From Paenibacillus xylanexedens (GTDB taxonomy: Bacteria; Bacillota; Bacilli; Paenibacillales; Paenibacillaceae): a stretch of 64,000 nt of DNA. Positions 1 through 64,000 of this stretch are shown here, piece by piece. The DNA is taken from contig NZ_CP018620.1 of the NCBI RefSeq assembly GCF_001908275.1, positions 2,604,001 through 2,668,000 of the forward strand, in the 5' to 3' direction. The notes under the pieces were generated by a model. It was not told where the DNA came from, made no database searches, and saw only the letters and a program-made list of their open reading frames with translations. Made by a program: the position numbers and the translations under genes. Each line of letters opens with the position of its first letter. The stretch's first letter is position 1.

Positions 1-1
1 G

Positions 2-613
2 GAGCGTCGGATGGGCATCTTCCGCACGTTCACATTGCATTGCCTGAAGGCGCAGACGAATCAGGATTTCCTCACAGTGGTGAAGTTGTCCAAGGAATCG
101 GGGGAATTAATGCAGGAGATTCTGGCGGATCAGGAGCCGCTTCCTTCCAATATTCGTTTTGGAACCAATATCGAGAGTGTGCGTGCCATTTTGGCGTTTG
201 CCAAAGGTACGGAGCAGCTATATATTGCCCGTCTGGATTCGGATGATCTGTATCATAAAACCTTTGTTCAACAGCTCTACGATATTCAACCACAGCCGCA
301 GACGATGGCACTGATCAACCAGAACGGATATCTGTGGGACAGTGTGAATAACGAGATGGCCCCAGCGTTTCACCGTTCTCCGCAATTCTATGTCTACTTA
401 TATCAGACAGCCGAATACGCAGCAGGATACCGGGTCAAGCTTCCGGGCAGAGGTACACATGGCAATGTCATTGAACTGCCGCACGAGCTGCTTGCTCCGC
501 GCAATTATGTCAACATCGTACATTCGAGCAATACTTCAACCAAAAAGGTACCGCCCAAAGACCGGTTAAGCCGGGATGAGATGGCACAGGTACTACGCGA
601 ATTCATGATCTGA
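2..613 (+). CDS. Glycosyltransferase-like protein, 5' end outside window
   Basis: The frame is open from the left edge, so the N-terminus is missing; the ATG at 11 is probably internal. About 200 residues are visible. A DSDD motif near nucleotide 236 resembles the DXD metal/nucleotide-sugar site of GT-A transferases, and the segment before it (around KAQTNQDF) resembles the start of the nucleotide-binding fold in putative rhamnosyltransferases and family 2 enzymes. The stop lies 18 bases before the next gene, which has its own ribosome site, so it belongs to the sugar-nucleotide operon that follows. The likely role is adding a sugar to a surface or flagellar glycan; donor and acceptor cannot be told. 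Confidence 0.65.
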   Translation, partial: ERRMGIFRTFTLHCLKAQTNQDFLTVVKLSKESGELMQEILADQEPLPSNIRFGTNIESVRAILAFAKGTEQLYIARLDSDDLYHKTFVQQLYDIQPQPQTMALINQNGYLWDSVNNEMAPAFHRSPQFYVYLYQTAEYAAGYRVKLPGRGTHGNVIELPHELLAPRNYVNIVHSSNTSTKKVPPKDRLSRDEMAQVLREFMI

Positions 614-631
614 TCAGGGAGGGATTCATCC

Positions 632-1621
632 ATGATTCAAGGACAAACGATTCTGATCACCGGAGGAACGGGCTCCTGGGGTCAAAAGCTGACTGAGGTA
701 CTGCTGGAGCAGAACCCGGCTGAGATTCGCCTTCTGTCACGTAATGAATACGCCCAGATTGCGATGCAGCGAGAGTTCAACTATGATCCGCGTCTGCGAT
801 TCATCATTGGGGATATCCGCGATTATCGGGCAGTGGAAGATGCATGCAGAGGTGTGGGTGTGCTCTTCCATCTGGCTGCACTGAAGCATGTTCCGGTCTG
901 CGAGGACCAACCTGATGAAGCGTTCAAGACCAATGTAATCGGGACCCAGAATATTATTCGGGCTGCGATACGTATGAAGGTTGCCAAAGTCATCGATGTG
1001 TCCACCGATAAGGCGGTAGATCCGATTAACGTATATGGCATGACAAAGGCTTTGGGTGAAAAAATGATGATCCGTGCCAACTGGCTAAGTGAAGGTACCC
1101 GGTTTGTCTGCATCCGCGGGGGCAATGTGCTTGGAACCAGCGGCAGTGTCGTGCCCTTGTTCCGTCGTCAGATCAATGAAGGCAAAAGCCCGACCATTAC
1201 GGATATAGGCATGACCCGTTTTTTCCTGACGCGTACCGAAGCTATACATTTACTTCTTAAGGCGGCTGAGGCGGCTGTGGGCGGAGAGACTTTTGTGATG
1301 AAAATGAAAGCTTCCAAGATGACGGAACTTGCATCCGTCATGTTGGAACAGGCAGGTCGTCCATCCTTCGATTATAAGGTGACGGGCATACGTCCAGGCG
1401 AGAAACTACATGAAGTGCTGATCTCGCCCTATGAAGCGCCGCGTACGTACCAATACGATGCACAGTATTATGTCATCCTGCCGGAGCACAAGGACAAGAG
1501 CCTGACGGATCAGTACAGCAGTCTGCCACGTGTGAACTTCTCCGAGTATCGCTCGGACAGTGCCATGATGAACAAACCAGCGATTGCCCGGTTTTTGCGT
1601 GCAGGTGGCTATATCGATTAG
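632..1621 (+). CDS. NAD-dependent sugar-nucleotide epimerase/dehydratase (PseB/CapD type)
   Basis: A 329-residue soluble extended SDR enzyme. The Rossmann motif TGGTGSWG is at residues 10-17, STDKAV near 128, and the catalytic YxxxK as YGMTK near 138. The family covers UDP-GlcNAc 4,6-dehydratases (PseB, FlaA1) and CapD-like enzymes that make precursors for flagellar or capsular sugars. It lacks the membrane domain of large CapD proteins, so a cytoplasmic PseB-like enzyme is most likely. The start has AGGGAGG eight bases upstream. The next gene encodes a nucleotide-sugar dehydrogenase, so the pair could convert UDP-GlcNAc to modified deoxy or uronic sugars. Exact substrate is inference. Confidence 0.85.
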   Translation: MIQGQTILITGGTGSWGQKLTEVLLEQNPAEIRLLSRNEYAQIAMQREFNYDPRLRFIIGDIRDYRAVEDACRGVGVLFHLAALKHVPVCEDQPDEAFKTNVIGTQNIIRAAIRMKVAKVIDVSTDKAVDPINVYGMTKALGEKMMIRANWLSEGTRFVCIRGGNVLGTSGSVVPLFRRQINEGKSPTITDIGMTRFFLTRTEAIHLLLKAAEAAVGGETFVMKMKASKMTELASVMLEQAGRPSFDYKVTGIRPGEKLHEVLISPYEAPRTYQYDAQYYVILPEHKDKSLTDQYSSLPRVNFSEYRSDSAMMNKPAIARFLRAGGYID

Positions 1622-1661
1622 GGTGTGTCTCAAAACTCGTTCGGAGTTTTCAGACACACCC
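1621..1661 (+). promoter_or_regulatory. Strong stem-loop between dehydratase and dehydrogenase genes
   Basis: Two 10-base arms (GGGTGTGTCT / AGACACACCC) enclose a second 7-base stem (AAAACTC / GAGTTTT) around a GTTCG loop, with one C-C mismatch. The stem begins on the last base of the stop codon of the upstream gene. No T-run follows, so it is not a standard terminator; it may be an RNA-stabilising or processing hairpin in the operon. Confidence 0.6.
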
Positions 1662-1696
1662 ACCGAGGGGAGGCGGAGCGTTTGGAGGTGGAAGGA

Positions 1697-3100
1697 ATGG
1701 AAGAAAACCATCAACACAACCAGCACGAAGGTAATGAAGAGTTACAGCAACGTACCCTAATACAACATATTAATGACCGCTCCCTAAAAGCTGTTGTCAT
1801 TGGTCTCGGTTATGTTGGTTTACCCATGGCTGTAGAGATGGCACAGGCAGGTTATCAAGTCCACGGGATTGACATCGATACTTCCAAGGTAGCCAAGCTG
1901 AACGCCGGGAATTCGTATGTCATAGGTATAGAAGATGATGTTGTGCAGTCGCTTATACAGGCTGGATTATTCACGGCAAGTACCGATTATGCAGCGGTAG
2001 CACAGGCCAATGTGATTGTAATCTGTGTGCCCACTCCGCTGACTGCCGAGCATCAACCGGATATCTCGTATATTTCGGCCGCGGTGGATGGCATGACTCC
2101 GTATTTGCAGGAAGGCAGCCTGGTTATATTGGAAAGCACGACCTATCCGGGCACAACGGAGGAACGCGTGAAACAACCGATTGAAGCGGCAAACGGCTGG
2201 CGAGCTGGAGAACAGTTCTACGTCTGTTATTCTCCAGAGCGGGTAGATCCGGGCAGTGTGCATTATGGTGTGAAAAATACCCCGAAGATTATTGGTGGTT
2301 CCACACCCGCTTGTCTGAATTATGGTAAACAGTTCTACGGCTCGTTCCTCAACGAAGTTGTTCCGGTAAGTTCAACAACGGTAGCGGAGACGGCAAAGCT
2401 GTTCGAAAATACATTTCGCAGTGTCAATATTGCACTCGTGAATGAGCTGACCCCGGCCTGTGAACAGATGGGGGTAAACATCTGGGAAGTACTGAATGCG
2501 GCGGCAACCAAGCCGTTTGGTTATATGCCATTCTATCCCGGTCCCGGCATCGGCGGGCACTGTATCCCAATCGATCCGATCTATCTGTCCTGGGCTGCAA
2601 ACCGTCAGGGATCGGAACTGCAGTTCATCCAGCTGGCGGATGCAACCAATCGGCAAATGCCAGAGAGAGTGGTGAAGCGTGCTACGGAGCTGCTGGAGCA
2701 GCATGGTGTATCTGTGCGGGGAGCACGTGTTGTACTCGCGGGTATGGCTTACAAAAAAGACATTGACGACCTGCGCGAGTCACCAGCGCTGGATGTCTTC
2801 CGGTTGCTGAGCGCAGCAGGTGCAGATGTGGTTTTCACCGATCCAATGGTGCCTGTCTTCCGTAAGGATGATGGTACAGTGTTGCACGCTAGTCCGGCGG
2901 TGCCAGAATTGTGGACAGGAGCTGATCTGGTGATCATCACCACGGATCATTCGGCATTCGATTATCAGGAGATGGCAGATCATGCAAAGCTGATTTTTGA
3001 TACACGCAATGCAACGGCCGGATGCCACGGGGGAAATATTGTGGTGCTGGGTCAGCCGGTTCACCGAGTGAAAACGGGAGAAACCTATGGCGAATCATGA
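1697..3100 (+). CDS. Nucleotide-sugar dehydrogenase (UDP-sugar 6-dehydrogenase family)
   Basis: Oxidises C6 of a UDP-hexose to the uronic acid with two NAD. The N-terminal Rossmann motif VVIGLGYVGLPMA is typical of UDP-glucose/UDP-ManNAc/UDP-GlcNAc dehydrogenases. The catalytic-cysteine motif is read as GPGIGGHCIPIDP, and the C-terminal UDP-binding domain includes AGMAYKKDIDDLRESPA. The frame is open back to 1625, but that start lies inside a hairpin; ATG 1697 has GGAGG eight bases upstream and gives about 467 residues. GGHCIPIDP favours the WecC/TviB branch over the plain UDP-glucose enzyme. The stop overlaps the next gene by 14 bases, implying coupled translation. Confidence 0.87.
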   Translation: MEENHQHNQHEGNEELQQRTLIQHINDRSLKAVVIGLGYVGLPMAVEMAQAGYQVHGIDIDTSKVAKLNAGNSYVIGIEDDVVQSLIQAGLFTASTDYAAVAQANVIVICVPTPLTAEHQPDISYISAAVDGMTPYLQEGSLVILESTTYPGTTEERVKQPIEAANGWRAGEQFYVCYSPERVDPGSVHYGVKNTPKIIGGSTPACLNYGKQFYGSFLNEVVPVSSTTVAETAKLFENTFRSVNIALVNELTPACEQMGVNIWEVLNAAATKPFGYMPFYPGPGIGGHCIPIDPIYLSWAANRQGSELQFIQLADATNRQMPERVVKRATELLEQHGVSVRGARVVLAGMAYKKDIDDLRESPALDVFRLLSAAGADVVFTDPMVPVFRKDDGTVLHASPAVPELWTGADLVIITTDHSAFDYQEMADHAKLIFDTRNATAGCHGGNIVVLGQPVHRVKTGETYGES

Positions 3101-3833
3101 TCGAGTGAGCGAACGCTATTACGGCGAGATTAATTCGGAGGATTCTCATGAAGCGACAAGAACGCGTATCCACTGGATGTGTCGTGAGGCGACAGGCAAA
3201 CGCATCCTGGATGTCGGGTGCAGTCAGGGCATTACGTCCATTCTGCTGGCACGTGAAGGATTTCGTGTCACTGGCATTGATTTGGAAGAGGAAAGTGTCC
3301 GGTATGCGCAAGCTGAGCTTGCGAAAGAGTCTAGGCCAGTTAGGAACAATGTAGATTTTAGAATGCTGGATATTACACAATGGAAAGTAAGGACGATCTT
3401 TGATACGGTGCTGCTTGGAGAAGTGCTGGAGCATTTTGCTCATCCGGAGACGTTGTTGATCCAGATTCATCGGCTGTTACAAGAAGATGGGACGTTGGTT
3501 GTAACCGTGCCGTATGGGTATCACCCGTTCTATGACCATAAGCAGACCTTCTATGCGGGAAGTCTGGCGATGACCCTGATGCCGTATTTTGAAGTCTTGA
3601 AACTGGAAGTTCATCATAAATATCTATGTTGCGTGGCCCGCAAACGGCGGAGTACACAACTGCATATGTCGCCGACTTTGGACCAACTGATGGAGTGGAT
3701 GGAGCTGGATCATGTCCATTTTTCCGAGGTGGAACGTAATCATCTCCGCGCAATGAAACAGCGCAAGAAGGCTTTGGACAGTGCGGTGGAGCAGGTGAAA
3801 CGGCTTCGCCGTCAGGAGAGTGGGGAAGGGTAG
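3087..3833 (+). CDS. Class I SAM-dependent methyltransferase
   Basis: The SAM-binding motif ILDVGCSQGITS is at residues 38-49 and the acidic motif II (TGIDLEEESV) follows, with a later LGEVLEHF motif, as in Methyltransf_11/UbiE-like enzymes of sugar and lipid pathways. At 248 residues it is slightly long, with a basic helical C-terminal tail (QRKKALDSAVEQVKRLRR) that may contact a partner or membrane. It overlaps the dehydrogenase gene by 14 bases and probably methylates a sugar in the same glycan pathway; the acceptor is unknown. Confidence 0.8.
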   Translation: MANHDRVSERYYGEINSEDSHEATRTRIHWMCREATGKRILDVGCSQGITSILLAREGFRVTGIDLEEESVRYAQAELAKESRPVRNNVDFRMLDITQWKVRTIFDTVLLGEVLEHFAHPETLLIQIHRLLQEDGTLVVTVPYGYHPFYDHKQTFYAGSLAMTLMPYFEVLKLEVHHKYLCCVARKRRSTQLHMSPTLDQLMEWMELDHVHFSEVERNHLRAMKQRKKALDSAVEQVKRLRRQESGEG

Positions 3834-3876
3834 CAGTGAAGGTAGGGATAGGGACAGCGGCAAGGGCAGGAGTATT

Positions 3877-4071
3877 CTAACGAATCACACACACCTTATT
3901 TAGATGATTTTGGAGAGATGAGAAATGTAACGAATCTCAGCGACGCTATTTCATCCAAAAGCTGTGATAAACGACGAATGGATGCCTATAATGCGAGAAT
4001 AGCGGGTCTCAGATTCGTTACATTTTCCAAGTGGCTGAAATACACCAAATAGCGTCACCTCAGTTCGTTAG
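3877..4071. repeat. Nested inverted repeats (four copies of a ~25-base unit)
   Basis: This 457-base gene-free gap (3834-4290) holds four related units with consensus near GTAACGAATCTCAGCGACGC followed by TATTT. Two are direct (from 3877 and 3928) and two inverted (ending 4022 and 4071). The inner pair has perfect 15-base arms at 3923-3937 and 4011-4025 plus a second 6-base match (GCTATT). It resembles a REP/BIME-type intergenic repeat rather than coding sequence. Confidence 0.7.
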
Positions 4072-4290
4072 CCACAGTGAAAATGAAATGAAATCTTTAT
4101 TGAACTTTGAGATTTGGGAGAATGAGTGTGAAAGCAGCCTCTTGTAGTGGTAGCGCTGATTCTTGGTTTACAAGTTAATCGTAAGTTTGAAGAGAAAATT
4201 GGAGTGGCTTAGTACCAGTACCTGGTCAATGAAAGAACAAACCCGTTATGAAATTTCGCAATACGCGTACGACAGGAAGGGGCTCAAAAC

Positions 4291-5421
4291 GTGATCACCA
4301 TCAGTCTGTGCATGATTGTGAAGAACGAGGAACGCACGCTGGCGCGCTGTCTGGACTCGGTTGCCGGCATCGCGGAAGAGATCGTCATTGTGGATACCGG
4401 TTCATCGGATGGCACGATGGACATCGCTGCGCAGTATACCGACCAGGTCTACACGTATGAATGGAAGGAAGACTTTGCCGCAGCGCGGAATGAGTCATTC
4501 GCCAAAGCCACGCAGGAGTATATCCTGTGGCTGGATGCGGATGATGTGTTGCTGCCCGCGGAACGGGCGAAGCTGGAGGTGTTGAAGCAGCAGCTTCCGT
4601 CCGGGGGGAAGACGGAAGCTGTGATCTTGAACTACACGCTGGCCGAGGCGGCGGAGGGAAGTCCACTTGTGACGGACCGACGCCTTCGCCTGGTCAAGCG
4701 GGATAGCGGGTGCCGCTGGCATGGCCGGCTGCACGAGCAGCTTAGCTTCCCGCGGGGCGAGGTCATTACGGCAGATATTGCCGTCACGCATCGCCGCGAA
4801 GCGGGGCATCATTCGGCGCGAAACGTGCGCATTCTGCGCAAATGGATCGCCGAAGAGGGCGTAGCCCAAGGTCGCCTGCTGTTTTATTATGCAGGCGAAT
4901 GTTATGACCGCCAGCGTTATGCGGCGGCGGTACGCGGTTACATGAAGCTGCTGGAGCAGCCAAGCGGTTACCGCGAGGATCGCCTGATTGCCTGCGCGCG
5001 GCTGGCGGAATGTTATGAACGACTGGGCGAGCCGGGCCGCAAGCTCGGCGCATTGCTGCAGTCGTTCCAGTATGATCTGCCACATGCCGACTTCTGCTGT
5101 GCCATTGCGGCCTGTTTCCATGAGCGGCAGGAACCTGTCTCGGCGATCTACTGGTATATGCAGGCGGTGGACGTGAGCAGCCGCGATCCGGGTCTGCGCC
5201 CGGTGCCTGTGGCCTGCCGCACCTGGCTGCCACATGCCCGTTTATCCCTTTGTTATGCCCATCTGGGCAACTGGGAGCACGCATTGATGCATAACACCAA
5301 AGCCCGTGAGTACTTGCCCAACGATCCCGGGTTGCTTGCCAATCGGCAGAAGCTCGAAGTGGTGGTACGCAAGGAGATGAAGGAGCGTGAAGAACGTGGT
5401 GAAGTGTCACCGCGTAAGTAG
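4291..5421 (+). CDS. Family 2 glycosyltransferase with C-terminal helical repeats
   Basis: The N-terminal GT2 domain shows ISLCMIVKNEERTLARCLDS, then IVDTGSSDGT and the DXD site LDADD near residue 78; this is the SPBc2 SunS-like/WcaA type. After residue about 200, repeated helix-pair segments (FYYAGECYDRQRYAAAVRGY, ARLAECYERLGE, LSLCYAHLGNWEHA) look like TPR motifs that could bind acceptor protein. Start is GTG 4291 with GGAAGGGG upstream. GC content is higher than its neighbours. It probably glycosylates a surface protein such as flagellin; that is inference from neighbours. Confidence 0.85.
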   Translation: MITISLCMIVKNEERTLARCLDSVAGIAEEIVIVDTGSSDGTMDIAAQYTDQVYTYEWKEDFAAARNESFAKATQEYILWLDADDVLLPAERAKLEVLKQQLPSGGKTEAVILNYTLAEAAEGSPLVTDRRLRLVKRDSGCRWHGRLHEQLSFPRGEVITADIAVTHRREAGHHSARNVRILRKWIAEEGVAQGRLLFYYAGECYDRQRYAAAVRGYMKLLEQPSGYREDRLIACARLAECYERLGEPGRKLGALLQSFQYDLPHADFCCAIAACFHERQEPVSAIYWYMQAVDVSSRDPGLRPVPVACRTWLPHARLSLCYAHLGNWEHALMHNTKAREYLPNDPGLLANRQKLEVVVRKEMKEREERGEVSPRK

Positions 5422-5597
5422 GGAGACAACTGGGACAGATGAGGACAGAAGGGTTTGAAGCGGGAGTAGAGATAGAGAAATAGATTGAAGCAGAATTGCA
5501 AGGACAACAAAAACTAATCGTTGCTGTAGGATGCGATAGGACGGATCAGTGTGAAAATAAGGGTTGAGCGGAAATAGAGTGTAAGGCACAATTGCGA

Positions 5598-5765
5598 GCA
5601 GAAGCAGAAGCAGAAGCAGAAGCAGAAGCAGAAGCAGAAGCAGAAGCAGAAGCAGAAGCAGAAGCAGAAGCAGAAGCAGAAGCAGAAGCAGAAGCAGAAG
5701 CAGAAGCAGAAGCAGAAGCAGAAGCAGAAGCAGAAGCAGAAGCAGAAGCAGAAGCAGAAGCAGAA
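5598..5765. repeat. Perfect hexanucleotide microsatellite (GCAGAA)x28
   Basis: Exactly 168 bases of uninterrupted GCAGAA lie between the stop of the GT2 gene (5421) and a terminator (5913). One frame reads as alternating Glu-Ala and the opposite strand as poly-Leu, but neither has a credible ribosome site or family signature, so it is treated as non-coding. The lack of any interruption implies recent or ongoing slippage. The rest of the 5422-6121 gap holds no gene. Confidence 0.97.
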
Positions 5766-5912
5766 GCGGATTAAGAGGTAGAATAGATATAATAGATAAA
5801 TTATGATGCTGCCATATGTTTAAAGTCCGATAGCTACGAAGTTGGTAGTAAACAAGCATATTAGATCACAATGAAGTATAAGTAATTACACGATAACATG
5901 TAGAACAAGCGT

Positions 5913-5955
5913 AGCCCCGCTTAACCGAAAGAGTCGGTGAGCGGGGCTTTTTACG
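5913..5955 (+). terminator. Rho-independent terminator
   Basis: Stem AGCCCCGCT / AGCGGGGCT with an internal ACCGA/TCGGT stem, followed by TTTTT. It closes the glycan block downstream of the microsatellite. Confidence 0.9.
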
Positions 5956-6121
5956 CTTCTCGTACCGCGTGTATCTCCTACATGGTGTAATGAAAGTAGC
6001 ATTTGGTGAAATTTTCACAAGGCTTACACCGCGTAAAACTTCTGATGTGCGGTGCAGTGAAGATTAGGCATCAGGATGGAACTTCCCGCGTTTTAGACTT
6101 GCACTATGTTGCTAAGTTGCT

Positions 6122-6646
6122 TTACTTTTCGGGTGCCAAGCATCGCACAGACTGGTCTTTCATCCGTAAGCTTTTGCACGCCCAGCCCCATCCATCATAT
6201 ATTTCGTCATCGATGTTGAGGGTTATGGTCTCATCCGTATATTCATTCCAGTTTTCAATCCGGAGCGTGTTTTCACTTTCCCATTCAAGATGGTTATTTC
6301 CGTGGTGCTTGGCACGATAGATCGTTTTTACCGTGGCGTCCTCAGGGGCATTTGTCTTCTTTACATCGACCCAGATCGTAATCCCGCCTGCGGCACCACC
6401 GTAAGGTACACCGTAAATTTCGGCAGTATAGTCACCATTACGTGAAGGCATGGAATAGCTTAATTCTCCTTTCTCAGAACGGTCAAACGTGGAGAAGTAA
6501 GGACGGAGCCAGAAATACAGGAATAAGGCAACGAACAGTACAAGAATCAACAATGTAAATGTAGTAAGAATAGGGTGTCTACGTATCCAAGGTTTGCGAG
6601 AATCTGTATGGGATGAACTTGAATTAGCTTGAGTATTTGAGTCCAT
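6122..6646 (-). CDS. Membrane-anchored DUF5412-like protein
   Basis: 174 residues: a basic N-terminal tail, one strong membrane segment (about residues 28-48, ILTTFTLLILVLFVALFLYF) and an extracytoplasmic beta-rich domain. The segment NGDYTAEIYG...GGITIWVDVKK, then NHLEWESENTLRIENW, matches the pattern of DUF5412-type proteins, which are of unknown function. Start ATG has GGAGG at good spacing. It is 23 bases downstream of the AraC regulator on the same strand, so probably one transcript. Confidence 0.6.
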   Translation of the reverse strand: MDSNTQANSSSSHTDSRKPWIRRHPILTTFTLLILVLFVALFLYFWLRPYFSTFDRSEKGELSYSMPSRNGDYTAEIYGVPYGGAAGGITIWVDVKKTNAPEDATVKTIYRAKHHGNNHLEWESENTLRIENWNEYTDETITLNIDDEIYDGWGWACKSLRMKDQSVRCLAPEK

Positions 6647-6669
6647 AAGGTTGAACCTCCATTTGCAGC

Positions 6670-7563
6670 TTACAGTGAAATTTGCTTTGCAGGAATATAA
6701 ATGTCCATTTCTCCGTAGTGGTCCTGAGCCAGACTGCCATCAATTCTTTCAAAATAGTAGGGATCACTCTTCTCGTACCCCGAATGGCTCTGCCAATATT
6801 CATCGATAAATGTCCAGACACTGTCCAAATGATCAATGTTGATGAGACTTGGATGGAAATCACAGACGAATTTGAATACGGCATACTGGTTGGCCGGGAC
6901 CTCAATTCCGTCCAGTTCTTCAGGGATATGCTCCAGACTGGTGACCTCTACAGACGGCTGGTATGTACTGTAATCCTCGTTAATTTCATTGGTAAATCCG
7001 ATATATACGTTGGGTTGCAGCACGTTAGGAATCGAATGAAAGTGTTTTTCAAAAAAGTCGTTGCCTGCTGAATTGGCTTCATAGTGTTCTTCATTATCTG
7101 CATACCGAATGTGGGACCGTTGCCCAATGAGTTTCATGGCCGGTTTTCGTACATACGTTGGTTTGAAAATATATCCATATGGAAGCCTCGTGATCATGGA
7201 CGAAGTCATGCGGGCTGTGAATTCAAGGTTTCCAGCTCCCTGTTTGCGATACTGCAGGGGTGTAATGCCGAAGGCTTGTTTGAAAGCACGTATGTAGGAT
7301 TGTTCATGTTCAAAAGCGTAATGTCCGCTGATATCGATAATCTTCCAGTTCAGATTCACCAATTGCTCGAGGCTGCGTGCCAATTTGCGTGAGCGAATGT
7401 ATTCTCCAGGCAATTGTCCGCTGACATGTTTGAACATGCGATGCAGGTGGAATTTGGATATATGAGTCACAGATGCCAGATGATCCAGCGTTAATTTGTC
7501 TTGAATATGGTCTTCTATGTAGTCGAATAGCTTATCCAGTGTGTCTAGCAGATCGTGTTGCAT
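6670..7563 (-). CDS. AraC-family regulator with GyrI-like effector domain
   Basis: The N-terminal AraC/XylS DNA-binding domain (residues about 8-105) has two helix-turn-helix motifs, ending with the characteristic SYIRAFKQAFGITPLQYRK. The remaining ~180 residues fit the GyrI/SOUL-like ligand-binding fold used by Rob/BmrR-type regulators of drug export. It is transcribed divergently from the ABC exporter pair beginning at 7678, with only 114 bases between, so control of that exporter in response to a small lipophilic compound is a reasonable inference. Confidence 0.87.
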   Translation of the reverse strand: MQHDLLDTLDKLFDYIEDHIQDKLTLDHLASVTHISKFHLHRMFKHVSGQLPGEYIRSRKLARSLEQLVNLNWKIIDISGHYAFEHEQSYIRAFKQAFGITPLQYRKQGAGNLEFTARMTSSMITRLPYGYIFKPTYVRKPAMKLIGQRSHIRYADNEEHYEANSAGNDFFEKHFHSIPNVLQPNVYIGFTNEINEDYSTYQPSVEVTSLEHIPEELDGIEVPANQYAVFKFVCDFHPSLINIDHLDSVWTFIDEYWQSHSGYEKSDPYYFERIDGSLAQDHYGEMDIYIPAKQISL

Positions 7564-7677
7564 ATCAATCTCCCTACTTCTAATAGTACTTACAGCAATA
7601 AATGTTCATTTTTTCCTTATTACCGATGATATCATAACCAAGTACATAATTTAATGACAAGATTGGAGAAAGCATCC

Positions 7678-9498
7678 ATGTTTGCTGACAAAAAAAATTA
7701 TACAACGTTAGGCATGTTAACTCGATTATGGACACTAACGGGCAAGTACCGTATGTTCATCATTCTGTTACTTTTCGCCGCATGTTTGGTCTCCCTGATT
7801 GAGGTCGGTTATTTGGAATCGATCCGAAGACTGGTCAAAGGCGCGACTGAAGCACAGTTTTCGTTACTCTACTCAGGGTTGATCATAGGCGTTAGCATTG
7901 TAGTATTACGATTGATTGTAACCGCATTCATGACGAGGGTCGAGACGTTATTCCAGCAAAAGACATTATTGTCTGTGCAGTCTCTACTGCTCTCATCCTT
8001 TAGCAACACAGAGACACGCGATCTGGCGCATTATCATACGGGTGACCTAACCTCTAGGGTCTGGACTTCAGCCAAGGAAGCACAGAAGGGGATCAACCAA
8101 CATGGCATTGAACTCGCCAAAAATATCATTCAGCTGATTCTTGCCTTTGCTTACTTCAGCTGGGTGAACTTGCCGCTGTCGTTGGCTATCATTGCATTCA
8201 CTTTGATCTATCCTCTTGTAACAGTAGGACTGGGTAAACGTCTACAAAGAGAGCATGATCAGTTGAATGCCAGTGCAGCATCAAGAGATGAGATACTGAC
8301 TGAAATCATCCAAGCCCCGGTTGAGATCCGAAGTTACGGACTCGCGGGTTATGTACACCATCAATTTAAAGGTCGAATGGATCAGGTGTTCAAACATACG
8401 ATGTCTGTATCTGTGTTACAACGACTTTCGGAAGCAGCCGGACGGGTCTCCACGTATGGTGGCATGATTCTGATTCTCTATCTAGGCGGCATGCAGGTCC
8501 TGAATGGACATATGGACGTAGGCGGACTGGCAGCTTTTCTGGTAGCAAGCAGTCAGTTAACTCGTCCGATTGAATCGTTATCTGGGCTGTGGAATGATTT
8601 TATTGGCTCGGCTTCTCATGCGTCCAGAATCTTTGAAGTGCTGGATTTGGAGAGAAAGAACACGGTTGCTAATACCAGTACAAATACACATGTACGGTCC
8701 GATACGTATTTAGTGCAGTTTGAAAAACAATCTAAACCGGCTGGCATCAACGTGCAACATGTGTCTTATAGGTATGCGGAGCAAGAAGAAGTGTTAACAG
8801 ATATTTCTTTTGAGGCCAAGAAAGGAAAGCTTACTGTAATCACAGGGCCAAGTGGGTGCGGAAAAACCACGTTATTAAAATTAATAGCAGGATTAGATAC
8901 ACCTGTTACTGGTTCGATTAAGGTCATGAATCAGAAGAATTCACTGAATGGTGTGAACGAAGTTCAGACAGCACATGTCAATCAGGTGTATATTCCGCAA
9001 CAAGCCTTTATTTTCACAGGTACAGTGGAAGAGAATATTGTTTTTGGACAAGAGGGGGTATCTGCCGATCAAGTAGAGGTCGCGGCCCACATGACGCATG
9101 CACATGACGCGATTATGCGTCAATCGCTCGGCTATGGGACAGAGCTTCAGCCGCAAGGCGGGACGATGTCGGGTGGTGAGCTTCAGCGTATTAGTTTAGC
9201 CAGAGCGATGCTGAGGAACCCGGATATTCTATTGTTGGATGAACCGACGTCATCTCAAGACCCGTGGCATGAGCAACGATTGAATGATCTCTTTGCCCGA
9301 ATCACTGCTGACAAAGGCACAACGGTTATTGCCGTTACTCATCGATTATCGCTGATCGAACTGGCGGATCAGGTCATCTATATTCAGAAGGGACGCGTGG
9401 AAGATACAGGGACCCATCGTGAATTGCTGGATCGTGCAAACGGATATCGAAGTTATATTGCGGAGCAGGATACGGAAGTGGAGGAACAGCATGAGTAA
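7678..9498 (+). CDS. ABC exporter half-transporter, subunit 1 (permease-ATPase fusion)
   Basis: About 606 residues. The N-terminal half has the multi-helix membrane domain; the C-terminal ATPase shows Walker A GPSGCGKTT, signature MSGGELQ, Walker B ILLLDEPTS with the catalytic Glu, and an H-loop in VTHRLS. The ATG at 7654 has no ribosome site; ATG 7678 has GGAGAAA upstream, so it is preferred. The stop overlaps the next gene by eight bases (ATGAGTAA), so the two are translationally coupled and very likely form a heterodimeric exporter. Substrate is unknown. Confidence 0.88.
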   Translation: MFADKKNYTTLGMLTRLWTLTGKYRMFIILLLFAACLVSLIEVGYLESIRRLVKGATEAQFSLLYSGLIIGVSIVVLRLIVTAFMTRVETLFQQKTLLSVQSLLLSSFSNTETRDLAHYHTGDLTSRVWTSAKEAQKGINQHGIELAKNIIQLILAFAYFSWVNLPLSLAIIAFTLIYPLVTVGLGKRLQREHDQLNASAASRDEILTEIIQAPVEIRSYGLAGYVHHQFKGRMDQVFKHTMSVSVLQRLSEAAGRVSTYGGMILILYLGGMQVLNGHMDVGGLAAFLVASSQLTRPIESLSGLWNDFIGSASHASRIFEVLDLERKNTVANTSTNTHVRSDTYLVQFEKQSKPAGINVQHVSYRYAEQEEVLTDISFEAKKGKLTVITGPSGCGKTTLLKLIAGLDTPVTGSIKVMNQKNSLNGVNEVQTAHVNQVYIPQQAFIFTGTVEENIVFGQEGVSADQVEVAAHMTHAHDAIMRQSLGYGTELQPQGGTMSGGELQRISLARAMLRNPDILLLDEPTSSQDPWHEQRLNDLFARITADKGTTVIAVTHRLSLIELADQVIYIQKGRVEDTGTHRELLDRANGYRSYIAEQDTEVEEQHE

Positions 9499-11440
9499 CA
9501 AGATTGAAGATGCAGCATATGCCGATGACGTTGAAATGAAGAGCAGTCATGAGAAAAGCGGAGCATATGAGATGAATGAAAATAATGAAAATGAAGCTCA
9601 TCATCAGATGAACGAAAGTGATGCTCCAGATGACCCAAAACAAGCCGTATCATTGGCAACGGTATGGCCTGTTATTTTTCGCTGGATGGAGCCTTATGGA
9701 TTAGCTGTAACGATCTTGCTCATTTTTATCGCCGCAGATGCGGTCTTTGATTGGGGACTTGCCTTTGTACAGGGATTCTTCGTGGATGCTATTCATGATG
9801 GGGGACAGGAGCAGCTTAATGCTACAGCTATCATCTTTATCGCCATTCTGGCAGGGTTTATCGTATTGCTCGCTATGCATCGTTATGTGCTGGTATGGCT
9901 CAAGGAATCGATGCAACGGGATATGTCCATGGATCTGTTGAAACTGTTAAACCGGATGCCCTATTCCTGGGTGCGCAGACAAAAGTCCGGGGATGTGATG
10001 CTTCGCATCAAGGAAGACACCAAGCATGGTGCAGAAGTTGTGGAGGCTATTGCAGAGGGTGTTACGGTTGTATTCATCATTGCTCTATCGCTGGGATACT
10101 TGTACAGAGCAGATGCATGGGTTGCGGTTATTGCCTTGGTAAGTGCAGGGGCAATCTGGTTCACGGCGAGGTTGTATGATCAGCGAATTGTACATCTGTC
10201 CGATGAGATCGAATCCAGGGAAGGCGAGTCCCAAGAACAGATCCAACAGTATGTTGAAGGGATACCGGTGATTCAGATGTATAATGCTTCACCGTGGTTT
10301 CTCGCTCGTTTTCGGACACAACAGCAATCACTGAATCGTGTTCAGGCTAAGTTGCAGATGACCCTGAGCATGTCGGATAACGTGGCGATGGCGGTGTTTG
10401 GTCTGGCTCAATTGGCAGCGTTGTTCCTTATTGCTTTGTCAGCGGCTAGGGGAACTTTGTCTCCGGGCATGGTTGTTGCAAGTAGTCTGCTGTTTGAACT
10501 GGTGGTGTGGCCAGTACTCGGCTTGTCCAGCCAGTGGAGTCAGATGCAAGCCAGCGTGGGTGCATTTGGACGTATCTCTGCATGGTTGAAATTGGCGGAG
10601 AACAAGAAAACAGACACATCCAATACTAAGCACGAGGAGCTTGCACAGGGAGTTTGTAACCAAGATCAAGGGAGCACACAAAAAGGGGCACATAAAGAGA
10701 ACGAAATTGCTATGTTACGTCTTCAACAGGTTACGGTAACCGATGAAGACAGTGGTCGGAAGATTTTGGATCAGATTACGCTTAATCTGGTTCCTGGTGA
10801 ACTGGTTGCGGTAGTTGGCGCCAGCGGTGCTGGAAAATCTACACTGTGCCAAGTGTGTGCGGGGTTGATCGAGCCAACAAACGGAAGCGTATTACTGGGT
10901 AATAAACATGTTGCAGATTATATAGAGATGGGTGACCAGTCCAGACTCACGTATATGCCGCAGACACCAACCTTCTTTTCAGGAACGATTGAGGACAATA
11001 TCCGTCTGGGTTCAGACGTTACATTGGACAGAGTGAAGCTTGCAGCAGAGCATGCAGGTTTGCATGAATATATTGAGGCACAGGAAGGACAATACGCAGC
11101 AATGTTGCATGAGAAAGGGGCCAATCTATCTGGAGGCCAACAACAGCGACTGTCGCTTGCTAGACTCTTTACGAGGTCATCCGATCTGTATATTCTGGAC
11201 GAACCAACGTCATCATTGGATATTCAGACAGAACAGAACGTAATGAATCACTTGCTGAACTTTATGAAAGGCAGTATAGGGTTGCTTGTCACACATCGCA
11301 TGGAGGTTGCTCGTCAGTGCTCTCGCATCCTTGTGATGGAACATGGCCGAATTGCCGAGGATGGGACGCATGAACAGCTGATGCAGAGGAAAGGATTGTA
11401 TTATCGCATGAATGCAAAAGCAGCAGTTGTCGATGAGTGA
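9491..11440 (+). CDS. ABC exporter half-transporter, subunit 2 (permease-ATPase fusion)
   Basis: 649 residues from ATG 9491 (AGGAGG-like site just upstream). It starts with a ~45-residue hydrophilic acidic extension, then the exporter membrane domain, then an ATPase with Walker A GASGAGKST, signature LSGGQQQRLSLAR, Walker B LYILDEPTSSLD and H-loop VTHRME. A short charged insert (EENKKTDTSNTKHEEL region) sits between the halves. Both ATPases keep the catalytic residues, so there is no obvious degenerate site. Partner of the preceding gene; regulated probably by the divergent AraC protein. Confidence 0.88.
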   Translation: MSNKIEDAAYADDVEMKSSHEKSGAYEMNENNENEAHHQMNESDAPDDPKQAVSLATVWPVIFRWMEPYGLAVTILLIFIAADAVFDWGLAFVQGFFVDAIHDGGQEQLNATAIIFIAILAGFIVLLAMHRYVLVWLKESMQRDMSMDLLKLLNRMPYSWVRRQKSGDVMLRIKEDTKHGAEVVEAIAEGVTVVFIIALSLGYLYRADAWVAVIALVSAGAIWFTARLYDQRIVHLSDEIESREGESQEQIQQYVEGIPVIQMYNASPWFLARFRTQQQSLNRVQAKLQMTLSMSDNVAMAVFGLAQLAALFLIALSAARGTLSPGMVVASSLLFELVVWPVLGLSSQWSQMQASVGAFGRISAWLKLAENKKTDTSNTKHEELAQGVCNQDQGSTQKGAHKENEIAMLRLQQVTVTDEDSGRKILDQITLNLVPGELVAVVGASGAGKSTLCQVCAGLIEPTNGSVLLGNKHVADYIEMGDQSRLTYMPQTPTFFSGTIEDNIRLGSDVTLDRVKLAAEHAGLHEYIEAQEGQYAAMLHEKGANLSGGQQQRLSLARLFTRSSDLYILDEPTSSLDIQTEQNVMNHLLNFMKGSIGLLVTHRMEVARQCSRILVMEHGRIAEDGTHEQLMQRKGLYYRMNAKAAVVDE

Positions 11441-11599
11441 GCTTGTTCAAGATAATTAATGGACACGATATACTGAATTATATTTATCCTTATTTAACTT
11501 ATGAACCTTGATGAGAGATGACATTGTAAAGGAACGAGATTGGAGTTAGTTAATTCATACGGATATCGAAGTGTATCCTGCAAATATGTGCACCCGACA

Positions 11600-11608
11600 T
11601 GGTATAAT
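11600..11608 (+). promoter_or_regulatory. Extended -10 promoter upstream of Rpn gene
   Basis: TG-G-TATAAT with no good -35. It would start transcription near 11615, downstream of a possible ATG at 11571, and therefore supports the ATG at 11634 as the true start. Confidence 0.5.
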
Positions 11609-11633
11609 AGAAAGAAACGGAGTTGATGGCCAG

Positions 11634-12488
11634 ATGTCTGATTTGCTCGATCCTCGAAACGATTTTGTTTTCAAACGTATTTTTGGCAGTGAGGAAAATA
11701 AAGATGTCCTGCTTGTGTTCTTGAACCGAACGTTTGCAGAGTCGGGTGAACAGCCACTGACAGAGATTGTACTACTTAACCCGTATACCGATAAAGATGC
11801 TCCTCTGGATAAACAGTCCATATTTGATATCTGGGCGAAAACAGCTGAAGGTAAGCTGATCAACATTGAAATGCAGTTATTTAATAAATATGACATCGAA
11901 AAGCGTACCCTATACTATTGGAGCAAGCGTTATTCGAGCCAGCTGCAGGAAGGTCAGACATACAAAGAATTGAAAAAGTGCGTCACCATTAATATTTTGA
12001 ATTACTCGTTTATCGCGAATGAGCGTTATCATAATGTGTTTCACCTGAGGGAAGACCACACTGGACTTGAACTTAGTGATGATCTTGAAGTGCATTTCAT
12101 GGAGCTGTCCAAACTGGACGATCAATCCGTTCCGATGGAAGGCGGGCTGATTAACTGGCTTTTGTTCCTGAAAGGTGCTGATAAATCCAATTGGGAGGTG
12201 TTGCAAATGAATGAACCTACTTTGAAGAAGGCGATGGATACGCTGGAGTTCTTGAGTCAGGATCGGGAAGCGCGTCGTTTGTATGAAGAGCGGCAGAAGT
12301 ATTTGCATGACGAAGCTTCTATGATTGAATGGGCTACGGAAAAGGGAATAGCCAAGGGATTAGTAGAAGGGGAAAAAAGAAAGGCGATTGAGATTGCAAA
12401 AAATATGCTCTCGTTTGGAATTGAAGTTTCAGTTATTGCCAAAACAAGTGGTCTAACTGTGTCTGAAGTTGAGGCGTTGAAAGATTAG
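11634..12488 (+). CDS. Rpn-family recombination-promoting nuclease / PD-(D/E)XK transposase-like protein
   Basis: 284 residues. It opens with LLDPRNDFVFKRIFGSEENK, the hallmark of the Rpn/YhgA family, and shows the nuclease core FDIWAKT (Asp about 65) and NIEMQ (Glu 79, Gln 81). The middle carries the usual KRTLYYWSKRYSSQLQ and YKELKKCVTINIL segments. Family members are PD-(D/E)XK DNA endonucleases linked to recombination and are abundant in Paenibacillus. The C-terminus (GIAKGLVEGEKRKAIEIAKNML) is the common repeat-rich tail. Stands alone; complete. Confidence 0.87.
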   Translation: MSDLLDPRNDFVFKRIFGSEENKDVLLVFLNRTFAESGEQPLTEIVLLNPYTDKDAPLDKQSIFDIWAKTAEGKLINIEMQLFNKYDIEKRTLYYWSKRYSSQLQEGQTYKELKKCVTINILNYSFIANERYHNVFHLREDHTGLELSDDLEVHFMELSKLDDQSVPMEGGLINWLLFLKGADKSNWEVLQMNEPTLKKAMDTLEFLSQDREARRLYEERQKYLHDEASMIEWATEKGIAKGLVEGEKRKAIEIAKNMLSFGIEVSVIAKTSGLTVSEVEALKD

Positions 12489-12796
12489 AAGCGCATCAGT
12501 ACAAAAAAGTCGCTGGATGGCTTAGGGTTTTCAAAATGAATGCAATCGTTTTGTCCAACTACGGCAGGACGGTTGTTTTTATTTTGATGAAGGGGCTTCA
12601 AACGTTTTACAGTAAAACGCGGTTGCTCATTCGTTGCTGGGCCGTTAAACTAAAGGGAGCGGCGTTTGCTTGACGGACAAGTCATGAGAACGCCATTTTG
12701 TTGTCAAGGATGCGGCATATGAGCCGCTTTCGGATGTCAGAATCGGATCGGACCAAGCTGGTGGAAAAACACCGGTGATAAGTAAGGAGTCTTTAC
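12489..12796. other. Gene-free gap with a short palindrome
   Basis: 308 bases between the Rpn gene and recQ. The only structure seen is a 17-base palindrome at 12603-12619 (CGTTTTAC, A, GTAAAACG), which could be an operator. No coding signal or terminator with a T-run was found. Confidence 0.4.
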
Positions 12797-14677
12797 ATGA
12801 GTGTGCAAACACCTACATTAGAAGAAGCGCAGGGTCTCCTGCAAAAATATTATGGCTACCCCGACTTCCGTGAGGGACAGAAAAAGATTGTAGCCAGTCT
12901 GCTGGAACGCGAAGATACTCTTGGCATTATGCCAACTGGGGGCGGTAAGTCGATCTGTTATCAGATCCCCGCTTTGTTGTATTCGGGACTGACGCTTGTT
13001 GTCTCCCCGTTGATCTCATTGATGAAGGACCAGGTCGATGCGTTGACGACCGCCGGAATTGCTGCCGCGTATATTAATAGTACACTGAGCGGCAAAGAAG
13101 TGAATGATCGCATCCGCGCGGCGCAGCGCGGTGAGCTGAAGCTGCTCTATGTCGCGCCTGAGCGACTGGAGCTGGATTGGTTCCGCGAGGAGATGGGCTA
13201 TTTGCCAATTTCTTGCGTTGCCGTGGATGAGGCCCACTGTGTATCACAGTGGGGACATGATTTTCGGACAAGCTACCTGGCGGTAGCGCCGTTTGTGGAT
13301 AGTTTGCCGGAGCGGCCGGTGGTTGCGGCCTTCACGGCTACAGCGACGCCCGAGGTCATGGGCGATATTCTGCGGTTGCTGCGTTTGCAGGACCCGCAGA
13401 CGTATGTGACTGGACTTGGGCGGGATAATCTGGCGTTTAGCGTGCTGCGTGGCGAGAGCAAGAAGGATTTTGTCCTGAATTATGCGCGCGAGCATGCCAG
13501 CGAGCCGGGCATTGTGTACGCCGCGACCCGTAAGGACGTGGACGATCTGCATCAGCGTTTGTTGCAGGCGGGATTGCCCGCAGGACGCTACCATGCCGGC
13601 ATGACGGACGATGAACGGTCCCAGAGCCAGGAAGCTTTTTTGTACGATGATATTCGAGTGATGGTAGCGACCAATGCGTTTGGGATGGGGATTGATAAGT
13701 CGAACGTGCGTTACGTTATTCATAACAGCATGCCGAAAAATATGGAGGCATACGTGCAGGAAGCCGGACGTGCAGGCCGGGATGGAGAACCAAGCCAGTG
13801 TATTCTGTTATTCGGGGCACAGGACATTATCACTCAGAAGTTCCTGATTGAGCAGAATCCGATGGACGGCGACCGTAAACAGAACGATTACCGGAAGCTG
13901 CAGCAGATGGTGGATTACTGTTACACAACGCGTTGTCTGCGCAGTGCGCAACTGGATTATTTCGGTGAGGTGCATGACGATACACCTTGCGGTACTTGCA
14001 GTTCCTGTACGGACGACCGCGAGTTGGTAGATATGACGATTGATGCACAGAAAATATTCAGCTGCATTCACCGCATGCGTGAACGGTATGGTGTATCGCT
14101 GGTCGCTTCGGTGCTCAAAGGCTCCCGTGCCAAAAAAGTGCTTGATTATGGCTTCAACTCTCTGCCAACCTACGGCGTGATGGGTAATCGGACAGAGCGT
14201 GAGATATCGGAGATCATCAACGTGTTGGTATCCGAAGGATATCTGATGTTGTCCGAGGGACAGTATCCGGTTGTACGTTTACAACCACTAGCAGTGGAAG
14301 TGCTCAAAGGCCAGCGTGAAGTGATGCAGCGTGTCGTCCGCAAGACAGCGGCAACGGCTTCGGGTACGAACTACGGCGGACGCCGTGGACGCGATGCAAT
14401 GCCATCTGCGGTTAATGAGACGGTATTTGAACAACTTCGTCTGATCCGGCGTGATCTGGCGGCGAAAGAGCATGTACCATCGTACATTATCTTCAATGAT
14501 GCGACCCTGCGTGAGATGAGTGTGGTATGTCCACAGACAGAACGTGACATGCTGGATATCAAAGGGGTCGGTGAGGTCAAATACCGCAAGTACGGACTGC
14601 CGTTCCTGGAGTTTTTCCAGAAGCAGTCGGGCGAAGAAGTGGATACGGATGACGATGCGTTTTACGAGTATGAGTGA
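12797..14677 (+). CDS. recQ: ATP-dependent DNA helicase RecQ
   Basis: 626 residues in the standard RecQ order: helicase core with Walker A (TGGGKS near residue 48), DEAHC box near 145, FTATATP motif III, and the arginine-finger motif [11 protein letters not shown]; then the zinc-binding RecQ domain (C..C..C..C in [14 protein letters not shown]...CGTCSSC), winged helix and a C-terminal HRDC domain. The enzyme unwinds 3'-to-5' in recombination and fork repair. ATG 12797 follows AAGGAG. Length and motifs are normal. Confidence 0.95.
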
Positions 14678-14781
14678 GTATGAAATGAGTAAGAGTGAAT
14701 TGAGTATGAATTGTTAATTTTCACTTTCTAATCTTTGAAGTTGGTTGTCGCGTCTCTGTAGAGTGGACAAATGGTGGCGAA

Positions 14782-14938
14782 TTGTCTTTCAAAGGGTGGA
14801 CATTGGCGTTAGGAATGGCCGACCGTATCGTATACAACATGTAGGGTCGAGGTGCGGGTTTTGTACTGTATGTTGTGGTTTTGGTTTGGCGTGGTGTATA
14901 TGTCTTTTTGAAAAGAGTGTCCACTCTTTGAAAGACAA
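14782..14938. repeat. 157-base segment bounded by 21-base inverted repeats
   Basis: The arms at 14782-14802 and 14918-14938 match at 20 of 21 positions (cores TTGTCTTTCAAAG and CTTTGAAAGACAA, then GTGGACA / TGTCCAC). A further AGAGTGGACA copy lies at 14760. It sits in the 398-base gap between recQ and the radical SAM gene. I see no target-site duplication, so it may be a MITE remnant or a large RNA fold; no gene is supported in the gap. Confidence 0.55.
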
Positions 14939-15075
14939 AAGTTGGATATGTCCATGAGACATGGAATGGCTAGTTCAAAAGGGTTTAGATGAACAGCATT
15001 CGGGGCAGGATGGCTGTGCAGCTTTCTTTTTACCAAAAAAATATGGTCTGGGTGTCCAGGCAAAGGTTGTGAACC

Positions 15076-17118
15076 ATGAAGGTTATTCTTTCTACATTAA
15101 ATGCAAAGTACATCCATACCTCCTTGGCCTTGCGGTGTCTGAAGGCATACAGTGAGAAGGATTTTGATATTGACCTGGCGGAGTATACGATCAAGGACCC
15201 GGTGATGAATATTGTGTCTGATCTGTACCAGCGCGGTGCGGACGTGATTGGTTTCTCGTGTTACATCTGGAACATTGAAGAGACGATCAAGGTCATTGAT
15301 AACCTGAAAAAGGTTATGCCTGACGTGAAAATTTTGCTGGGCGGGCCGGAAGTGTCCTACGACACGGAATATTGGATGAACCGGATTCCCAATGTGGACT
15401 TCATCGTGATGGGTGAAGGGGAAGAGACGCTGCATCAGCTGTTGACGGAACTGGAAGGAAGCAAGAAGTTCCACTTTGTCTATGGACTGGCGTATCGCAA
15501 AGGGGAAGAGGTCATTCTCATGCCAGGACGGCCAAAGGCGGATTTGAACGATCTGCCGTCACCGCATCGATTTGAAGAGGATATACCGGAGCTTGGGAAA
15601 CGGGTTGTTTATTTTGAGACCAGCCGTGGTTGTCCGTTCAGTTGTCAGTTCTGTCTGTCCAGTATTGAGGTAGGCGTGCGGTATTACGATATTGAGCGGA
15701 CGAAGTCGGATATTCTGTACCTGATCGAGAAGGGCGCGAAGCTGATCAAGTTTGTGGACCGGACGTTCAACATCAAGCGGGATTATGCGCTCGAAATGTT
15801 CAAATTCCTGATCGAGAATCATCAGGGGACGGTGTTTCAGTTTGAAATTACGGCGGATATTATGCGTCCCGAGGTGCTCGATTATCTGGCAGAGAATGCG
15901 CCGCCGGGCACATTCCGGTTCGAGATCGGGGTTCAGTCCACGAATGATCCGACAAATGAACTGGTGAAACGTCGCCAGAACTTTACCAAGCTTAGCCGGA
16001 CCGTGAACAAGGTGAAAGCCAGTGGCAAAATCGACCAGCATTTGGATCTCATCGCCGGATTGCCGGAGGAAGATTACAATACGTTCCGCAAAACGTTTAA
16101 CGATGTGTTTGCACTGGGGCCGGAAGAGCTTCAGCTGGGATTCCTCAAAATGCTGCGTGGTACGGGTCTGCGTCTGGATGCGGAAAAGTACAACTACACG
16201 TATATGGATCACGCGCCGTATGAGATTCTGGGCAGTGACGTGTTGCCGTTCAGCGACATCGTGCGCCTGAAACGTCTGGAGGATGTGCTGGAGAAATACT
16301 GGAACGCACACCGGATGGACCATACGCTGAAGTATCTGATGGAGCAGGAGTTCAACTCACCGTTTGATTTCTTCCAGGTGTTTGGGGATTACTGGGAAGG
16401 TCAGGGGTGGCAGAAGATTGGTCACCAACTGGAGGATCTGTTCACTCGTCTACACAGCTTCCTGGAGTCTCGGAATACGCCGCATATGGATATCGTGCTC
16501 GGCTTGATGAAGCTGGATTATTTCCTCGGTCACAAATACAAACCACGCAAAATCTGGTGGGAAGATCCGCTTCAGAAAGACCAGTGGGCGGGTTATATGA
16601 AAACGTTGGCCGAACGTCCGGAAGACGTTCGTCTGCCACGTGTTGCCGGCGCCGCAGGCACGGCATGGTTGGAAAGCAGCGGCACGGGTGCGAGTGTCGC
16701 TGGGGCAAGTTCGGCTGCTACCGAGGAAGACTCTGCCGCAGATGCGGCGGGTGTGATCGGTAGCGAAGCCGGGGGTGCAGCGTCGCTCACTTCGGGCGAC
16801 GCAACAGGGTCCGCCGCGGATGGAGCGGCGGACATGGTGGACGGCAACGCTTCGCGTGCGTTGCCGATGACCTCGGCCATGACCGCACAGACGGTCATGG
16901 GTGCCCGTGCTTTCGCCGACCTTGGTCTCGGCGAAAAGGAACTGCAGAAGCACACCGTATTGGATGTGCTTCCGTTCCGGCTTGAGCGTGTGCTAGCTGG
17001 CGCCAGCCCGCTCGCCGCGAAAGGCCGGACGCTGCTGGTCGTTGTGTACCAGCAGCATGAAGGGCAGCAGGCGCAGTATTACACGCTGCCGCTGGGAGAA
17101 GAAGCCGCTGCCATGTAG
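15076..17118 (+). CDS. B12-binding-domain radical SAM protein (DUF4080 type)
   Basis: 680 residues. An N-terminal cobalamin-binding-like domain (residues 1-130; LLGGPEVSY, GEGEETL) precedes the radical SAM core with the 4Fe-4S motif CPFSCQFC (C-x3-C-x2-C) near residue 182, followed by a DUF4080 C-terminal region. Members are proposed to modify an unknown substrate by radical chemistry. Odd point: residues about 515-610 are an Ala/Gly/Ser/Asp-rich low-complexity stretch (VAGAAGTAW, DGAADMVDG) absent from the core family and high in GC, apparently inserted before the last ~70 residues. Start ATG 15076. Confidence 0.88.
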   Translation: MKVILSTLNAKYIHTSLALRCLKAYSEKDFDIDLAEYTIKDPVMNIVSDLYQRGADVIGFSCYIWNIEETIKVIDNLKKVMPDVKILLGGPEVSYDTEYWMNRIPNVDFIVMGEGEETLHQLLTELEGSKKFHFVYGLAYRKGEEVILMPGRPKADLNDLPSPHRFEEDIPELGKRVVYFETSRGCPFSCQFCLSSIEVGVRYYDIERTKSDILYLIEKGAKLIKFVDRTFNIKRDYALEMFKFLIENHQGTVFQFEITADIMRPEVLDYLAENAPPGTFRFEIGVQSTNDPTNELVKRRQNFTKLSRTVNKVKASGKIDQHLDLIAGLPEEDYNTFRKTFNDVFALGPEELQLGFLKMLRGTGLRLDAEKYNYTYMDHAPYEILGSDVLPFSDIVRLKRLEDVLEKYWNAHRMDHTLKYLMEQEFNSPFDFFQVFGDYWEGQGWQKIGHQLEDLFTRLHSFLESRNTPHMDIVLGLMKLDYFLGHKYKPRKIWWEDPLQKDQWAGYMKTLAERPEDVRLPRVAGAAGTAWLESSGTGASVAGASSAATEEDSAADAAGVIGSEAGGAASLTSGDATGSAADGAADMVDGNASRALPMTSAMTAQTVMGARAFADLGLGEKELQKHTVLDVLPFRLERVLAGASPLAAKGRTLLVVVYQQHEGQQAQYYTLPLGEEAAAM

Positions 17119-17173
17119 GTGCAGCGGCCTGAGATAAGCTGCATGGGCTAATTGGTGCCATGTAGCAAGAGGA

Positions 17174-17208
17174 AGCGCCACGACTATGAGGTCGGGGCGC
17201 TTTTTTTT
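17174..17208 (+). terminator. Rho-independent terminator
   Basis: AGCGCC / GGCGCT outer stem with a GAC/GTC inner stem, followed by eight T. Ends the radical SAM transcript. Confidence 0.92.
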
Positions 17209-17271
17209 ACAACAGCAAAGCTCTCATATTAAGGTACTGTAAAAAAACCTAGAAGACACGGAGGCCACAGA

Positions 17272-17916
17272 ATGGATCTGAAGACGTACCTGGCAGAGCA
17301 TTTTCCAAACCTGACCTTAGAGCCACCTCTTTTTTATAATTGGGATGTTGCAATACGATTCGAACTTGGCAATCCTCTGATGTTTGGAATGAATACGGAG
17401 CATTACATGGAAAAAGTTTATCATCGATCACTTGAACTATTTAAGGCTCTTCATGATCAAGAAGATGAAGTCCTATTAATAACTCAAGCTTATTTTGCAG
17501 ATAAGCCTAAACACAAAGTGAAAAAATTGAACCTCTACAGAAAATATATCAAGAAGAAAGGGCCAATTAGAGCCTTGAGCCTTGAGATATTTCCAGGTCT
17601 GGATTGTGAAACAGGTGACATCTCAGACCCAAGGAACAACATGTATAGGTACTGGACTAAATGTAGAGTTGAGGACTTGAAATATAATCAGTTAATCAAA
17701 GCTATATGTAATCATGATGTTGGAATTAAGCCAAGGATATATCATAGGGTGTATTTCATTAATATAAGTAAGAAAACGATATTTCATATCTATGATGATA
17801 GAGGTTGCGATGTTATTTCAGCATCAAAGGAAGAGCTGAGGGGTATTTATAAAGAATATAGTGATTGGATTTTAGATTATGATAGAGACAGAATTAACAA
17901 TGTATTTATAGGATAA
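17272..17916 (+). CDS. DUF3885-like protein
   Basis: 214 residues, soluble, no signal peptide. The N-terminal motif HFPNLTLEPPLFYNWDVAIRFELG and the closing segment IYHRVYFINISKKTIFHIYDDRGCDV match the DUF3885 pattern. Function is unknown; members occur in Bacillus and Paenibacillus, often in multi-gene immunity-like clusters. GGAGG lies seven bases before ATG. It is AT-rich compared with the preceding gene and flanked by terminators, so monocistronic. Confidence 0.72.
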   Translation: MDLKTYLAEHFPNLTLEPPLFYNWDVAIRFELGNPLMFGMNTEHYMEKVYHRSLELFKALHDQEDEVLLITQAYFADKPKHKVKKLNLYRKYIKKKGPIRALSLEIFPGLDCETGDISDPRNNMYRYWTKCRVEDLKYNQLIKAICNHDVGIKPRIYHRVYFINISKKTIFHIYDDRGCDVISASKEELRGIYKEYSDWILDYDRDRINNVFIG

Positions 17917-18070
17917 TACAGTAAAACCTAGAATTTAATCGATCATAATTCCTAATAATTGTGGAAGTATCAATAAAATATTCTAGGTAGCTCCGAGAAG
18001 TTAAATACAAGTTATACTTTAATATTCATGAATTAGGCGATTCGTACTTAGTTTGGCTTGAGAAAAGCAA

Positions 18071-18100
18071 AGAAGCCGGGGACTTAACCACCCGGCTTCT
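18071..18100. terminator. Bidirectional hairpin terminator
   Basis: Perfect 10-base stem AGAAGCCGGG / CCCGGCTTCT with a 10-base loop, between the convergent genes ending at 17916 (+) and 18178 (-). Confidence 0.75.
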
Positions 18101-18177
18101 TGCAGATAATTTTTTTCGAAAAGTTGCAATAAGAAGATTCTCTCCACACCAAAGGGTGTTGTATATTGTTAAGCTTA

Positions 18178-18708
18178 TCACTGTTTTATTTTATCTAACG
18201 GTACGTTAATGCTTGCTGACTCAATTGGAGTAATGATCGTTCCGTCTTGTTCAATCAGGGAAATCGTTATTTCTATAGAGTCTTGATTATCCAAATCTAT
18301 AGAGAGTGATCTACGTTGAAACTCATCAAACAGGCCTTCTGTTTTAACAACGGTATCTTCTTCAAACAATTCACCATTTTTATCATGAATCGTAACTTGA
18401 AAAATTCGATCTGGAATTTTTTTTGATTTATCCGGTTGATAGTCTCTTTTACTGTACCATAACCCAAATTGTAGTTTTTTTGAATTTGGTAGGTAGTAGA
18501 GTTCTGTAAGATGTATATTTGGACTCTTTAAATCTTGATTCTGTTCTGTAAGCTGAATTGGTTGTTCATCGTTATTATATGGAGTATCCCATTGTAATGG
18601 CAATGTCGAACCCGTTTTGAGAGCAATTAGTTCCCTGTCAGCATACCAATAAATCCCTATTAGAATTACAATGACTGAAAAAAGTGAAATAATTAGTTTT
18701 CTTTTCAC
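18178..18708 (-). CDS. Membrane-anchored protein of unknown function
   Basis: 176 residues. A single N-terminal membrane anchor (MKRKLIISLFSVIVILIGIYWYA) is followed by a hydrophilic extracytoplasmic domain with alternating beta-like segments (QFGLWYSKRDYQ, IFQVTIHDKNGELF, SIEITISLIEQDG). I do not recognise the family. It lies 22 bases downstream of the secreted 411-residue gene on the same strand and is probably co-transcribed; an immunity or accessory role to that secreted protein is possible but only inferred from position. Confidence 0.65.
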   Translation of the reverse strand: MKRKLIISLFSVIVILIGIYWYADRELIALKTGSTLPLQWDTPYNNDEQPIQLTEQNQDLKSPNIHLTELYYLPNSKKLQFGLWYSKRDYQPDKSKKIPDRIFQVTIHDKNGELFEEDTVVKTEGLFDEFQRRSLSIDLDNQDSIEITISLIEQDGTIITPIESASINVPLDKIKQ

Positions 18709-18730
18709 ATAACATCCCTACCATCTTTAG

Positions 18731-19966
18731 TTAATAACCTAACTGTCCTACTCCGTGTATCCAAGATTTAAATTGATTTAAAACCCCATTATAGTTATTA
18801 ATTCCATTACTTGCGACTACAGTATTGGACATATCCAAAGCAGAAGATTTTGTAGTATGAGACCAGCGTGGAGCTTGATATCCTGTAGAAGAATTATAGG
18901 TCCATCCTAATGTTATGCGACCTTTATTCCAGTATTCAACTACTTCTACTTGATTGCTATTATGACGAGTGGGATCTTCAACTGTTGCTTCCTTACCCCC
19001 CTGATAGTCAAATGAGTATTGTTTGACTGCATTTATGGCTTGGTTGATATTATCGTATACCGTATATGCTACCCCGAACCAACCTAGCCATGCGATAGTA
19101 GTACCTCTACTTACATCCCAAAATAGTGCTACTGCATCGATTGTATTACTTGTAGTAAATAATTTGTAGCCAGTGTTGACTTCAGTAAAATAATCTAAAG
19201 TCTCATATACACGTACCCTTGTGTTTCCATTAAATCCAAGACTATTCAATTGATTAGAAAAGAATGTACTGCCATAAACCTGTTTAGCTTTATAACGGGT
19301 TGTAAAAGTTGGGTCATTTGGTGCTGGGTAAACTCTCTTTGCAGCAGCTGCGATTGAAAAGTTATCTGAATTATCTGCTATTTGTATATATGTCTGACCA
19401 TCAATAATGTTTACAGATGTATCATCTAATTTGCTGATATCATCTATTTTTTTATCTTCTAAAAGGCTATCGATCTTTTCAATGTCTTCAGGACTTCTTT
19501 CAATGAATTGCATCTCATTCATATCGATAATTTCTAAACTTTCGTCGTTGAAATTCCCTTTTATTAAGTCTTCATTGGGATCCTTTGTAGTTTTTCTAAC
19601 TTTACCGTCTTCATAGTAAGAAACAATTGTCCTTTGAGAGTCGATTTCGTAATCAATACTAACTGTCTTTCCATCTGTTACAATCACTTCATTAATTTTA
19701 GCGTCTTCTGGAACGAACTCACTAAAAAGTGACGAATCAATTTGCACCACATTTAGGTTGTCACTTAAAGAGTTTACACCAAAGCTTGATGTAAGTGACT
19801 TGCTGATGTTAAAAATTTGATTAATCTGACTTTTTTCTTTATCGATATTTAAATCATCATCGATAAGAGGAGTAGCAGAACTTGAATCCTCTGCTTTCAC
19901 GCTTATTGGAGTTACAAAGAGAACGAAAATTAACAACAAACTAATTGCTTTTTTCACTTTACTCAA
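18731..19966 (-). CDS. Secreted protein of unknown function (411 aa)
   Basis: A clear signal peptide (KKAISLLLIFVLFVTPISVKA, cleavage near residue 25) is followed by an acidic propeptide-like region (residues about 26-200) and then a different, aromatic-rich C-terminal domain beginning near VYPAPNDPTF (residue about 212), with a hydrophobic segment (IAWLGWFGVAYTVYDNIN). The layout of long acidic leader plus compact hydrophobic domain recalls secreted bacteriocin-like or autotransport precursors of Bacillaceae, but I cannot name the family. The next gene on the strand encodes a small membrane-anchored protein, as an immunity partner would. Strongly AT-rich. Confidence 0.6.
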   Translation of the reverse strand: MSKVKKAISLLLIFVLFVTPISVKAEDSSSATPLIDDDLNIDKEKSQINQIFNISKSLTSSFGVNSLSDNLNVVQIDSSLFSEFVPEDAKINEVIVTDGKTVSIDYEIDSQRTIVSYYEDGKVRKTTKDPNEDLIKGNFNDESLEIIDMNEMQFIERSPEDIEKIDSLLEDKKIDDISKLDDTSVNIIDGQTYIQIADNSDNFSIAAAAKRVYPAPNDPTFTTRYKAKQVYGSTFFSNQLNSLGFNGNTRVRVYETLDYFTEVNTGYKLFTTSNTIDAVALFWDVSRGTTIAWLGWFGVAYTVYDNINQAINAVKQYSFDYQGGKEATVEDPTRHNSNQVEVVEYWNKGRITLGWTYNSSTGYQAPRWSHTTKSSALDMSNTVVASNGINNYNGVLNQFKSWIHGVGQLGY

Positions 19967-20103
19967 GTAATCACTTCCTTTTTCAAATTTTGATTATAAT
20001 TATTATTAAACCATATACTGGATTTTTAAATGCTTTTAAGGTAAATTATATTTAATTTTTTTCTCTTGTGCCTAAGTGTTAGACTTTAATGTAAAGTGAA
20101 CTC

Positions 20104-20268
20104 TTGCAAGAGGGTGACGAAACCACAAATATCGGATGGAGAACAATTGAAAAGGTCTATGAGAGCATGATAGCTGATCCAAGACAATTTTCTGATGTTG
20201 ATCGCGCAGGGATAATGTATTATTTGAAACACAGGTTTGGAAAGAACTTCAAGAGTGTTCAGATGTAA
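20104..20268 (+). pseudogene. Gene remnant, 3' end only
   Basis: The frame reads about 54 codons with protein-like composition (TIEKVYESMIADPRQF, then IMYYLKHRFGKNF) and ends in TAA at 20268. There is no ATG or ribosome site upstream and the 5' side runs into non-coding AT-rich sequence. It looks like the tail of a truncated gene in the 314-base gap 19967-20280. The parent family is not recognised. Confidence 0.4.
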
Positions 20269-20280
20269 GGAGTAAGGATT

Positions 20281-20760
20281 ATGGATAAAAAAGAAAAGAA
20301 GTTTATCATTGTTATGATTGTACTTGCTGTAGTTGTATTAGGAGCTATATGGTACCTAAAAGTAGGCTATCTATTAAAGAAACCAGAGATGCCCGAAGCA
20401 AATATTGCAATTCAGACCCAAATGGTCGATGGTGGTGCGATTAGTTTACGAAATGCTGATTACACCGAAAATCAAATCAAGGTTGGATATGAAGTGAAAG
20501 GGTTCAGTTTGGAGGAATATAATATTGCTTGTGAGATTTATCATGACGGACATTTGATTTCAACTTCTGGCTCAACAGGTGGGGGTTTGATAGAACTGGA
20601 CGAAAAGCATTATTACTTCATTGCTAGTGAGAATATAACTCAAATGAATCTGCCTGAATCTATACATCTAAACGTGGAGATTAAAGTGATACCCAATGAT
20701 TTTAGACAAAAATCGATAACTTCATCCTTTGACGTAAGCCTTGATAAAGAAGTGCAATAG
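20281..20760 (+). CDS. Membrane-anchored protein of unknown function
   Basis: 159 residues with an N-terminal anchor (residues about 7-26, IIVMIVLAVVVLGAIWYLKV) and an extracytoplasmic beta-rich domain (IQTQMVDGGAISLRNADYTENQIKVGYEVKG). The domain style (comparison of a bound ligand or ion, immunoglobulin-like) resembles small anchored proteins common in Paenibacillus; no family is assigned. AAGGAG precedes the ATG at 281 by about ten bases. Confidence 0.65.
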   Translation: MDKKEKKFIIVMIVLAVVVLGAIWYLKVGYLLKKPEMPEANIAIQTQMVDGGAISLRNADYTENQIKVGYEVKGFSLEEYNIACEIYHDGHLISTSGSTGGGLIELDEKHYYFIASENITQMNLPESIHLNVEIKVIPNDFRQKSITSSFDVSLDKEVQ

Positions 20761-20830
20761 TTTGAAGAGGGCAGTCATTCCCGGTGATTAAGACAACTGC
20801 TAAAAGGATGATTGTTGTATGGTGAAAGCC

Positions 20831-21433
20831 TCAATTCAAATGGTACTTCTTCATGACAGAGTCGCGAAATGTCGCATAATTGGATAACGCTTGTGCAGTG
20901 GAGGATTGAGGTAAACTATATTGAGTTATCCCTTCAAGGCTGAATTTGCCTAGGTTATAATTGATTAATCCATAATCACCAAAGGTGTTTTTCATCAAGA
21001 AAAGCACACTTTTATCACCCTTCTGCAGTTCTACATAGTCATCAATTGTATATTTGACGTCTCCTTCCAGGCTGACGGGTTCAATGATTGTTAATTCGTT
21101 TTGATCTGAAGGGAAATCGTCGGGTTTCTTCAATATCTTTTCAATATTGATGTTTGTATTGGTGTGAAAGGATTGCATGGTTCCATCATCAAATGCAGTA
21201 ATAACATGCTCTCGATCTCTGAAATCTTCTGTGGCATAACCAATAACGATCAGTTCAGCAAACGCATCCAGCTTATCTATTTCATGAAATATTAAAGAGT
21301 TGGCTGAAAGGTTGACGACGTTATGAATGGGCACATCCGGTTTCGATTGACCATTTACGTAAGCGATTGCAGCAGCAGAGATAGCCAATACGAATAAAGA
21401 GAATAGTACAACCTTCTTTTTGAAAAAAGACAT
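20831..21433 (-). CDS. Secreted or anchored protein of unknown function
   Basis: About 200 residues. ATG at 21433 follows a ribosome site (GAGAGGATGAG on the minus strand); the upstream extension to 21475 is unlikely. The N-terminus (KKKVVLFSLFVLAISAAAIAYV) is a signal/anchor, then a domain with LIVIGYATEDFRDREHV and a KPDDFPSDQNELTIIEPV segment. It shares layout, and the sequence pattern 'ALAELIVIG...VDKILK...LTIVEP', with the protein at 49306-49890, suggesting one family of exported proteins of unknown role. Confidence 0.62.
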   Translation of the reverse strand: MSFFKKKVVLFSLFVLAISAAAIAYVNGQSKPDVPIHNVVNLSANSLIFHEIDKLDAFAELIVIGYATEDFRDREHVITAFDDGTMQSFHTNTNINIEKILKKPDDFPSDQNELTIIEPVSLEGDVKYTIDDYVELQKGDKSVLFLMKNTFGDYGLINYNLGKFSLEGITQYSLPQSSTAQALSNYATFRDSVMKKYHLN

Positions 21434-21602
21434 GATCTCATCCTCTCGGTTAGATTTAACTTCTTTTGAAAGCATCTTGCTTCATTTCTACTATACACAT
21501 ATTTGAAAATTATTGTAAATTAAAATGTCTAGCAAATTATCAAAGTTGAAGGACCTAATGCGTGACCATAAATTTTGATAGAAGAAACTCAAGGAGGGTC
21601 CT

Positions 21603-22169
21603 ATGAATACCATCGTTTATATGGTTAGGCATGCGGAGTCACCGTATACGGAAGGAACGGAAAGAACGAGGGGGCTTACCCTTAAGGGCAAGATGAATGC
21701 AGAACGAATAACGGAAATATTAACGAATGAAGGAATACATTCCATTGTCTCAAGTCCTTATGCCAGGGCTATTCTGACCTTAGAGGGTGCTGCAGCAGCG
21801 TTAGAATTAGACATTCAGATCATGGAGGATCTGCGGGAAAGGCATTTTTCAGATAATATGATTGCGGATGAAGAGTTTGAGCCTGCTTCGAAGAAGATGT
21901 TTGATGACCCGGATTATGCATTGCCAGGAGGCGAGTCGAACACGGTTTGCCAGAATAGAGCAGTGGGCGTGTTGAAACAGATTTTAGAAGAATACAAGGG
22001 TAAAAAAGTGGCGATCGGCACACACGGACATGTAATGACGTTGATGATGAATTACTTTGATTCGAGTTACGGATTGGATTTTATGAATCAAACCAAGAAA
22101 CCGGACATTTATCGATTACAATTTGACGAGATGGAATTAGAGAACGTGACAAGGCTATGGGGCGAATAG
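21603..22169 (+). CDS. Histidine phosphatase superfamily protein
   Basis: 188 residues. The phosphohistidine motif appears as VYMVRHAES (RHG variant with Ala) near residue 6, the second arginine in SSPYARAILT, and the distal acid/histidine as THGHVMTL near residue 139. Members dephosphorylate small metabolites (phosphoglycerate-mutase-like). Ribosome site AAGGAGGG lies five bases before ATG. The RHA variant of the motif occurs in active members. Confidence 0.85.
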   Translation: MNTIVYMVRHAESPYTEGTERTRGLTLKGKMNAERITEILTNEGIHSIVSSPYARAILTLEGAAAALELDIQIMEDLRERHFSDNMIADEEFEPASKKMFDDPDYALPGGESNTVCQNRAVGVLKQILEEYKGKKVAIGTHGHVMTLMMNYFDSSYGLDFMNQTKKPDIYRLQFDEMELENVTRLWGE

Positions 22170-22258
22170 GATGAAAGTGAATAGGCGTGAACGCTTGTTC
22201 ATAATTTTGGTTACCGGTAAAATATAGATATTGTTAAATGTGGAAGGGATTGATTCCA

Positions 22259-22609
22259 ATGACGTTACCAAGATTATTTCACGAAAAACCAACGAAACTA
22301 TGGAACGAGAGAATGGTTAAACACGGAGATGAGATTTTTACGGAAGAGAGATTACTCATGTCTGATCAAGCTCTGGATACATATTTGCACCAATTAATAG
22401 CATTACAAGAAACGAAAGATTCTGAGCGCATGATGAAGGCTGTAGAAGAAGTTGTGGTTAGGTTTAATGAAATGAATGAGGCCAATGGTTACTTTGTTGA
22501 AACGATGGAACGTGAAGAATTGGCTGATTTTATAGACAAGGCGGCTAGACTGGCTGGATTAGACATCCAGGAGGATGAAGATATTACGGAAGAATGGAGA
22601 GAGTGGTAA
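22259..22609 (+). CDS. Small conserved protein of unknown function
   Basis: About 116 residues from ATG 22259, which has GGAAGGG about ten bases upstream; an in-frame ATG at 22238 lacks a site. The protein is helical and acidic (LHQLIALQETKDSERMMKAVEEVVVRFNEMNEANGYFVETMEREELADFIDKAARLAGL), and resembles the small cytoplasmic proteins often next to toxin-immunity genes, but no domain is recognised. Confidence 0.6.
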   Translation: MTLPRLFHEKPTKLWNERMVKHGDEIFTEERLLMSDQALDTYLHQLIALQETKDSERMMKAVEEVVVRFNEMNEANGYFVETMEREELADFIDKAARLAGLDIQEDEDITEEWREW

Positions 22610-22655
22610 TTCGGCTGTACAGTGACTTCCAATTTTAATGATAAGGGTGATCAAT

Positions 22656-23252
22656 TTGGAACGAGGACTCATTATATTTTTGAACGGAACGTCAAGTTCG
22701 GGGAAGACGAGCATTGCGATGGAAATGAAAAATCAGGAAGATATTCCGTTTCATCATCTATCTGTAGATCAATTTCTGCATAATTATGATCAGTTTATCG
22801 ACAATACATATCCAGATATGAAACCAACAAGAGAAGTGGAACACCATGTGATGACCGATATCCTGTTCGACCCCATCAATTCGTTGTACTGTGCAACTAT
22901 TAAGCTGTTTTCGGAAATGGGTTTGAATGTGATCGTGGATACGGTGATCAGCAATGACAAGTGGTTTAACGATTTTTATAATTTGCTTTCGGATTATCCG
23001 ATATTGTTTGTAGGTGTGCATTGCTCGAAAGAAGAACTCACCAGAAGAGAGCAGAGCAGGGGAGATCGTGAGATTGGACTTGCCCATTCCCAGTTCGACT
23101 ACATCTACTCTTATGATGAATATGATCTGGAAGTGAATACGGAAGAGCTTAGCTCAGCTGCATGTGCGGAAAAGATATTAAGTTATATGAAGTCTGATCA
23201 GGAATACTTGGCATTTAAGAAGTTAAGCAGAAGAGAGGTAAAAACACCGTAA
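22656..23252 (+). CDS. P-loop kinase, chloramphenicol phosphotransferase-like
   Basis: About 198 residues. Walker A is LNGTSSSGKTSIA near residue 8; the lid/base segment VGVHCSKEELTRREQSRGDR and the closing YDLEVNT are characteristic of the CPT family, which phosphorylates small hydroxylated compounds (chloramphenicol in Streptomyces). Outside antibiotic producers the substrate is usually unknown, so no resistance is claimed. TTG 22656 has AAGGGTGAT well placed; an ATG at 22638 has no site. Confidence 0.8.
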   Translation: MERGLIIFLNGTSSSGKTSIAMEMKNQEDIPFHHLSVDQFLHNYDQFIDNTYPDMKPTREVEHHVMTDILFDPINSLYCATIKLFSEMGLNVIVDTVISNDKWFNDFYNLLSDYPILFVGVHCSKEELTRREQSRGDREIGLAHSQFDYIYSYDEYDLEVNTEELSSAACAEKILSYMKSDQEYLAFKKLSRREVKTP

Positions 23253-23406
23253 AAGAAATGAATTCAAGACCAAGGCTGGTAAGGTGGTCAAAAATTGGAG
23301 ATGGAGGATCAGACCTCAAGACAAAGTCTGTATTTTGCAAACAAATTGGGATATAGTTCGCTTGAAGTAGTTTATAATCAGATTAAGGAGCAAGGAGGAG
23401 TCGAGC

Positions 23407-23916
23407 ATGATTATTTTCAAAGCAACCCAACTCACATTAAAAGATCTTCATGCCAAACCGGAAACCATCCAAGACAGCGATGACTTCTTTAGTTGGCATG
23501 CAAACTTCTTCACGTTGTATGGCAGAAAACACTATGTTTTTATGAATGATTTTTCCAGATTAAGCTTAACGGTCAATGGGATTAGAGCAAATCAGGCGAG
23601 TAAACTGGCAGGAATCTTTAAAAAGAATTTAGAGGACTATTTGGCCGTTGAGAAGCTTCCTGACCACCTGGTGAACTATTATTTGGAAAAATGTAATGAG
23701 AGCACGATCACCAAAACGGATAGTCGAAGTGTTATAAGTACCATGAATGAAATCATGCTTGTGATGAAGACGCTTGAAGTTGAAGATAATGATTTTCGTG
23801 ATAAAGATGAACGGCATATGAAGAATAATAGATCTATGTATAAACCCATCGACTATAAAAAACCCATTGAGGTATTTGTTAAAGAGCTTCAAACACGGTT
23901 TGAAATGGAGAGTTAG
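23407..23916 (+). CDS. DUF6933-like protein
   Basis: 169 residues, soluble. The start MIIFKATQLTLKDL and the middle FFSWHANFFTLYGRKHYVFM, followed by NDFSRLSLTVNGIRA, match the DUF6933 pattern (a short family of unknown function that begins MIIFKCT and has the WHANLFT motif). AAGGAGG sits ten bases before ATG. Upstream 23295-23406 has an open but unsupported frame. Stand-alone gene in an AT-rich stretch. Confidence 0.7.
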   Translation: MIIFKATQLTLKDLHAKPETIQDSDDFFSWHANFFTLYGRKHYVFMNDFSRLSLTVNGIRANQASKLAGIFKKNLEDYLAVEKLPDHLVNYYLEKCNESTITKTDSRSVISTMNEIMLVMKTLEVEDNDFRDKDERHMKNNRSMYKPIDYKKPIEVFVKELQTRFEMES

Positions 23917-24096
23917 AGAAACTGGATTTTCATCGGAGACCTCTAATGCCAATAACAGTATAAGATAGATCATGGTGGGTTATTCCAGCAAACCACATCT
24001 GATCAAGTCAGACGTCATGAATACGGTAAAATGAGAACAGGAGATATGTTAAAATTACAGAAAGTAGAACTAACTCAATAACAGGAGGTAGAACAC

Positions 24097-24354
24097 ATGA
24101 AATGGCAAGAAGTTAGAGAACTGTTCCCTGACCAATTTGTTCTGGTTTCTATCATTCATTATCATGAGGAAGACAACAAAAAAATAGTAGATGAAGTTGC
24201 ACCAATCCGAACCATATCAGAACGAGATGTAAATAAAGAGTTTTTTCAAGTAGAGCCTGGTAACGTCGTGTATCATACTTCAAATCAAGACTTTGTGATC
24301 AATCTTCGCAGAGATCCATTAATGAGAGTGAGACGTAATACGAATGAAAATTAA
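24097..24354 (+). CDS. Small partner protein of a retropepsin-like protease, copy 1
   Basis: 85 residues, soluble; begins MKWQEVRELFPDQFVLV and contains VYHTSNQDFVINLRR. ATG follows AGGAGG. It overlaps the downstream protease gene by 11 bases, so translation is coupled. A clear homologue with the same order occurs at 59617-59859 (MKWQEVQQIFPNQFVKF, VYHTSKDQVIVKVRK). No known domain; a substrate or inhibitor/chaperone of the protease is a plausible guess from fixed pairing only. Confidence 0.7.
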   Translation: MKWQEVRELFPDQFVLVSIIHYHEEDNKKIVDEVAPIRTISERDVNKEFFQVEPGNVVYHTSNQDFVINLRRDPLMRVRRNTNEN

Positions 24355-24715
24355 CTATGATGGTCAGTTAATTACAACGTCACTCACCGTTACATTTAGA
24401 GGCAGAGTATTAAGAATAGATGATGTAATTATAGATACAGGATCCTCACATACGATCATTAGTCCTGATGTTTTAGAGGAAATCGGTGTGACCTATGAAA
24501 CCGGCGATTCGATATATGAAGCATACGGGATTGGAGGAAGTATTCCTTTCTACACTAAAGTCATGGACAGGATTGAAATAGGAACAAAAAGCATTGGGAA
24601 TATAGAAATAGATGTAGGCATATTACCTAAAGAACATAAAGGGCTTCTCGGATTGGATATTCTGAAACAACAAAATTTTATAATTGATCTGAAAACATTA
24701 GAATTACATTATTGA
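24344..24715 (+). CDS. Retropepsin-like aspartic protease, copy 1
   Basis: 123 residues, one lobe only. The catalytic motif IDTGSSHTIIS is near residue 31, and the second family motif GLLGLDILKQQNF near 105, as in retroviral-type aspartyl proteases that work as homodimers. It has no signal peptide or membrane segment, so it is cytoplasmic. Its target is unknown. It follows the small partner gene with an 11-base overlap; the module is repeated at 59.6-60.2 kb. Confidence 0.82.
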   Translation: MKINYDGQLITTSLTVTFRGRVLRIDDVIIDTGSSHTIISPDVLEEIGVTYETGDSIYEAYGIGGSIPFYTKVMDRIEIGTKSIGNIEIDVGILPKEHKGLLGLDILKQQNFIIDLKTLELHY

Positions 24716-24791
24716 AAATAAAATTGTAGTAATGAATGAGACCTATATATAGTGCGTTTCGGATAATAAGATACATATACAAGTGGTTTTT

Positions 24792-24819
24792 ACCTAACAA
24801 ATTTTGTTAGGTTTTTTTT
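24792..24819 (+). terminator. Rho-independent terminator
   Basis: ACCTAACAAA / TTTTGTTAGGT stem followed by eight T, about 75 bases past the protease gene. The arms happen to look like integron R boxes, but the T-run and tight loop make it a terminator. Confidence 0.88.
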
Positions 24820-25079
24820 GTTCTAGAGCCTACGCACTTTTCAACAGTTGAATTATGCTCTTATCCCATTACTCCAATCCGTAACCAACACTAAACATAA
24901 GCACGATTCGCTGCCATGAAACCGATTGTCCGTTCTCCAGTTTGAGCACAAGAAGCATGGTTTATTTTCTCCAAGAAGCTATTGTCTTTCTCCGCACCAT
25001 GTCGCATTAGTCCGGCTGAAATGTCGCAAAAGTACATGGTAACACGATACGGAGATCGTATATACTCTCTTTATGTTTC

Positions 25080-25098
25080 GATAATGAAAATCATTATC
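25080..25098 (+). promoter_or_regulatory. Fur box
   Basis: GATAATGAAAATCATTATC matches the 19-base Fur consensus (GATAATGATAATCATTATC) at all but one position. It lies 28 bases before the ATG of the siderophore-binding lipoprotein, so iron-repressed expression of the block at 25126-26944 is well supported. The rest of the 24716-25125 gap holds only the terminator at 24792. Confidence 0.92.
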
Positions 25099-25125
25099 AT
25101 CAGTATACATAAGGGGGATTTACAA

Positions 25126-26166
25126 ATGAAACAAGGAACAAAGGGGCAAACGGCTGGTAACAAAGCCTACACTGCTCACAAATCACGATTACTCATGGGC
25201 TTGATGATGGCCCTTATTCTAGTCCTGACGGCTTGCGGTGCCGCAACAGGTACAGATAGCGGTAAGCAATCTGCGGCAACACCAGCGGAGACACCTGCGA
25301 ATGCGGAAACGCAGACGGACGGAGCTTTTCCCGTAACGATCAAGGGTATGAAGGGTGACATCACTCTAAACGAAAAACCAAAGAAAATTGCAGTGCTGGA
25401 TGTTAAGTTTCTGGATCAAATGTTAGCCGTTGGCGAGAAGCCGGCAGGTAGTGTTATCGCTGGAGGTAATACGGATTTTCCAGAATACTTAGGCGATCAA
25501 CCGAGTGACGTACAGGTACTGGGTACACGGGACGAGCCTAATCTGGAAGCGATTGTAGCCCTAGATCCAGATTTGATTATCATGACCGACTTCCAGGAGA
25601 AACAGTATGAGAGTGTAAGCAAAATTGCACCTACCCTGGTACTCGATTTCTACGAAGACTGGCGTGATACGTTAGCCACGGTTGCTAAAATTACAGACAA
25701 GCAGGACGAGGCAGAGAAAGTGCGCACAGCATATGAGGAAAAAGTTGCTGGTCTGAAGGCACAGCTGACAGAGAAAATGGGAGATGAAACGGTAGCTCTT
25801 ATTCGTCCGCGTAAAGAAGGCATTCGTGTTCATGGGATCGAGCATCGTACAGGCGGCATTTTGTATAATGATTTGGGCTTGAACATGCCTGAACTCGTTA
25901 AAGAGATCAAGGATGATACTTCTGTTGAAATTTCCATGGAGAAGGTTCCTGACATTGGGGCAGATCGTTATTTTGTGCTGTCGGATGAGCTCTTTGCGGC
26001 AGAGGCAGAGGCTATGTTGACTAATCCAGTGTGGAAGTCCCTCGATGCTGTGAAGAATAACCGCACGTATGACGTAAACTCAACACTGTGGATCGCTTAT
26101 TACGGACCGCTTGCGATTAATCTGATTGTAGATCAGGCATCGGAAGCCCTGCTCGGATCGAACTAA
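25126..26166 (+). CDS. Iron-siderophore ABC transporter substrate-binding lipoprotein
   Basis: 346 residues from ATG 25126 (AAGGGGGAT upstream; the frame extends to 24982 but the Fur box and ribosome site fix the start). The lipobox LVLTACG places the mature Cys near residue 36. Then a class III binding fold (FepB/FecB type): KKIAVLDVKFLDQMLAVGEKPAGSV, DPDLIIMTDF, and HRTGGILYNDLG. It captures ferric siderophore for a membrane permease not in this window. It is homologous to the C-terminal half of the regulator at 26990-28711. Confidence 0.9.
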   Translation: MKQGTKGQTAGNKAYTAHKSRLLMGLMMALILVLTACGAATGTDSGKQSAATPAETPANAETQTDGAFPVTIKGMKGDITLNEKPKKIAVLDVKFLDQMLAVGEKPAGSVIAGGNTDFPEYLGDQPSDVQVLGTRDEPNLEAIVALDPDLIIMTDFQEKQYESVSKIAPTLVLDFYEDWRDTLATVAKITDKQDEAEKVRTAYEEKVAGLKAQLTEKMGDETVALIRPRKEGIRVHGIEHRTGGILYNDLGLNMPELVKEIKDDTSVEISMEKVPDIGADRYFVLSDELFAAEAEAMLTNPVWKSLDAVKNNRTYDVNSTLWIAYYGPLAINLIVDQASEALLGSN

Positions 26167-26167
26167 T

Positions 26168-26944
26168 ATGAACCCATATCTCTCGACAGACTTATGGAAA
26201 GAGACGGTAGAGGATCATTCGATTTTGCTTGGTGAGCCGCCTGAACATAGTGTCCGTACCATTGCTCTAAGTGAGTTGCATGACGAAGAGGCGTGTCGAG
26301 AGTATATCAGCTGGTTTCAGAACTATATCGATGCGCCTGATATGAAGGTTGCCGCTTCGATGTTAGCCAAACGGATCGGTTATCTGTGGACGGCTCCACT
26401 GGTGACCGCGATGACTTTTCATCATCAGCATGTGTCGTTTCAGCTGGAGAACAGCTTTCTCTATCATCCGGCGCTCTCAGATCATGAGGGCGGCACACGA
26501 TTTCCTTTTCTAGCGGTGAATGGACTTCAGGCTGAAGGACTAACGGGAGACAGGGCAGTGTGGCGGGAAAAGGTGGCCCAGGAGATGTTTGCAGTACAGC
26601 TTACACCCCTGTTAAAGACGCTTGCTGTGATTGCGCCACTTTCGATGAGTATTCTCTGGGAGAATATCATGGTACGTATCGGCCGACTATTCGCTCCTGA
26701 TGAAGCTGAGACAGAGCAGGAAAGTAAGATCATTCGAGAGGACTTTTCATATCTGACGCAGGTGGCATCCGGGGAGGTGTTTGGTGAGAGGAAGAATCCG
26801 TTAACCCGCTTCACCGATTGTAAGGATAATGTGCATGTTGCCAAAAGCGAGCGAATTACCTGCTGTTTCTATTATCAGATGTCAGGCGAATACTGTCTCA
26901 AATGTCCGAAAATTGACAATGAGAAAGAATCTCAACTAAAATGA
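26168..26944 (+). CDS. FhuF-like siderophore-iron reductase (2Fe-2S)
   Basis: 258 residues. The C-terminal motif ITCCFYYQMSGEYCLKCP has the C-C-x10-C-x2-C arrangement that holds a 2Fe-2S cluster in FhuF proteins, which reduce ferric iron from siderophores in the cytoplasm. The middle (AKRIGYLWTAPLVTAMTF) matches the family. It begins two bases after the stop of the binding protein and so is expressed from the same Fur-controlled promoter. Binding protein, reductase and regulator in a row is coherent with siderophore iron uptake and release. Confidence 0.85.
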   Translation: MNPYLSTDLWKETVEDHSILLGEPPEHSVRTIALSELHDEEACREYISWFQNYIDAPDMKVAASMLAKRIGYLWTAPLVTAMTFHHQHVSFQLENSFLYHPALSDHEGGTRFPFLAVNGLQAEGLTGDRAVWREKVAQEMFAVQLTPLLKTLAVIAPLSMSILWENIMVRIGRLFAPDEAETEQESKIIREDFSYLTQVASGEVFGERKNPLTRFTDCKDNVHVAKSERITCCFYYQMSGEYCLKCPKIDNEKESQLK

Positions 26945-26989
26945 CAACAGGAAGAATTTTACCTTTGCTATTGTCAGGAGATGAGAGAA

Positions 26990-28711
26990 ATGCCGCTGCA
27001 AGAACAGACAAGTCTATGGAGTGATACGGCGATCAAGATGCTTGACGGGGATAGCGGTACTTTGCAGACAGGCAGTGTTTTACACGAAACGGAATTAACT
27101 TCAAATGTGCTGCTGCTGGCATATGGAGGTGAAGGGGAGCTTGCAATGGATGGCGAGGGTTGCCACATTGGAGCTTCTTTTGCCTGTCATATGGTGAAGG
27201 GGTCATCCTTTACGCTGACGGCCAGATCAGAGGACATTCATTATATTGTCATTATGTACAAGGCTTCTTCCATAGAGGGTGCCTCTCTTGTTGTACCTTC
27301 ATATCGCAAGCATCCGTTGCGCAGGTCATTTGTTCAAAACTCGGCAACCCATGCGGAATGGATCGAAAAAGCCGAGAAAATCGTTGCCAAATGGCGCCGT
27401 GGTGAAGGACTGGAACGTTTCTATGCCAACGCTTTGCTCCAAGGAATAATCTACGAGCTGATCATGGAGTATGAACGTGATCAAGGGGGAGCGGAGTCCG
27501 ACATGGTGGATGTAGTCGCTTCTTATATCACATCGCACTATCGTCAAAACTTGGAGCTAAAAGAGCTGGCAGCCCTGGCAGGCTGTAGTGTAAGACAGCT
27601 GCAGCGCCGCTTCAAACAAGAGAAGCAGCTTGGACCGATGGAATACGTCATTCAGCTGCGTATGGAAAGTGCTTCACGCATGCTGCGTCATACGGATGCG
27701 TCCATCGGTGAAATTGCGGACAAAATGGGCTATCGCGATATGTATTACTTCAGCAGAGCATTTAAAAAATATCATGGCGTCCCACCGCTACATTACCGGC
27801 ATGCCGCCGCTTCGAGAAGAGATGCAGACTATGCGAATGCTTTGCTGCAAAATCGTACAGCTTCTTCCTATGAATCAGCCGAAGGCCCGGTCATCTGCCA
27901 TATACGCGGGGAGTACACCGTCACCGAAATACCACAGCGTATCGCTGTCCTCGATGTGCAATATGCTGATCATTTGCTTGCATTGGGCTTGTCACCGGTA
28001 GGAAGTGTCGGACTAGGAAGTACCGTGTTAACGTTCCCTCAATCACTCCGGGCAGGACTCCAGCATACAGCATTACTTGGTACGTATGAATACCCCGATC
28101 TTCCGGCGGTAGAGCGACTTGCGCCGGATCTGATTATTTGCACCGAGGTGCATGATCAGCACCATGAACTGTTAAGTGGAATCGCTCCAGTACTCATGTT
28201 CAAGCGTAACGAAAACTGGAAGACGATTCTAAGTCTGTTCGGTGAACTGACAGGCAAGCGAGCAGAGGCCAAGCAGATTATCGCGGATTATCACCGTCGA
28301 ACGTCTTTGCTGTCTGAGGAACTGGCTCCGGCGTTGGCAGGAAAAAGCGTGGCATTGATTCGTCCACTGGATTCCCTCGTGCGCGTCCATTCTGCTGCTC
28401 ATCGCACAGGCGCTGTGCTGTACCGGGATCTGGGTCTGCCCGTTCCGCTGTTTGTGGCAGATTCCTCCGATACGGCCTATCATATCTCCGTTGAGAGATT
28501 ACCTGCAGTACAAGCTAGCCACTACTTTTTGCTGAGTAATGAGCTTATGCAAGATGGAATATCTGCGACAGAGCAACGTGTCTGGGGGATGCTTGATACG
28601 GATGAGCGACAGCAAATACACTCGGTAGATGCGGCGACATGGATCGGTTGTTATGGGCCGATAGGCATCAATGGCATTGTGGATCAGATTGAACAGGCGT
28701 TGTTGGCTTGA
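26990..28711 (+). CDS. AraC regulator fused to siderophore-binding domain (Btr-like)
   Basis: 573 residues. An N-terminal cupin-like sensing part (1-165), an AraC DNA-binding domain (about 170-275, ELAALAGCSVRQLQRRF, MGYRDMYYFSRAFKKYHGVPPLHYR) and a C-terminal substrate-binding domain (about 305-573) homologous to the lipoprotein at 25126 (IAVLDVQYADHLLALGLSPVGSV; PDLIICTEV; HRTGAVLYRDLG). This is the Btr architecture of Bacillus, which senses ferric bacillibactin directly and activates uptake genes. ATG 26990 is chosen because AGGAG is at good spacing; ATG 26981 is too close to it. Confidence 0.9.
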   Translation: MPLQEQTSLWSDTAIKMLDGDSGTLQTGSVLHETELTSNVLLLAYGGEGELAMDGEGCHIGASFACHMVKGSSFTLTARSEDIHYIVIMYKASSIEGASLVVPSYRKHPLRRSFVQNSATHAEWIEKAEKIVAKWRRGEGLERFYANALLQGIIYELIMEYERDQGGAESDMVDVVASYITSHYRQNLELKELAALAGCSVRQLQRRFKQEKQLGPMEYVIQLRMESASRMLRHTDASIGEIADKMGYRDMYYFSRAFKKYHGVPPLHYRHAAASRRDADYANALLQNRTASSYESAEGPVICHIRGEYTVTEIPQRIAVLDVQYADHLLALGLSPVGSVGLGSTVLTFPQSLRAGLQHTALLGTYEYPDLPAVERLAPDLIICTEVHDQHHELLSGIAPVLMFKRNENWKTILSLFGELTGKRAEAKQIIADYHRRTSLLSEELAPALAGKSVALIRPLDSLVRVHSAAHRTGAVLYRDLGLPVPLFVADSSDTAYHISVERLPAVQASHYFLLSNELMQDGISATEQRVWGMLDTDERQQIHSVDAATWIGCYGPIGINGIVDQIEQALLA

Positions 28712-28762
28712 TAGGTAGTTGCTGGTGCTAGCCCGCTTGCAGCGAAAGACGGTACGTTCTAC

Positions 28763-29021
28763 CTTTTAAAAAATTTGATATGTTCCAAATGCATCGAAAG
28801 GTCGTCGGATTCCCTATGGGATGAAGAAGGACCTTTTTGTTTTATTACTATAACGAAAGGTTCGACTGCATACTCGCGTCCTGTACAACCCTGCATATAT
28901 TCAGCGTATTCAAAGCCCATTGGATCGATTGGATAAGGGTTTGAGAAAACTAATAAATCCCCCTTATTCGCCAATTTCCTTTCGCAAATGTAACAATATG
29001 GGTTATCATATACGTAGTTCA
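28763..29021 (+). mobile_element. Internally deleted relic of the recombinase head (copy of 35521-36844)
   Basis: Compared with the head at 35.5 kb, this stretch keeps the terminator-like hairpin (28797-28839), about 60 bases matching the 5' coding part of the recombinase (28846-28910; shared ACTACAACC-type block and ATATTCAGCG), then jumps directly to the region just past the recombinase stop (CTAATAAATCCCCC, TTCGCAAAT) and a 21-base identical block at 29001-29021 (copy at 36824-36844). About 1.1 kb of recombinase is deleted. It shows the head existed twice in the same orientation, 6.8 kb apart. Confidence 0.75.
28797..28839 (+). terminator. Terminator-like hairpin at the relic head
   Basis: AAAGGTC / GACCTTT stem with an inner TCCC/GGGA stem, then TTTTTG. 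Its counterpart at 35550-35598 has the same layout. Confidence 0.7.
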
Positions 29022-29043
29022 GGCACTATTAGGAGGGGATTCA

Positions 29044-29649
29044 ATGAAAAAAAATATAGCAATAATCATACTAATGGTTGGATTGGTAATAAGCATGTAC
29101 TTCAACTATCAATTCAAAGCGTACAAAGATAATCAAGAAGTTGAATACACGGTTAAACTAAATCATGGAACTCAAATGGGTATAAAAGAATCAATCTTTA
29201 ATTTAGATAATGTGATAAAAAGCTTAGAGGACGGCTCTTCCAAGGAAACAGTCATTCATGCCTTAGGAAATGTGGCGGTATCTTTGAAAGTTGGCGAAGA
29301 ATCATTCGTGTTCCTGAAATCCGACTTCAGGGAAGATCAATTATCATCAACTTATTTAATCTATAATGTGTTTAGAGATATGTATACGTATATAAGAGTA
29401 GAAATCATAGACCAAATTTTATCGAATAAGATATCGCTAGAAAAAGAATCGAGAAATCAACTGATTAAGGATATTGGAGTGCTTAAACAAGATTTGGAAT
29501 ATATCGATAGTCAATTTAACGAGGATATTCTGAAAGAACAAAGTCCTAAGTGGATTGAAAACAAATGGAAACAGTTAATTGGAGAGATTGTAAATAGAAA
29601 TACGGATTATAAATTATATGAAAGAATGAAAACGAAATACAATCTATAA
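29044..29649 (+). CDS. Membrane-anchored protein of unknown function
   Basis: 201 residues. One N-terminal anchor (NIAIIILMVGLVISMYFNYQF) and a long helical, charged extracytoplasmic domain; no family recognised. AGGAGGGG lies seven bases before ATG. It is the first gene after the relic recombinase head, in the position a first cassette would occupy. AT-rich. Confidence 0.65.
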   Translation: MKKNIAIIILMVGLVISMYFNYQFKAYKDNQEVEYTVKLNHGTQMGIKESIFNLDNVIKSLEDGSSKETVIHALGNVAVSLKVGEESFVFLKSDFREDQLSSTYLIYNVFRDMYTYIRVEIIDQILSNKISLEKESRNQLIKDIGVLKQDLEYIDSQFNEDILKEQSPKWIENKWKQLIGEIVNRNTDYKLYERMKTKYNL

Positions 29650-29678
29650 TGAGTTCGTGAGAGACTATGGATATAGGC

Positions 29679-29755
29679 GGATAACCCCGCACCAGCTAAC
29701 TGTACTCATGTAGCCGCACCCTTTCAGGTGCTTTTAAGCCGGTGGTGGGTTAGCA
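29679..29755 (+). repeat. Weak attC-like inverted repeat
   Basis: GGATAACCCCGCACC at the left and GGTGGTGGGTTAGCA at the right form an imperfect stem, 11 of 14 core positions matching, with a GCACC/GGTGC inner hairpin. The ends resemble R'' and R' boxes but the L boxes do not match the array downstream. It lies between two genes after the relic head. Support is limited. Confidence 0.3.
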
Positions 29756-29793
29756 TCTACGAAACAACATCAAACCATAAGGAGGCCAATTTC

Positions 29794-30280
29794 GTGATTA
29801 GATTGTGTAAAAGCATGGATACGGATGTAACGTATCAGATTATTAATGATGCAGCAAAGGCATACAAAGGAGTAATTCCTGACGATAGGTATCATGAACC
29901 TTATATGACATTGGAAGAGCTAAAGTGCGAAATGAACGATGGTGTAGTATTTTGGGGGTTTGAAGAAAAAAATCTATTATTAGGAGTTATGGGAATTCAA
30001 GATAAGGGTGATGTATGTTTAATTAGACACGCATATGTACGAACAAACCAACGGAATAGCGGAATAGGTACGAAGCTTTTATCTCATATGGTGGCTTTAA
30101 CAAATAAACCGATCTTAATAGGGACATGGGACTCAGCTGAATGGGCTAAGAAATTTTACTTAAAGAATGGTACTGGTATCACCTGATGAGAAGAAAAAGC
30201 TATTAAATACCTATTGGAATGTTCCAGAAAGACAAATTGAGACCTCTGTAGTCTTATGCGATAGCAAGAGGGCCACTTGA
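29794..30280 (+). pseudogene. GNAT N-acetyltransferase, frameshifted
   Basis: GTG 29794 follows AAGGAGG. The frame reads a GNAT domain, including IRHAYVRTNQRNSGIGTKLLSHM (acetyl-CoA loop), then stops at 30186. Shifting frame near 30170 restores a normal C-terminus (MVLVSPDEKKKLLNTYWN, VPERQIETSVVLCD) as far as 30280. A short deletion around KKNG-(F) explains it. The enzyme would transfer acetyl groups to an unknown small molecule; it is probably inactive. Confidence 0.72.
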
Positions 30281-30323
30281 TAAAATTTCGGAATATACAA
30301 GTTCAAATTAAATTAGAAGTGGT

Positions 30324-30470
30324 TTCGTATAATATCATATTCCCGCGCAGGGGCTTTTGCCCCTTGATCTGCCCGTAACATTTCTGTGGAATGGATAAGC
30401 AGGTACATCCATTCCCTAAGATAAGGGATATATAAAGGGGGCCGTCGTGATGCTGGAACATTCCAGAAAT
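30324..30470 (+). repeat. Degenerate attC-like repeat
   Basis: The left part (CGTATAATATCATATTCCCG) and right part (CCGTCGTGATGCTGGAAC) align with the ends of the attC repeats downstream (CGATAACATAATATTCACG and GTCGTGAATACAGGAAC). Between them are GGGGC/GCCCC and GGAATG/CATTCC hairpins, as in the long attC type. The R' GTT is mutated to ATT. It follows the acetyltransferase remnant, where a cassette's attC would be. Confidence 0.5.
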
Positions 30471-30654
30471 TAATAAATCAAAATTTGAAGAGAGGTTTTT
30501 TCCTAAAACCCCTATAATTGAAAGCAAACAGCTAGACAATGTCTATTTAAAAGGACTTAGGAAATATTCACAGATTAGATTAGCGATTGCACTTGAACTT
30601 GCCAATATGGATCTTAAAAATGAAGAGAAAAAATTAAAGGAGTTTCCGAATTGA
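30451..30654 (+). pseudogene. 5'-truncated gene remnant
   Basis: 67 codons remain open after a stop at 30448, with protein-like content (ESKQLDNVYLKGLRKYSQI, ALELANMDLKNEEKK) but no start or ribosome site. It ends TGA at 30654, overlapping the TTG start of the next gene. Looks like the tail of a gene whose front was replaced by the degenerate attC-like repeat. Confidence 0.45.
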
Positions 30655-31100
30655 AGAATCAAAAGCGTTCAATGGTTTTAATATTTCTTTTAACAATACT
30701 CGCCCTAAGTGGTTGTAGTTCAAGCGGTGTGAAGATGGATGAAATTGTTGAGGACGGGTTGAACATAAACTCGATATCAATTGGACTGGGAGGGAGCGAG
30801 GAAGATGAAGGTATAACAGTCGTAACATATCATTTCAATCTATGGAATAGAACCAATAAATCAATAACCCTAAAAACAGTTGAACCGATTATAAGTAAGG
30901 ATATTCAGGAGCGATTAATTGATAGAGACATTAAATTGGACATAAACGAAAAAGTTGATGGTAATACTTCGGAAGCACTGACAGGTACTTTTAGATTAGA
31001 TACAAAAGGGCTGGATAAAGAAGGAATAATCAAGTTAAACATTAATGTTAAAGAATTTAATATAGCATTTGAACAAGTCATAGCAATAAAAGAACCTTAA
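30651..31100 (+). CDS. Lipoprotein of unknown function
   Basis: 149 residues with signal peptide and lipobox ALSGC (Cys near 22), then an Ig-like beta domain (VVTYHFNLWNRTNKSITLKTVEP) similar in outline to DUF4352-type proteins. Start TTG 30651 has AAAGGAG eight bases upstream. Located on the cell surface; no partner gene is evident. Confidence 0.68.
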   Translation: MKNQKRSMVLIFLLTILALSGCSSSGVKMDEIVEDGLNINSISIGLGGSEEDEGITVVTYHFNLWNRTNKSITLKTVEPIISKDIQERLIDRDIKLDINEKVDGNTSEALTGTFRLDTKGLDKEGIIKLNINVKEFNIAFEQVIAIKEP

Positions 31101-31195
31101 GGCTCATTAATATCGGATAACGAAGTGTTTATGATGTGACAGGCTTTCTTTTCGCTGTAAAGAGTGGTGTTTTCCTTAAAGGAGGACCTTAAATA

Positions 31196-31426
31196 ATGAG
31201 AAAACGGCATTCTATTGATAAAGCGGAGTGGTCAGAAACAAGAGAGAACCAGTATCATAAAGACTGCAAGGATATGGTATTTGCATTTGGCGATAGACTA
31301 ATTGAAGTGGATGGCACGGTGTATTTGAAACGAAAAGAAGTCGAGATTAAGGTATTAAAACCGCTTAAACGAAAAACATTTTGGTATGAAACATGGCTAA
31401 AGATCAAAGAAATCTACAATACATAG
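31196..31426 (+). CDS. Small basic protein of unknown function
   Basis: 76 residues, charged and basic at both ends, no signal peptide, no domain recognised. AAAGGAGGACC precedes the ATG. Composition (MRKRHSIDKAEWSETREN, then VYLKRKEVEIKVLKPLKRK) is protein-like. Confidence 0.55.
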   Translation: MRKRHSIDKAEWSETRENQYHKDCKDMVFAFGDRLIEVDGTVYLKRKEVEIKVLKPLKRKTFWYETWLKIKEIYNT

Positions 31427-31509
31427 TCTAATATGAAATTCAACATGATCGCTTAAGAGCCAGTGAAGGCTGATTAATCATTTGATGAGTAATATCTGGA
31501 GGTAATTGA

Positions 31510-32145
31510 ATGACGATAATTTGTCTCGAAGGTGCCAGTTCTGTAGGTAAAAGTACCACTTGTCAGCAGTTCGCTACACAATATGATGCATTTATTGTTC
31601 CAGAAACAGGGCTTCTTTTTGAATCTCCTCAACTTGACGGTAGGGAACTTATGATGTGGTTGCTGGAGAGACAAATCAAAAGATGGCATATAGCAGCTGA
31701 GAAGAATCAACAACATGAGTATGTGATTTTGGATGGTGATGTATTTAAGATTTGGTACAGCTGGATATATGGTTATGAGCACCTATCTCTAGATGAAACA
31801 GCGAACTTTTTTAGAGAGAAGTTATTGAAGAATGAAATATCATTACCGGATGCTTATGTACTATTCTGGGCTGAAGAAGATGAGCTGCGCAAGCGAAAGG
31901 AGATGGATCAGACAAGATCCAGAAGAAATTTTGATAAACATCTGCGCATGATTGAACCTCAAATGAGATACTTCCATTACCTTAATGAACTGGTACCAGG
32001 ATATGTAGGAATTCATAAAGCAGAGACTGTAGCAGATAATATACATCATATCGTAAAGCATAGCGAGACATTACCGGACATAAAAAAAAGAGAGATCGAA
32101 ATCTTTGATAGAGTAATTGATTTTTACAAGATTGCTACTCCTTAA
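31510..32145 (+). CDS. P-loop nucleoside/nucleotide kinase-like protein
   Basis: 211 residues. Walker A CLEGASSVGKSTTC at residue 5, a DGD motif (ILDGDVFKIWY) near 78 and a lid region rich in Arg (RKRKEMDQTRSRRNFDKHLR). This resembles small AAA_33/deoxynucleoside-kinase-like ATPases of unknown substrate found widely in Bacillales. GGAGG at 31498 precedes ATG. Complete and stand-alone. Confidence 0.72.
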   Translation: MTIICLEGASSVGKSTTCQQFATQYDAFIVPETGLLFESPQLDGRELMMWLLERQIKRWHIAAEKNQQHEYVILDGDVFKIWYSWIYGYEHLSLDETANFFREKLLKNEISLPDAYVLFWAEEDELRKRKEMDQTRSRRNFDKHLRMIEPQMRYFHYLNELVPGYVGIHKAETVADNIHHIVKHSETLPDIKKREIEIFDRVIDFYKIATP

Positions 32146-32250
32146 ACTTAGTGTGGCTTTTGATATCAGATCTCACAGCTATTCTAGCTGTGTCTTAGAT
32201 AACTGAACAAATACGGAGAACAAAGAAAAAAGGAATATGTGAGGTGAGTT

Positions 32251-32625
32251 ATGGGCGTAAGAAAAAAATATAAACGTAAAATCGTTCGCTCCAATCGATT
32301 ATTTTATTGGTATGTTGAACCGGATATTGACGATGAAGGAATAATCAAATTACATATCGTTTCTGAGGATAAGAAGTTAATTGTCACTTATGAAGTGGGA
32401 CAACATAGTATTAAGAACAAGACCCCATTTATAGTCATCATCGGAGAAGAATTCGAAGGCTGGACGTTAGAATATATAGGATACAGAAGAGTACTAACAC
32501 CGAAATGGAGCGATGAGATCATAACGCCAAAATTGATAGGTGAAATTATTGATTGGTGTCTCTTGAAAGATAAAGAAATAAACATCGTTAATTGGAAAGG
32601 CGAAATTCTCCGACATCTCTCCTAA
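32251..32625 (+). CDS. Conserved protein of unknown function
   Basis: 124 residues, soluble, basic N-terminus (MGVRKKYKRKIVRSN), two alternating beta segments (LFYWYVEPDIDDEGIIKLHIVSEDKKLIVTYEVGQ). GTGAGGTGAG precedes the ATG. No domain recognised. A CACAGCTATTCTAGCTGTG hairpin at 32174 separates it from the kinase-like gene. Confidence 0.6.
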   Translation: MGVRKKYKRKIVRSNRLFYWYVEPDIDDEGIIKLHIVSEDKKLIVTYEVGQHSIKNKTPFIVIIGEEFEGWTLEYIGYRRVLTPKWSDEIITPKLIGEIIDWCLLKDKEINIVNWKGEILRHLS

Positions 32626-32736
32626 ATGGAGTGTAATTGCATTGGAGAAATAACTTAGATTCGTGTGGACTCTTTTGAAAACGCATACTTGAAAGCAAGA
32701 GATATAATTAACATATTGAAGAGTTATCAGATAATC

Positions 32737-33117
32737 CTATTTTTTATATCTCAAAATAAATATTTTAAAGCAACTGTAAATGACCACTAGAATATTCGAT
32801 AATAACAGACCTATATATCCATCCGTTAACTTTGTTCGTTCAATCCACTTGTTCACTAACTCTCCAGAGAGAGCTTGTTTTCCTAAATATTTATCTATAT
32901 CATTTTGATTTATTTCATCCCTATATATAAGTGGAAACTCCATGCTGTTGGAAGAAGCAGCTAGCAGCGGATAGAAATCTACCCATTTCTGACCTGCCCA
33001 TCGATCATACTTATAATGAAAGTCTGCTCTGGATTCAAGATTGTCCCACCTCAGAAAACCCAATATGAGTAAAATACAAAGTGTGATCACGCTAATTATT
33101 AGCTTCTTGATAATCAA
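32737..33117 (-). CDS. Two-segment membrane protein of unknown function
   Basis: 126 residues with membrane segments near residues 8-22 and 103-120 and a short soluble loop between, so both ends face the cytoplasm. ATG follows GGATGGG on the minus strand. No family recognised. Confidence 0.58.
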   Translation of the reverse strand: MIIKKLIISVITLCILLILGFLRWDNLESRADFHYKYDRWAGQKWVDFYPLLAASSNSMEFPLIYRDEINQNDIDKYLGKQALSGELVNKWIERTKLTDGYIGLLLSNILVVIYSCFKIFILRYKK

Positions 33118-33392
33118 ATAAATCCCATCCTTATGTTTGTACTGAGTATATTATGTTCCATAAGACGTTTAACGATATGTTAGGTAGCATTGGAAAAAAG
33201 TCATGAGATAAGTAGTTAAACAAAATCTACTTCAACGATTATAACTACCAAAAAACTTAAAAAAGATGATCTAGCTAGATTACAGGATCACCTTCTTTAA
33301 GCAGTATAGTTCCAATTATAGAAATGTTCATTATATAGAGTGATCAGGAAGATTCGAACGATCTAGAGATGTTGTCTTTAATGAAAAGGTAA

Positions 33393-33758
33393 TTAGGGAT
33401 TTGGCCAAATCTTTTTCTTTGAGTCATCTGGACCTAGTAAATAGATTTCTTCGACCTTTTCGTAGGCATTGGAAAACGATATATAGAAATCCTTACTGCC
33501 TCCAATGGGGAGTTTACTGCCTTTAATCTGAATGAATAATGAATTGTTATTATGCGAAACGTTATAGCCGTGATATCTACTGATACTATCTACGAATCCA
33601 CCTTTTAAAGTGATAAGTTCAGAAGAAACTTCGGATTTCGTAACCATGATCTCCTCAGGATCCACCACCTTGTTAAACATATAAATTCCAATGATAACAG
33701 GAACGACAACGATTATAACCGCACTAACGATAATGCCATACTTAGTTCTTGGTCTCAT
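33393..33758 (-). CDS. Membrane-anchored protein of unknown function
   Basis: 121 residues: N-terminal anchor (IIVSAVIIVVVPVIIGIYMFNKV) and a beta-rich domain facing outward (SLFIQIKGSKLPIGGSKDFYISF). GAGGTGA precedes the start. Convergent with no close neighbour; a similar layout to the proteins at 18178 and 20281. Confidence 0.58.
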   Translation of the reverse strand: MRPRTKYGIIVSAVIIVVVPVIIGIYMFNKVVDPEEIMVTKSEVSSELITLKGGFVDSISRYHGYNVSHNNNSLFIQIKGSKLPIGGSKDFYISFSNAYEKVEEIYLLGPDDSKKKIWPNP

Positions 33759-33832
33759 AGTTGATAATTCACCTCATTGATATTAATCGATGCACCCAAT
33801 GATACTTGGGTACATCGATTAATTGTATTTGT

Positions 33833-34582
33833 TTAAAACTGAAGGCTACGTTTAGGAGCATTAGGTTCATCTGAATAATATACCAAATAATCATATGGTA
33901 CAGCAGCATTCGTGGTGTAAGCACCGTCCCTGAGTGAATTATACAGATTTTGTGGCGTATTTGGAAAACCAGCAGTATACGTATCTGTTGATACAGAATT
34001 CCACAATCCTACCGCAAAAGAAGAGCAATTATTTAACGTACTCCAAGAGTCATGGCTTCGAATATATGAATTGACACTGTTAAGTTGGCTCTGGGTTAAA
34101 TACATAGAACGGGAAACTCTATTATTGTAGCTATTCTGAGAGATAAATTTAGCTTCTAAGTTATAAAATACGCCTTCATTTTCGCTTTTATTGCCCCATG
34201 TACCCACAGAAATAGTTTTATTAGAGGTAATTCCGCTAAGTCCGCCAACAGAAATATTGGATGCACTCACGTTTTTGACTGTTATAAAAGAATGAGTGCC
34301 CCAATTCGATCCTGTTGAACCCCCTGAACTATTTGTACTGCCACTAGGGACCGAAAAAAGAGTCAATACGGCAACATCAGAGCTTGCCATAGGAATAATA
34401 GCACCATTTTTATTCTTTACTATGGGATTAAGCTGTTCACTAGATACAGTCTCTTTAGATGATAGAGTCTCTATCGGTACAGTAGTTTTGCTATTTGCAG
34501 AAGCATAGGTTGGAAATATAGTACTGAACGCTAGAGTGAAGATAGCCAACAAAAGAAACGGAACTCTAAATAAATTCTTCAT
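33833..34582 (-). CDS. Secreted permuted papain-like (NlpC/LRAT-type) protein
   Basis: 249 residues. A signal peptide (FRVPFLLLAIFTLAFSTIFPTYASA) is cleaved near residue 29. The mature domain has WGTHSFITVKN (His about 92) and, later, LNNCSSFAVGLWNSVS (Cys about 186), the His-before-Cys order of circularly permuted papain-like hydrolases that act on peptides, lipids or the cell wall. Catalytic activity is inferred from the two residues only. GGAGGAATT precedes the ATG. AT-rich, no partner gene. Confidence 0.65.
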   Translation of the reverse strand: MKNLFRVPFLLLAIFTLAFSTIFPTYASANSKTTVPIETLSSKETVSSEQLNPIVKNKNGAIIPMASSDVAVLTLFSVPSGSTNSSGGSTGSNWGTHSFITVKNVSASNISVGGLSGITSNKTISVGTWGNKSENEGVFYNLEAKFISQNSYNNRVSRSMYLTQSQLNSVNSYIRSHDSWSTLNNCSSFAVGLWNSVSTDTYTAGFPNTPQNLYNSLRDGAYTTNAAVPYDYLVYYSDEPNAPKRSLQF

Positions 34583-35141
34583 TTTAAATTTAATTCCTCC
34601 ATACTTTCAGGATTTTGTATTATCTTTCTTGTAGCAAATTTCTGTTCAGCATCCAAAGAAGATCGAAATGAGGTAGACACTAAAACAACTCATTATCTTA
34701 CAAGATCTTCGAAAATCACCTCTTTCTTTAGTTGAATTAGAGTGTTATGTAGTACTTGATGTGATTATTTTTTCCTCTCGAATATATTAACAACGAAAGA
34801 TCAATTGAAGTTACAGATTTGTTAGAAAAAAATTCAAAAAATATTATTAAATGGAATTAAATCCGAGTGGAGCCGTAAAGGGTATGTTGATCGAGCTGAC
34901 AAAGTTTTGATTCGCTTCAAGACACACTGAACTGGTTGACATTTGGTGTCCATGGAACGATTAGAGAAGCGCTTTGGCTGGAAATGGATGGTCAAGTGAA
35001 CATAGGGGAAGTATCCGGGAGCAAGGTTGCTTCTGAACTCCATTCTACTGAATGATATGTTTTATTTAGAGAGATGGTTATCTTAGGGTGAAAGATGCCA
35101 AACGCGAGCTATTCATAGATCAGAGATAAGGAGGCCACAAA
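34583..35141. other. Gap with possible decayed coding fragments
   Basis: The first half is AT-rich spacer. From 34855 to 35060 the sequence is less AT-rich and short open pieces in different frames (KSEWSRKGYVDRADKVLI; MERLEKRFGWKWM) suggest a frameshifted relic, but no family can be read. No promoter or terminator is confident. Confidence 0.35.
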
Positions 35142-35435
35142 ATGGAAATTAAAATGGTGTTTGGCGTTGGCTTAGTCTTCGATACACCGGAATTCGGAAC
35201 CATCGTCATGGGGGCCAATGAAGAGTTGGATGAACTACTTCCTTCAACAATCAAAGAGATGATCGGTGACCAGATTATCATCAAATAAATAGATGGTGAA
35301 GAGCAAATATATAAAGTTGTTTCTTCTCAAATTAATCATTCTATAGCCAGCAAGAAGAATATCGGTATATGTTTGGTAAAAGAGATATCCCCAGACGAAA
35401 TACCTGCGGGTTCAATCGTCTACTGTTATCCATGA
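35142..35435 (+). pseudogene. Small gene interrupted by an in-frame TAA
   Basis: ATG 35142 follows AAGGAGG. The frame reads 48 codons (MEIKMVFGVGLVFDTPEF, TIKEMIGDQIIIK), stops at TAA 35286-35288, then continues in the same frame for 49 codons with matching character (SIASKKNIGICLVKEISPDE) to TGA 35435. A substitution (or a short protein alone) explains it. No family recognised. Confidence 0.5.
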
Positions 35436-35549
35436 GGAAAAATTTGATCAGAAGGTATGCTTTGTTGAAGCTACATGGAGTGGCAGTTTTTTATTGCACT
35501 GGCTGTGCCCATCTTTACTTTTAAAGATCATATATGTTTCGAAAGCATC

Positions 35550-35598
35550 GGAAGGTCATCTGATTCCCCTTTTTGGGATGAGGAGAGCCTTCCTTTTT
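35550..35598 (+). terminator. Terminator-like hairpin before recombinase
   Basis: GGAAGG / CCTTCC stem, inner TCCC/GGGA, then TTTTTA. It isolates the recombinase from upstream transcription and is duplicated at 28797-28839. Confidence 0.7.
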
Positions 35599-35650
35599 AT
35601 TTCTCAAAATTGCGGAGAAAGACATAGACTCAAACAAAGGAGAGTTTCCT

Positions 35651-36766
35651 ATGAACGATGATACTACAACGGAAAAGAAGATCACCATAACTAAAGGTTC
35701 TACTCATTCATTGCATATTCGTTGTCCCTACAACCTTGTAGATATTCAGCGCATTCGCCAGATTACGGGGCAGAAAGTGGGAACCCAAACAGAAAATGTG
35801 GATCATACCCTACACTATTGCGGCCATCCAGGAGTTTACGAGCCAGTTTGATCCGGATGAAGTTCAGATTACCCCGGAGTTGTGGGTTGACAATGAAGAA
35901 CTGCAGCAATGGAAAGCTAATATGGGAAACAACCAGTGGAGCAAAGAACTCTTACAGAAGGCACTAAAGTTACGAGGATATAGTCGCAAAACAATCAAAG
36001 CGTATTGTAATCAGGTTGAGCGTTTTCTGAGTAGCCTTCCCCTTAAAAATACGGAGTTCACTACATCCAATGTTCAGAGATATTGCTTGGGTTTGCTTGA
36101 GTGGGGATCTCCCATTCAAGCGTGAATCAGACCATTAGTGCTATCCGTTTCTATTGCAAACATGTGCTCCATCACCCTACTGAAATCCAGTATATTCGTC
36201 CCAAGAAGCAGACCAAGCTTCCACAAGTGATATCCGAAAACGAAGTTGCACAATTACTCAAATCCGTAACCATCCCAAACATAAGGCCATATTGTTTCTG
36301 ACCTATTCTTCCGGGCTTCGTGTAGGTGAAGTTGTGCGTCTGCGTTGCAGCGATCTGGATATTGAAAGGCAGACACTCATTGTGCGACAGGGAAAGGGTC
36401 AAAAGGATCGGAGAACGCTTCTTTCAAGCCTTGCCTGGGATATGGTGCAGAAATACATAGATGAATACAGACCCAATCGTTGGCTGTTTCCGGGGCAATC
36501 TTCTGATCGACATCTTACTGAGCGGAGCGTACAGAAGGTTTTTGAAGAAGCTAGATAAAGCCGCAGGAATTGTGAAAAAGGTAAGTATTCATGCGCTGAG
36601 ACACTCCTTCGACACTCATTTGCTGGAAAACGGGACAGACCTGCGCTACATTCAGGAGTTACTTGGTCATACGAGTGCACGTACAACTCAGCGATATACG
36701 CATGTTAGCACCAAAAATATCCAGCTTATTCAAAGCACGCTGGATCGGATGGTTTTGGGAGATTGA
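35651..36766 (+). pseudogene. Tyrosine recombinase at head of cassette array, four frameshifts
   Basis: ATG 35651 follows AAAGGAG. The protein is readable end to end if four single-base shifts are corrected: near 35777 (extra G in AAAGTGGG), 36105, 36277 and 36551. The N-terminus has a GQKWEPKQKMWIIPYTI motif, then the core-binding domain (LRGYSRKTIKAYCNQVERFL) and the catalytic domain: Arg in SSGLRVGEV, Lys in GKGQKDR, HALRH, LGH and RYTHV (Tyr). All six catalytic positions survive. The segment between patch III and HxxR is short ([11 protein letters not shown]), so the extra domain of IntI integrases is absent; it is Xer/phage-like. It points toward the array, unlike most intI genes. Confidence 0.85.
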
Positions 36767-36823
36767 ATACTTCGATAAATCTCCCTTTTTCACCAAATTC
36801 TTCTTCGCAAATACTACACCATA

Positions 36824-36891
36824 GGTTATCATATACGTAGTTCACATATCATACAGGATGTGTGGTATTTACGAAGTACATAAATTAGATG
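36824..36891 (+). promoter_or_regulatory. Putative attI and first cassette junction
   Basis: The sequence after the recombinase stop is gene-free. A 21-base block at 36824-36844 is identical at 29001-29021 in the relic head. The first cassette appears to begin after the G at 36891, in GTTATCT (36891-36897), because the R'' box at the end of that cassette is AGATAAC (37668-37674), its exact complement. The attachment site thus lies in 36767-36891. Confidence 0.6.
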
Positions 36892-36934
36892 TTATCTGCA
36901 ATTAGGGCTAATTCATAAAAGAAAGAGGTATTTA

Positions 36935-37633
36935 ATGAGGGATTCATTTTCTGCAAGAACAATAAAAGTATTAGCTGATAGAGCAGGCTACAGATGTTCT
37001 AATCCTGCTTGTCGGAGAGCTACTACAAAGGCTCATCCAACTAATGAAGAACTATCAGTTAACTTAGGTATAGCAGCACATATCACAGCAGCAAGCCCAA
37101 ACGGTCCAAGATTTAATAGTGATTTAACAACAATTGAAAGAAAGAGTGTGACTAATGGTATTTGGGTATGTACTAAATGCTCTAAAGAAATTGATTCAGC
37201 AGAATCAGCATATTCTGTGGAAACATTAAAAGGCTGGAAAAAGGATGTAGAATCAGTAACTGCAAGAAACGCCGCATCGACTCCCGATGAAATTGCAATT
37301 ATCGTATCTGAAATTGAAGAAAGCATAAGTAAAATTTTTATGTTCCTAGAAACATGGCAAATAAATGATCCTACTTCAACTTATGATTTTCGCTCTATGG
37401 ATTTTGAAGAATCATCGCGTCTAATAATTACATTTTCAATTTTAAGAAGGAAGTCATATGCACAGGAGATTGAGCCGGATTTAGTAAGAATAAGAATGAA
37501 ATCAAAAACAATATTAGGTAATCTAGAATTACTTGAACATTATACTTGGGAAGATTCAGGTATAAATTATATAGCAATGAGAGAAATGGCAAATAGCCTT
37601 AATGAATTAAGAGAATTATTCTTACTAAGATAG
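36935..37633 (+). CDS. Cassette 1: HNH endonuclease-like protein
   Basis: 232 residues. The N-terminal zinc/HNH module reads YRCSNPACRRATTKAHPTN, IAAHITAASPNGPRF (His), then NGIWVCTKCSKEIDSAESAY and VETLKGWKK; this matches the HNH family whose members end in NGIWLCQNCAKLID. The last His of the motif is not obvious (TKCSKEID), so activity is uncertain. The C-terminal ~110 residues are helical and unassigned. Fusions of this type occur in anti-phage systems; defence is inference. Preceded by GAGG; first gene after the putative attI. Confidence 0.68.
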   Translation: MRDSFSARTIKVLADRAGYRCSNPACRRATTKAHPTNEELSVNLGIAAHITAASPNGPRFNSDLTTIERKSVTNGIWVCTKCSKEIDSAESAYSVETLKGWKKDVESVTARNAASTPDEIAIIVSEIEESISKIFMFLETWQINDPTSTYDFRSMDFEESSRLIITFSILRRKSYAQEIEPDLVRIRMKSKTILGNLELLEHYTWEDSGINYIAMREMANSLNELRELFLLR

Positions 37634-37667
37634 AAAATTTGAATAGTTCAAAAGAAGCCCTAACAGC

Positions 37668-37763
37668 AGATAACATAATATTCACGCTGCGAACATTCAT
37701 CCTTGGTCTGGTATTCGCCAGACACTCGACATACGTCGAGTCGTGAATACAGGAACGCTAGGC
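37668..37763 (+). repeat. attC 1
   Basis: R'' AGATAAC (37668-37674), L''/L' stem TATTCACG...CGTGAATA, inner stems TCTGG/CCAGA and CTCGACATACGTCGAG, R' GCTAGGC (37757-37763; T replaced by C). R'' complements TTATCT at the start of cassette 1. 96 bases. Confidence 0.85.
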
Positions 37764-37791
37764 GAAATACTCAAATGAAAGAGGAGAGAAT

Positions 37792-38529
37792 ATGCAGTTC
37801 AACAATAAATTCAAGTATGTATGGTGGGTTATTGTAATAGGTTTAGGAATCTATATGATATATCTTCGTTATGATGAGATAATTAGCTCAAGTGTAGGCG
37901 CATTTGATATCTTTTTAGTGGCTATAATCGCAGCTTTAATGTTAATTCCATTCTTCACAGAGATGGATTTTCTAGGAATAAAATTAAAACAAGAAATTGT
38001 CGCAATGAAAACTGAAGTAAAAGAAGAGATTTCAGAAGTACGGGGGATGTTAAAAAACTCTATTGATATAAACAACAATAACAGGTTCAATCCAAGTATT
38101 TACGTAGGGAGTCCATCTTCTCCACCTCCTGATAATCAGTTGAACAATATTGAAAAATCTATTAAAAACACATTGGATCAGATTTTAGCGGCGAATAGTG
38201 TAGATAGACAAACCAATGAGAGCTTGGAAGTTCCAGAAGAAAATAAACTTTTATTTGCAGCGCGTTTTAACATTGAGAAAGAATTAAGGAGAATATGGAA
38301 AGAAAATTTTTATAAAACTAATGAGGAGAGGTCTAGACCTATACCAATAAACATAATGATTAATGACTTAATTAAGCAGGATATACTCCCTCCATCTTTT
38401 AAAAATGTTATTAGAGAAATTTATTCAGTTTGTTCTCCAGCTATACATGGCGAAGAACCAACACAAAAACAAGTAGATTTTATTAAAGATGTAGCTCAAG
38501 ATGTTATTAACACATTAAAAGTAATTTAG
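37792..38529 (+). CDS. Cassette 2: membrane protein with C-terminal HEPN-like/DUF4145-like domain
   Basis: 245 residues: two membrane segments (about 11-26 and 38-56), a coiled-coil-like Lys/Glu region (KLKQEIVAMKTEVKEEISEVRG), a Pro/Asn-rich linker and a C-terminal helical domain (NIEKELRRIW...IREIYSVCSPAIHGEEPTQKQ). The last part resembles the DUF4145/HEPN-like helical fold often found in defence proteins, but the RxxxxH motif is not clear. GGAGAGAAT precedes ATG. Membrane-anchored, catalytic side in the cytoplasm. Confidence 0.6.
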   Translation: MQFNNKFKYVWWVIVIGLGIYMIYLRYDEIISSSVGAFDIFLVAIIAALMLIPFFTEMDFLGIKLKQEIVAMKTEVKEEISEVRGMLKNSIDINNNNRFNPSIYVGSPSSPPPDNQLNNIEKSIKNTLDQILAANSVDRQTNESLEVPEENKLLFAARFNIEKELRRIWKENFYKTNEERSRPIPINIMINDLIKQDILPPSFKNVIREIYSVCSPAIHGEEPTQKQVDFIKDVAQDVINTLKVI

Positions 38530-38547
38530 TGAAGCTTTGAGTACTTC

Positions 38548-38625
38548 GCCTAACAATATATTCACGCCGCGGACATTCGTCCTTAGTTCGGTACACGCCG
38601 GGTCGTGAATACAGAAACGTTAGGC
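38548..38625 (+). repeat. attC 2
   Basis: R'' GCCTAAC (38548-38554), stem TATTCACG/CGTGAATA, R' GTTAGGC (38619-38625). 78 bases, the shortest complete copy. Its R'' complements (T)TAGGC at the start of cassette 2, allowing for the C in attC 1. Confidence 0.88.
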
Positions 38626-38640
38626 GAAATTCACTAAATA

Positions 38641-38835
38641 ATGAAATTCATAAAAGGAACAATCTCTTTTGAAGAACGATTTTTATTACATCTAAATGAG
38701 AATATGGATGGTAATATGTGATGGTGTCCGAAAAATAAATTTAATGAAAATGAAGTAGCTAAGTCTCTTGAGGAAATTAGAGAACTTGAATATTGGCAAG
38801 CCCATTTCCTGAGGGAGATGGAATTAATTTTCTAA
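38641..38835 (+). pseudogene. Cassette 3, upstream small gene with in-frame TGA
   Basis: ATG 38641 lies 16 bases past the attC 2 R' box. The frame reads MKFIKGTISFEERFLLHL and 26 codons to TGA 38719, then continues in the same frame with similar character (CPKNKFNENEVAKSLEEI, EYWQAHFLREMELIF) to TAA 38835. One substitution (TGG to TGA is possible) explains it. Family unknown. It shares the cassette with the SEC-C gene. Confidence 0.5.
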
Positions 38836-38864
38836 TGATGGTTACATAAAAGGAGATTGAACAT

Positions 38865-39998
38865 ATGATGTTAATTGAAAAGTTCCCTAGAAATGTAAGA
38901 CTCACTATAGGTCCGTATGAACAATGTCCATGCGGTTCTAAAAAAAGTTTCAAATTTTGCTGTAAACCAAAATCGACCGAACATAAACACAATTGGAAGG
39001 AATACCGTAAACATCCTGATAAGCGCAAAAAGTATGAATATGTAAAGAATTGGAATGATACTGCGTTTGAAATATGCCTAGCATTTGATCACGAAGAATG
39101 TAGAGGTAATATTAAAAATGCTCACTCAATACAAAAAAAACGAATATTGAATAGAATCAGTCGAGATGGACACCTCTATCAATTTATACCAGATCATGTG
39201 GGAGATATAGTTTTAGCTAAGTTTGATCGTGTAAGCATCAATAAGGCCAGTACATTTCAAGGATTTTGCGATTTCCACGATAATAAATTATTTCTTCCAA
39301 TTGAAGCTTCAGATTATTGTAATGAAGCAAGACAAAATTTCTTGTTCTCTTTTAGGCCTCTAGCTCTTGAATGTCATAATAAAATAAGGGACTTAACTTT
39401 TAGAATGAATATTTTTAGTGAGCGCCCTGATCTGACGATAAATGAAGCAATGGTTTATGATTATCGAACCGCACAACTAAATGAAAGAGAATTCAAGAAA
39501 GAATATGAAGTTTTTAAGAAAGATTATAGTGAGAAGAATTTTAATAATATTCGCACCTTTTATTTGAAGTTAGATTTTGAAGTGAATTTTGCAACAAGTG
39601 GGGCTTTTTCAGTAGAATTTGATATGAATGGGCAGCAAATAAATGAAAATCAAATGCTTAGCGAAATTCAAGAAATTAAGCTTATTTATTTAACAATCTA
39701 TCCCCTAGAAAATAGTACAAATATAATTCTTTCATATCATTTAAGAAATGATAAATCGTACAATAGACTTTTCGAACAACTAGAAAATGCCTCACAGACA
39801 CAAATTTTAAAATACTTAAATAAGATAGTGATTAATGGAACCGAAAATATATATTTTAGTCAGAACTTTATAGAAAACTTGAAAGAAGCAGAAAAAGATT
39901 CTTTGTTAATAAGTTTTCAAGCAAGTTTAAAACCGTTATTAGCTAAGAAGTTATACGAAGAAAACAACGACTACAGATTTGATCTTTTCACAACCTAA
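38865..39998 (+). CDS. Cassette 3: SEC-C motif protein
   Basis: 377 residues. The zinc-binding SEC-C motif CPCGSKKSFKFCC is at residues 21-33, a module that binds zinc and often appears at termini of proteins in defence, regulation or nucleic-acid work. A long domain follows with EDHEE-like charged segments and an H-bearing region (YQFIPDHVGDIVLAKFD; FCDFHDNKLFLPIE; ARQNFLFSFRPLALECHNK), unassigned. AAGGAG lies nine bases before ATG. AT-rich. Confidence 0.68.
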   Translation: MMLIEKFPRNVRLTIGPYEQCPCGSKKSFKFCCKPKSTEHKHNWKEYRKHPDKRKKYEYVKNWNDTAFEICLAFDHEECRGNIKNAHSIQKKRILNRISRDGHLYQFIPDHVGDIVLAKFDRVSINKASTFQGFCDFHDNKLFLPIEASDYCNEARQNFLFSFRPLALECHNKIRDLTFRMNIFSERPDLTINEAMVYDYRTAQLNEREFKKEYEVFKKDYSEKNFNNIRTFYLKLDFEVNFATSGAFSVEFDMNGQQINENQMLSEIQEIKLIYLTIYPLENSTNIILSYHLRNDKSYNRLFEQLENASQTQILKYLNKIVINGTENIYFSQNFIENLKEAEKDSLLISFQASLKPLLAKKLYEENNDYRFDLFTT

Positions 39999-40131
39999 AG
40001 TAGCGGTAGCAGTAATTAATACCTTTATCACGCTTGAATTGAACTTTAACGTCAGTTACTCCGAGCATTAATAATATTAAATTGGCCCAAGTATTTGACC
40101 TTTCAAGATTAATCAGGAAGATTTTAACTTC

Positions 40132-40246
40132 GCCTAACATAATATTCTAGCTGCGGCTCCGATGGAGCCTTGGTCTGGGATGGATTTCTAAGAGGGATTT
40201 CAGCAGACAACCCCTTCGGGGGTTCATGAATAGAGGAACGTTAGAT
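40132..40246 (+). repeat. attC 3 (long type)
   Basis: R'' GCCTAAC (40132-40138), L boxes TATTC/ATGAATA, inner stems GGCTCC/GGAGCC and CCCC/GGGG, shared block GGATTTCAGCAGACA, R' GTTAGAT (40240-40246). R'' complements TTAGGC, the start of cassette 3. 115 bases. The next gene's ATG overlaps R'. Confidence 0.85.
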
Positions 40247-41140
40247 GAAATCATTTGCAAAAACATTAACGAAAGTGAGAGCAAAGATGACGAAAAAGAA
40301 TGTTGATTATACTAATGCAATGAGCTTAATAGAATTATCAGATGAGGTTTACGAATTATTTGATAGTCGAATGTCCTTGATGAACCTGAAAACGAATAAA
40401 TATAGTAGTATCATTATTTCTTTGATGTACATTATGGAAAATACCAGCCAAGCTATTAGATATTTAATTAAGAATAGTTTTGTAATTCCTGCTGTTACAT
40501 TGGCGAGAGTAAGATTGGAACAAGCTATTGTCTTTTCGTATCTTATTCATGCAGAAGAATCAAATGGATTTCAGCCATTCATTGCTCACATTCCAATTAG
40601 TGAATATTAAAATCTTCTTTAGCAATAACTGAGCAGAAGTTAGCAAAAAATCTTACAGAACTAGATTTAGAAACTTTAAAGCTAGCAGCTAAATCAATGC
40701 AAGCAAGATTTTCCTCTGAGTCTGAAGGGGAGAGATTTGACAAGAAATGGACAAAACTTGATTTATTATCAATGGCAAAGGCAAGAGACCACATGACAAT
40801 GGATTTAGATGAAGTGCTAAGTTATAGACTAGAAATAGATTATAAATCGCTTTATAAAGAAGCTAGTTCACTTATACATTTCGACGGTAATTCCATCTTG
40901 ACTTATACAAATTATTACGTTTCTCGTAACGAAGAACATTTAATAATTGGATCGAAATCAACATGGGCACCGATGGCTGCTGCATTTAACGTCCATTACG
41001 ATATTATTAATATCTCTGAAACAGCGAAGATTCTAGACATTAATATTAATGAAGAATTACATGAGGTCTACAATAAGTATAAGTTACAAATAGAAAAGAT
41101 TTATTTGGGTGAATCAGAGAAGGCAGATGACGTCACCTAA
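40245..41140 (+). pseudogene. Cassette 4: DUF5677-like protein, frameshifted
   Basis: ATG 40245 lies inside the R' box. The frame reads a helical N-terminus (SLIELSDEVYELFDSRMSL, LIKNSFVIPAVTLARVRLEQ) and stops at 40610. A one-base change near 40608 restores the remainder (LTELDLETLKLAAKSMQ, SLIHFDGNSILTY) to TAA 41140. The ARVRLEQA...F and H-containing helices resemble DUF5677, a helical family of unknown function common in integron and defence regions. The stop lies within the R'' box of attC 4. Confidence 0.65.
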
Positions 41141-41311
41141 CACAAAATCCACGCATCTGGCATTCGCCCGTGGCTCGGCACGAAGTTAGAAGTAGGATCA
41201 GAGGGGCATTTCAGTAGCAGAGAAGCGGAATCAGCCAGACACATTCTCACCACCTCAAGCCCCTTACAGGACTTAAGATGGTGCGGCGTCGTGAATACGA
41301 TAACGTTAGAT
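41135..41311 (+). repeat. attC 4 (long type)
   Basis: R'' ACCTAAC (41135-41141), L boxes ATCCACG / CGTGAATA, long variable middle with CACCACCT...-type stem, R' GTTAGAT (41305-41311). 177 bases, the longest copy. R'' matches TTAGAT of cassette 4 except for one position. Confidence 0.82.
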
Positions 41312-41356
41312 GAAATCAGCCAATGCTTGACTAAACACAATAGTTCCGGATGAAAT

Positions 41357-41590
41357 ATGGAAAGAAAATATCGTCCCTTACAAAAATATTCGGATCCAGC
41401 AATAAGAGATAATGGCGTTCTTGGACTAGCCTATATAGCTAGAACCAAAGAAAATCTGGAAAAACACAAGGTGAAACCAATAATATTAAAAGAGCTTAAA
41501 CAAAATCATCAAAATGAAGGGCGAGTAAAAGACGCAATTGATGATGTAAATCTATATATGAAATGGGAAATTGGAATATCAAAGAAATAA
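41357..41590 (+). CDS. Cassette 5: small protein of unknown function
   Basis: 77 residues, basic and helical (KYRPLQKYSDPAIRDNGV, IARTKENLEKHKVKPIILKE). No recognisable ribosome site close to ATG and no domain known. It is the only gene in this cassette, which supports it being real. Confidence 0.55.
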   Translation: MERKYRPLQKYSDPAIRDNGVLGLAYIARTKENLEKHKVKPIILKELKQNHQNEGRVKDAIDDVNLYMKWEIGISKK

Positions 41591-41640
41591 TACTGAAGTA
41601 AAGACTCATTTTGATAGTATATCGAAGAAGGGCTGACATC

Positions 41641-41798
41641 ATCTAACATCATATCCACGCATCGGAGCCTGACGGCTCCTCGGTTCGCCCGAAGGAGTTT
41701 GTCAGGAGAGTGGAATCAGGCGGACACATCCCCACCGACTTAAAGCTGCTGGCGCAGCCTTAAGTCGGTGGGACGTCGTGGATACAGGAACGTTAGAT
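41641..41798 (+). repeat. attC 5 (long type)
   Basis: R'' ATCTAAC (41641-41647), L boxes TATCCACG/CGTGGATA, inner stems GGAGCC/GGCTCC and CCCACCGACTTAA/TTAAGTCGGTGGG, R' GTTAGAT (41792-41798). L boxes covary (CC opposite GG). R'' exactly complements TTAGAT at the start of cassette 5. 158 bases. Confidence 0.87.
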
Positions 41799-41831
41799 GA
41801 AAGATAAGTAAAAACAAGAGAGGTTATTTAC

Positions 41832-42230
41832 ATGGGAGTAGCCTATACATTAGATTGCAAACAGTGCTCTTATAATCATAAAGTTTTTTTAGGAATAGGG
41901 TTTAATTATATAAATTTGAAAACTATTTTAGAGTGGTATGAACAAGAAGAAGGTCGACAACAAATCAAAAAATATATGAACGAAGAGGATATACATTTTG
42001 AATGTTATGACGGATTATACGTTTGCGAACAATGTGGGTATTTACTGAATCGTACATTTCTACATATAATCTCAAAAGATTATTTCTATATAAACAGTTA
42101 CGACTGTCCACTTTGTCATGTACAAATGCCTCAAAAACCTTTGTTAGATGAAATAGAAGAAATTTCTTTAAAGTGTCCTGACTGTGAGGAAGAAAAATTA
42201 GAAATACAATCATATATGGACTGGGATTAA
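41832..42230 (+). CDS. Cassette 6: zinc-ribbon protein
   Basis: 132 residues with four CxxC pairs (CKQC at 9-12, CEQC near 64, CPLC near 94, CPDC near 116), which can hold two zinc ions. The N-terminus MGVAYTLDCKQCSY with a FLGIGFNY segment resembles small proteins annotated only as CPXCG-type. GAGGTTATTTAC precedes ATG. No enzyme motif; a protein- or nucleic-acid-binding adaptor is possible. Confidence 0.65.
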   Translation: MGVAYTLDCKQCSYNHKVFLGIGFNYINLKTILEWYEQEEGRQQIKKYMNEEDIHFECYDGLYVCEQCGYLLNRTFLHIISKDYFYINSYDCPLCHVQMPQKPLLDEIEEISLKCPDCEEEKLEIQSYMDWD

Positions 42231-42298
42231 ACTCTTTTATGTCAATCATAAAATTGATTAGTGAAATTTGAAGGTCACTCAATGAAGACTTATCCATC

Positions 42299-42394
42299 AT
42301 CTAACATAATATTTACGCTACGGGCATACGCCCTTGATCCGGCATTCGCCGGACACTCGACATACGTCGAGTCGTGAATACAGAGACGTTATCG
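42299..42394 (+). repeat. attC 6
   Basis: R'' ATCTAAC (42299-42305), stem TATTTACG/CGTGAATA, inner stems GGGC/GCCC, CCGGCATTCGCCGG and CTCGACATACGTCGAG, R' GTTATCG (42388-42394). R'' exactly complements TTAGAT of cassette 6. 96 bases. Confidence 0.9.
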
Positions 42395-42445
42395 GAATTT
42401 CTCATAAAATATACTGAATAAAAAAATGTACAGGAGGTGTAAAGA

Positions 42446-43222
42446 ATGTTCAGCATGTATGAAATATCCCAGGAAGAACATGAGATGATTATAAGAGCAA
42501 ACGATCAATTTGGATTAATCTTTGAAGTATGTTTAGACGCAATAGAGTTATCTTGGACATTTACTAAAAATTATCAGATCAGTGCCTGGATATTTGCTGG
42601 TTTTTTATCTCAAACCAATAATTCGTTGTATTTAGCGATTTTATCATTAATTAGAAGGCATACTGTTCAAACAAGCTTTAATTTACGTTTATCAATTGAG
42701 TCTGCAGTATTGGCCTGTTATGCATTATATAATCCTAAAATCGATAGTTTTGCTATCAAAAATGATCATGGTTCAATGGTAGAGAGATCAGGAGTGAAAT
42801 CAAAAGCAAATAAATGGATTGAAAATAATTATAAGGACATGTCTGATACAATTCATGTGTATAAAAAGCAAATTAATAGTAAATTCGCGCATTCTAGTAT
42901 CTTAAGTGCATTTGGAAATTTTGAATTGAGTGAAGAACACTATCAAGGAGTTTCTTGGATATTTGATAGAACTGAAGATAGAGACATTCATTTTCAACTA
43001 CTAAGTTTGGTTAACTTAGTTCTTATACAGGTAGAAATGTTTTATAGAGTAATTAAAGACTATCCCATAGTGGAAATTGTTGATGACTTTACTTCCCGTT
43101 ATGAAAAGATAAATGGTACTGTGACTTTATTAAATGACTTTTATAAATTGATTGCTGAAGAACTTGCTAAAGGGGAAGTAGTTGAAATACCTATCTTACG
43201 TAAACTAAATGAAGAAATATGA
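42446..43222 (+). CDS. Cassette 7: helical DUF5677-like protein
   Basis: 258 residues, all helical. The segment LAILSLIRRHTVQTSFNLRLSIE and the following VLACYALYNPKI, then INSKFAHSSILSAF, fit the DUF5677/HEPN-like pattern of a buried Arg/Glu helix and a His-bearing helix (KFAH). AGGAGGTG lies seven bases before ATG. Function unknown; related to the broken cassette 4 gene and the gene at 58498. Confidence 0.62.
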   Translation: MFSMYEISQEEHEMIIRANDQFGLIFEVCLDAIELSWTFTKNYQISAWIFAGFLSQTNNSLYLAILSLIRRHTVQTSFNLRLSIESAVLACYALYNPKIDSFAIKNDHGSMVERSGVKSKANKWIENNYKDMSDTIHVYKKQINSKFAHSSILSAFGNFELSEEHYQGVSWIFDRTEDRDIHFQLLSLVNLVLIQVEMFYRVIKDYPIVEIVDDFTSRYEKINGTVTLLNDFYKLIAEELAKGEVVEIPILRKLNEEI

Positions 43223-43229
43223 GAACATC

Positions 43230-43351
43230 CGATAACATAATATTCAAGTAGCGGCTCCGTTGGAGCCTAAGTCTGCTGGAAGAATTTCGAGGAGGAATTT
43301 CAGCAGACACATCCGACTTAGTCGGACGTAATGAATATAGGAACGTTATGT
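43230..43351 (+). repeat. attC 7 (long type)
   Basis: R'' CGATAAC (43230-43236), L boxes TATTCA/TGAATA, inner stems GGCTCC/GGAGCC and TCCGACTTAGTCGGA, shared block AATTTCAGCAGACA, R' GTTATGT (43345-43351). R'' exactly complements TTATCG, the start of cassette 7. 122 bases. Confidence 0.9.
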
Positions 43352-43380
43352 GAAAAATTCTTATAAACAAGGAGGAAGAA

Positions 43381-44460
43381 ATGAAAAGAGAAATCATAGA
43401 TCAATATGAAAAATTAGCAGCCCCACCAAAAGATGCTGATGGAAATTGGTATAGACAAAGAGGAAGAGAACTAGAAGTTCTTGTTCAGAAACTTCTAGAT
43501 TTAGAAAAGCTTGAACCTAGAATGCGATATAGACCTGAAGGAGAAGAAATCGATGGTTCCTTTCTGTTAGGGGATAAGGTATATTTGCTTGAACTAAAGT
43601 GGCATAGTGTAGAACTTCCTGCATCATCTATATATCAATTTAAGGGGAAAGTAGATGGGAAGCTTTTAGGAACTATAGGTATTTTCATTTCATTATCAGG
43701 ATATAGCAAGGATGCTGTTGACGCACTGAGTCTAGGGAAAACTTTAAATGTTATTTTATTTGATAAAGAGGACTTTGAAGTTTGTGTAAAAGAAGAGTAT
43801 GGATTTAGAAAGGTACTAACTACTAAATTGAGACAGGCTGCTGAGGAAGGTATAGTTTTCTTCCCGTATAACTCAGTAAGTATACAAAATGATTTAAAGG
43901 AAACGATAGAGCCTACTCTACCTCAAGTATTAAGTTATCAATCTATTTCCGGAAGTATTGTGAGTGAAAATCAGATAAATAAGATTAATACCGACATAAT
44001 ATTAATATGCGAAGGCAATAGGGATAGAGAGATATTGTTAGGACTTATGAAAAAAATTATAAAAGATAAACCTATTAAACGAGTAACTATAGTTGTCGCC
44101 ATGGGAAAATATGTAATGCCTAAAGTTATTAATTCAGTAAGGTCACAGGTAGATTCTGATGCAGATATCTTAGTTATTGTTGATTCAGATGGTGAAATAG
44201 ATAAAACTATGAATTTCTTTATAGAAAAGGCACATTTAAAACCTAACAACATTATTATTACAGATCCTTATATTGAGACTTGGATATTTAATGAATTACC
44301 AGATAGAATATCAGACTATATGCAGCGAAATGCTCAGCGATCCAATCAAACTGTTGAACAATATATCAAAGGTATTGTTGATTCCATTAAAATTGATGAC
44401 TTAATCAAAAAAGATAATAGTTTTGAGAAATTCTATAATTCCATTGTGATCAAAAAATAG
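43381..44460 (+). CDS. Cassette 8: restriction-nuclease domain fused to TOPRIM-like domain
   Basis: 359 residues. The N-terminal part (1-130) has a PD-(D/E)XK core: Asp 58 in EIDGSF, then Glu 71 and Lys 73 in LLELKWHS, as in Mrr/NERD-like restriction domains. The C-terminal part (about 205-330) reads like a TOPRIM or DUF4435-type domain: ILICEGNRDREIL (Glu 211), VIVDSDGE (Asp 268, Asp 270) and DPYIETWIF. Nuclease plus TOPRIM resembles OLD-family and related anti-phage effectors, but I know no named family with this order. AAGGAGG precedes ATG 43381. Confidence 0.7.
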   Translation: MKREIIDQYEKLAAPPKDADGNWYRQRGRELEVLVQKLLDLEKLEPRMRYRPEGEEIDGSFLLGDKVYLLELKWHSVELPASSIYQFKGKVDGKLLGTIGIFISLSGYSKDAVDALSLGKTLNVILFDKEDFEVCVKEEYGFRKVLTTKLRQAAEEGIVFFPYNSVSIQNDLKETIEPTLPQVLSYQSISGSIVSENQINKINTDIILICEGNRDREILLGLMKKIIKDKPIKRVTIVVAMGKYVMPKVINSVRSQVDSDADILVIVDSDGEIDKTMNFFIEKAHLKPNNIIITDPYIETWIFNELPDRISDYMQRNAQRSNQTVEQYIKGIVDSIKIDDLIKKDNSFEKFYNSIVIKK

Positions 44461-44492
44461 TGCAATGTAGTTCAATGAAGAAAGAATACTTC

Positions 44493-44587
44493 ACATAACA
44501 TGATATTCACGTTGCGGATATTCGTCCTTGGTCCGGCATACGCCGGACACCAGCATATGCTGGGTCGTGAATACAGGAACGTTAGGC
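44493..44587 (+). repeat. attC 8
   Basis: R'' ACATAAC (44493-44499), stem TATTCACG/CGTGAATA, inner stems CCGGCATACGCCGG and CAGCATATGCTG, R' GTTAGGC (44581-44587). R'' exactly complements TTATGT of cassette 8. 95 bases. Confidence 0.9.
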
Positions 44588-44615
44588 GAAATTCAAATAA
44601 GGGAATGAATATTAA

Positions 44616-45191
44616 ATGAAATTAGATAGACTGAAAAATCTTTATATAGGAATGAAGAACAGTAAGATAGAACGGTACAAGATTCAATTTACATTCAATA
44701 ATGTATCATTTGATGTATTTTTCTTTATTGATGAGAATCCTTATCTTCTGGTATTTGGAGTAAAGGCGGTGAATTTTTATTTCGAAGTTAAAGTAAAACC
44801 TGGATTTAGTATAGATACATTTCTTCCTAAAGATATACATACAAGGTTAATGGCGATGCTAAATCTTAAGTACGATCCGAATAGCTCGTTTAAACTGAAT
44901 TATTTTTTTGAGGAATTCAACAAAAAAATCCCTCAAAAGGTAGTGCTGAGTAACCAACCAAAGTCGAATGAAGTTGGTTGCTTTCGAAAAAACGTAGAAG
45001 AGAATGATAAAGTGTATTTTCTTGGTTGGAGAGATAATCAGACTAGAAACGAAAATGTAAGTTTTAAAAACCTAATGAAAACAAAAGCGCTCCTTGGTAA
45101 TACAGCTTATGAAAGAAGTAGACAGAAGAATTTTAGTAGTAGATGGACGGAAGATATTGAATTGGCCCAAGAATTCTACCTTCCAGATTAA
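44616..45191 (+). CDS. Cassette 9: DUF6037-like protein
   Basis: 191 residues, soluble. LKNLYIGMKNSKIERYKIQF, VSFDVFFFIDENPYLLVFG and LNYFFEEFNKKIP resemble the DUF6037 pattern, a family of unknown function found in mobile regions; the match is from memory and partial. GGGAATG precedes ATG. No catalytic motif. Confidence 0.55.
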   Translation: MKLDRLKNLYIGMKNSKIERYKIQFTFNNVSFDVFFFIDENPYLLVFGVKAVNFYFEVKVKPGFSIDTFLPKDIHTRLMAMLNLKYDPNSSFKLNYFFEEFNKKIPQKVVLSNQPKSNEVGCFRKNVEENDKVYFLGWRDNQTRNENVSFKNLMKTKALLGNTAYERSRQKNFSSRWTEDIELAQEFYLPD

Positions 45192-45210
45192 TTAGAAAGA
45201 TTCGAACTTC

Positions 45211-45306
45211 ACCTAACATAATATTCACGCTGCGAGCATTCGCTCTTGGTCCGGCATTCGCCGAACACCCGACATGCGTCGGGTCGTGAATACGGGAACG
45301 TTATCC
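45211..45306 (+). repeat. attC 9
   Basis: R'' ACCTAAC (45211-45217), stem TATTCACG/CGTGAATA, inner stems GAGC/GCTC and CCCGACATGCGTCGGG, R' GTTATCC (45300-45306). R'' matches TTAGGC of cassette 9 apart from the last base. 96 bases. Confidence 0.88.
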
Positions 45307-45360
45307 GAAATACTCGATAAATCTAAAATAGACAAGATAAAGCATAAAGGAGGTTTTTTA

Positions 45361-46065
45361 ATGAAAGAAGTAATTATAAGGCATGGTGGAGATTATTTGC
45401 CAATTGACGATATTGACTTTTCAATAATAGCAAATGATCTTAGGTCTCTCCCATTCTATAGAGATGATTTATTTCTTGGAATGCAGGCAATGAATATTGG
45501 TATTATTGACCCTAACATTACTCAATTCGAGTCTGACTTATTAAAAACGTATTTTGAGAAAGAGAGAACACCATCTTATGAAGCAATGACTGTAGGAGCA
45601 TTCTCTCAAATGTGGATTTTCGCATTATATGAAGTTCTACGTATGTGGCGGGAACGAAAGTATGATTTTTCTAAACTATTCAAAAACGGTGGGATAGATT
45701 TAAAACTAAAATCACTTGCTGATAATGAAGATGAAATGAATATAACATCACATGCTCGAAGGAGACAATTGGAGAAATATCGAGATGAACTGTCTTTTAG
45801 GGATGAAGTTGAACATTGCTGGATTCAATTAGAACCAGTATATCGGTTGGTTGAATTATATAGAATGAATATGGCAAAACACGCGGCACCGGGCAAGAGC
45901 AATGCTATTCCAATGGCCCCCGGCTATGGGCGAATTAATATGCTTTGTGGCGCATTAGATTATGAGTTGCTTTTAGATAGAGATAGTTATGAATTGCTCA
46001 ATAGAAGAGATGTTGCAGATAATTTGAGAGAAGCTCTGTTAGTTATTAGAGCTAATAATAAATAA
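45361..46065 (+). CDS. Cassette 10: protein of unknown function
   Basis: 234 residues from ATG 45361, which follows AAGGAGG; the frame is open back into attC 9 but that part has no start signal. Helical, acidic, with IGAFSQMWIFALYEVLRMW-like hydrophobic helix and EVEHCWIQLEPVYRLVELYR. No domain recognised; may be another HEPN-like helical protein. Complete and well spaced. Confidence 0.65.
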   Translation: MKEVIIRHGGDYLPIDDIDFSIIANDLRSLPFYRDDLFLGMQAMNIGIIDPNITQFESDLLKTYFEKERTPSYEAMTVGAFSQMWIFALYEVLRMWRERKYDFSKLFKNGGIDLKLKSLADNEDEMNITSHARRRQLEKYRDELSFRDEVEHCWIQLEPVYRLVELYRMNMAKHAAPGKSNAIPMAPGYGRINMLCGALDYELLLDRDSYELLNRRDVADNLREALLVIRANNK

Positions 46066-46098
46066 AGTTCTGTAGATTAATCGAGAAGTTGAATACTT

Positions 46099-46140
46099 CG
46101 GATAACAAAATATTCACGCTGCGGGCCGTTTGGCCCTAGA
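46099..46140 (+). repeat. attC 10, truncated
   Basis: R'' GGATAAC (46099-46105), TATTCACG L'' box, GGGCC/GGCCC inner stem; then the match ends and the right half (L', R') is missing. R'' exactly complements TTATCC at the start of cassette 10, so the cassette was formerly intact. Confidence 0.82.
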
Positions 46141-46300
46141 TCATCCAGAAGTTAATACAAAGAAGGATAGAATAGGAAATGATGAAAAAAAATCTTGGTG
46201 TGAACATTAATGGGGAAACGAGTAAGAAGATATGTTTACAAGATTCGACATAAAACTAATTAAATGTTTTTATAAGCCATTCAATGAGGACAAAAAAATC
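46141..46300 (+). other. Cassette 11 remnant without an intact gene
   Basis: Only about 160 bases remain between the truncated attC 10 and attC 11. A tail-like frame (NTKKDRIGNDEKKSWCEH) ends at 46217, and a 23-codon ATG frame is also open; neither has support as a gene. This is a deletion scar that removed a cassette front and half an attC. Confidence 0.45.
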
Positions 46301-46394
46301 ACATAACATAATATTTGGGCTGAGGACATTCGTCCTGGGTCCGGCGTTCGCCTTATAAGCGACAGACGTTGGGTCGTGAATATTTATGTTAGGC
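46301..46394 (+). repeat. attC 11, degenerate middle
   Basis: R'' ACATAAC (46301-46307), left TATTTGGG instead of TATTCACG, inner GGACATTCGTCC, right CGTGAATA, R' GTTAGGC (46388-46394). Last recognised site; the cassette beyond it has no attC. Confidence 0.78.
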
Positions 46395-46483
46395 GAAATT
46401 ACATACGTGAGAACACTGAATTATGTCTAGTCTGTTTAAGTGTTATTTATAAACGTCAATTAAATTATTATGGAGGTTACAAT

Positions 46484-47224
46484 ATGACAAATAATAATAG
46501 TATGCTGAGTTACATTTTAAAATATAAGGAAATTTATTTTCTTGTACCAGCAATAATATATGTTATTGGTTTTCTTTGTCTTCAAGGTAGTTTCAGTGCA
46601 ATAAATGGAGATACATTAATGTCGGATCTAGCATTCCCTTTGTATCCTTTTAATTTTGAAGTATATCTTTATAAAGGTTTATTTATTTCACTTGGATTGT
46701 TACTGCCATTTATTTGTTTAGCATTCCCAGTAGTACGTTTTTTCATTAACAAATTTAATTCCCCATTTAAAAAAGGATTTTACATTGTGTTAGCTTCTTT
46801 CTGGTTTCACGGAATTACACTATTTTTTTATCAAATGACTAAAAACTACTTAAGTGATCATTTAAACGAACTACATTTATTGATTTACTTTTTTATTTAC
46901 TTCTCATTATTCATCTATATTTTTCTTTGTGCTAAATCATATAGAAGAGGCCAGCGAAGACTAATCCTGTTTACCTCTTCTATTTTTCTAATAATTTCTT
47001 TATGTACACATGTTTACTGGCTTGGTCAATTAACACAAGCTAACAAGATAGCCAGCTTCATAGATGGAAAAAAAGTAAGAACAATGCATATAGAAACTGA
47101 AAAAGGAACCTACGATATGTTGATCTATGATATTAATAAAGAACTAGCCACTGGTATTGATAGAAACAAAAATATTGTTACTATACCAATGGATAAGATT
47201 AATTCAATGGAGATTAAGAATTAA
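46484..47224 (+). CDS. Polytopic membrane protein of unknown function (array end)
   Basis: 246 residues from ATG 46484 (GGAGG seven bases upstream; the open frame before it starts inside attC 11). Five hydrophobic segments (about 17-36, 58-80, 98-116, 129-149, 158-178) precede a soluble C-terminal domain (IASFIDGKKVRTMHIETEKGTYDMLIYD). Family not recognised. It follows the last attC and begins with TTAGGC at the junction, so it is the front of a last cassette whose own attC is lost. Confidence 0.62.
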   Translation: MTNNNSMLSYILKYKEIYFLVPAIIYVIGFLCLQGSFSAINGDTLMSDLAFPLYPFNFEVYLYKGLFISLGLLLPFICLAFPVVRFFINKFNSPFKKGFYIVLASFWFHGITLFFYQMTKNYLSDHLNELHLLIYFFIYFSLFIYIFLCAKSYRRGQRRLILFTSSIFLIISLCTHVYWLGQLTQANKIASFIDGKKVRTMHIETEKGTYDMLIYDINKELATGIDRNKNIVTIPMDKINSMEIKN

Positions 47225-47465
47225 CAATGTGTATCTAATTAAACTTATAAATACATTGGGAATACCATTGACAAGAGTGGTTGAAAATGAAGAAAATTAT
47301 GGAGCAGAATAAAAGCAAATCATTATTACCTTCTCTAAGGTTTGTCTATTGCAAGGCCAAGTTTTAAAATAATTGTTTTGATTATTATTTTGTACGGTTC
47401 ACCATCTACCCAGAAGAAGGAAATTGTTGCTTGGTGGGAGTAATGAAAAAATTAAATGATGTTCT

Positions 47466-47717
47466 TTACTCCCCAACTTCCCCAAGCAAATACCCCACAG
47501 AAACTTCCAAAGCCCTCGCAATCATCACCACTTCATAATCTTGAACGAGACGATATTGACCCTCCAAACGAGAAAGACTGGTCTGACTGATATCCAAGCC
47601 CAATGTTTGCAATCTGGCGAGGAATTCTCGTTGTTTGATTCCTTTACTTTTTCGGATAGCTACCACTCTGGAGCCAATAATATTTTTGTCGCCAGGTGGT
47701 TCTCGTCTATGCTTCAT
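47466..47717 (-). CDS. XRE-family transcriptional regulator
   Basis: 83 residues, essentially one Cro/CI helix-turn-helix: GSRVVAIRKSKGIKQREFLARLQTL, then the recognition helix SQTSLSRLEGQYR, DYEVVMIARALEVSVGYLLG. No sensor domain. Its start is 48 bases from a palindrome with three half-sites (47765-47816), probably its own operator, shared with the divergent Spo0E-like gene at 47881. Confidence 0.85.
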   Translation of the reverse strand: MKHRREPPGDKNIIGSRVVAIRKSKGIKQREFLARLQTLGLDISQTSLSRLEGQYRLVQDYEVVMIARALEVSVGYLLGEVGE

Positions 47718-47764
47718 TATGTTCCCCCCTCATTTCATCCAAATTGTATGAGAAATAATGGTTG

Positions 47765-47816
47765 TTTTAATGCGGAAATCGCATTAAAATGAAATAAACC
47801 GATAATCGCATTAAAA
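47765..47816. promoter_or_regulatory. Operator with three half-sites
   Basis: TTTTAATGCG (47765-47774), five-base spacer, CGCATTAAAA (47780-47789) form a perfect palindrome, and a third CGCATTAAAA is at 47807-47816. It lies between the XRE regulator (-) and the Spo0E-like gene (+). Confidence 0.78.
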
Positions 47817-47880
47817 ATGACTGCTCCGTCTAGCATTAACAAGACATGGCGCAGTTTAGACCCATCAGAGAGGTGGATGT

Positions 47881-48066
47881 ATGAGCCGGTTGCTTGACTT
47901 ATTGGAAGAGGAACGGCGCAAACTTAATCAGCTAGGTGAGGCATCCTTGAAGCAAGCGATTCCGTTGTGGGACAATCCCGAGGTTCAGGAACAGAGCCAA
48001 AGGGTGGATGAACTGGTGGCACGAGTTAGTGAAATGAGGGCGAAGCATAGCCGAGTTGCACGATGA
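47881..48066 (+). CDS. Spo0E-like aspartyl-phosphate phosphatase
   Basis: 61 residues; two helices with the family signature SQRVDELV (residues 39-46) seen as SQxxDxLI in Spo0E proteins, which remove the phosphate from Spo0A and so delay sporulation. AGAGAGGTGG precedes ATG. The neighbouring XRE regulator with its shared operator probably controls it. Confidence 0.72.
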   Translation: MSRLLDLLEEERRKLNQLGEASLKQAIPLWDNPEVQEQSQRVDELVARVSEMRAKHSRVAR

Positions 48067-48102
48067 TGAGTACGGTACATAATGCTTAGGGGAGGAGAAG
48101 CA

Positions 48103-48405
48103 ATGGATTTTCCACGCTGGATGCAACGAGCGATTCAAGTAAGACTGAATGAGGTGACTGCCCAGATCGAACATGATCCTGAACTGAGTCGAGTACGTGG
48201 GGGAACAGACGAAGCGTTTGAAGTTTTGTTTGCAGGTAAGGATGTCGAGCAGACACCTGAATATATCGAGTGGGAGAATCGTTATATTGTCAGCAAAGGC
48301 ATAGAAAATGAGCGGTTGTATATGCAGGGACTACGAGATGGCATTCAGCTCACAGTATCCTTGCTGGGTCAGTCGATGCCAGAGGAGACCGATACAGAGG
48401 CTTGA
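48103..48405 (+). CDS. Small conserved protein of unknown function
   Basis: 100 residues from ATG 48103, which follows GGGGAGGAG; the ATG at 48082 has no site. It is helical and acidic (RWMQRAIQVRLNEVTAQIEH; YIEWENRYIVSKGIENERLYMQGLRDGIQL), with the look of a small cytoplasmic Paenibacillus protein; no domain known. It lies 36 bases after the Spo0E-like gene, probably the same transcript. Confidence 0.6.
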   Translation: MDFPRWMQRAIQVRLNEVTAQIEHDPELSRVRGGTDEAFEVLFAGKDVEQTPEYIEWENRYIVSKGIENERLYMQGLRDGIQLTVSLLGQSMPEETDTEA

Positions 48406-48461
48406 TCCTCCACTAAGGCGAACCCATAAGTCAGGGGAAGCTACCTCGACCTTAACTTATA

Positions 48462-48504
48462 AACCGGAGCCGAAGCGTGAATCTATCGCTTCGGCTCCGG
48501 TTTT
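48462..48504 (+). terminator. Rho-independent terminator
   Basis: AACCGGAGCCGAAGCG / CGCTTCGGCTCCGGTT stem, nearly perfect, then TTTT. Confidence 0.88.
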
Positions 48505-48600
48505 GATACTCTATTTTTCCAAATTCTAAATTAAGGAAAGGAGGGCGTTAATGATGTGTTAAGCTTAAAGAAACAAGAGTAGAAGCGAGGTATGGTTATT

Positions 48601-49200
48601 ATGAAAAAAAGATCTAAATACTTAATCTTGCTTTTTATGTTTATTGCGATTGTGTTTGTTCTACTTTTTTTGAATACCAATATAAATGAAGCCAATGAGC
48701 CAGTGGTTAATGGCAATATCATTCACGTCAAAAACTTTGATCTGGATGCTAAATCAACGAATTTAAAGACTATGACAGAAGGGTCGATATTCGTTGAGGG
48801 TGAGAAGGAGCATATTGATCATATCAAGATAGTAGCACATGTAGAGATTGACCCCACTGACTGGGGTGGTGTTGCATTTTATATCCCTGATCAATGGAGT
48901 GTCTCAAGTATCACCAGCAGTTATCCTGAACATCAATCGAAGTTAAAGCCTGCTGAGTATGTATCCACCTGGATGAATTCTTCTAATGACTCTTCATGGC
49001 GAACGATGATTGAGATTGGGAGAGAACGAAATTACATAGCAAATGGCGGAGGCACTGGAACGATTGTGATCGAGTTAAGTCCAGATCAAAAGGGTATGTC
49101 CCCCTCTGAGTCATTAAAAATTGGTATTGAGGTCGGATCAGAAGAGAAAAATGGAAACCGAATTATGGGTACGGATTCTGTTAAAGTTCCTGTATTTTGA
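48601..49200 (+). CDS. Membrane-anchored protein of unknown function
   Basis: 199 residues. Anchor (KYLILLFMFIAIVFVLLFL) plus a beta-rich extracytoplasmic domain with VEIDPTDWGGVAFYIPDQWSVSS. ATG 48601 is chosen over ATG 48592 because GAGG is nine bases before it. No family recognised. Confidence 0.62.
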   Translation: MKKRSKYLILLFMFIAIVFVLLFLNTNINEANEPVVNGNIIHVKNFDLDAKSTNLKTMTEGSIFVEGEKEHIDHIKIVAHVEIDPTDWGGVAFYIPDQWSVSSITSSYPEHQSKLKPAEYVSTWMNSSNDSSWRTMIEIGRERNYIANGGGTGTIVIELSPDQKGMSPSESLKIGIEVGSEEKNGNRIMGTDSVKVPVF

Positions 49201-49305
49201 AGTATTTAATCGTGATTGTTTTATTTGGGAAATGAAAACTGTACAGACCTATGATAAGTCAAATATAAAAGAGAAATATGGAAATTAAACTTTGGAGGTG
49301 CTGAC

Positions 49306-49890
49306 ATGAAAAAGTGGATAATGGCAGGAGTTATAGCTGTGATGGGGGTTAGCATTTTTTTTGGATATAAGCATTTAAATGCACAAGAAATACGTCCAGA
49401 TGCAGATTACCACAATTACGCTCTTTCTGAGATAGAATCATTAGCTACTGTAATTGTGGAGGCTGATTGGGAAGAGGAAACGAATTCAATCGTTGAATTA
49501 GATCAAAAGGATAAGTATCCATTGGACACACGTACATTTTCAAATATAAAAGTGAAGAAAGTATACAAGGGTGCAGTGAAGGAGGGGGAGGAACTAAACG
49601 TAGTTGAATACTATGCCAAGTGGAGAGATGTGGCAGGTGCATATGTAAAATATCCAAATGAATTGTATCAACCTTTAACGTCGGGTAAAAACTATCTATT
49701 GTTTTTATATCAAAGTCCAGAGGAACCTTCAGGTTCATATGAGATCATCGGCAACCATCAGGGTAAATATGTTTACCCGGAAAGTCAAAGTAATATGAGT
49801 ATTCAATCCACTAGTGATCTGGATATTGCCGAAAAAGATGAACATTATTCTGCCTTATATAACGATGTAAGTGAAAAGTATTTTAAGTAG
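49306..49890 (+). CDS. Secreted protein of unknown function, related to the one at 20831
   Basis: 194 residues with an N-terminal signal (KKWIMAGVIAVMGVSIFFGYK), then IESLATVIVEADWEEE, IKVKKVYKGAVKEGEELNV and LTSGKNYLLFLYQSPEEPSG. The order of VIVEA, then VKxVYKG and 'YLLFLY' parallels the protein at 20831-21433 and suggests one exported family. GGAGGTG at the start. Function unknown. Confidence 0.62.
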   Translation: MKKWIMAGVIAVMGVSIFFGYKHLNAQEIRPDADYHNYALSEIESLATVIVEADWEEETNSIVELDQKDKYPLDTRTFSNIKVKKVYKGAVKEGEELNVVEYYAKWRDVAGAYVKYPNELYQPLTSGKNYLLFLYQSPEEPSGSYEIIGNHQGKYVYPESQSNMSIQSTSDLDIAEKDEHYSALYNDVSEKYFK

Positions 49891-49943
49891 CACAATGGAT
49901 ATTATTTGAATTACAGAGGGGAAGCGACCCTGATCTACACTTA

Positions 49944-49988
49944 AAACCCCGAGCCGAAGCGTGATTAACTCGCTTCGGCTCGGGGTTT
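49944..49988. terminator. Bidirectional terminator
   Basis: 18-base perfect stem AAACCCCGAGCCGAAGCG / CGCTTCGGCTCGGGGTTT, with T-runs on both strands. It lies between the convergent genes ending at 49890 (+) and 50018 (-). Confidence 0.88.
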
Positions 49989-50017
49989 AATGATCTACTT
50001 TTTACAACATAAAATTC

Positions 50018-51694
50018 TTACTTCGCGCTTACCGATTTAAACCATTCATTCACTTCTTGCGTGATCTGATCTCCGCCATTGGATTTCCAGTTGGCGACGA
50101 ATTGGTCAAAGGCATCAATTGGCAAATTGCCGTAGATGATTTTGTTGAAGGTTTCCATCTCGGACTGGCGGAGCAGGTTCCATTTGGATACCATGGTTGG
50201 TGTTGCAGCGCCAGTGAAGTAGTTTTGTTTACGGATGTCGATCTGGGACATAACAACTTTACCAGCATACCAGTTTTCCGGTTTACGGAATTCGGCCATT
50301 TGTTTCTCGTAAGGTGTTTCAGGCTTCTCGCCGTTGGCCAGCTTCACAAGTGTTTTCATGTACAGATCCGGGATACGTGCTGGGCCGGTCAGGAAAGGGA
50401 ATTCGTTGGAGAAGTCTTTGATCTTCTCTTTGTCACTGGTCGGTTGTCCGTCAATGATATCCCAGTCATACCCTTTGGCGAAGCCGTATTCATACTCACT
50501 GCCCGCAGCCGGGTTAGCTAGGTTATCCAGCATGTAGTTGTAATACAGGAAGATGGCTTCTGGATGCTTCGCATCCTTGTTAATCATGATACTTGCGTTG
50601 ACACCAGAGTTCTGCCACTTCGTACCGATCTTGCCGTCAGGGCCAGCTGGAACAGGGTAAGCTTTATACTTTGATCCAGGTACGTTCTTCAGCAGGTCGG
50701 GTGCAGGCCAGTCCGGTACCCAGTTTGCGCCAGGCAGAATGCCCGCTTTGCCAGCTGTCCAGCTTTCAGCGGATTTGCCTTCGTCCCACAGAGCGGAGTC
50801 AGCGTGGATATAACCTTTATCCATCCATTCCGCCAGCTTGGCAAGGGCTTGTTTGGCACCCGGGTTAACGGAGCCGTACTCAAGGTTGCCGTTTGCGTCT
50901 TTGTTCCATTGCTCCTCGATTGTGCCGTATGCACCGAACAACCAGTCGAGTTGACCCATCCAGGTGTTGGTGTTATTTTTCAGCGAGATTGCCAGCGGGA
51001 ATACTTTGTCTGGAGACAGACCGTCCGGGTTCTCGTTTTTGAATTTGTCCATGATGTTCTCAAGGTCTGCAATAGTTTTCGGAGCTTCCAGTTTCAGCTT
51101 CTCCATCCAGTCCTCGCGGAGCCAGAGCAGTGTATCGTCGTTATCGGTGTACTCCATGATCGGCATATTGTATTTCTTGCCGTCCTTGGTGAACGGATAC
51201 CACAGTTCAGGATGTGCTGCTGCGTGATCTTTCAGGGTCTGACTCGCGTACTTGTCGAACAACTCATCGATGGCGATGAATTGACCGGAGTCGATCAGCT
51301 GATTAGTCAGTACCGCATTGGTGGGTACCGTTACGAAATCAGGCAGCTTCTCGCCAGAGGCGATAGCCAGTTGCAGCTTTTGTCTGTATTGATCGTCATT
51401 GGCCGGATACCAAGTATCTTTGTGCTTCATACCCAGCGTTTCGAGCATCCAGCGATCGTGCACGTTATTTTCTTTGGTATCTCCTTGCACGTATTTCTTC
51501 GGCATCAATACCGAACTGAACTCGATGGGTGGGTCATATTTTCCTTTAGCAAAAGCAGCTTCTGCTTCAGCTGAGCCGACAGTTCCCGGCGTATTATTAC
51601 CATTGTCACTGCCTGTCTCGCCACTGCCGCACGCAGTGATCGTGATGAGCGCGATAACCATGAGCAGTGACCACCATGTTTTTAATTTGATCAT
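50018..51694 (-). CDS. Sugar ABC transporter substrate-binding lipoprotein (LplA-type)
   Basis: 558 residues. Signal peptide with lipobox ITACGSG (Cys about 22), then a large two-lobe binding fold as in family 1 extracellular solute-binding proteins of Paenibacillus (LplA/YtcQ type, about 500-560 residues): LETLGMKHKDTWYPANDDQYRQKLQLAIASGEKLPDFV and NEWFKSVSAK end. AGGGGGATT precedes ATG. With the permeases at 55654-57505 and the sensor pair between, it forms a polysaccharide or oligosaccharide importer; the ATPase is elsewhere, as usual. Substrate unknown. Confidence 0.9.
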   Translation of the reverse strand: MIKLKTWWSLLMVIALITITACGSGETGSDNGNNTPGTVGSAEAEAAFAKGKYDPPIEFSSVLMPKKYVQGDTKENNVHDRWMLETLGMKHKDTWYPANDDQYRQKLQLAIASGEKLPDFVTVPTNAVLTNQLIDSGQFIAIDELFDKYASQTLKDHAAAHPELWYPFTKDGKKYNMPIMEYTDNDDTLLWLREDWMEKLKLEAPKTIADLENIMDKFKNENPDGLSPDKVFPLAISLKNNTNTWMGQLDWLFGAYGTIEEQWNKDANGNLEYGSVNPGAKQALAKLAEWMDKGYIHADSALWDEGKSAESWTAGKAGILPGANWVPDWPAPDLLKNVPGSKYKAYPVPAGPDGKIGTKWQNSGVNASIMINKDAKHPEAIFLYYNYMLDNLANPAAGSEYEYGFAKGYDWDIIDGQPTSDKEKIKDFSNEFPFLTGPARIPDLYMKTLVKLANGEKPETPYEKQMAEFRKPENWYAGKVVMSQIDIRKQNYFTGAATPTMVSKWNLLRQSEMETFNKIIYGNLPIDAFDQFVANWKSNGGDQITQEVNEWFKSVSAK

Positions 51695-51828
51695 TGTTCA
51701 ATCCCCCTACGGTGTATGATCTTTACAGTGTAACTGTACCAATTTGGGCGGGAGGGCATCTATATGAGTTTTTTAGTTTTGATAGGACTCTATTAGTGAA
51801 TGTGCAAAAAGATCGGTTTTCAGTCATG

Positions 51829-53439
51829 TTATTTATGCTGGTCTCGGTATTCCTGAGGCGTAACGCCGAATTGGCGTTTGAACACTTTGATAAAATAAGC
51901 CGGGTCCATATAGCCAATCTCCATGCTGATTTCGTACACTTTTTTGGTGGTCGTGACCAGCTTGTGACAGGCCCGATCCATACGTAGGCGCGAGATATAA
52001 TCACTGATGCCTTCGCCCGTTTCGATCTTATAGATTTTGGACAAATGGGTCGGGTGCAGATTGACATGGTCAGCGAGCACACGCAAAGACACATCCAGAT
52101 GCAGGTTCTTATCTGTAAAATCCTGAATCTTCTTCACATACTCGGAACGGATGTCCTTGATCTCGTTGGACGTGCCTTCCTTGAGTTTGCCAAGCACACT
52201 GAGCGACCATTTCCGAAGTTTGCTGATGGTAGCGAAAACTTCCCCACTTTGCAAATCCTCGACATCGTTTCCCATTAAAGTGGTCAGAGTCAGCTTGTTC
52301 CGGTGGGCAATATTGGTGAATGAAGCCGTAATAAGAAAACCTGCCTCCATACAGTGCTCCCATGATTCCGACCATTTCTCATCCAGTTCAGCGCAGACCG
52401 CGCGTATTTTCTCTTCCGCTGCATCCCACTGTCCGCTTTCTAGTAAACTAATAAAGGTAGGCGGGGTGTACAGCACGTCCAAGGGACCTTGTGCCGCAGG
52501 TGTCTCGACATCGCTGACACGCATGACAAATTCGCGTTCATCGCCAACGATCTGCCGGAAATAGGCGGAAGCCTGACGGAAGCGATCGTAGAGCTGATCC
52601 GGAAAGGTGAACCACTCAGTGATAACGATGGAGAGGGAGCCTTTCAGAAATTGTTTTACTTTGGATTGAAGCTGAATGGACAGCTTCTCCAGCATGGTTT
52701 CTTTGCCAATATCGCCTTTCCGTTCTTTCAACTGAAGTAAAAACACCAGATATCCGTGCTCCTCCTTCACGCCCCACACTTCCATAAACTCACCCATAAT
52801 CTCTTCCGCCATATTGATGATCGCATATTCGATCAGGGTCTGATCATTGCTGTCATAGTGTCCGAATTCTTCTTCCAAACGAACCAACATTAATGCGGCA
52901 TCCCCGGTATGAAAGGGCAGAGCGTAATTGGCTAGCTTCCGATCCCATTCCGCAGCGGCGATTCGTTGTCCCTGCAAAGCCCCTAGGAGCAGTCGTCCCC
53001 GCAAATGGGGGAGATTCTCTCGCAACGTAAACTGCGTTCGTGTCAGTGAACTGACCAGTTCCCATTCGTTGTTCAATTGATCGATGGCCTTCTGAACGGC
53101 CCCCATTAATTCATCGTCAGTTGGGGGCTTGAGCAGATAGTCCACGGCCTCGAACTGAATGGCTTTTTTGGCGTAATCAAATTCGGAATACCCGGATAAC
53201 AGAATACATTTTATTTTTTTGTCCCGGATGCGGATGCGTTCAATTAGTTCAATGCCCGTCATTTCAGGCATCTGGATGTCCGAGATCACGATATCGATGG
53301 GGTGGGTGTCGATCATTTGTAGTGCTTCGTGTGCCGAGTATGCTTTATGCACATGTTCGATGCCCAGCGTATGCCAGGGCTTGGTCATGGACAGGTTATC
53401 GACCCAGTGTGCTTCATCGTCTACGATCATCATTTGCAT
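51829..53439 (-). CDS. Response regulator with AraC-type output (YesN-like)
   Basis: About 536 residues from ATG 53439 (AAGGAG upstream; earlier in-frame start at 53490 lacks a site). Receiver: MIVDDEAHWVDNL, phosphorylated Asp in DIVISDIQMPEMTG, and Lys in FDYAKKAIQFEAVDYLLKP. A long middle region, then the AraC DNA-binding domain at the end (DVSLRVLADHVNLHPTHLSKIYK, MGYMDPAYFIKVFKRQFGVTPQEYR). It pairs with the sensor kinase at 53666 and probably activates the transporter genes on either side. Confidence 0.9.
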   Translation of the reverse strand: MQMMIVDDEAHWVDNLSMTKPWHTLGIEHVHKAYSAHEALQMIDTHPIDIVISDIQMPEMTGIELIERIRIRDKKIKCILLSGYSEFDYAKKAIQFEAVDYLLKPPTDDELMGAVQKAIDQLNNEWELVSSLTRTQFTLRENLPHLRGRLLLGALQGQRIAAAEWDRKLANYALPFHTGDAALMLVRLEEEFGHYDSNDQTLIEYAIINMAEEIMGEFMEVWGVKEEHGYLVFLLQLKERKGDIGKETMLEKLSIQLQSKVKQFLKGSLSIVITEWFTFPDQLYDRFRQASAYFRQIVGDEREFVMRVSDVETPAAQGPLDVLYTPPTFISLLESGQWDAAEEKIRAVCAELDEKWSESWEHCMEAGFLITASFTNIAHRNKLTLTTLMGNDVEDLQSGEVFATISKLRKWSLSVLGKLKEGTSNEIKDIRSEYVKKIQDFTDKNLHLDVSLRVLADHVNLHPTHLSKIYKIETGEGISDYISRLRMDRACHKLVTTTKKVYEISMEIGYMDPAYFIKVFKRQFGVTPQEYRDQHK

Positions 53440-53665
53440 GGTTATATTGTCTCCTTGGTGGTTGAACGCAGACATCTGTACACTTGCCACTCCGATGACA
53501 GAACAACCTTCCGATCGCTGTTATCCCCAGATTTATTGAATGAATTTTATAATGTGTAAATCTGGTGATAAAGGCGAACGCTTTGCTTCTTCAGGTTTTT
53601 TCTGCCCTCTGCGTTATCGTGTAAGTGATCTTGTTCAAAATTAAATCGTCAATTTATTGTTTGTA

Positions 53666-55483
53666 TTAACTTAAATTCGTATCGGTATTACCTTTATCGG
53701 AATCTGTGTCCTCTTTTGGTATCTCCCAGATGATTTCGGTTCGGAATCCGCCTAGTGGGGATGGGCCGAATAGGAGGTAGGAATGACTGCCGAACAGGTG
53801 CGTGATTCGTTGGTGCGTATTCCAAAGGCCGCAGCCCATTTCTTCCTGTAAAGGTTCCTGCATCTTCAGGTTCAATGCCTCGTACTGTTCCGGGCTTAAG
53901 CCTGGTCCATCGTCGTCGATGTATATCCTGCCAAAACCATTCAAGCGCTCCCCGGTAATTCGAATCTCCCCGGAAGAATAGGACTTCGCCACGCCGTGTA
54001 TCACGGAATTCTCGACCATCGGCTGAAGCATTAATCGAGGTACCGACTGGGAGAGCATGTCCTCAGGAATATCGATATGATACTCAATTCGACCATTGCG
54101 CAGCTTCTGGATATCCAGATAGTTGATCAGCAGCTTGATCTCTTCCTGAAGCGAAGATGTCTCTTTTTCCATACGGGTGGTATAGCGGTAGTAGGCACTA
54201 AGATTATGCGCCATGGAGACCACGGCTTGCTCGTCCTTCATCTGGGCCATGTTGATGATATAACCTAGACAATTATATAGGAAATGCGGATTGATCTGCG
54301 CTTGTAATTGCTTAAGCGTAGCTTCCCTGGCTCTAATTTTCTCATGGAATACATTCTCGATCAGATCTTGAATCTGATGGGACATATCGTTGAATCGGCG
54401 GAACAGGAATGAGAACTCATTCTGGTTTTTGCTATGCAGTCTGACAGAATAATCCCCTTGCTCTACGCGGCGTAAGCCTTTGATCAGCTTTTTGATCGGA
54501 TATTGCACATTCCGGTACAGCAGGATAGACGCAGAGATGCCCACCACCAGCAGCAAAATCATACAGGTGTAGAACAGATTCTGACTCAGCGAGATGGGTT
54601 TCAAAATCTGATACAGCGGGATCACGTCCACCAGATGCCAATCCAGATAAGTGGACTTCACCGAGCTAACCAGATATTTTTTCCCGTTCAGCTTCACGAC
54701 ATCTTGGGTGGTATCTTCTGGAGAGTGTGTATCCAGATACTGAATGAGTTCTGCGGATAATTGCTTGTCCGCGCTGCGATTGAGAATGGGTGAATTTCCT
54801 TTGTGATACAAGAAAGGATCGCCTTGTCCGCCCGCTTTATACGTATCCAGCATATTTTGAATGTTCTCGTAACTGAAGCTGGCTTCAATCACCAGATTAC
54901 TTCCCGTGAGCATCCCCGGCTGTGCCAAGGAATCGGTATAGAACCAATAGAAGGATTGCAGCTTGTCTTTTGATTCCGCACCCTGATCCCCATAGGTCCA
55001 TTGTCCGCTCATATTTTTTTTCAAATACGCTTCATCATATCCTGTGGTTCGATTGTAGTTGGCGATGACATCCTTATTCTGCTGTGAATGCACTGCATAT
55101 CGAGTAGGCCATATATCCGTAACGCCGGTTTGCAGCATCATCTTCTCTTGTATCACATAACGGGTCTGCATCCGGTCATACCGATCATCCCACATATTGA
55201 GGCCGTTGAATGCTCTGACATTGGGATCTCGGGAGAGAATCAGGCTGAAATCCATCATCTGGTTGATGCGGGAGTCGATCTGACTGGACAAAAACGTAAG
55301 TTGTTTCGTATTGGATATCTGCAGTTCTTTGCTGACGACATCATAGGTGACGTTATTCGAGTAGGTGTACATGATTAGAATGGGGATGAACAAGACCACA
55401 ATTAATAAGTTTATTTTGGCAAACAGACTGAATCGGGATCGGGTCTTACCTTGAAAAAACATGAAGCGCTTCCATATATGCAT
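53666..55483 (-). CDS. Sensor histidine kinase, YesM family
   Basis: 605 residues. Membrane segment near 25-45, a large outside sensing domain (dCache-like), second segment near 295-315, HAMP, and the YesM kinase: His in QINPHFLYNCLGYI, then ATPase with QPMVENSVIHG (N-box) and DDDGPGL (G-box). AAGGAG precedes the start. It and the response regulator downstream sense extracellular sugar or cell-wall signals for the adjacent Lpl transporter. Confidence 0.92.
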   Translation of the reverse strand: MHIWKRFMFFQGKTRSRFSLFAKINLLIVVLFIPILIMYTYSNNVTYDVVSKELQISNTKQLTFLSSQIDSRINQMMDFSLILSRDPNVRAFNGLNMWDDRYDRMQTRYVIQEKMMLQTGVTDIWPTRYAVHSQQNKDVIANYNRTTGYDEAYLKKNMSGQWTYGDQGAESKDKLQSFYWFYTDSLAQPGMLTGSNLVIEASFSYENIQNMLDTYKAGGQGDPFLYHKGNSPILNRSADKQLSAELIQYLDTHSPEDTTQDVVKLNGKKYLVSSVKSTYLDWHLVDVIPLYQILKPISLSQNLFYTCMILLLVVGISASILLYRNVQYPIKKLIKGLRRVEQGDYSVRLHSKNQNEFSFLFRRFNDMSHQIQDLIENVFHEKIRAREATLKQLQAQINPHFLYNCLGYIINMAQMKDEQAVVSMAHNLSAYYRYTTRMEKETSSLQEEIKLLINYLDIQKLRNGRIEYHIDIPEDMLSQSVPRLMLQPMVENSVIHGVAKSYSSGEIRITGERLNGFGRIYIDDDGPGLSPEQYEALNLKMQEPLQEEMGCGLWNTHQRITHLFGSHSYLLFGPSPLGGFRTEIIWEIPKEDTDSDKGNTDTNLS

Positions 55484-55653
55484 AAAAAGTCTCCTTCTAA
55501 TTCGTGTGTAAACAACTTCTTCCTAGGATGGCCCTAACAAAACACTATCAAGCCTAACAATGTTATATAGCAGACCTCAGTATGGCTTGATACTATTTAT
55601 ATCAGAGAACCCCATCACACACAAAAACTTTTTTTGGGAACAGGAGCAGTGCT

Positions 55654-56616
55654 ATGGAGGCTAAATTGGAGGGTAAGCGGGTCCCGCAGGCAAACGTTGG
55701 GAACAAGCTGGAACAAAAGAGAAAAAAACGCTACAAACAGCCATGGATTCTGCACTTCATGGTGTTGCCGGCGGCCATTATGGTCTTTATATTTTCATAC
55801 ATTCCGATGTCCGGGATTTTGATGGCATTTCAGGATTATAAACCTGCACTTGGATTTTTCAATTCCGAATGGGTAGGACTGAAGCACTTTAGGTACATGT
55901 GGGAAAATGATTATTTCCTGCAAATTACGTGGAACACGCTATTTTTTGCCTGTACGAAGATCGTCATGAATCTGATCATTCCGTTTATCTTTGCCTTATT
56001 GCTCAACGAGGTACGGAAGATGGCACTGAAGAGAACGATTCAAACACTCGTGTATCTTCCTCACTTTCTGTCTTGGGTTACGTTGTCAGGCATCCTGATC
56101 GACATTTTGGCCCAGACGGGTATTGTCAATCAGTTCTTGGTTTCCGTATTTGGTATCAAGCCGATCTTCTTCCTGGGGGATGGCAGCTGGTTCCGATTCA
56201 CGATTATTGCGAGTGATGTCTGGAAAGAGTTTGGTTTCAACACAATTATCTTCCTCGCGGCACTGTCCGGCATTAACCCTGCACTTTATGAAGCAGCTGA
56301 AGTGGATGGAGCAGGACGCTGGAAGCAAACGATGTATATTACCATCCCGGCACTGATTCCCATTGGGATCGTAATCGCAACGCTGGCACTGGGTAATGTG
56401 CTTAACGCCAACTTTGACCAGATATTTAACTTATATAGTCCGTTGATTTACCAACAAGGTGATATTATCGATACGTTTGTGTATAGAGAAGGTCTGTTAA
56501 GTGGACAGTTCAGTTTCGCTACCGCCGTGAATCTGTTCAAATCGGTCATTAGCCTGATCCTGATTGTGATCTCGTACCGACTGGCTTACCGATTCGCCGG
56601 ATACCGAATTTTCTAG
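55654..56616 (+). CDS. Sugar ABC transporter permease (LplB-type)
   Basis: 320 residues with six membrane segments after a basic N-terminal tail. The EAA loop reads ALYEAAEVDGAGRWKQTMYITIPAL, which contacts the ATPase. It is divergent from the sensor kinase. ATG 55654 has CAGGAG eight bases upstream. Partner of the permease 16 bases downstream. Confidence 0.92.
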   Translation: MEAKLEGKRVPQANVGNKLEQKRKKRYKQPWILHFMVLPAAIMVFIFSYIPMSGILMAFQDYKPALGFFNSEWVGLKHFRYMWENDYFLQITWNTLFFACTKIVMNLIIPFIFALLLNEVRKMALKRTIQTLVYLPHFLSWVTLSGILIDILAQTGIVNQFLVSVFGIKPIFFLGDGSWFRFTIIASDVWKEFGFNTIIFLAALSGINPALYEAAEVDGAGRWKQTMYITIPALIPIGIVIATLALGNVLNANFDQIFNLYSPLIYQQGDIIDTFVYREGLLSGQFSFATAVNLFKSVISLILIVISYRLAYRFAGYRIF

Positions 56617-56632
56617 AAAGGAGGACGAACGA

Positions 56633-57505
56633 ATGTATCATAAAACGATGCCTTACCGCATATTCAGCATATTCAACAATGTGTTACTGACCCTGCTTTC
56701 CCTGCTCTGCTTGCTGCCTTTGTATCACTTACTTATGGTATCTCTTAGCGCATCTGCACCTGCGAATGCTGGTCTCGTCACGTTCTGGCCGATCGGGTTT
56801 ACACTGGAGGCGTATGCGAAGACATTTGCCAATACCAACTTCCTCTCCTCCTTGTGGGTATCTGTGGAGCGGACGGTACTCGGTACAGGACTTGCGTTAA
56901 TTGTTAATACGCTTGCAGCCTATGCACTCTCCAAAGAGACGCGGGTGTTCCGCGCACGTAACATCTATCTGTGGTATTTTGTCATCACGATGCTGTTCAG
57001 CGGTGGCCTCATTCCGGGGTATATCCTGATTCTGAAGCTGGGACTGATGAACACATTGCTGGCCTTGATCCTGCCGGGATTGGTTGCGGTGTTTAACATC
57101 ATTCTGTTGCTGAATTTCTTCCGTACCGTTCCGAAGGATCTGGAAGAAGCGGCATTTATCGATGGCGCAGGGCACTTTAAAACGTTTATCAAAATCTATC
57201 TGCCTGTCTCGGTCCCCGTTATTGCAACGGTTTCCCTCTTCATGATGGTTGGGCATTGGAACGCGTACTTTGACGGGATTATCTACATCCGTGATGCGGA
57301 AAAACTTCCACTCGCGACATTCATGCAGACGATCATCGTGCAGGCCGATATGTCGAAGCTTGATCCAGAAGCGGTGAAGAACCTGTCCCAACGGACCATT
57401 CGGGCTTCGCAGATCTTTATCAGCGCACTGCCGATCCTGCTTGTGTATCCATTCCTGCAAAGGTACTTTGTAACGGGGATCGTAGTTGGTGCTGTGAAGG
57501 AGTAG
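56633..57505 (+). CDS. Carbohydrate ABC transporter permease (LplC/YtcP-type)
   Basis: 290 residues, six membrane segments, EAA loop DLEEAAFIDGAGHFKTFIKIYLPVS. It begins 16 bases after the LplB gene with AAAGGAGG and forms the second half of the channel. Members use the shared MsmX-type ATPase, not encoded here. Followed by a terminator. Confidence 0.92.
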   Translation: MYHKTMPYRIFSIFNNVLLTLLSLLCLLPLYHLLMVSLSASAPANAGLVTFWPIGFTLEAYAKTFANTNFLSSLWVSVERTVLGTGLALIVNTLAAYALSKETRVFRARNIYLWYFVITMLFSGGLIPGYILILKLGLMNTLLALILPGLVAVFNIILLLNFFRTVPKDLEEAAFIDGAGHFKTFIKIYLPVSVPVIATVSLFMMVGHWNAYFDGIIYIRDAEKLPLATFMQTIIVQADMSKLDPEAVKNLSQRTIRASQIFISALPILLVYPFLQRYFVTGIVVGAVKE

Positions 57506-57556
57506 TTGAATGTAGGGGTTAGGATAGGGATGTGAAAAAGGAGTCACTGAACTGGG

Positions 57557-57583
57557 GAAGGCCAGGGAGGTGGCTTCTTTTTT
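57557..57583 (+). terminator. Rho-independent terminator
   Basis: GAAGGCCA / TGGCTTC stem with a six-base loop, followed by a T-run of eight (TTCTTTTTTG context). Ends the permease operon. Confidence 0.82.
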
Positions 57584-57700
57584 GTGTGTGGAAAAAGAAC
57601 GTTGCATATATGTAGTGTATTACCTTTATTTGAATAAAATGGTACGATGATAGCTGATTGAAAGTTATCTTTATTATTCATATCAGAGGGTGTGTACGAA

Positions 57701-58357
57701 GTGAAAAAAATGATAATCGTTACCTTGGTTTTGTCGTTAGTAAGTGCTTCTCTTGCTTTTGCAGCGACAGACGCATCACAGAAGATAAGTATAGTTTTGA
57801 ATGGAAAAGAACTAAAGACCAGAGCAGGGACAGAAGTCCAAATAATTGACAATCATGTTTATATCCCGGCCAGTGTTCTTCGTGATGCAAGATTTGCGGT
57901 AGAGTATAAGAATTCCAAGCTTAATCTGATTAACAGCTATTTTCGATATACCCGAAATTTAATGGAGATGCATGTTATGAATCAAGTTTTTACAACTCGA
58001 TTCAACAAGATTGATCAGGAAATAGTCAATATTTTGGGCAAAGTGATGCTGGAGGACCCGGTAGATTCCTCGAATTTACAAGAGTACATGGAGGAAGCTC
58101 GGTCCAATGCAGTAATCCGGCCTGAAGTTTTTACTCCTGTGCAGGATTACAACTCGTTTGATTTTGGATCTGCCAGACAAAGTGTTGAAGAATATCAAAA
58201 AGCAATTCAAGAGTTAATGGCTTATGTGGGAACCAAAGATAAGAAAAAACTAAAGTCATTTTACGAAAAGAGAAAACAGGCACTTGAATTTTATAACTCA
58301 TATACCAATACCTATGATCTTATTTTCAAAGCAAGTTTTTCAAGTGCAGTCAAATAG
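57701..58357 (+). CDS. Secreted copper-amine-oxidase-N-like domain protein
   Basis: 218 residues from GTG 57701 (AGAGGGTG upstream). Signal peptide (IIVTLVLSLVSASLAFAA) followed by a short Cu_amine_oxidN1-like beta domain (SIVLNGKELKTRAGTEVQIID and VYIPASVLRDA) and then a helical tail (about residues 85-218). Such domains in Paenibacillus bind cell-wall or other surface ligands. Function is unknown. Confidence 0.7.
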   Translation: MKKMIIVTLVLSLVSASLAFAATDASQKISIVLNGKELKTRAGTEVQIIDNHVYIPASVLRDARFAVEYKNSKLNLINSYFRYTRNLMEMHVMNQVFTTRFNKIDQEIVNILGKVMLEDPVDSSNLQEYMEEARSNAVIRPEVFTPVQDYNSFDFGSARQSVEEYQKAIQELMAYVGTKDKKKLKSFYEKRKQALEFYNSYTNTYDLIFKASFSSAVK

Positions 58358-58497
58358 CGGGGAACGGGTCCTGATTTCAAATTCAGATTTCTGGTCTGTA
58401 TATGTATCAAGTGATTTTGAATTGAACTTTCTGGTTTATGTCGCCAGATCATATGGCATCTAAATTGGAATATAATGTAAAAAAGGAGTGACTTCCC

Positions 58498-59466
58498 ATC
58501 AATCCGAAACTTGATAAAAGTGCACAACGCTTCATTAAGGAATTCATTCGCAAATTCAATCAGCAAGTATTAGAATTTGATTCAAATAAGAGGAGATTAA
58601 TTAAAGAAAAAGAAATAATCAACACCATAAATTATATTTATTCCATGAATAAAGAGAACTTTAAAGAGGTCCATAAACATTTAAATGAAGAGTTAACGCT
58701 TGCTCTCGTTGGATTGACATATACAACTTATTTTAGTTTAGCTGTAAATCAGGAAGATCATAAAAATCCAATGCTAGATGATTTTTCAGACGTAACGTTT
58801 GAGAATATGACCCCGAGCTCCCTCTACCAAAGTATGATTACAACCATTAGTAACCATGTATTAGCTATTATTAGACTAGTAGAGCTGGGGTTGGACACTT
58901 CAGCAAGAGCGTTAATTAGAGTATTAGCTGAAACTATTTTTATCTTTATCATTGTGTTTTCAAGTAAAGAGCATTTCGATAATTACCGCAACGGAATGAA
59001 TGATGAAGACGCTGATTCTATATGGTATAGATTATTTGCTAAAAAGAGGATGCAAGTAGAACTTAAGAAAATTGAAAAAAGAATTGGCTTGCCTGAAGAA
59101 ATTGTTAGTGAGATAAATAAAATTAGAACATCAATTTATAAGGAATTTTCTAGTGTGGTCCATTCGTCGGCGTATACAAGTATCTTAGGTTCTTATGCGT
59201 TTGATTTTAATAATGATCAGTTACAAATAGGCGTCGGAGGAAAAGCATCAAAAGCCTCTAAAAATACTTTATCTACGTTGAATTGGTTATTATTCTACTT
59301 TTCACTAATGACTAAAGGGGTATTAAACAACCTTTTTGAATTCAAGCCTCGGTCAGATAACGAGATATGGAGAGTTGTTTTTCCTATAAGAGAATGTTTT
59401 ATTGAATTGTATCTTAAAATCACATATAAAGATGAATATGAGAGCATTTCGAGTAGGATCACATAG
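58498..59466 (+). CDS. DUF5677-like helical protein with apparent ATC start
   Basis: The frame is open from just after a TGA at 58489. The only plausible initiator near the strong ribosome site (AAAAGGAGTG) is ATC 58498; the next ATG is 58645, 49 codons later with no site and in the middle of a sensible N-terminus (NPKLDKSAQRFIKEFIRK). The protein (322 residues) has the DUF5677 helices: NHVLAIIRLVELGLDTSARA, IRVLAETIFIFI, and a late HSSAYTSILGSY. It is related to array genes 4 and 7. Either ATC is used or an ATG was mutated. Confidence 0.62.
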   Translation: MNPKLDKSAQRFIKEFIRKFNQQVLEFDSNKRRLIKEKEIINTINYIYSMNKENFKEVHKHLNEELTLALVGLTYTTYFSLAVNQEDHKNPMLDDFSDVTFENMTPSSLYQSMITTISNHVLAIIRLVELGLDTSARALIRVLAETIFIFIIVFSSKEHFDNYRNGMNDEDADSIWYRLFAKKRMQVELKKIEKRIGLPEEIVSEINKIRTSIYKEFSSVVHSSAYTSILGSYAFDFNNDQLQIGVGGKASKASKNTLSTLNWLLFYFSLMTKGVLNNLFEFKPRSDNEIWRVVFPIRECFIELYLKITYKDEYESISSRIT

Positions 59467-59616
59467 AATCGTGACATAATGAATTTGTTTTGGTGCTAAA
59501 CTGAATATTAATTAAGATCTCTTAACAATATATTTAAGAGACGTAAAGTGAAACTTCAATGATTAGTGTATGTTTACTAAGTGGTATAATATCATCAAAC
59601 GATAGGAGGAATGACT

Positions 59617-59859
59617 ATGAAATGGCAAGAGGTTCAACAAATTTTCCCAAATCAATTTGTGAAGTTTGAAGTTCTTCATTCTGAAGAGACGGAGAATCAA
59701 GAAGTTATAAATGAGGTCGCTGTGATCGGTCCTGTAAGCGATGAAAAAGCAACCCAAGAATTACTGAATAGCCGGGATAATACCTTGGTCTATCATACTT
59801 CCAAAGATCAAGTCATTGTTAAGGTACGGAAGAATGTAGGTTTAAGGAGAAAATTGTAA
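59617..59859 (+). CDS. Small partner protein of a retropepsin-like protease, copy 2
   Basis: 80 residues starting MKWQEVQQIFPNQF. ATG 59617 has GGAGG at seven bases; ATG 59611 is too close. Same family as the gene at 24097 (LVYHTS, VRK motifs). The stop is immediately followed by the ATG of the protease gene. Confidence 0.72.
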   Translation: MKWQEVQQIFPNQFVKFEVLHSEETENQEVINEVAVIGPVSDEKATQELLNSRDNTLVYHTSKDQVIVKVRKNVGLRRKL

Positions 59860-60237
59860 ATGAAAATTGAATATAGAGAGGGACTGTTATTCACTGAACT
59901 AACAATCCTTTTTAACGGAAATAGAAAAAGGATCAATAACATAGTTATTGATACGGGAGCAAGTCATACCTTGATTTCACAGGATGAAGTAGACGATATT
60001 GGCATTCTAGTTGGGGTAGAGGATGAGATTATAACAAGTTACGGAATTGGCGGTAAGGAACATGCTTTTAGTAAGCGTGTCGAGGGAATACAGGTGGGAG
60101 ATTTTGTTTTAAGGGATATTCCAATAGATTTCACTTCATTTAAATATCATAATATTAACGGTTTATTAGGACTGGACATACTTATAGAAGGCAAATTCAA
60201 TGTAGATCTAGAAAACTTTAAACTATATCATCTATAA
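59860..60237 (+). CDS. Retropepsin-like aspartic protease, copy 2
   Basis: 125 residues. Catalytic motif IDTGASHTLIS near residue 30 and GLLGLDILIEGKF near 105, same order and length as copy 1 at 24344. AAGGAG lies nine bases before ATG. Cytoplasmic; target unknown. Confidence 0.82.
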   Translation: MKIEYREGLLFTELTILFNGNRKRINNIVIDTGASHTLISQDEVDDIGILVGVEDEIITSYGIGGKEHAFSKRVEGIQVGDFVLRDIPIDFTSFKYHNINGLLGLDILIEGKFNVDLENFKLYHL

Positions 60238-60287
60238 ATCTAAGATAAAAGTATATTTTTAATAATTGGAAATTGGAACGAAGCCCG

Positions 60288-60317
60288 TTGCCTATAGTAT
60301 GCTGCCCCTGCTATAAT
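60288..60317 (+). promoter_or_regulatory. SigA-type promoter of the FusB-like gene
   Basis: TTGCCT (60288-60293), an 18-base spacer and a perfect TATAAT (60312-60317). Transcription would start near 60324, giving a leader of about 215 bases before ATG 60540. Confidence 0.65.
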
Positions 60318-60349
60318 TTCGATATATCTATCGTATTGGGGGTTATGAC

Positions 60350-60412
60350 GTGGCAATATGGATAATGCCGGATTGCTCGTTCGCTAGAAAGCCTTACGCA
60401 AAGCCTGAATAG
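60350..60412 (+). CDS. Leader peptide (20 aa) of the FusB-like gene
   Basis: GTG 60350 follows GGGGG by seven bases. The frame reads 20 codons (MAIWIMPDCSF, then ARKPYAKPE) and stops TAG at 60410. Its last codons lie on the first arm of the leader stem (GCAAAGCCTG, 60398-60407), the arrangement used in drug-inducible translation attenuators. Not a functional protein in itself. Confidence 0.5.
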   Translation: MAIWIMPDCSFARKPYAKPE

Positions 60413-60530
60413 GGGCGGACTTTGTGTAGGGCGCGACAAAAATGAGATTGTTGCCCTGGAATCTACATTAACATAACGTTTCATCCCACAGGCTTTGCAC
60501 CTTATTTGTTCTTCCAATAAAAATAAGGGG
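60398..60530 (+). promoter_or_regulatory. Probable translation attenuator before the FusB-like gene
   Basis: Arm A GCAAAGCCTG (60398-60407) pairs with arm B CAGGCTTTGC (60489-60498), 10 of 10. Arm C CCTTATTT (60500-60507) pairs with arm D AAATAAGG (60521-60528), which covers the first half of the ribosome site AAGGGG (60525-60530). A further hairpin AGGGC/GCCCT lies at 60427-60456. With the leader peptide on arm A, this fits ribosome-stalling control, as for many ribosome-protection genes. Confidence 0.55.
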
Positions 60531-60539
60531 CTGAACGCC

Positions 60540-61181
60540 ATGCAAACACCATTTATTCAGAATCATCAATTCAATTATATTCAAAAACAAGCTGATTTCC
60601 TGCTCAAAACGCTACGCTCGGTTGTGGATCCAAAAGTATTGGAAACCGTCCGTTATACAGTCGGCACAAATGCGGTGAGCATCTTCGATGAACTCACTCC
60701 GGAGCAGAAGCAACTGTTGGAGCAGTTATCCACGTATGAGACGACACATGAATTGCAGACGTATCTGAACGGGCTGGAATCATATCTGATTCCATATCCG
60801 CAAGTATCAGCGAAGCAGATTCTGAAGCTTTTTCCTAAAGCGAAGAAGCTTAAAGTGCCCGATCTCGAATCCATCGATTACGCACGTACTACCTATCTGA
60901 GATGGACTGACATTGCGACGAGCCGTTTGTTCATCGTGTACCCGTATGAAGGCAGATTCCTCGGTATCGAGGGACGGATTACACCCACGAACAAAAAAGG
61001 GTACTGCATGTTCTGTCATCGTCATCAGGAGCTCGGATTCTTCAATGTGAAGACCAAGGCTCATTCGCCAGATAACTTTTCTTCCATTGCCCAGTACGTA
61101 TGCATGGATAACACAGCTTGCAACCATAGCATCACTGATATCACTATGCTGGAGAAGTTTCTTCTCTCGACAGTAAAATAA
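60540..61181 (+). CDS. FusB-like elongation factor G-binding protein
   Basis: 213 residues from ATG 60540 (AAGGGG nine bases upstream). It has an N-terminal helical bundle (residues 1-75) and a C-terminal four-cysteine zinc finger, CMFCHRH near 159 and YVCMDNTACNHS near 190, as in FusB/FusC/FBP proteins that bind EF-G and free it from the ribosome when fusidic acid traps it. Such proteins are widespread in Gram-positive genomes and may be housekeeping factors. The complex leader supports inducible expression. Resistance phenotype is not established. Confidence 0.85.
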   Translation: MQTPFIQNHQFNYIQKQADFLLKTLRSVVDPKVLETVRYTVGTNAVSIFDELTPEQKQLLEQLSTYETTHELQTYLNGLESYLIPYPQVSAKQILKLFPKAKKLKVPDLESIDYARTTYLRWTDIATSRLFIVYPYEGRFLGIEGRITPTNKKGYCMFCHRHQELGFFNVKTKAHSPDNFSSIAQYVCMDNTACNHSITDITMLEKFLLSTVK

Positions 61182-61187
61182 TGCAAG

Positions 61188-61231
61188 ACACGCAAGCAGG
61201 GTCGCTCTACGGAGCGACCCTGCTTGCGTGT
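61188..61231. terminator. Strong hairpin terminator
   Basis: Perfect 19-base stem ACACGCAAGCAGGGTCGCT with its complement around a CTACGG loop, between convergent genes. No T-run follows, but the stem is very stable. Confidence 0.75.
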
Positions 61232-61309
61232 TCAAGCGTTGTGATTCGATATTGAACGTACCACAAACTTCAGAATTCATAGTCGGGTCATACCTTTTTT
61301 CTCATACCA

Positions 61310-61897
61310 TCATGGAGTCGGAATATCGTTGGCATAGTTCAGTCCCAAGTGATGTGCATGGTTCAGCAGTACTTCATAGTGCTCAGGCTTGGATTCCAAT
61401 GTTTCATATAAAAACTCAACCCTCGATTGGGACACGCCGCAGTAATCGGCAATCCCCACATTGAGCAGGTTGGCGATCGATTGACCATAGTTGCGCTTCT
61501 GCACCTGTTCTTCCGTCACACCCGAAAGAGCGATCCACAATATCTGCTGATGAGGGAGCTTGTTCGCGCCATAGGCAAATCCGTTGTTCATGACACGATC
61601 TACATAACCTTTCAACATGGCTGGCAGATGCCACCACCAGAGAGGAAACACAAAAGCCACAGCATCGTGTTTCTTCAATCGCTTCATTTCGGTTTCAACC
61701 TCAGGCGAGAATACCTGATTTTCTTGGGTATAGTCTGGTTCATCCATCTCTCGGAGAATTGGGTCGAAGCCAATCCCATGCAAATCCAATATCTCATAAC
61801 CGTGACCAGCATCGGTAAGACCCTGTGCAAAACGTTGAGCTACCTGAAAGGTCAAGGAGTCTTTTCTGGGGTGGGACACTACAACGAGTACGTTCAT
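61310..61897 (-). CDS. Flavodoxin-like NAD(P)H oxidoreductase
   Basis: 195 residues from ATG 61897 (earlier frame to 61939 has no site). FMN-binding fold of the NQO1/KefF/YwrO type: VLVVVSHPRKDSLTFQVAQRF at the phosphate loop, DAVAFVFPLWWWHLPAMLKGYVDRV near 80. These enzymes reduce quinones or other electrophiles. It is divergent from the HxlR regulator, with an inverted repeat at 61993-62040 between, so it is the likely target of that regulator. Confidence 0.88.
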   Translation of the reverse strand: MNVLVVVSHPRKDSLTFQVAQRFAQGLTDAGHGYEILDLHGIGFDPILREMDEPDYTQENQVFSPEVETEMKRLKKHDAVAFVFPLWWWHLPAMLKGYVDRVMNNGFAYGANKLPHQQILWIALSGVTEEQVQKRNYGQSIANLLNVGIADYCGVSQSRVEFLYETLESKPEHYEVLLNHAHHLGLNYANDIPTP

Positions 61898-61992
61898 CTT
61901 ATCTTTCACTACCTTTCTGAATTGCAGTCTTGTAGCCATAAATCAGTGGCTGATGCTATTATAAACAGGTATGAAAACATCTGGAAGTACGC

Positions 61993-62040
61993 ACTTTGAT
62001 GTTCTATAAGAAGAATGAAGTGCTATAGGAACATCAAAGT
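61993..62040. promoter_or_regulatory. Putative HxlR operator
   Basis: ACTTTGATGTTC (61993-62004) and GAACATCAAAGT (62029-62040) form a perfect 12-base inverted repeat, extended by TATA on the inner side, with a 24-base gap. Located between the oxidoreductase and HxlR genes. Confidence 0.75.
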
Positions 62041-62144
62041 ACCCTAAATGGATGCCTCGAAATGGGCTTAAATAATAGAAAGAAGAGCAGCAAAAAGTTT
62101 ATATTTTCACTTGGGATACAGTCTAATTATGGAGGGGTTCAAAA

Positions 62145-62543
62145 ATGACAGAACATGGAGAAACGAGTGCTCCAAAAAAATATAAAGTAGGCGTGGAAGC
62201 GGCCTTGGAAGTAATGGGTGGGAAGTGGAAGCCTTTGATTATTTATCATTTGATGACAGGACGGAAACGCACGTCGGAACTCCGACGGTTAATACCGGAC
62301 ATTACGCAGAAGATGCTGACAACACAGCTGAGAGGACTTGAAAAGGATGAGATCGTACAGCGCAAGGTATATTCAGAGGTACCTCCCAAAGTGGAATATG
62401 AGTTAACGGACTATGGCTGGGGACTCAAGCCTGCCCTGGATCATCTATGTTATTGGGGAGAAGAGCATCTGGATAAAATCCACGGGGATAAGTTTAAAGT
62501 TTTGGAGGACTTCGATTCTGAAGAGAAGGGGGCAAGAAATTGA
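62145..62543 (+). CDS. HxlR-family transcriptional regulator
   Basis: 132 residues, winged helix with VMGGKWKPLIIYHLMTGRKRTSELRRLIP, DITQKMLTTQLRGLEKDEIVQRKVY and the family wing YELTDYGWGLKPALD. Family members sense aldehydes, quinones or redox stress, often through an N-terminal Cys, which is absent here, so the signal may differ. TATGGAGGGG precedes ATG. It probably represses the divergent oxidoreductase. It overlaps the NUDIX gene by four bases. Confidence 0.9.
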   Translation: MTEHGETSAPKKYKVGVEAALEVMGGKWKPLIIYHLMTGRKRTSELRRLIPDITQKMLTTQLRGLEKDEIVQRKVYSEVPPKVEYELTDYGWGLKPALDHLCYWGEEHLDKIHGDKFKVLEDFDSEEKGARN

Positions 62544-63034
62544 ATGGTGCGGAGCACGTGAAACAGGCAGTCCCTATTCGTTGTAAAGGCGTGGCTGTAG
62601 TTCTGTTGAAGAAAAGCCTCGATCAATACCGTGTACTAATGCTGAAACGGGCTGGTCGTATGTTGCATAACGAGTGGTGTTATGTTGGCGGCGGGATAGA
62701 AAAGGGCGAGAAGGCATGGGAAGCTGCACTCAGAGAAGTTCATGAGGAAACAGGTATTACGGAAGTCCGGTTGTATTCTGCCAATCAATTCGAACAATAT
62801 TATTCACCCATGGAGGATTATATCTATACCGCTCCCGTATTCGTAGGATATGTGGATGAAAGCCAGCCTGTCCGTTTAAATCATGAACATACCGAGTACC
62901 AATGGATGACGTTTGACGAAGCTAAAGAAAATGCGGCATTACCTGGGATTGATAACATTTTGGATTTTGTTGAAAAGCATTTTGCCAGAAAAGCCCCTTC
63001 CGAGTGGCTTAGGATTAATGAAGAGAATAATTAG
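62540..63034 (+). CDS. NUDIX hydrolase
   Basis: 164 residues. The Nudix box GGGIEKGEKAWEAALREVHEETGI fits GX5EX7REUXEEXGU (residues about 52-75), so it cleaves a nucleoside diphosphate linked to another group. Start TTG 62540 overlaps the HxlR stop (TTGA), with AAGGGGG upstream, so translation is coupled. Substrate unknown. Confidence 0.88.
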   Translation: MNGAEHVKQAVPIRCKGVAVVLLKKSLDQYRVLMLKRAGRMLHNEWCYVGGGIEKGEKAWEAALREVHEETGITEVRLYSANQFEQYYSPMEDYIYTAPVFVGYVDESQPVRLNHEHTEYQWMTFDEAKENAALPGIDNILDFVEKHFARKAPSEWLRINEENN

Positions 63035-63037
63035 GAG

Positions 63038-63484
63038 GTGGAACTCATCACATACAAGACGATTTATCCAAGAGCATGGTTGAGCCTATTATGTATGTTG
63101 GTCATTGAAGCTATGTTTTTCAGAAATGTAATTTACGATGAAAATGGTATTCTTAAGTACTTCCTGATCGTTATATTGACCTTTATTCTCGGTTATATCG
63201 TTTTTCTGCTCTGGCGTTTGTTTTTCACTAAACCCAGTATTACGCTGGAAAGCGATCATGTGATTTCTATGAAACTTCAGAGATATGATGCATCTCAGAT
63301 TGAGTGTATTTATATGAATTACAGACGGATTGGCATCAAACTCTATGGTAAACGGTTAGTTCCGATGGATCTATGTTTTTATTTTCAACGAGGTCAGGAG
63401 TCCGCAGGCGTAGAAGCTGTTCATGAATGGGCGGCGCGAAACGACAAAGAAATAAAACACAAATTGTTTCAAACCTTGGGGTAG
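63038..63484 (+). CDS. Small two-segment membrane protein, start uncertain
   Basis: Membrane segments near residues 10-22 and 37-58, then a cytoplasmic domain (LESDHVISMKLQRYDASQIECI). The GTG at 63038 is inside the only ribosome site (AGGAGG 63033-63038); the in-frame ATC at 63047 has ideal spacing and would begin ITYKTIYPRAW, so either an ATC start or a mutated ATG is possible, as at 58498. It lies three bases after the NUDIX stop. Family not recognised. Confidence 0.6.
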   Translation: MELITYKTIYPRAWLSLLCMLVIEAMFFRNVIYDENGILKYFLIVILTFILGYIVFLLWRLFFTKPSITLESDHVISMKLQRYDASQIECIYMNYRRIGIKLYGKRLVPMDLCFYFQRGQESAGVEAVHEWAARNDKEIKHKLFQTLG

Positions 63485-63584
63485 ACCAGTACGTCTGTTG
63501 AGTATAAGGAGTCGTTAAGGCTGAAGATTTTCGAGGAGTAGCGATGAAAAAAAAGACTTCTAAAAATTACCAGGAGAGATGCCC

Positions 63585-64000
63585 ATGAGATATCTAACGA
63601 AAGAATGGTATGAGCTTTGTCAGCAGACACATCTTCATTTTGGTTTAAGAGTACATAATGGAGCTTACGAGTCAGATGAGAATCTATTTTTGAGGCTGTA
63701 TAAAAGAAAGGAAAAAGCGCATTTGAAACAGGAGCGAGAGTTATATAACTTGGACCCACGTTTCATGCTGGAGCATGATGGTCAAGTACTTACTCGCGTA
63801 GACAAAGCTTTCGATGAGGAAGAAGTGACAGAAGAAGACCAGATCGTATTTCACTTGCCGCCGGAACAAAGAGCGCATATCGAGAAACTCATTGCAGAAT
63901 ATGATGTACGTCCTCCGTTTGATGAGAAGAAATGTAAGGAAGAGTACAAAGAATCGATGGAGTGGAATTTTCAATACAAGGCGGAGAATTTGCCACAGGA
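63585..64000 (+). CDS. DUF4085-like protein, 3' end outside window
   Basis: Reads MRYLTKEWYELCQQTHLHFGL at the start, then LFLRLYKRKEKAHLKQE, typical of DUF4085, a family of Firmicutes proteins of unknown function and about 250 residues. CAGGAGAG lies seven bases before ATG. The frame is open to the window edge (138 codons visible). Soluble. Confidence 0.8.
   Translation, partial: MRYLTKEWYELCQQTHLHFGLRVHNGAYESDENLFLRLYKRKEKAHLKQERELYNLDPRFMLEHDGQVLTRVDKAFDEEEVTEEDQIVFHLPPEQRAHIEKLIAEYDVRPPFDEKKCKEEYKESMEWNFQYKAENLPQ

Follow-up and report, generated by a model that had tools for sequence, protein, structure and literature searches.

Architecture of the cassette array

The window, a stretch of 64,000 nucleotides of the Paenibacillus xylanexedens chromosome, carries between 36.9 and 46.4 kb an array of attC-like sites, directly preceded by the pieces of a broken integrase gene. 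The features, all on the plus strand, are:

35724..36766, +, broken tyrosine integrase with HARP-like N-terminus and recombinase core; pieces in different frames, in cassette orientation
36790..36890, +, putative attI-like site; resembles the stretch behind intact integrases; roughly three direct repeats of a motif, judged by eye; ends at GTTA, the first cassette start
36891..37756, +, cassette 1; HNH-like protein gene 36935-37633, attC 37662-37769; start and end complementary at 12/14
37757..38618, +, cassette 2; gene 37792-38529, attC 38542-38631
38619..40239, +, cassette 3; gene 38865-39998 (weak SEC-C match, E 0.07), attC 40126-40252
40240..41304, +, cassette 4; DUF5677-like gene in two pieces (40245-40610, 40697-41140), attC 41129-41317
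41305..41791, +, cassette 5; small gene 41357-41590, attC 41635-41804
41792..42387, +, cassette 6; cysteine-rich protein gene 41832-42230, attC 42293-42400
42388..43344, +, cassette 7; gene 42446-43222, attC 43224-43357
43345..44580, +, cassette 8; Mrr-like nuclease / TOPRIM-like protein gene 43381-44460, attC 44487-44593
44581..45299, +, cassette 9; DUF6037 gene 44616-45191 (Pfam DUF6037, E 3e-23), attC 45205-45312
45300..46150, +, cassette 10; gene at about 45361-46065, truncated attC (weak match 46094-46234; end placed by eye); own-unit complementarity 11/14
46295..46400, +, last full attC (81.7 bits); no ORF of at least 80 aa just before it

The product of cassette 1 matches PADLOC PDC-M68A (N-terminal half, E 3e-26), while the first piece of the cassette 4 gene reaches 26.2 bits for DUF5677 against a cut-off of 27.1 and the product of cassette 8 reaches 20.6 bits for Pfam Mrr_cat against a cut-off of 21. 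Direct reading and a regex/repeat search bore out the count of the initial annotation: ten full copies plus a truncated one, whose R'' lies at about 46103, all in one orientation. Its statement that each repeat lies just after a gene holds for 10 of the 11 copies but not for the last, whose own cassette body has apparently been lost. All four boxes of an integron attC (R'', L'', L' and R', with a core of the GTTRRRY type) are present, and L'' and L' are close to TATTCACG and CGTGAATA, but the R cores are looser than had been described: R' is strictly GTTRRRY in 6/10 copies and begins with GTTA in 9/10 (GCTA in copy 1), and R'' is strictly RYYYAAC in 6/11 and contains TAAC in 11/11.

A search of the 7.1-Mb genome for the pattern GTCGTGAATACAGGAACGTTA, allowing at most 3 mismatches, gave 23 forward matches, while the reversed control gave 1. 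Chance explains at least one of these forward matches (C1:2119983, inside an HU gene), and a second array at C1:3502492-3521646 accounts for others. With our own covariance model R1 the ten full window copies score 35.6-116.5 bits and the truncated copy 28.8 bits, the 8 window copies and 6 second-array copies of the training set matching by construction because the model was built from them. Rfam returned no relevant family over 34-50 kb of the window. The attC-like repeats of the window are genuine and not a product of chance.

Structure of the attC sites

In a covariation test across 100 model matches (mostly copies from the genus, one on the reverse strand and one cut off) 88.0% of cells are paired, compared with 31-38% when the partners are slid. 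Outside the R and L arms the sites bear a third arm, in which one mismatch is fixed and which is shared across the lineage of HARP-type integrases. The spacers are usually asymmetric, L'-R' exceeding R''-L'' by exactly 3 nt in 226 of the 266 scorable attC (out of 291). One pair of the L stem is mismatched in 48/99 attC; this mismatch and the spacer asymmetry might act as extrahelical bases. The tip often forms three hairpins. Short repeats resemble each other in sequence. In 120 randomly drawn units whose attC is short, the site of the closed circle folds better than the array junction by 6.2 kcal/mol on average (better in 110, equal in 4). Three copies folded as both strands were about equally stable, so that a choice of strand is unsupported by them.

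Units bounded at the GTTA core behave as cassettes

Start and end of one and the same unit are complementary at 1889 of 2520 positions (180 units, 20 loci), whereas 2000 shuffles within arrays gave a mean of 1126 and a maximum of 1257. In a smaller set of 25 units the own-unit complementarity was 240/350, against a permutation mean of 131 and a maximum of 179 in 100,000. The two R boxes within one repeat agree no better with each other than with those of other units of the array. When shared cassettes are preceded by different cassettes, the downstream attC are more alike than the upstream ones in 22 of 25 pairs, which are not independent (12/12 within arrays, 7 of them sharing one L258 unit, and 10/13 between loci), with a mean identity of 87.6% downstream versus 60.2% upstream; three pairs show the opposite trend and one further pair is nearly even. 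Sequence identity of shared units begins and ends at the GTT core, on one side only of each repeat, and at one locus (L260) a 422-bp unit is present three times, letter for letter. The repeats thus bound true cassettes, that is, units of a gene and its downstream attC delimited at the GTTA core, and whole gene-attC units are copied.

An integron-like array had been proposed, with differences by whole gene-repeat units as one test, and the genomes compared, which are of different species rather than strains, do differ by and share such units; on this computational evidence, the co-oriented cassettes appear to move as gene plus attC, as in an integron. The longest ORF lies on the opposite strand in 40/291 units and 7/291 have no ORF of at least 50 aa; aminoglycoside-enzyme families are among the cargo.

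Being intergenic hairpins, the short ones similar in sequence, the repeats could also be considered a mobile palindrome of the REP/MITE type, spread by a transposase, with incidental gene spacing and genes shuffled by homologous recombination. Such an origin is exceedingly improbable, since the complementarity joins the start and end of a gene-containing unit rather than the two ends of a repeat, each repeat shows the GTT boundary of shared units on just one of its sides, and the repeats are regularly associated with an integrase and an attI-like site.

A broken integrase and a putative attI-like site

The pieces at 35796-36125, 36292-36558 and 36461-36766 match Pfam Phage_int_SAM_4 and Phage_integrase, and the intact 371-aa integrase of a relative aligns to 35724-36110 and 36253-36624, with the last piece at 36461-36763. 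In relatives an intact integrase of about 370 aa lies co-oriented ahead of the array. The initial annotation saw no recognisable IntI here and overlooked the broken tyrosine integrase directly upstream, which is not of the IntI family.

The sequence that leads up to GTTA between integrase and array is similar in the window and in 13 of 17 loci with intact integrase, the others being left out of the alignment for an unclear start (L263, 11/16) or because they looked divergent (L258, L261, L262); across this 14-locus alignment the similarity stops after GTTA. In the window the first unit, at 36891, lies 125 bp past the integrase stop at 36766, and the corresponding distance is 124-125 bp in five loci of the genus (L211, L212, L214, L215, L216) and 98 bp in two (L213, L217). 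Judged from this conservation, the stretch is a putative attI-like site beside the integrase gene, as an integron would have.

No intact copy of the HARP-type integrase was found in the genome, and for the second array none was seen by eye among the ORFs listed around it nor among the integrase matches of the genome; therefore both arrays are probably frozen. With its integrase in pieces, the window array falls under the definition of a CALIN (at least two attC and no working integron integrase nearby), and differs from one in that the broken integrase and the attI-like site still adjoin it and its relatives are complete.

An integrase outside the IntI and Xer families

The integrase scores 202.9 bits with the IntI model TIGR02249, below its cut-off of 265, and opposite IntI4 residues 183-239, the IntI-specific I2 insert, it has only residues 272-286. 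The motif LPxA[LI]xxKYP, typical of IntI, occurs in 2/3 IntI rows (seen in L248, missing from L254) and is absent from 32/32 HARP-type and 2/2 Bacteroidota integrases scanned. Scores also fell short for XerC (TIGR02224, 199.3 against 335), XerD (TIGR02225, 195.9 against 330) and the curated cut-off of XerA. The N-terminal domain is matched by Pfam HARP (PF07443) in 24/35 members, mostly below its cut-off, and weakly resembles the UvsW N-terminus by fold. The catalytic residues R, K, H, R, H and Y are invariant across 39 integrases. By these comparisons the integrase is not IntI but a tyrosine recombinase that seems to carry a HARP-like domain at its N-terminus, a kind of domain known to read unusual DNA shapes. 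A search of the 200 bp ahead of 51 integrases for the LexA box consensus CGAACN4GTTCG gave best matches no better than in shuffles; single candidates remain, such as that at L275 with 1 mismatch.

Distribution and linkage of integrase and arrays

Matches to the attC model occur in 74 of 75 genus genomes (at least 3 sites in 71), in 163 of 295 genomes of the family and in 16 of its 19 sampled genera. When the integrase loci of the genus, intact and broken alike, are ranked by score, 26 of the top 29 carry attC at most 1.5 kb downstream and co-oriented, compared with 0/7 loci of other tyrosine recombinases in the P. xylanexedens genome. In five other genera, an array follows the integrase at all ten loci fetched, and clearly so at 5 of 10 loci in other Bacillota families, with no array confirmed at the remaining five. 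By computation, then, integrase, attI-like site and array are linked and the catalytic residues are conserved.

Across the 295 family genomes attC was found in 83 of 89 integrase-positive ones (co-occurrence odds ratio 21.8); the six others gave no attC match in the whole-genome scan, and one of them, G122, shows attC sites at its fetched locus. In 80 of the 163 attC-positive family genomes, that of P. xylanexedens included, there is no integrase match at E 1e-60, which would suit a model in which host XerC/XerD move the cassettes via folded sites and the neighbouring HARP integrase has another job; PMC4792948 describes a folded phage site usable by XerCD. We hold this highly improbable given the co-oriented integrase adjoining the array, the attI-like site just behind it and the co-occurrence across the family.

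IntI above the family cut-off was detected in 2 of 398 Bacillota genomes, neither from this family, of which the sample holds 7 genomes. This speaks against an ordinary CALIN, whose attC sites a genuine IntI would have acquired on one occasion before disappearing from the genome, and with which the strict classical cores in part of the window copies and the absence of a working integrase in the window array are compatible. It is nonetheless very unlikely, since one non-IntI integrase family fronts arrays in the genus, the family and some other Bacillota, and the outer arm is common across the lineage. Hence, of the earlier reading as a sedentary integron or CALIN, the integron-like array stands, but it is no stray classical CALIN, as a dedicated non-IntI recombinase adjoins it. 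Nor does the supposed great rarity in Firmicutes apply, as the system occurs in nearly all sampled genomes of the genus and more than half of those of the family.

A probable dedicated integron-type system

The window very probably holds a sedentary chromosomal integron-type cassette array served by a dedicated HARP-like tyrosine integrase. Under this model each GTTA-bounded unit of gene and downstream attC would be a mobile cassette, captured at the attI-like site by the integrase with its HARP-like N-terminus. One strand of the joined cassette ends, presumably the single-stranded substrate, would form a long hairpin made of an outer arm of 7 bp, a 2-nt mismatch, an R arm of 9 bp, the asymmetric spacer, an L arm of about 8 bp and a branched tip. 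The HARP-like domain may recognise the hairpin structure in place of the I2 domain of IntI, and the recombinase core would then join the folded site, at a predicted cut position, to the double-stranded attI or to another attC; the cassettes would presumably be expressed.

The features of classical integrons compared here come in part from PMC8946536 and PMC4792948. Like the sedentary chromosomal integrons of Vibrio and Xanthomonas, with their IntI, attI and attC, the system is chromosomal, with mostly co-oriented single-gene cassettes, attC sites of the R''-L''-L'-R' type with a GTTA crossover core, an attI-like site with direct repeats beside a tyrosine integrase, and cargo that is mostly unknown with some defence-like genes. 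Unlike them, its integrase lacks the I2 insert, has a HARP-like N-terminus and lies upstream in the direction of the array, its attC sites have the third outer arm (compared with classical attC at two junctions only, by eye), the fixed mismatch, the 3-nt asymmetric spacer and often the three-hairpin tip, and no LexA signal was found ahead of the integrases. It differs from XerC/XerD and archaeal XerA by scores below their cut-offs, the extra N-terminal domain and the attC arrays; with HARP domain proteins (SMARCAL1, T4 UvsW) it shares the N-terminal match, fused here to a tyrosine recombinase and not to a helicase. The system works like an integron and is a distinct lineage of which we found no description in the literature. 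More tentatively, and somewhat short of what we would call probable, it could be a second integron lineage, as old as or older than IntI, in which the HARP domain and the bulged outer arm read the folded single-stranded attC, replacing I2 and the extrahelical bases.

Integrons are given as extremely rare in Firmicutes in PMC9024848, where IntegronFinder 2.0 lists a single complete integron, that of Limnochorda pilosa, besides a few CALIN, and the integron-like system of this family may have been overlooked so far because its integrase is not IntI. PMC4792948 poses a chicken-and-egg problem, whether attC or the I2 domain came first, on which the present system bears because its attC arrays exist without I2: if it is truly a second lineage, attC-like sites would not have had to arise jointly with the I2 domain. 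The HARP-like fusion offers a testable idea of how a recombinase might recognise DNA shape, and the arrays amount to a large additional pool of mobile cassettes among Gram-positive bacteria, aminoglycoside-enzyme families included.

Arrays of attC-like sites in the P. xylanexedens genome

Ten full and one truncated attC-like copies, in a single orientation, had been read from the sequence of the window (C1:2604001-2668000; G+C 41.8%), and these were confirmed; a pattern-based scan of the whole genome (7.1 Mb, two contigs) returned a second array.

35724-36766 of the window: tyrosine recombinase, in pieces, directly upstream of the array
37.66-46.40 kb of the window, all on the + strand: the eleven attC-like copies, ten full and one truncated
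G000:C1:3502492-3521646 (own genome, main contig; loci L032 and L033): second array

The initial annotation placed every repeat behind a gene, which holds for all copies except the last, and its box consensus proved too strict: R' fits GTTRRRY strictly in 6 of 10 copies and more loosely in the rest (GTTA in 9 of 10), and R'' fits RYYYAAC strictly in 6 of 11 and more loosely in the rest (TAAC in all 11). The second array holds 17 sites according to R1, a covariance model that we made from the copies of this genome (E up to 0.1), or about 19 by eye, and visual inspection of the ORFs listed for about 8 kb on either side showed no integrase. In the window, a DUF5677-like cassette gene is split into two pieces (40245-41140) and the attC near 46103 is truncated; the window array is decaying. 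Two further cassette genes there resemble, by weak matches, parts of defence systems: 36935-37633, with the HNH-type N-terminus of PDC-M68A, and 43381-44460, a Mrr-like nuclease with a TOPRIM-like half. The cassettes of a relative's array include members of the AadA_C and APH families (L211:16827-18814).

Alignment and folding gave the L stem as TATTCACG/CGTGAATA, with three small hairpins within it in the short copies. Covariation supports a folded structure: 81.9% of cells are paired across 14 copies, against 30-40% with the partners slid, and 88.0% against 31-38% across 100 model matches, where 26 of 34 pairs vary on both sides, in an alignment fitted to the covariance model and so biased toward the proposed structure. 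In 226 of the 266 scorable attC (of 291), the L'-R' spacer exceeds the R''-L'' spacer by exactly 3 nt. The top and bottom strands fold about equally in three copies folded both ways. The R pairs within one repeat are frequently broken (9 or 10 of 14 copies at three columns), as expected if its two R boxes come from different cassettes.

Cassette ends are complementary

In a cassette system, the R' that opens a unit (a gene with its downstream site, bounded at the GTTA core) should match the R'' that closes it. Start and end of the same unit were complementary at 240 of 350 positions in 25 units (10 from the window and 15 from the second array, three more from the latter being excluded as their R'' was not found), against a permutation mean of 131 and a maximum of 179 in 100,000; a repeat's own two R boxes match far worse (5.15 of 14, against 9.6 of 14 within a unit). 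The same held for 180 units from 20 loci, among them the mutually adjoining L032 and L033, with 1889 of 2520 positions complementary, where 2000 shuffles never gave more than 1257. Resolved by position, the complementarity extends over nine bases (0-8), falls to 45% at position 9 and 2% at position 10, resumes over seven bases (11-17, the last at 48%) and stops at 18; the ends of each cassette therefore form a two-part inverted repeat, an R box plus an outer arm beyond a fixed mismatch. When 120 randomly chosen units with short attC were folded, the closed site averaged -32.4 kcal/mol and the array junction -26.2, the closed site being more stable in 110 units and equal in 4; a site end paired with the start of another unit gave a mean of -25.8 kcal/mol (118 units). 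These units are cassettes.

Sequence evidence that whole units move

Among 291 units from 40 loci, 72 pairs count as shared (identity of 85% or more across 85% of the length), the preceding cassette being alike in 29, different in 25 and unknown in 18. Where it differs, similarity is higher at the downstream attC than at the upstream attC in 22 of 25 pairs (means 87.6% and 60.2%). These pairs are not mutually independent; seven within-array pairs share one unit of locus L258. The count comprises 12 of 12 pairs within arrays and 10 of 13 between loci, the latter averaging 80.3% downstream and 64.1% upstream, with three pairs reversed. In pairs at least 94% identical, the identity begins and ends at the GTT core, as seen for the left end in 16 pairs and for the right end in 14. 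Repeated units also occur within single loci: a 422-bp unit is present three times, letter-identical, in L260, L255 (99%) and L256 (body 100%) each contain near-identical units at different positions, and two cassettes of L211 encode the same 131-aa protein. The L260 array is very uniform, with 25 attC over threshold within 19 kb. The longest ORF is co-oriented in 244 of the 291 units and opposite in 40, and 7 have none of at least 50 aa. At L263:4339-4780, two attC lie on the opposite strand (inverted cassettes) within an otherwise + array.

The integrase and the attI-like stretch

The search for an intact integrase copy in the own genome gave none; in relatives, the integrase is intact, co-oriented and immediately before the array (371 aa in L211). 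An attC lies within 1.5 kb of the integrase at 26 of 29 genus loci (one attC weak), these being the best-scoring integrase matches in the genus, intact or broken, and at none of the 7 loci where the own genome has other tyrosine recombinases; where a palindrome also gave a weaker match on the opposite strand, that match was disregarded. The stretch from integrase to first cassette is alike in the window and in 13 of 17 intact-integrase loci (L258, L261, L262 and L263, divergent or unclear, were left out of the alignment), has roughly three direct repeats when read by eye, and loses similarity at GTTA. From integrase stop to first unit it measures 125 bp in the window, 124-125 bp in five loci of the genus and 98 bp in a further two. 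A LexA box signal was looked for at the integrases and none was found.

Distribution

R1 matched 74 of 75 genus genomes (E 1e-3; at least three sites in 71), 163 of 295 family genomes (E 1e-4) and 11 of 398 phylum genomes; of the 11, 4 belong to the genus and 7 have one weak match each. The integrase was found in 89 of the 295 family genomes (E 1e-60), in 12 of 19 genera, and 83 of the 89 are attC-positive. At phylum level, 36 of 398 genomes gave an integrase match (E 1e-45), the own genome being counted via its pieces; in 15 genomes outside the family the match runs from residue 19 or earlier through to the end, with internal stops in some, and others, without the N-terminal part, may be Xer-like. 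Arrays follow the integrase in all 10 loci fetched from five other genera of the family, and are clear in 5 of 10 from other families. A further pattern scan gave 117 stretches, every one in Paenibacillus, Saccharibacillus or Fontibacillus. In the distant Bacillota contigs L266, L273, L274 and L279, the contig stops 165-896 bases beyond the integrase match, on the side of the array, as though the assembly had broken in a repeat array. Two Bacteroidota plasmids, of Chryseobacterium and Rufibacter (L295, L296), carry related integrases followed by a few attC-like junctions among co-oriented small genes.

A probable distinct integron lineage

Classical attC sites are described as four inverted repeats with an unpaired central spacer, extrahelical bases and a variable terminal structure (PMC8946536), and the classical integrase, IntI, as reading those bases with an extra I2 domain, whose origin is framed as a chicken-and-egg problem (PMC4792948). 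For Firmicutes, the IntegronFinder 2.0 study gives one complete integron (PMC9024848). Among the matches listed (titles and abstract openings) in searches of open-access literature, several of them directed at Paenibacillus, Firmicutes/Bacillota or HARP integrases, with preprints and most subscription journals outside the scope, no description of the system appeared, though an earlier one may exist. The system lies outside the IntI-defined family, because IntI, its defining feature, was tested for and did not apply. We infer a single-strand chemistry and a role for the HARP-like N-terminus of the integrase. The system functions in the manner of an integron, and is best classed as a distinct integron lineage.
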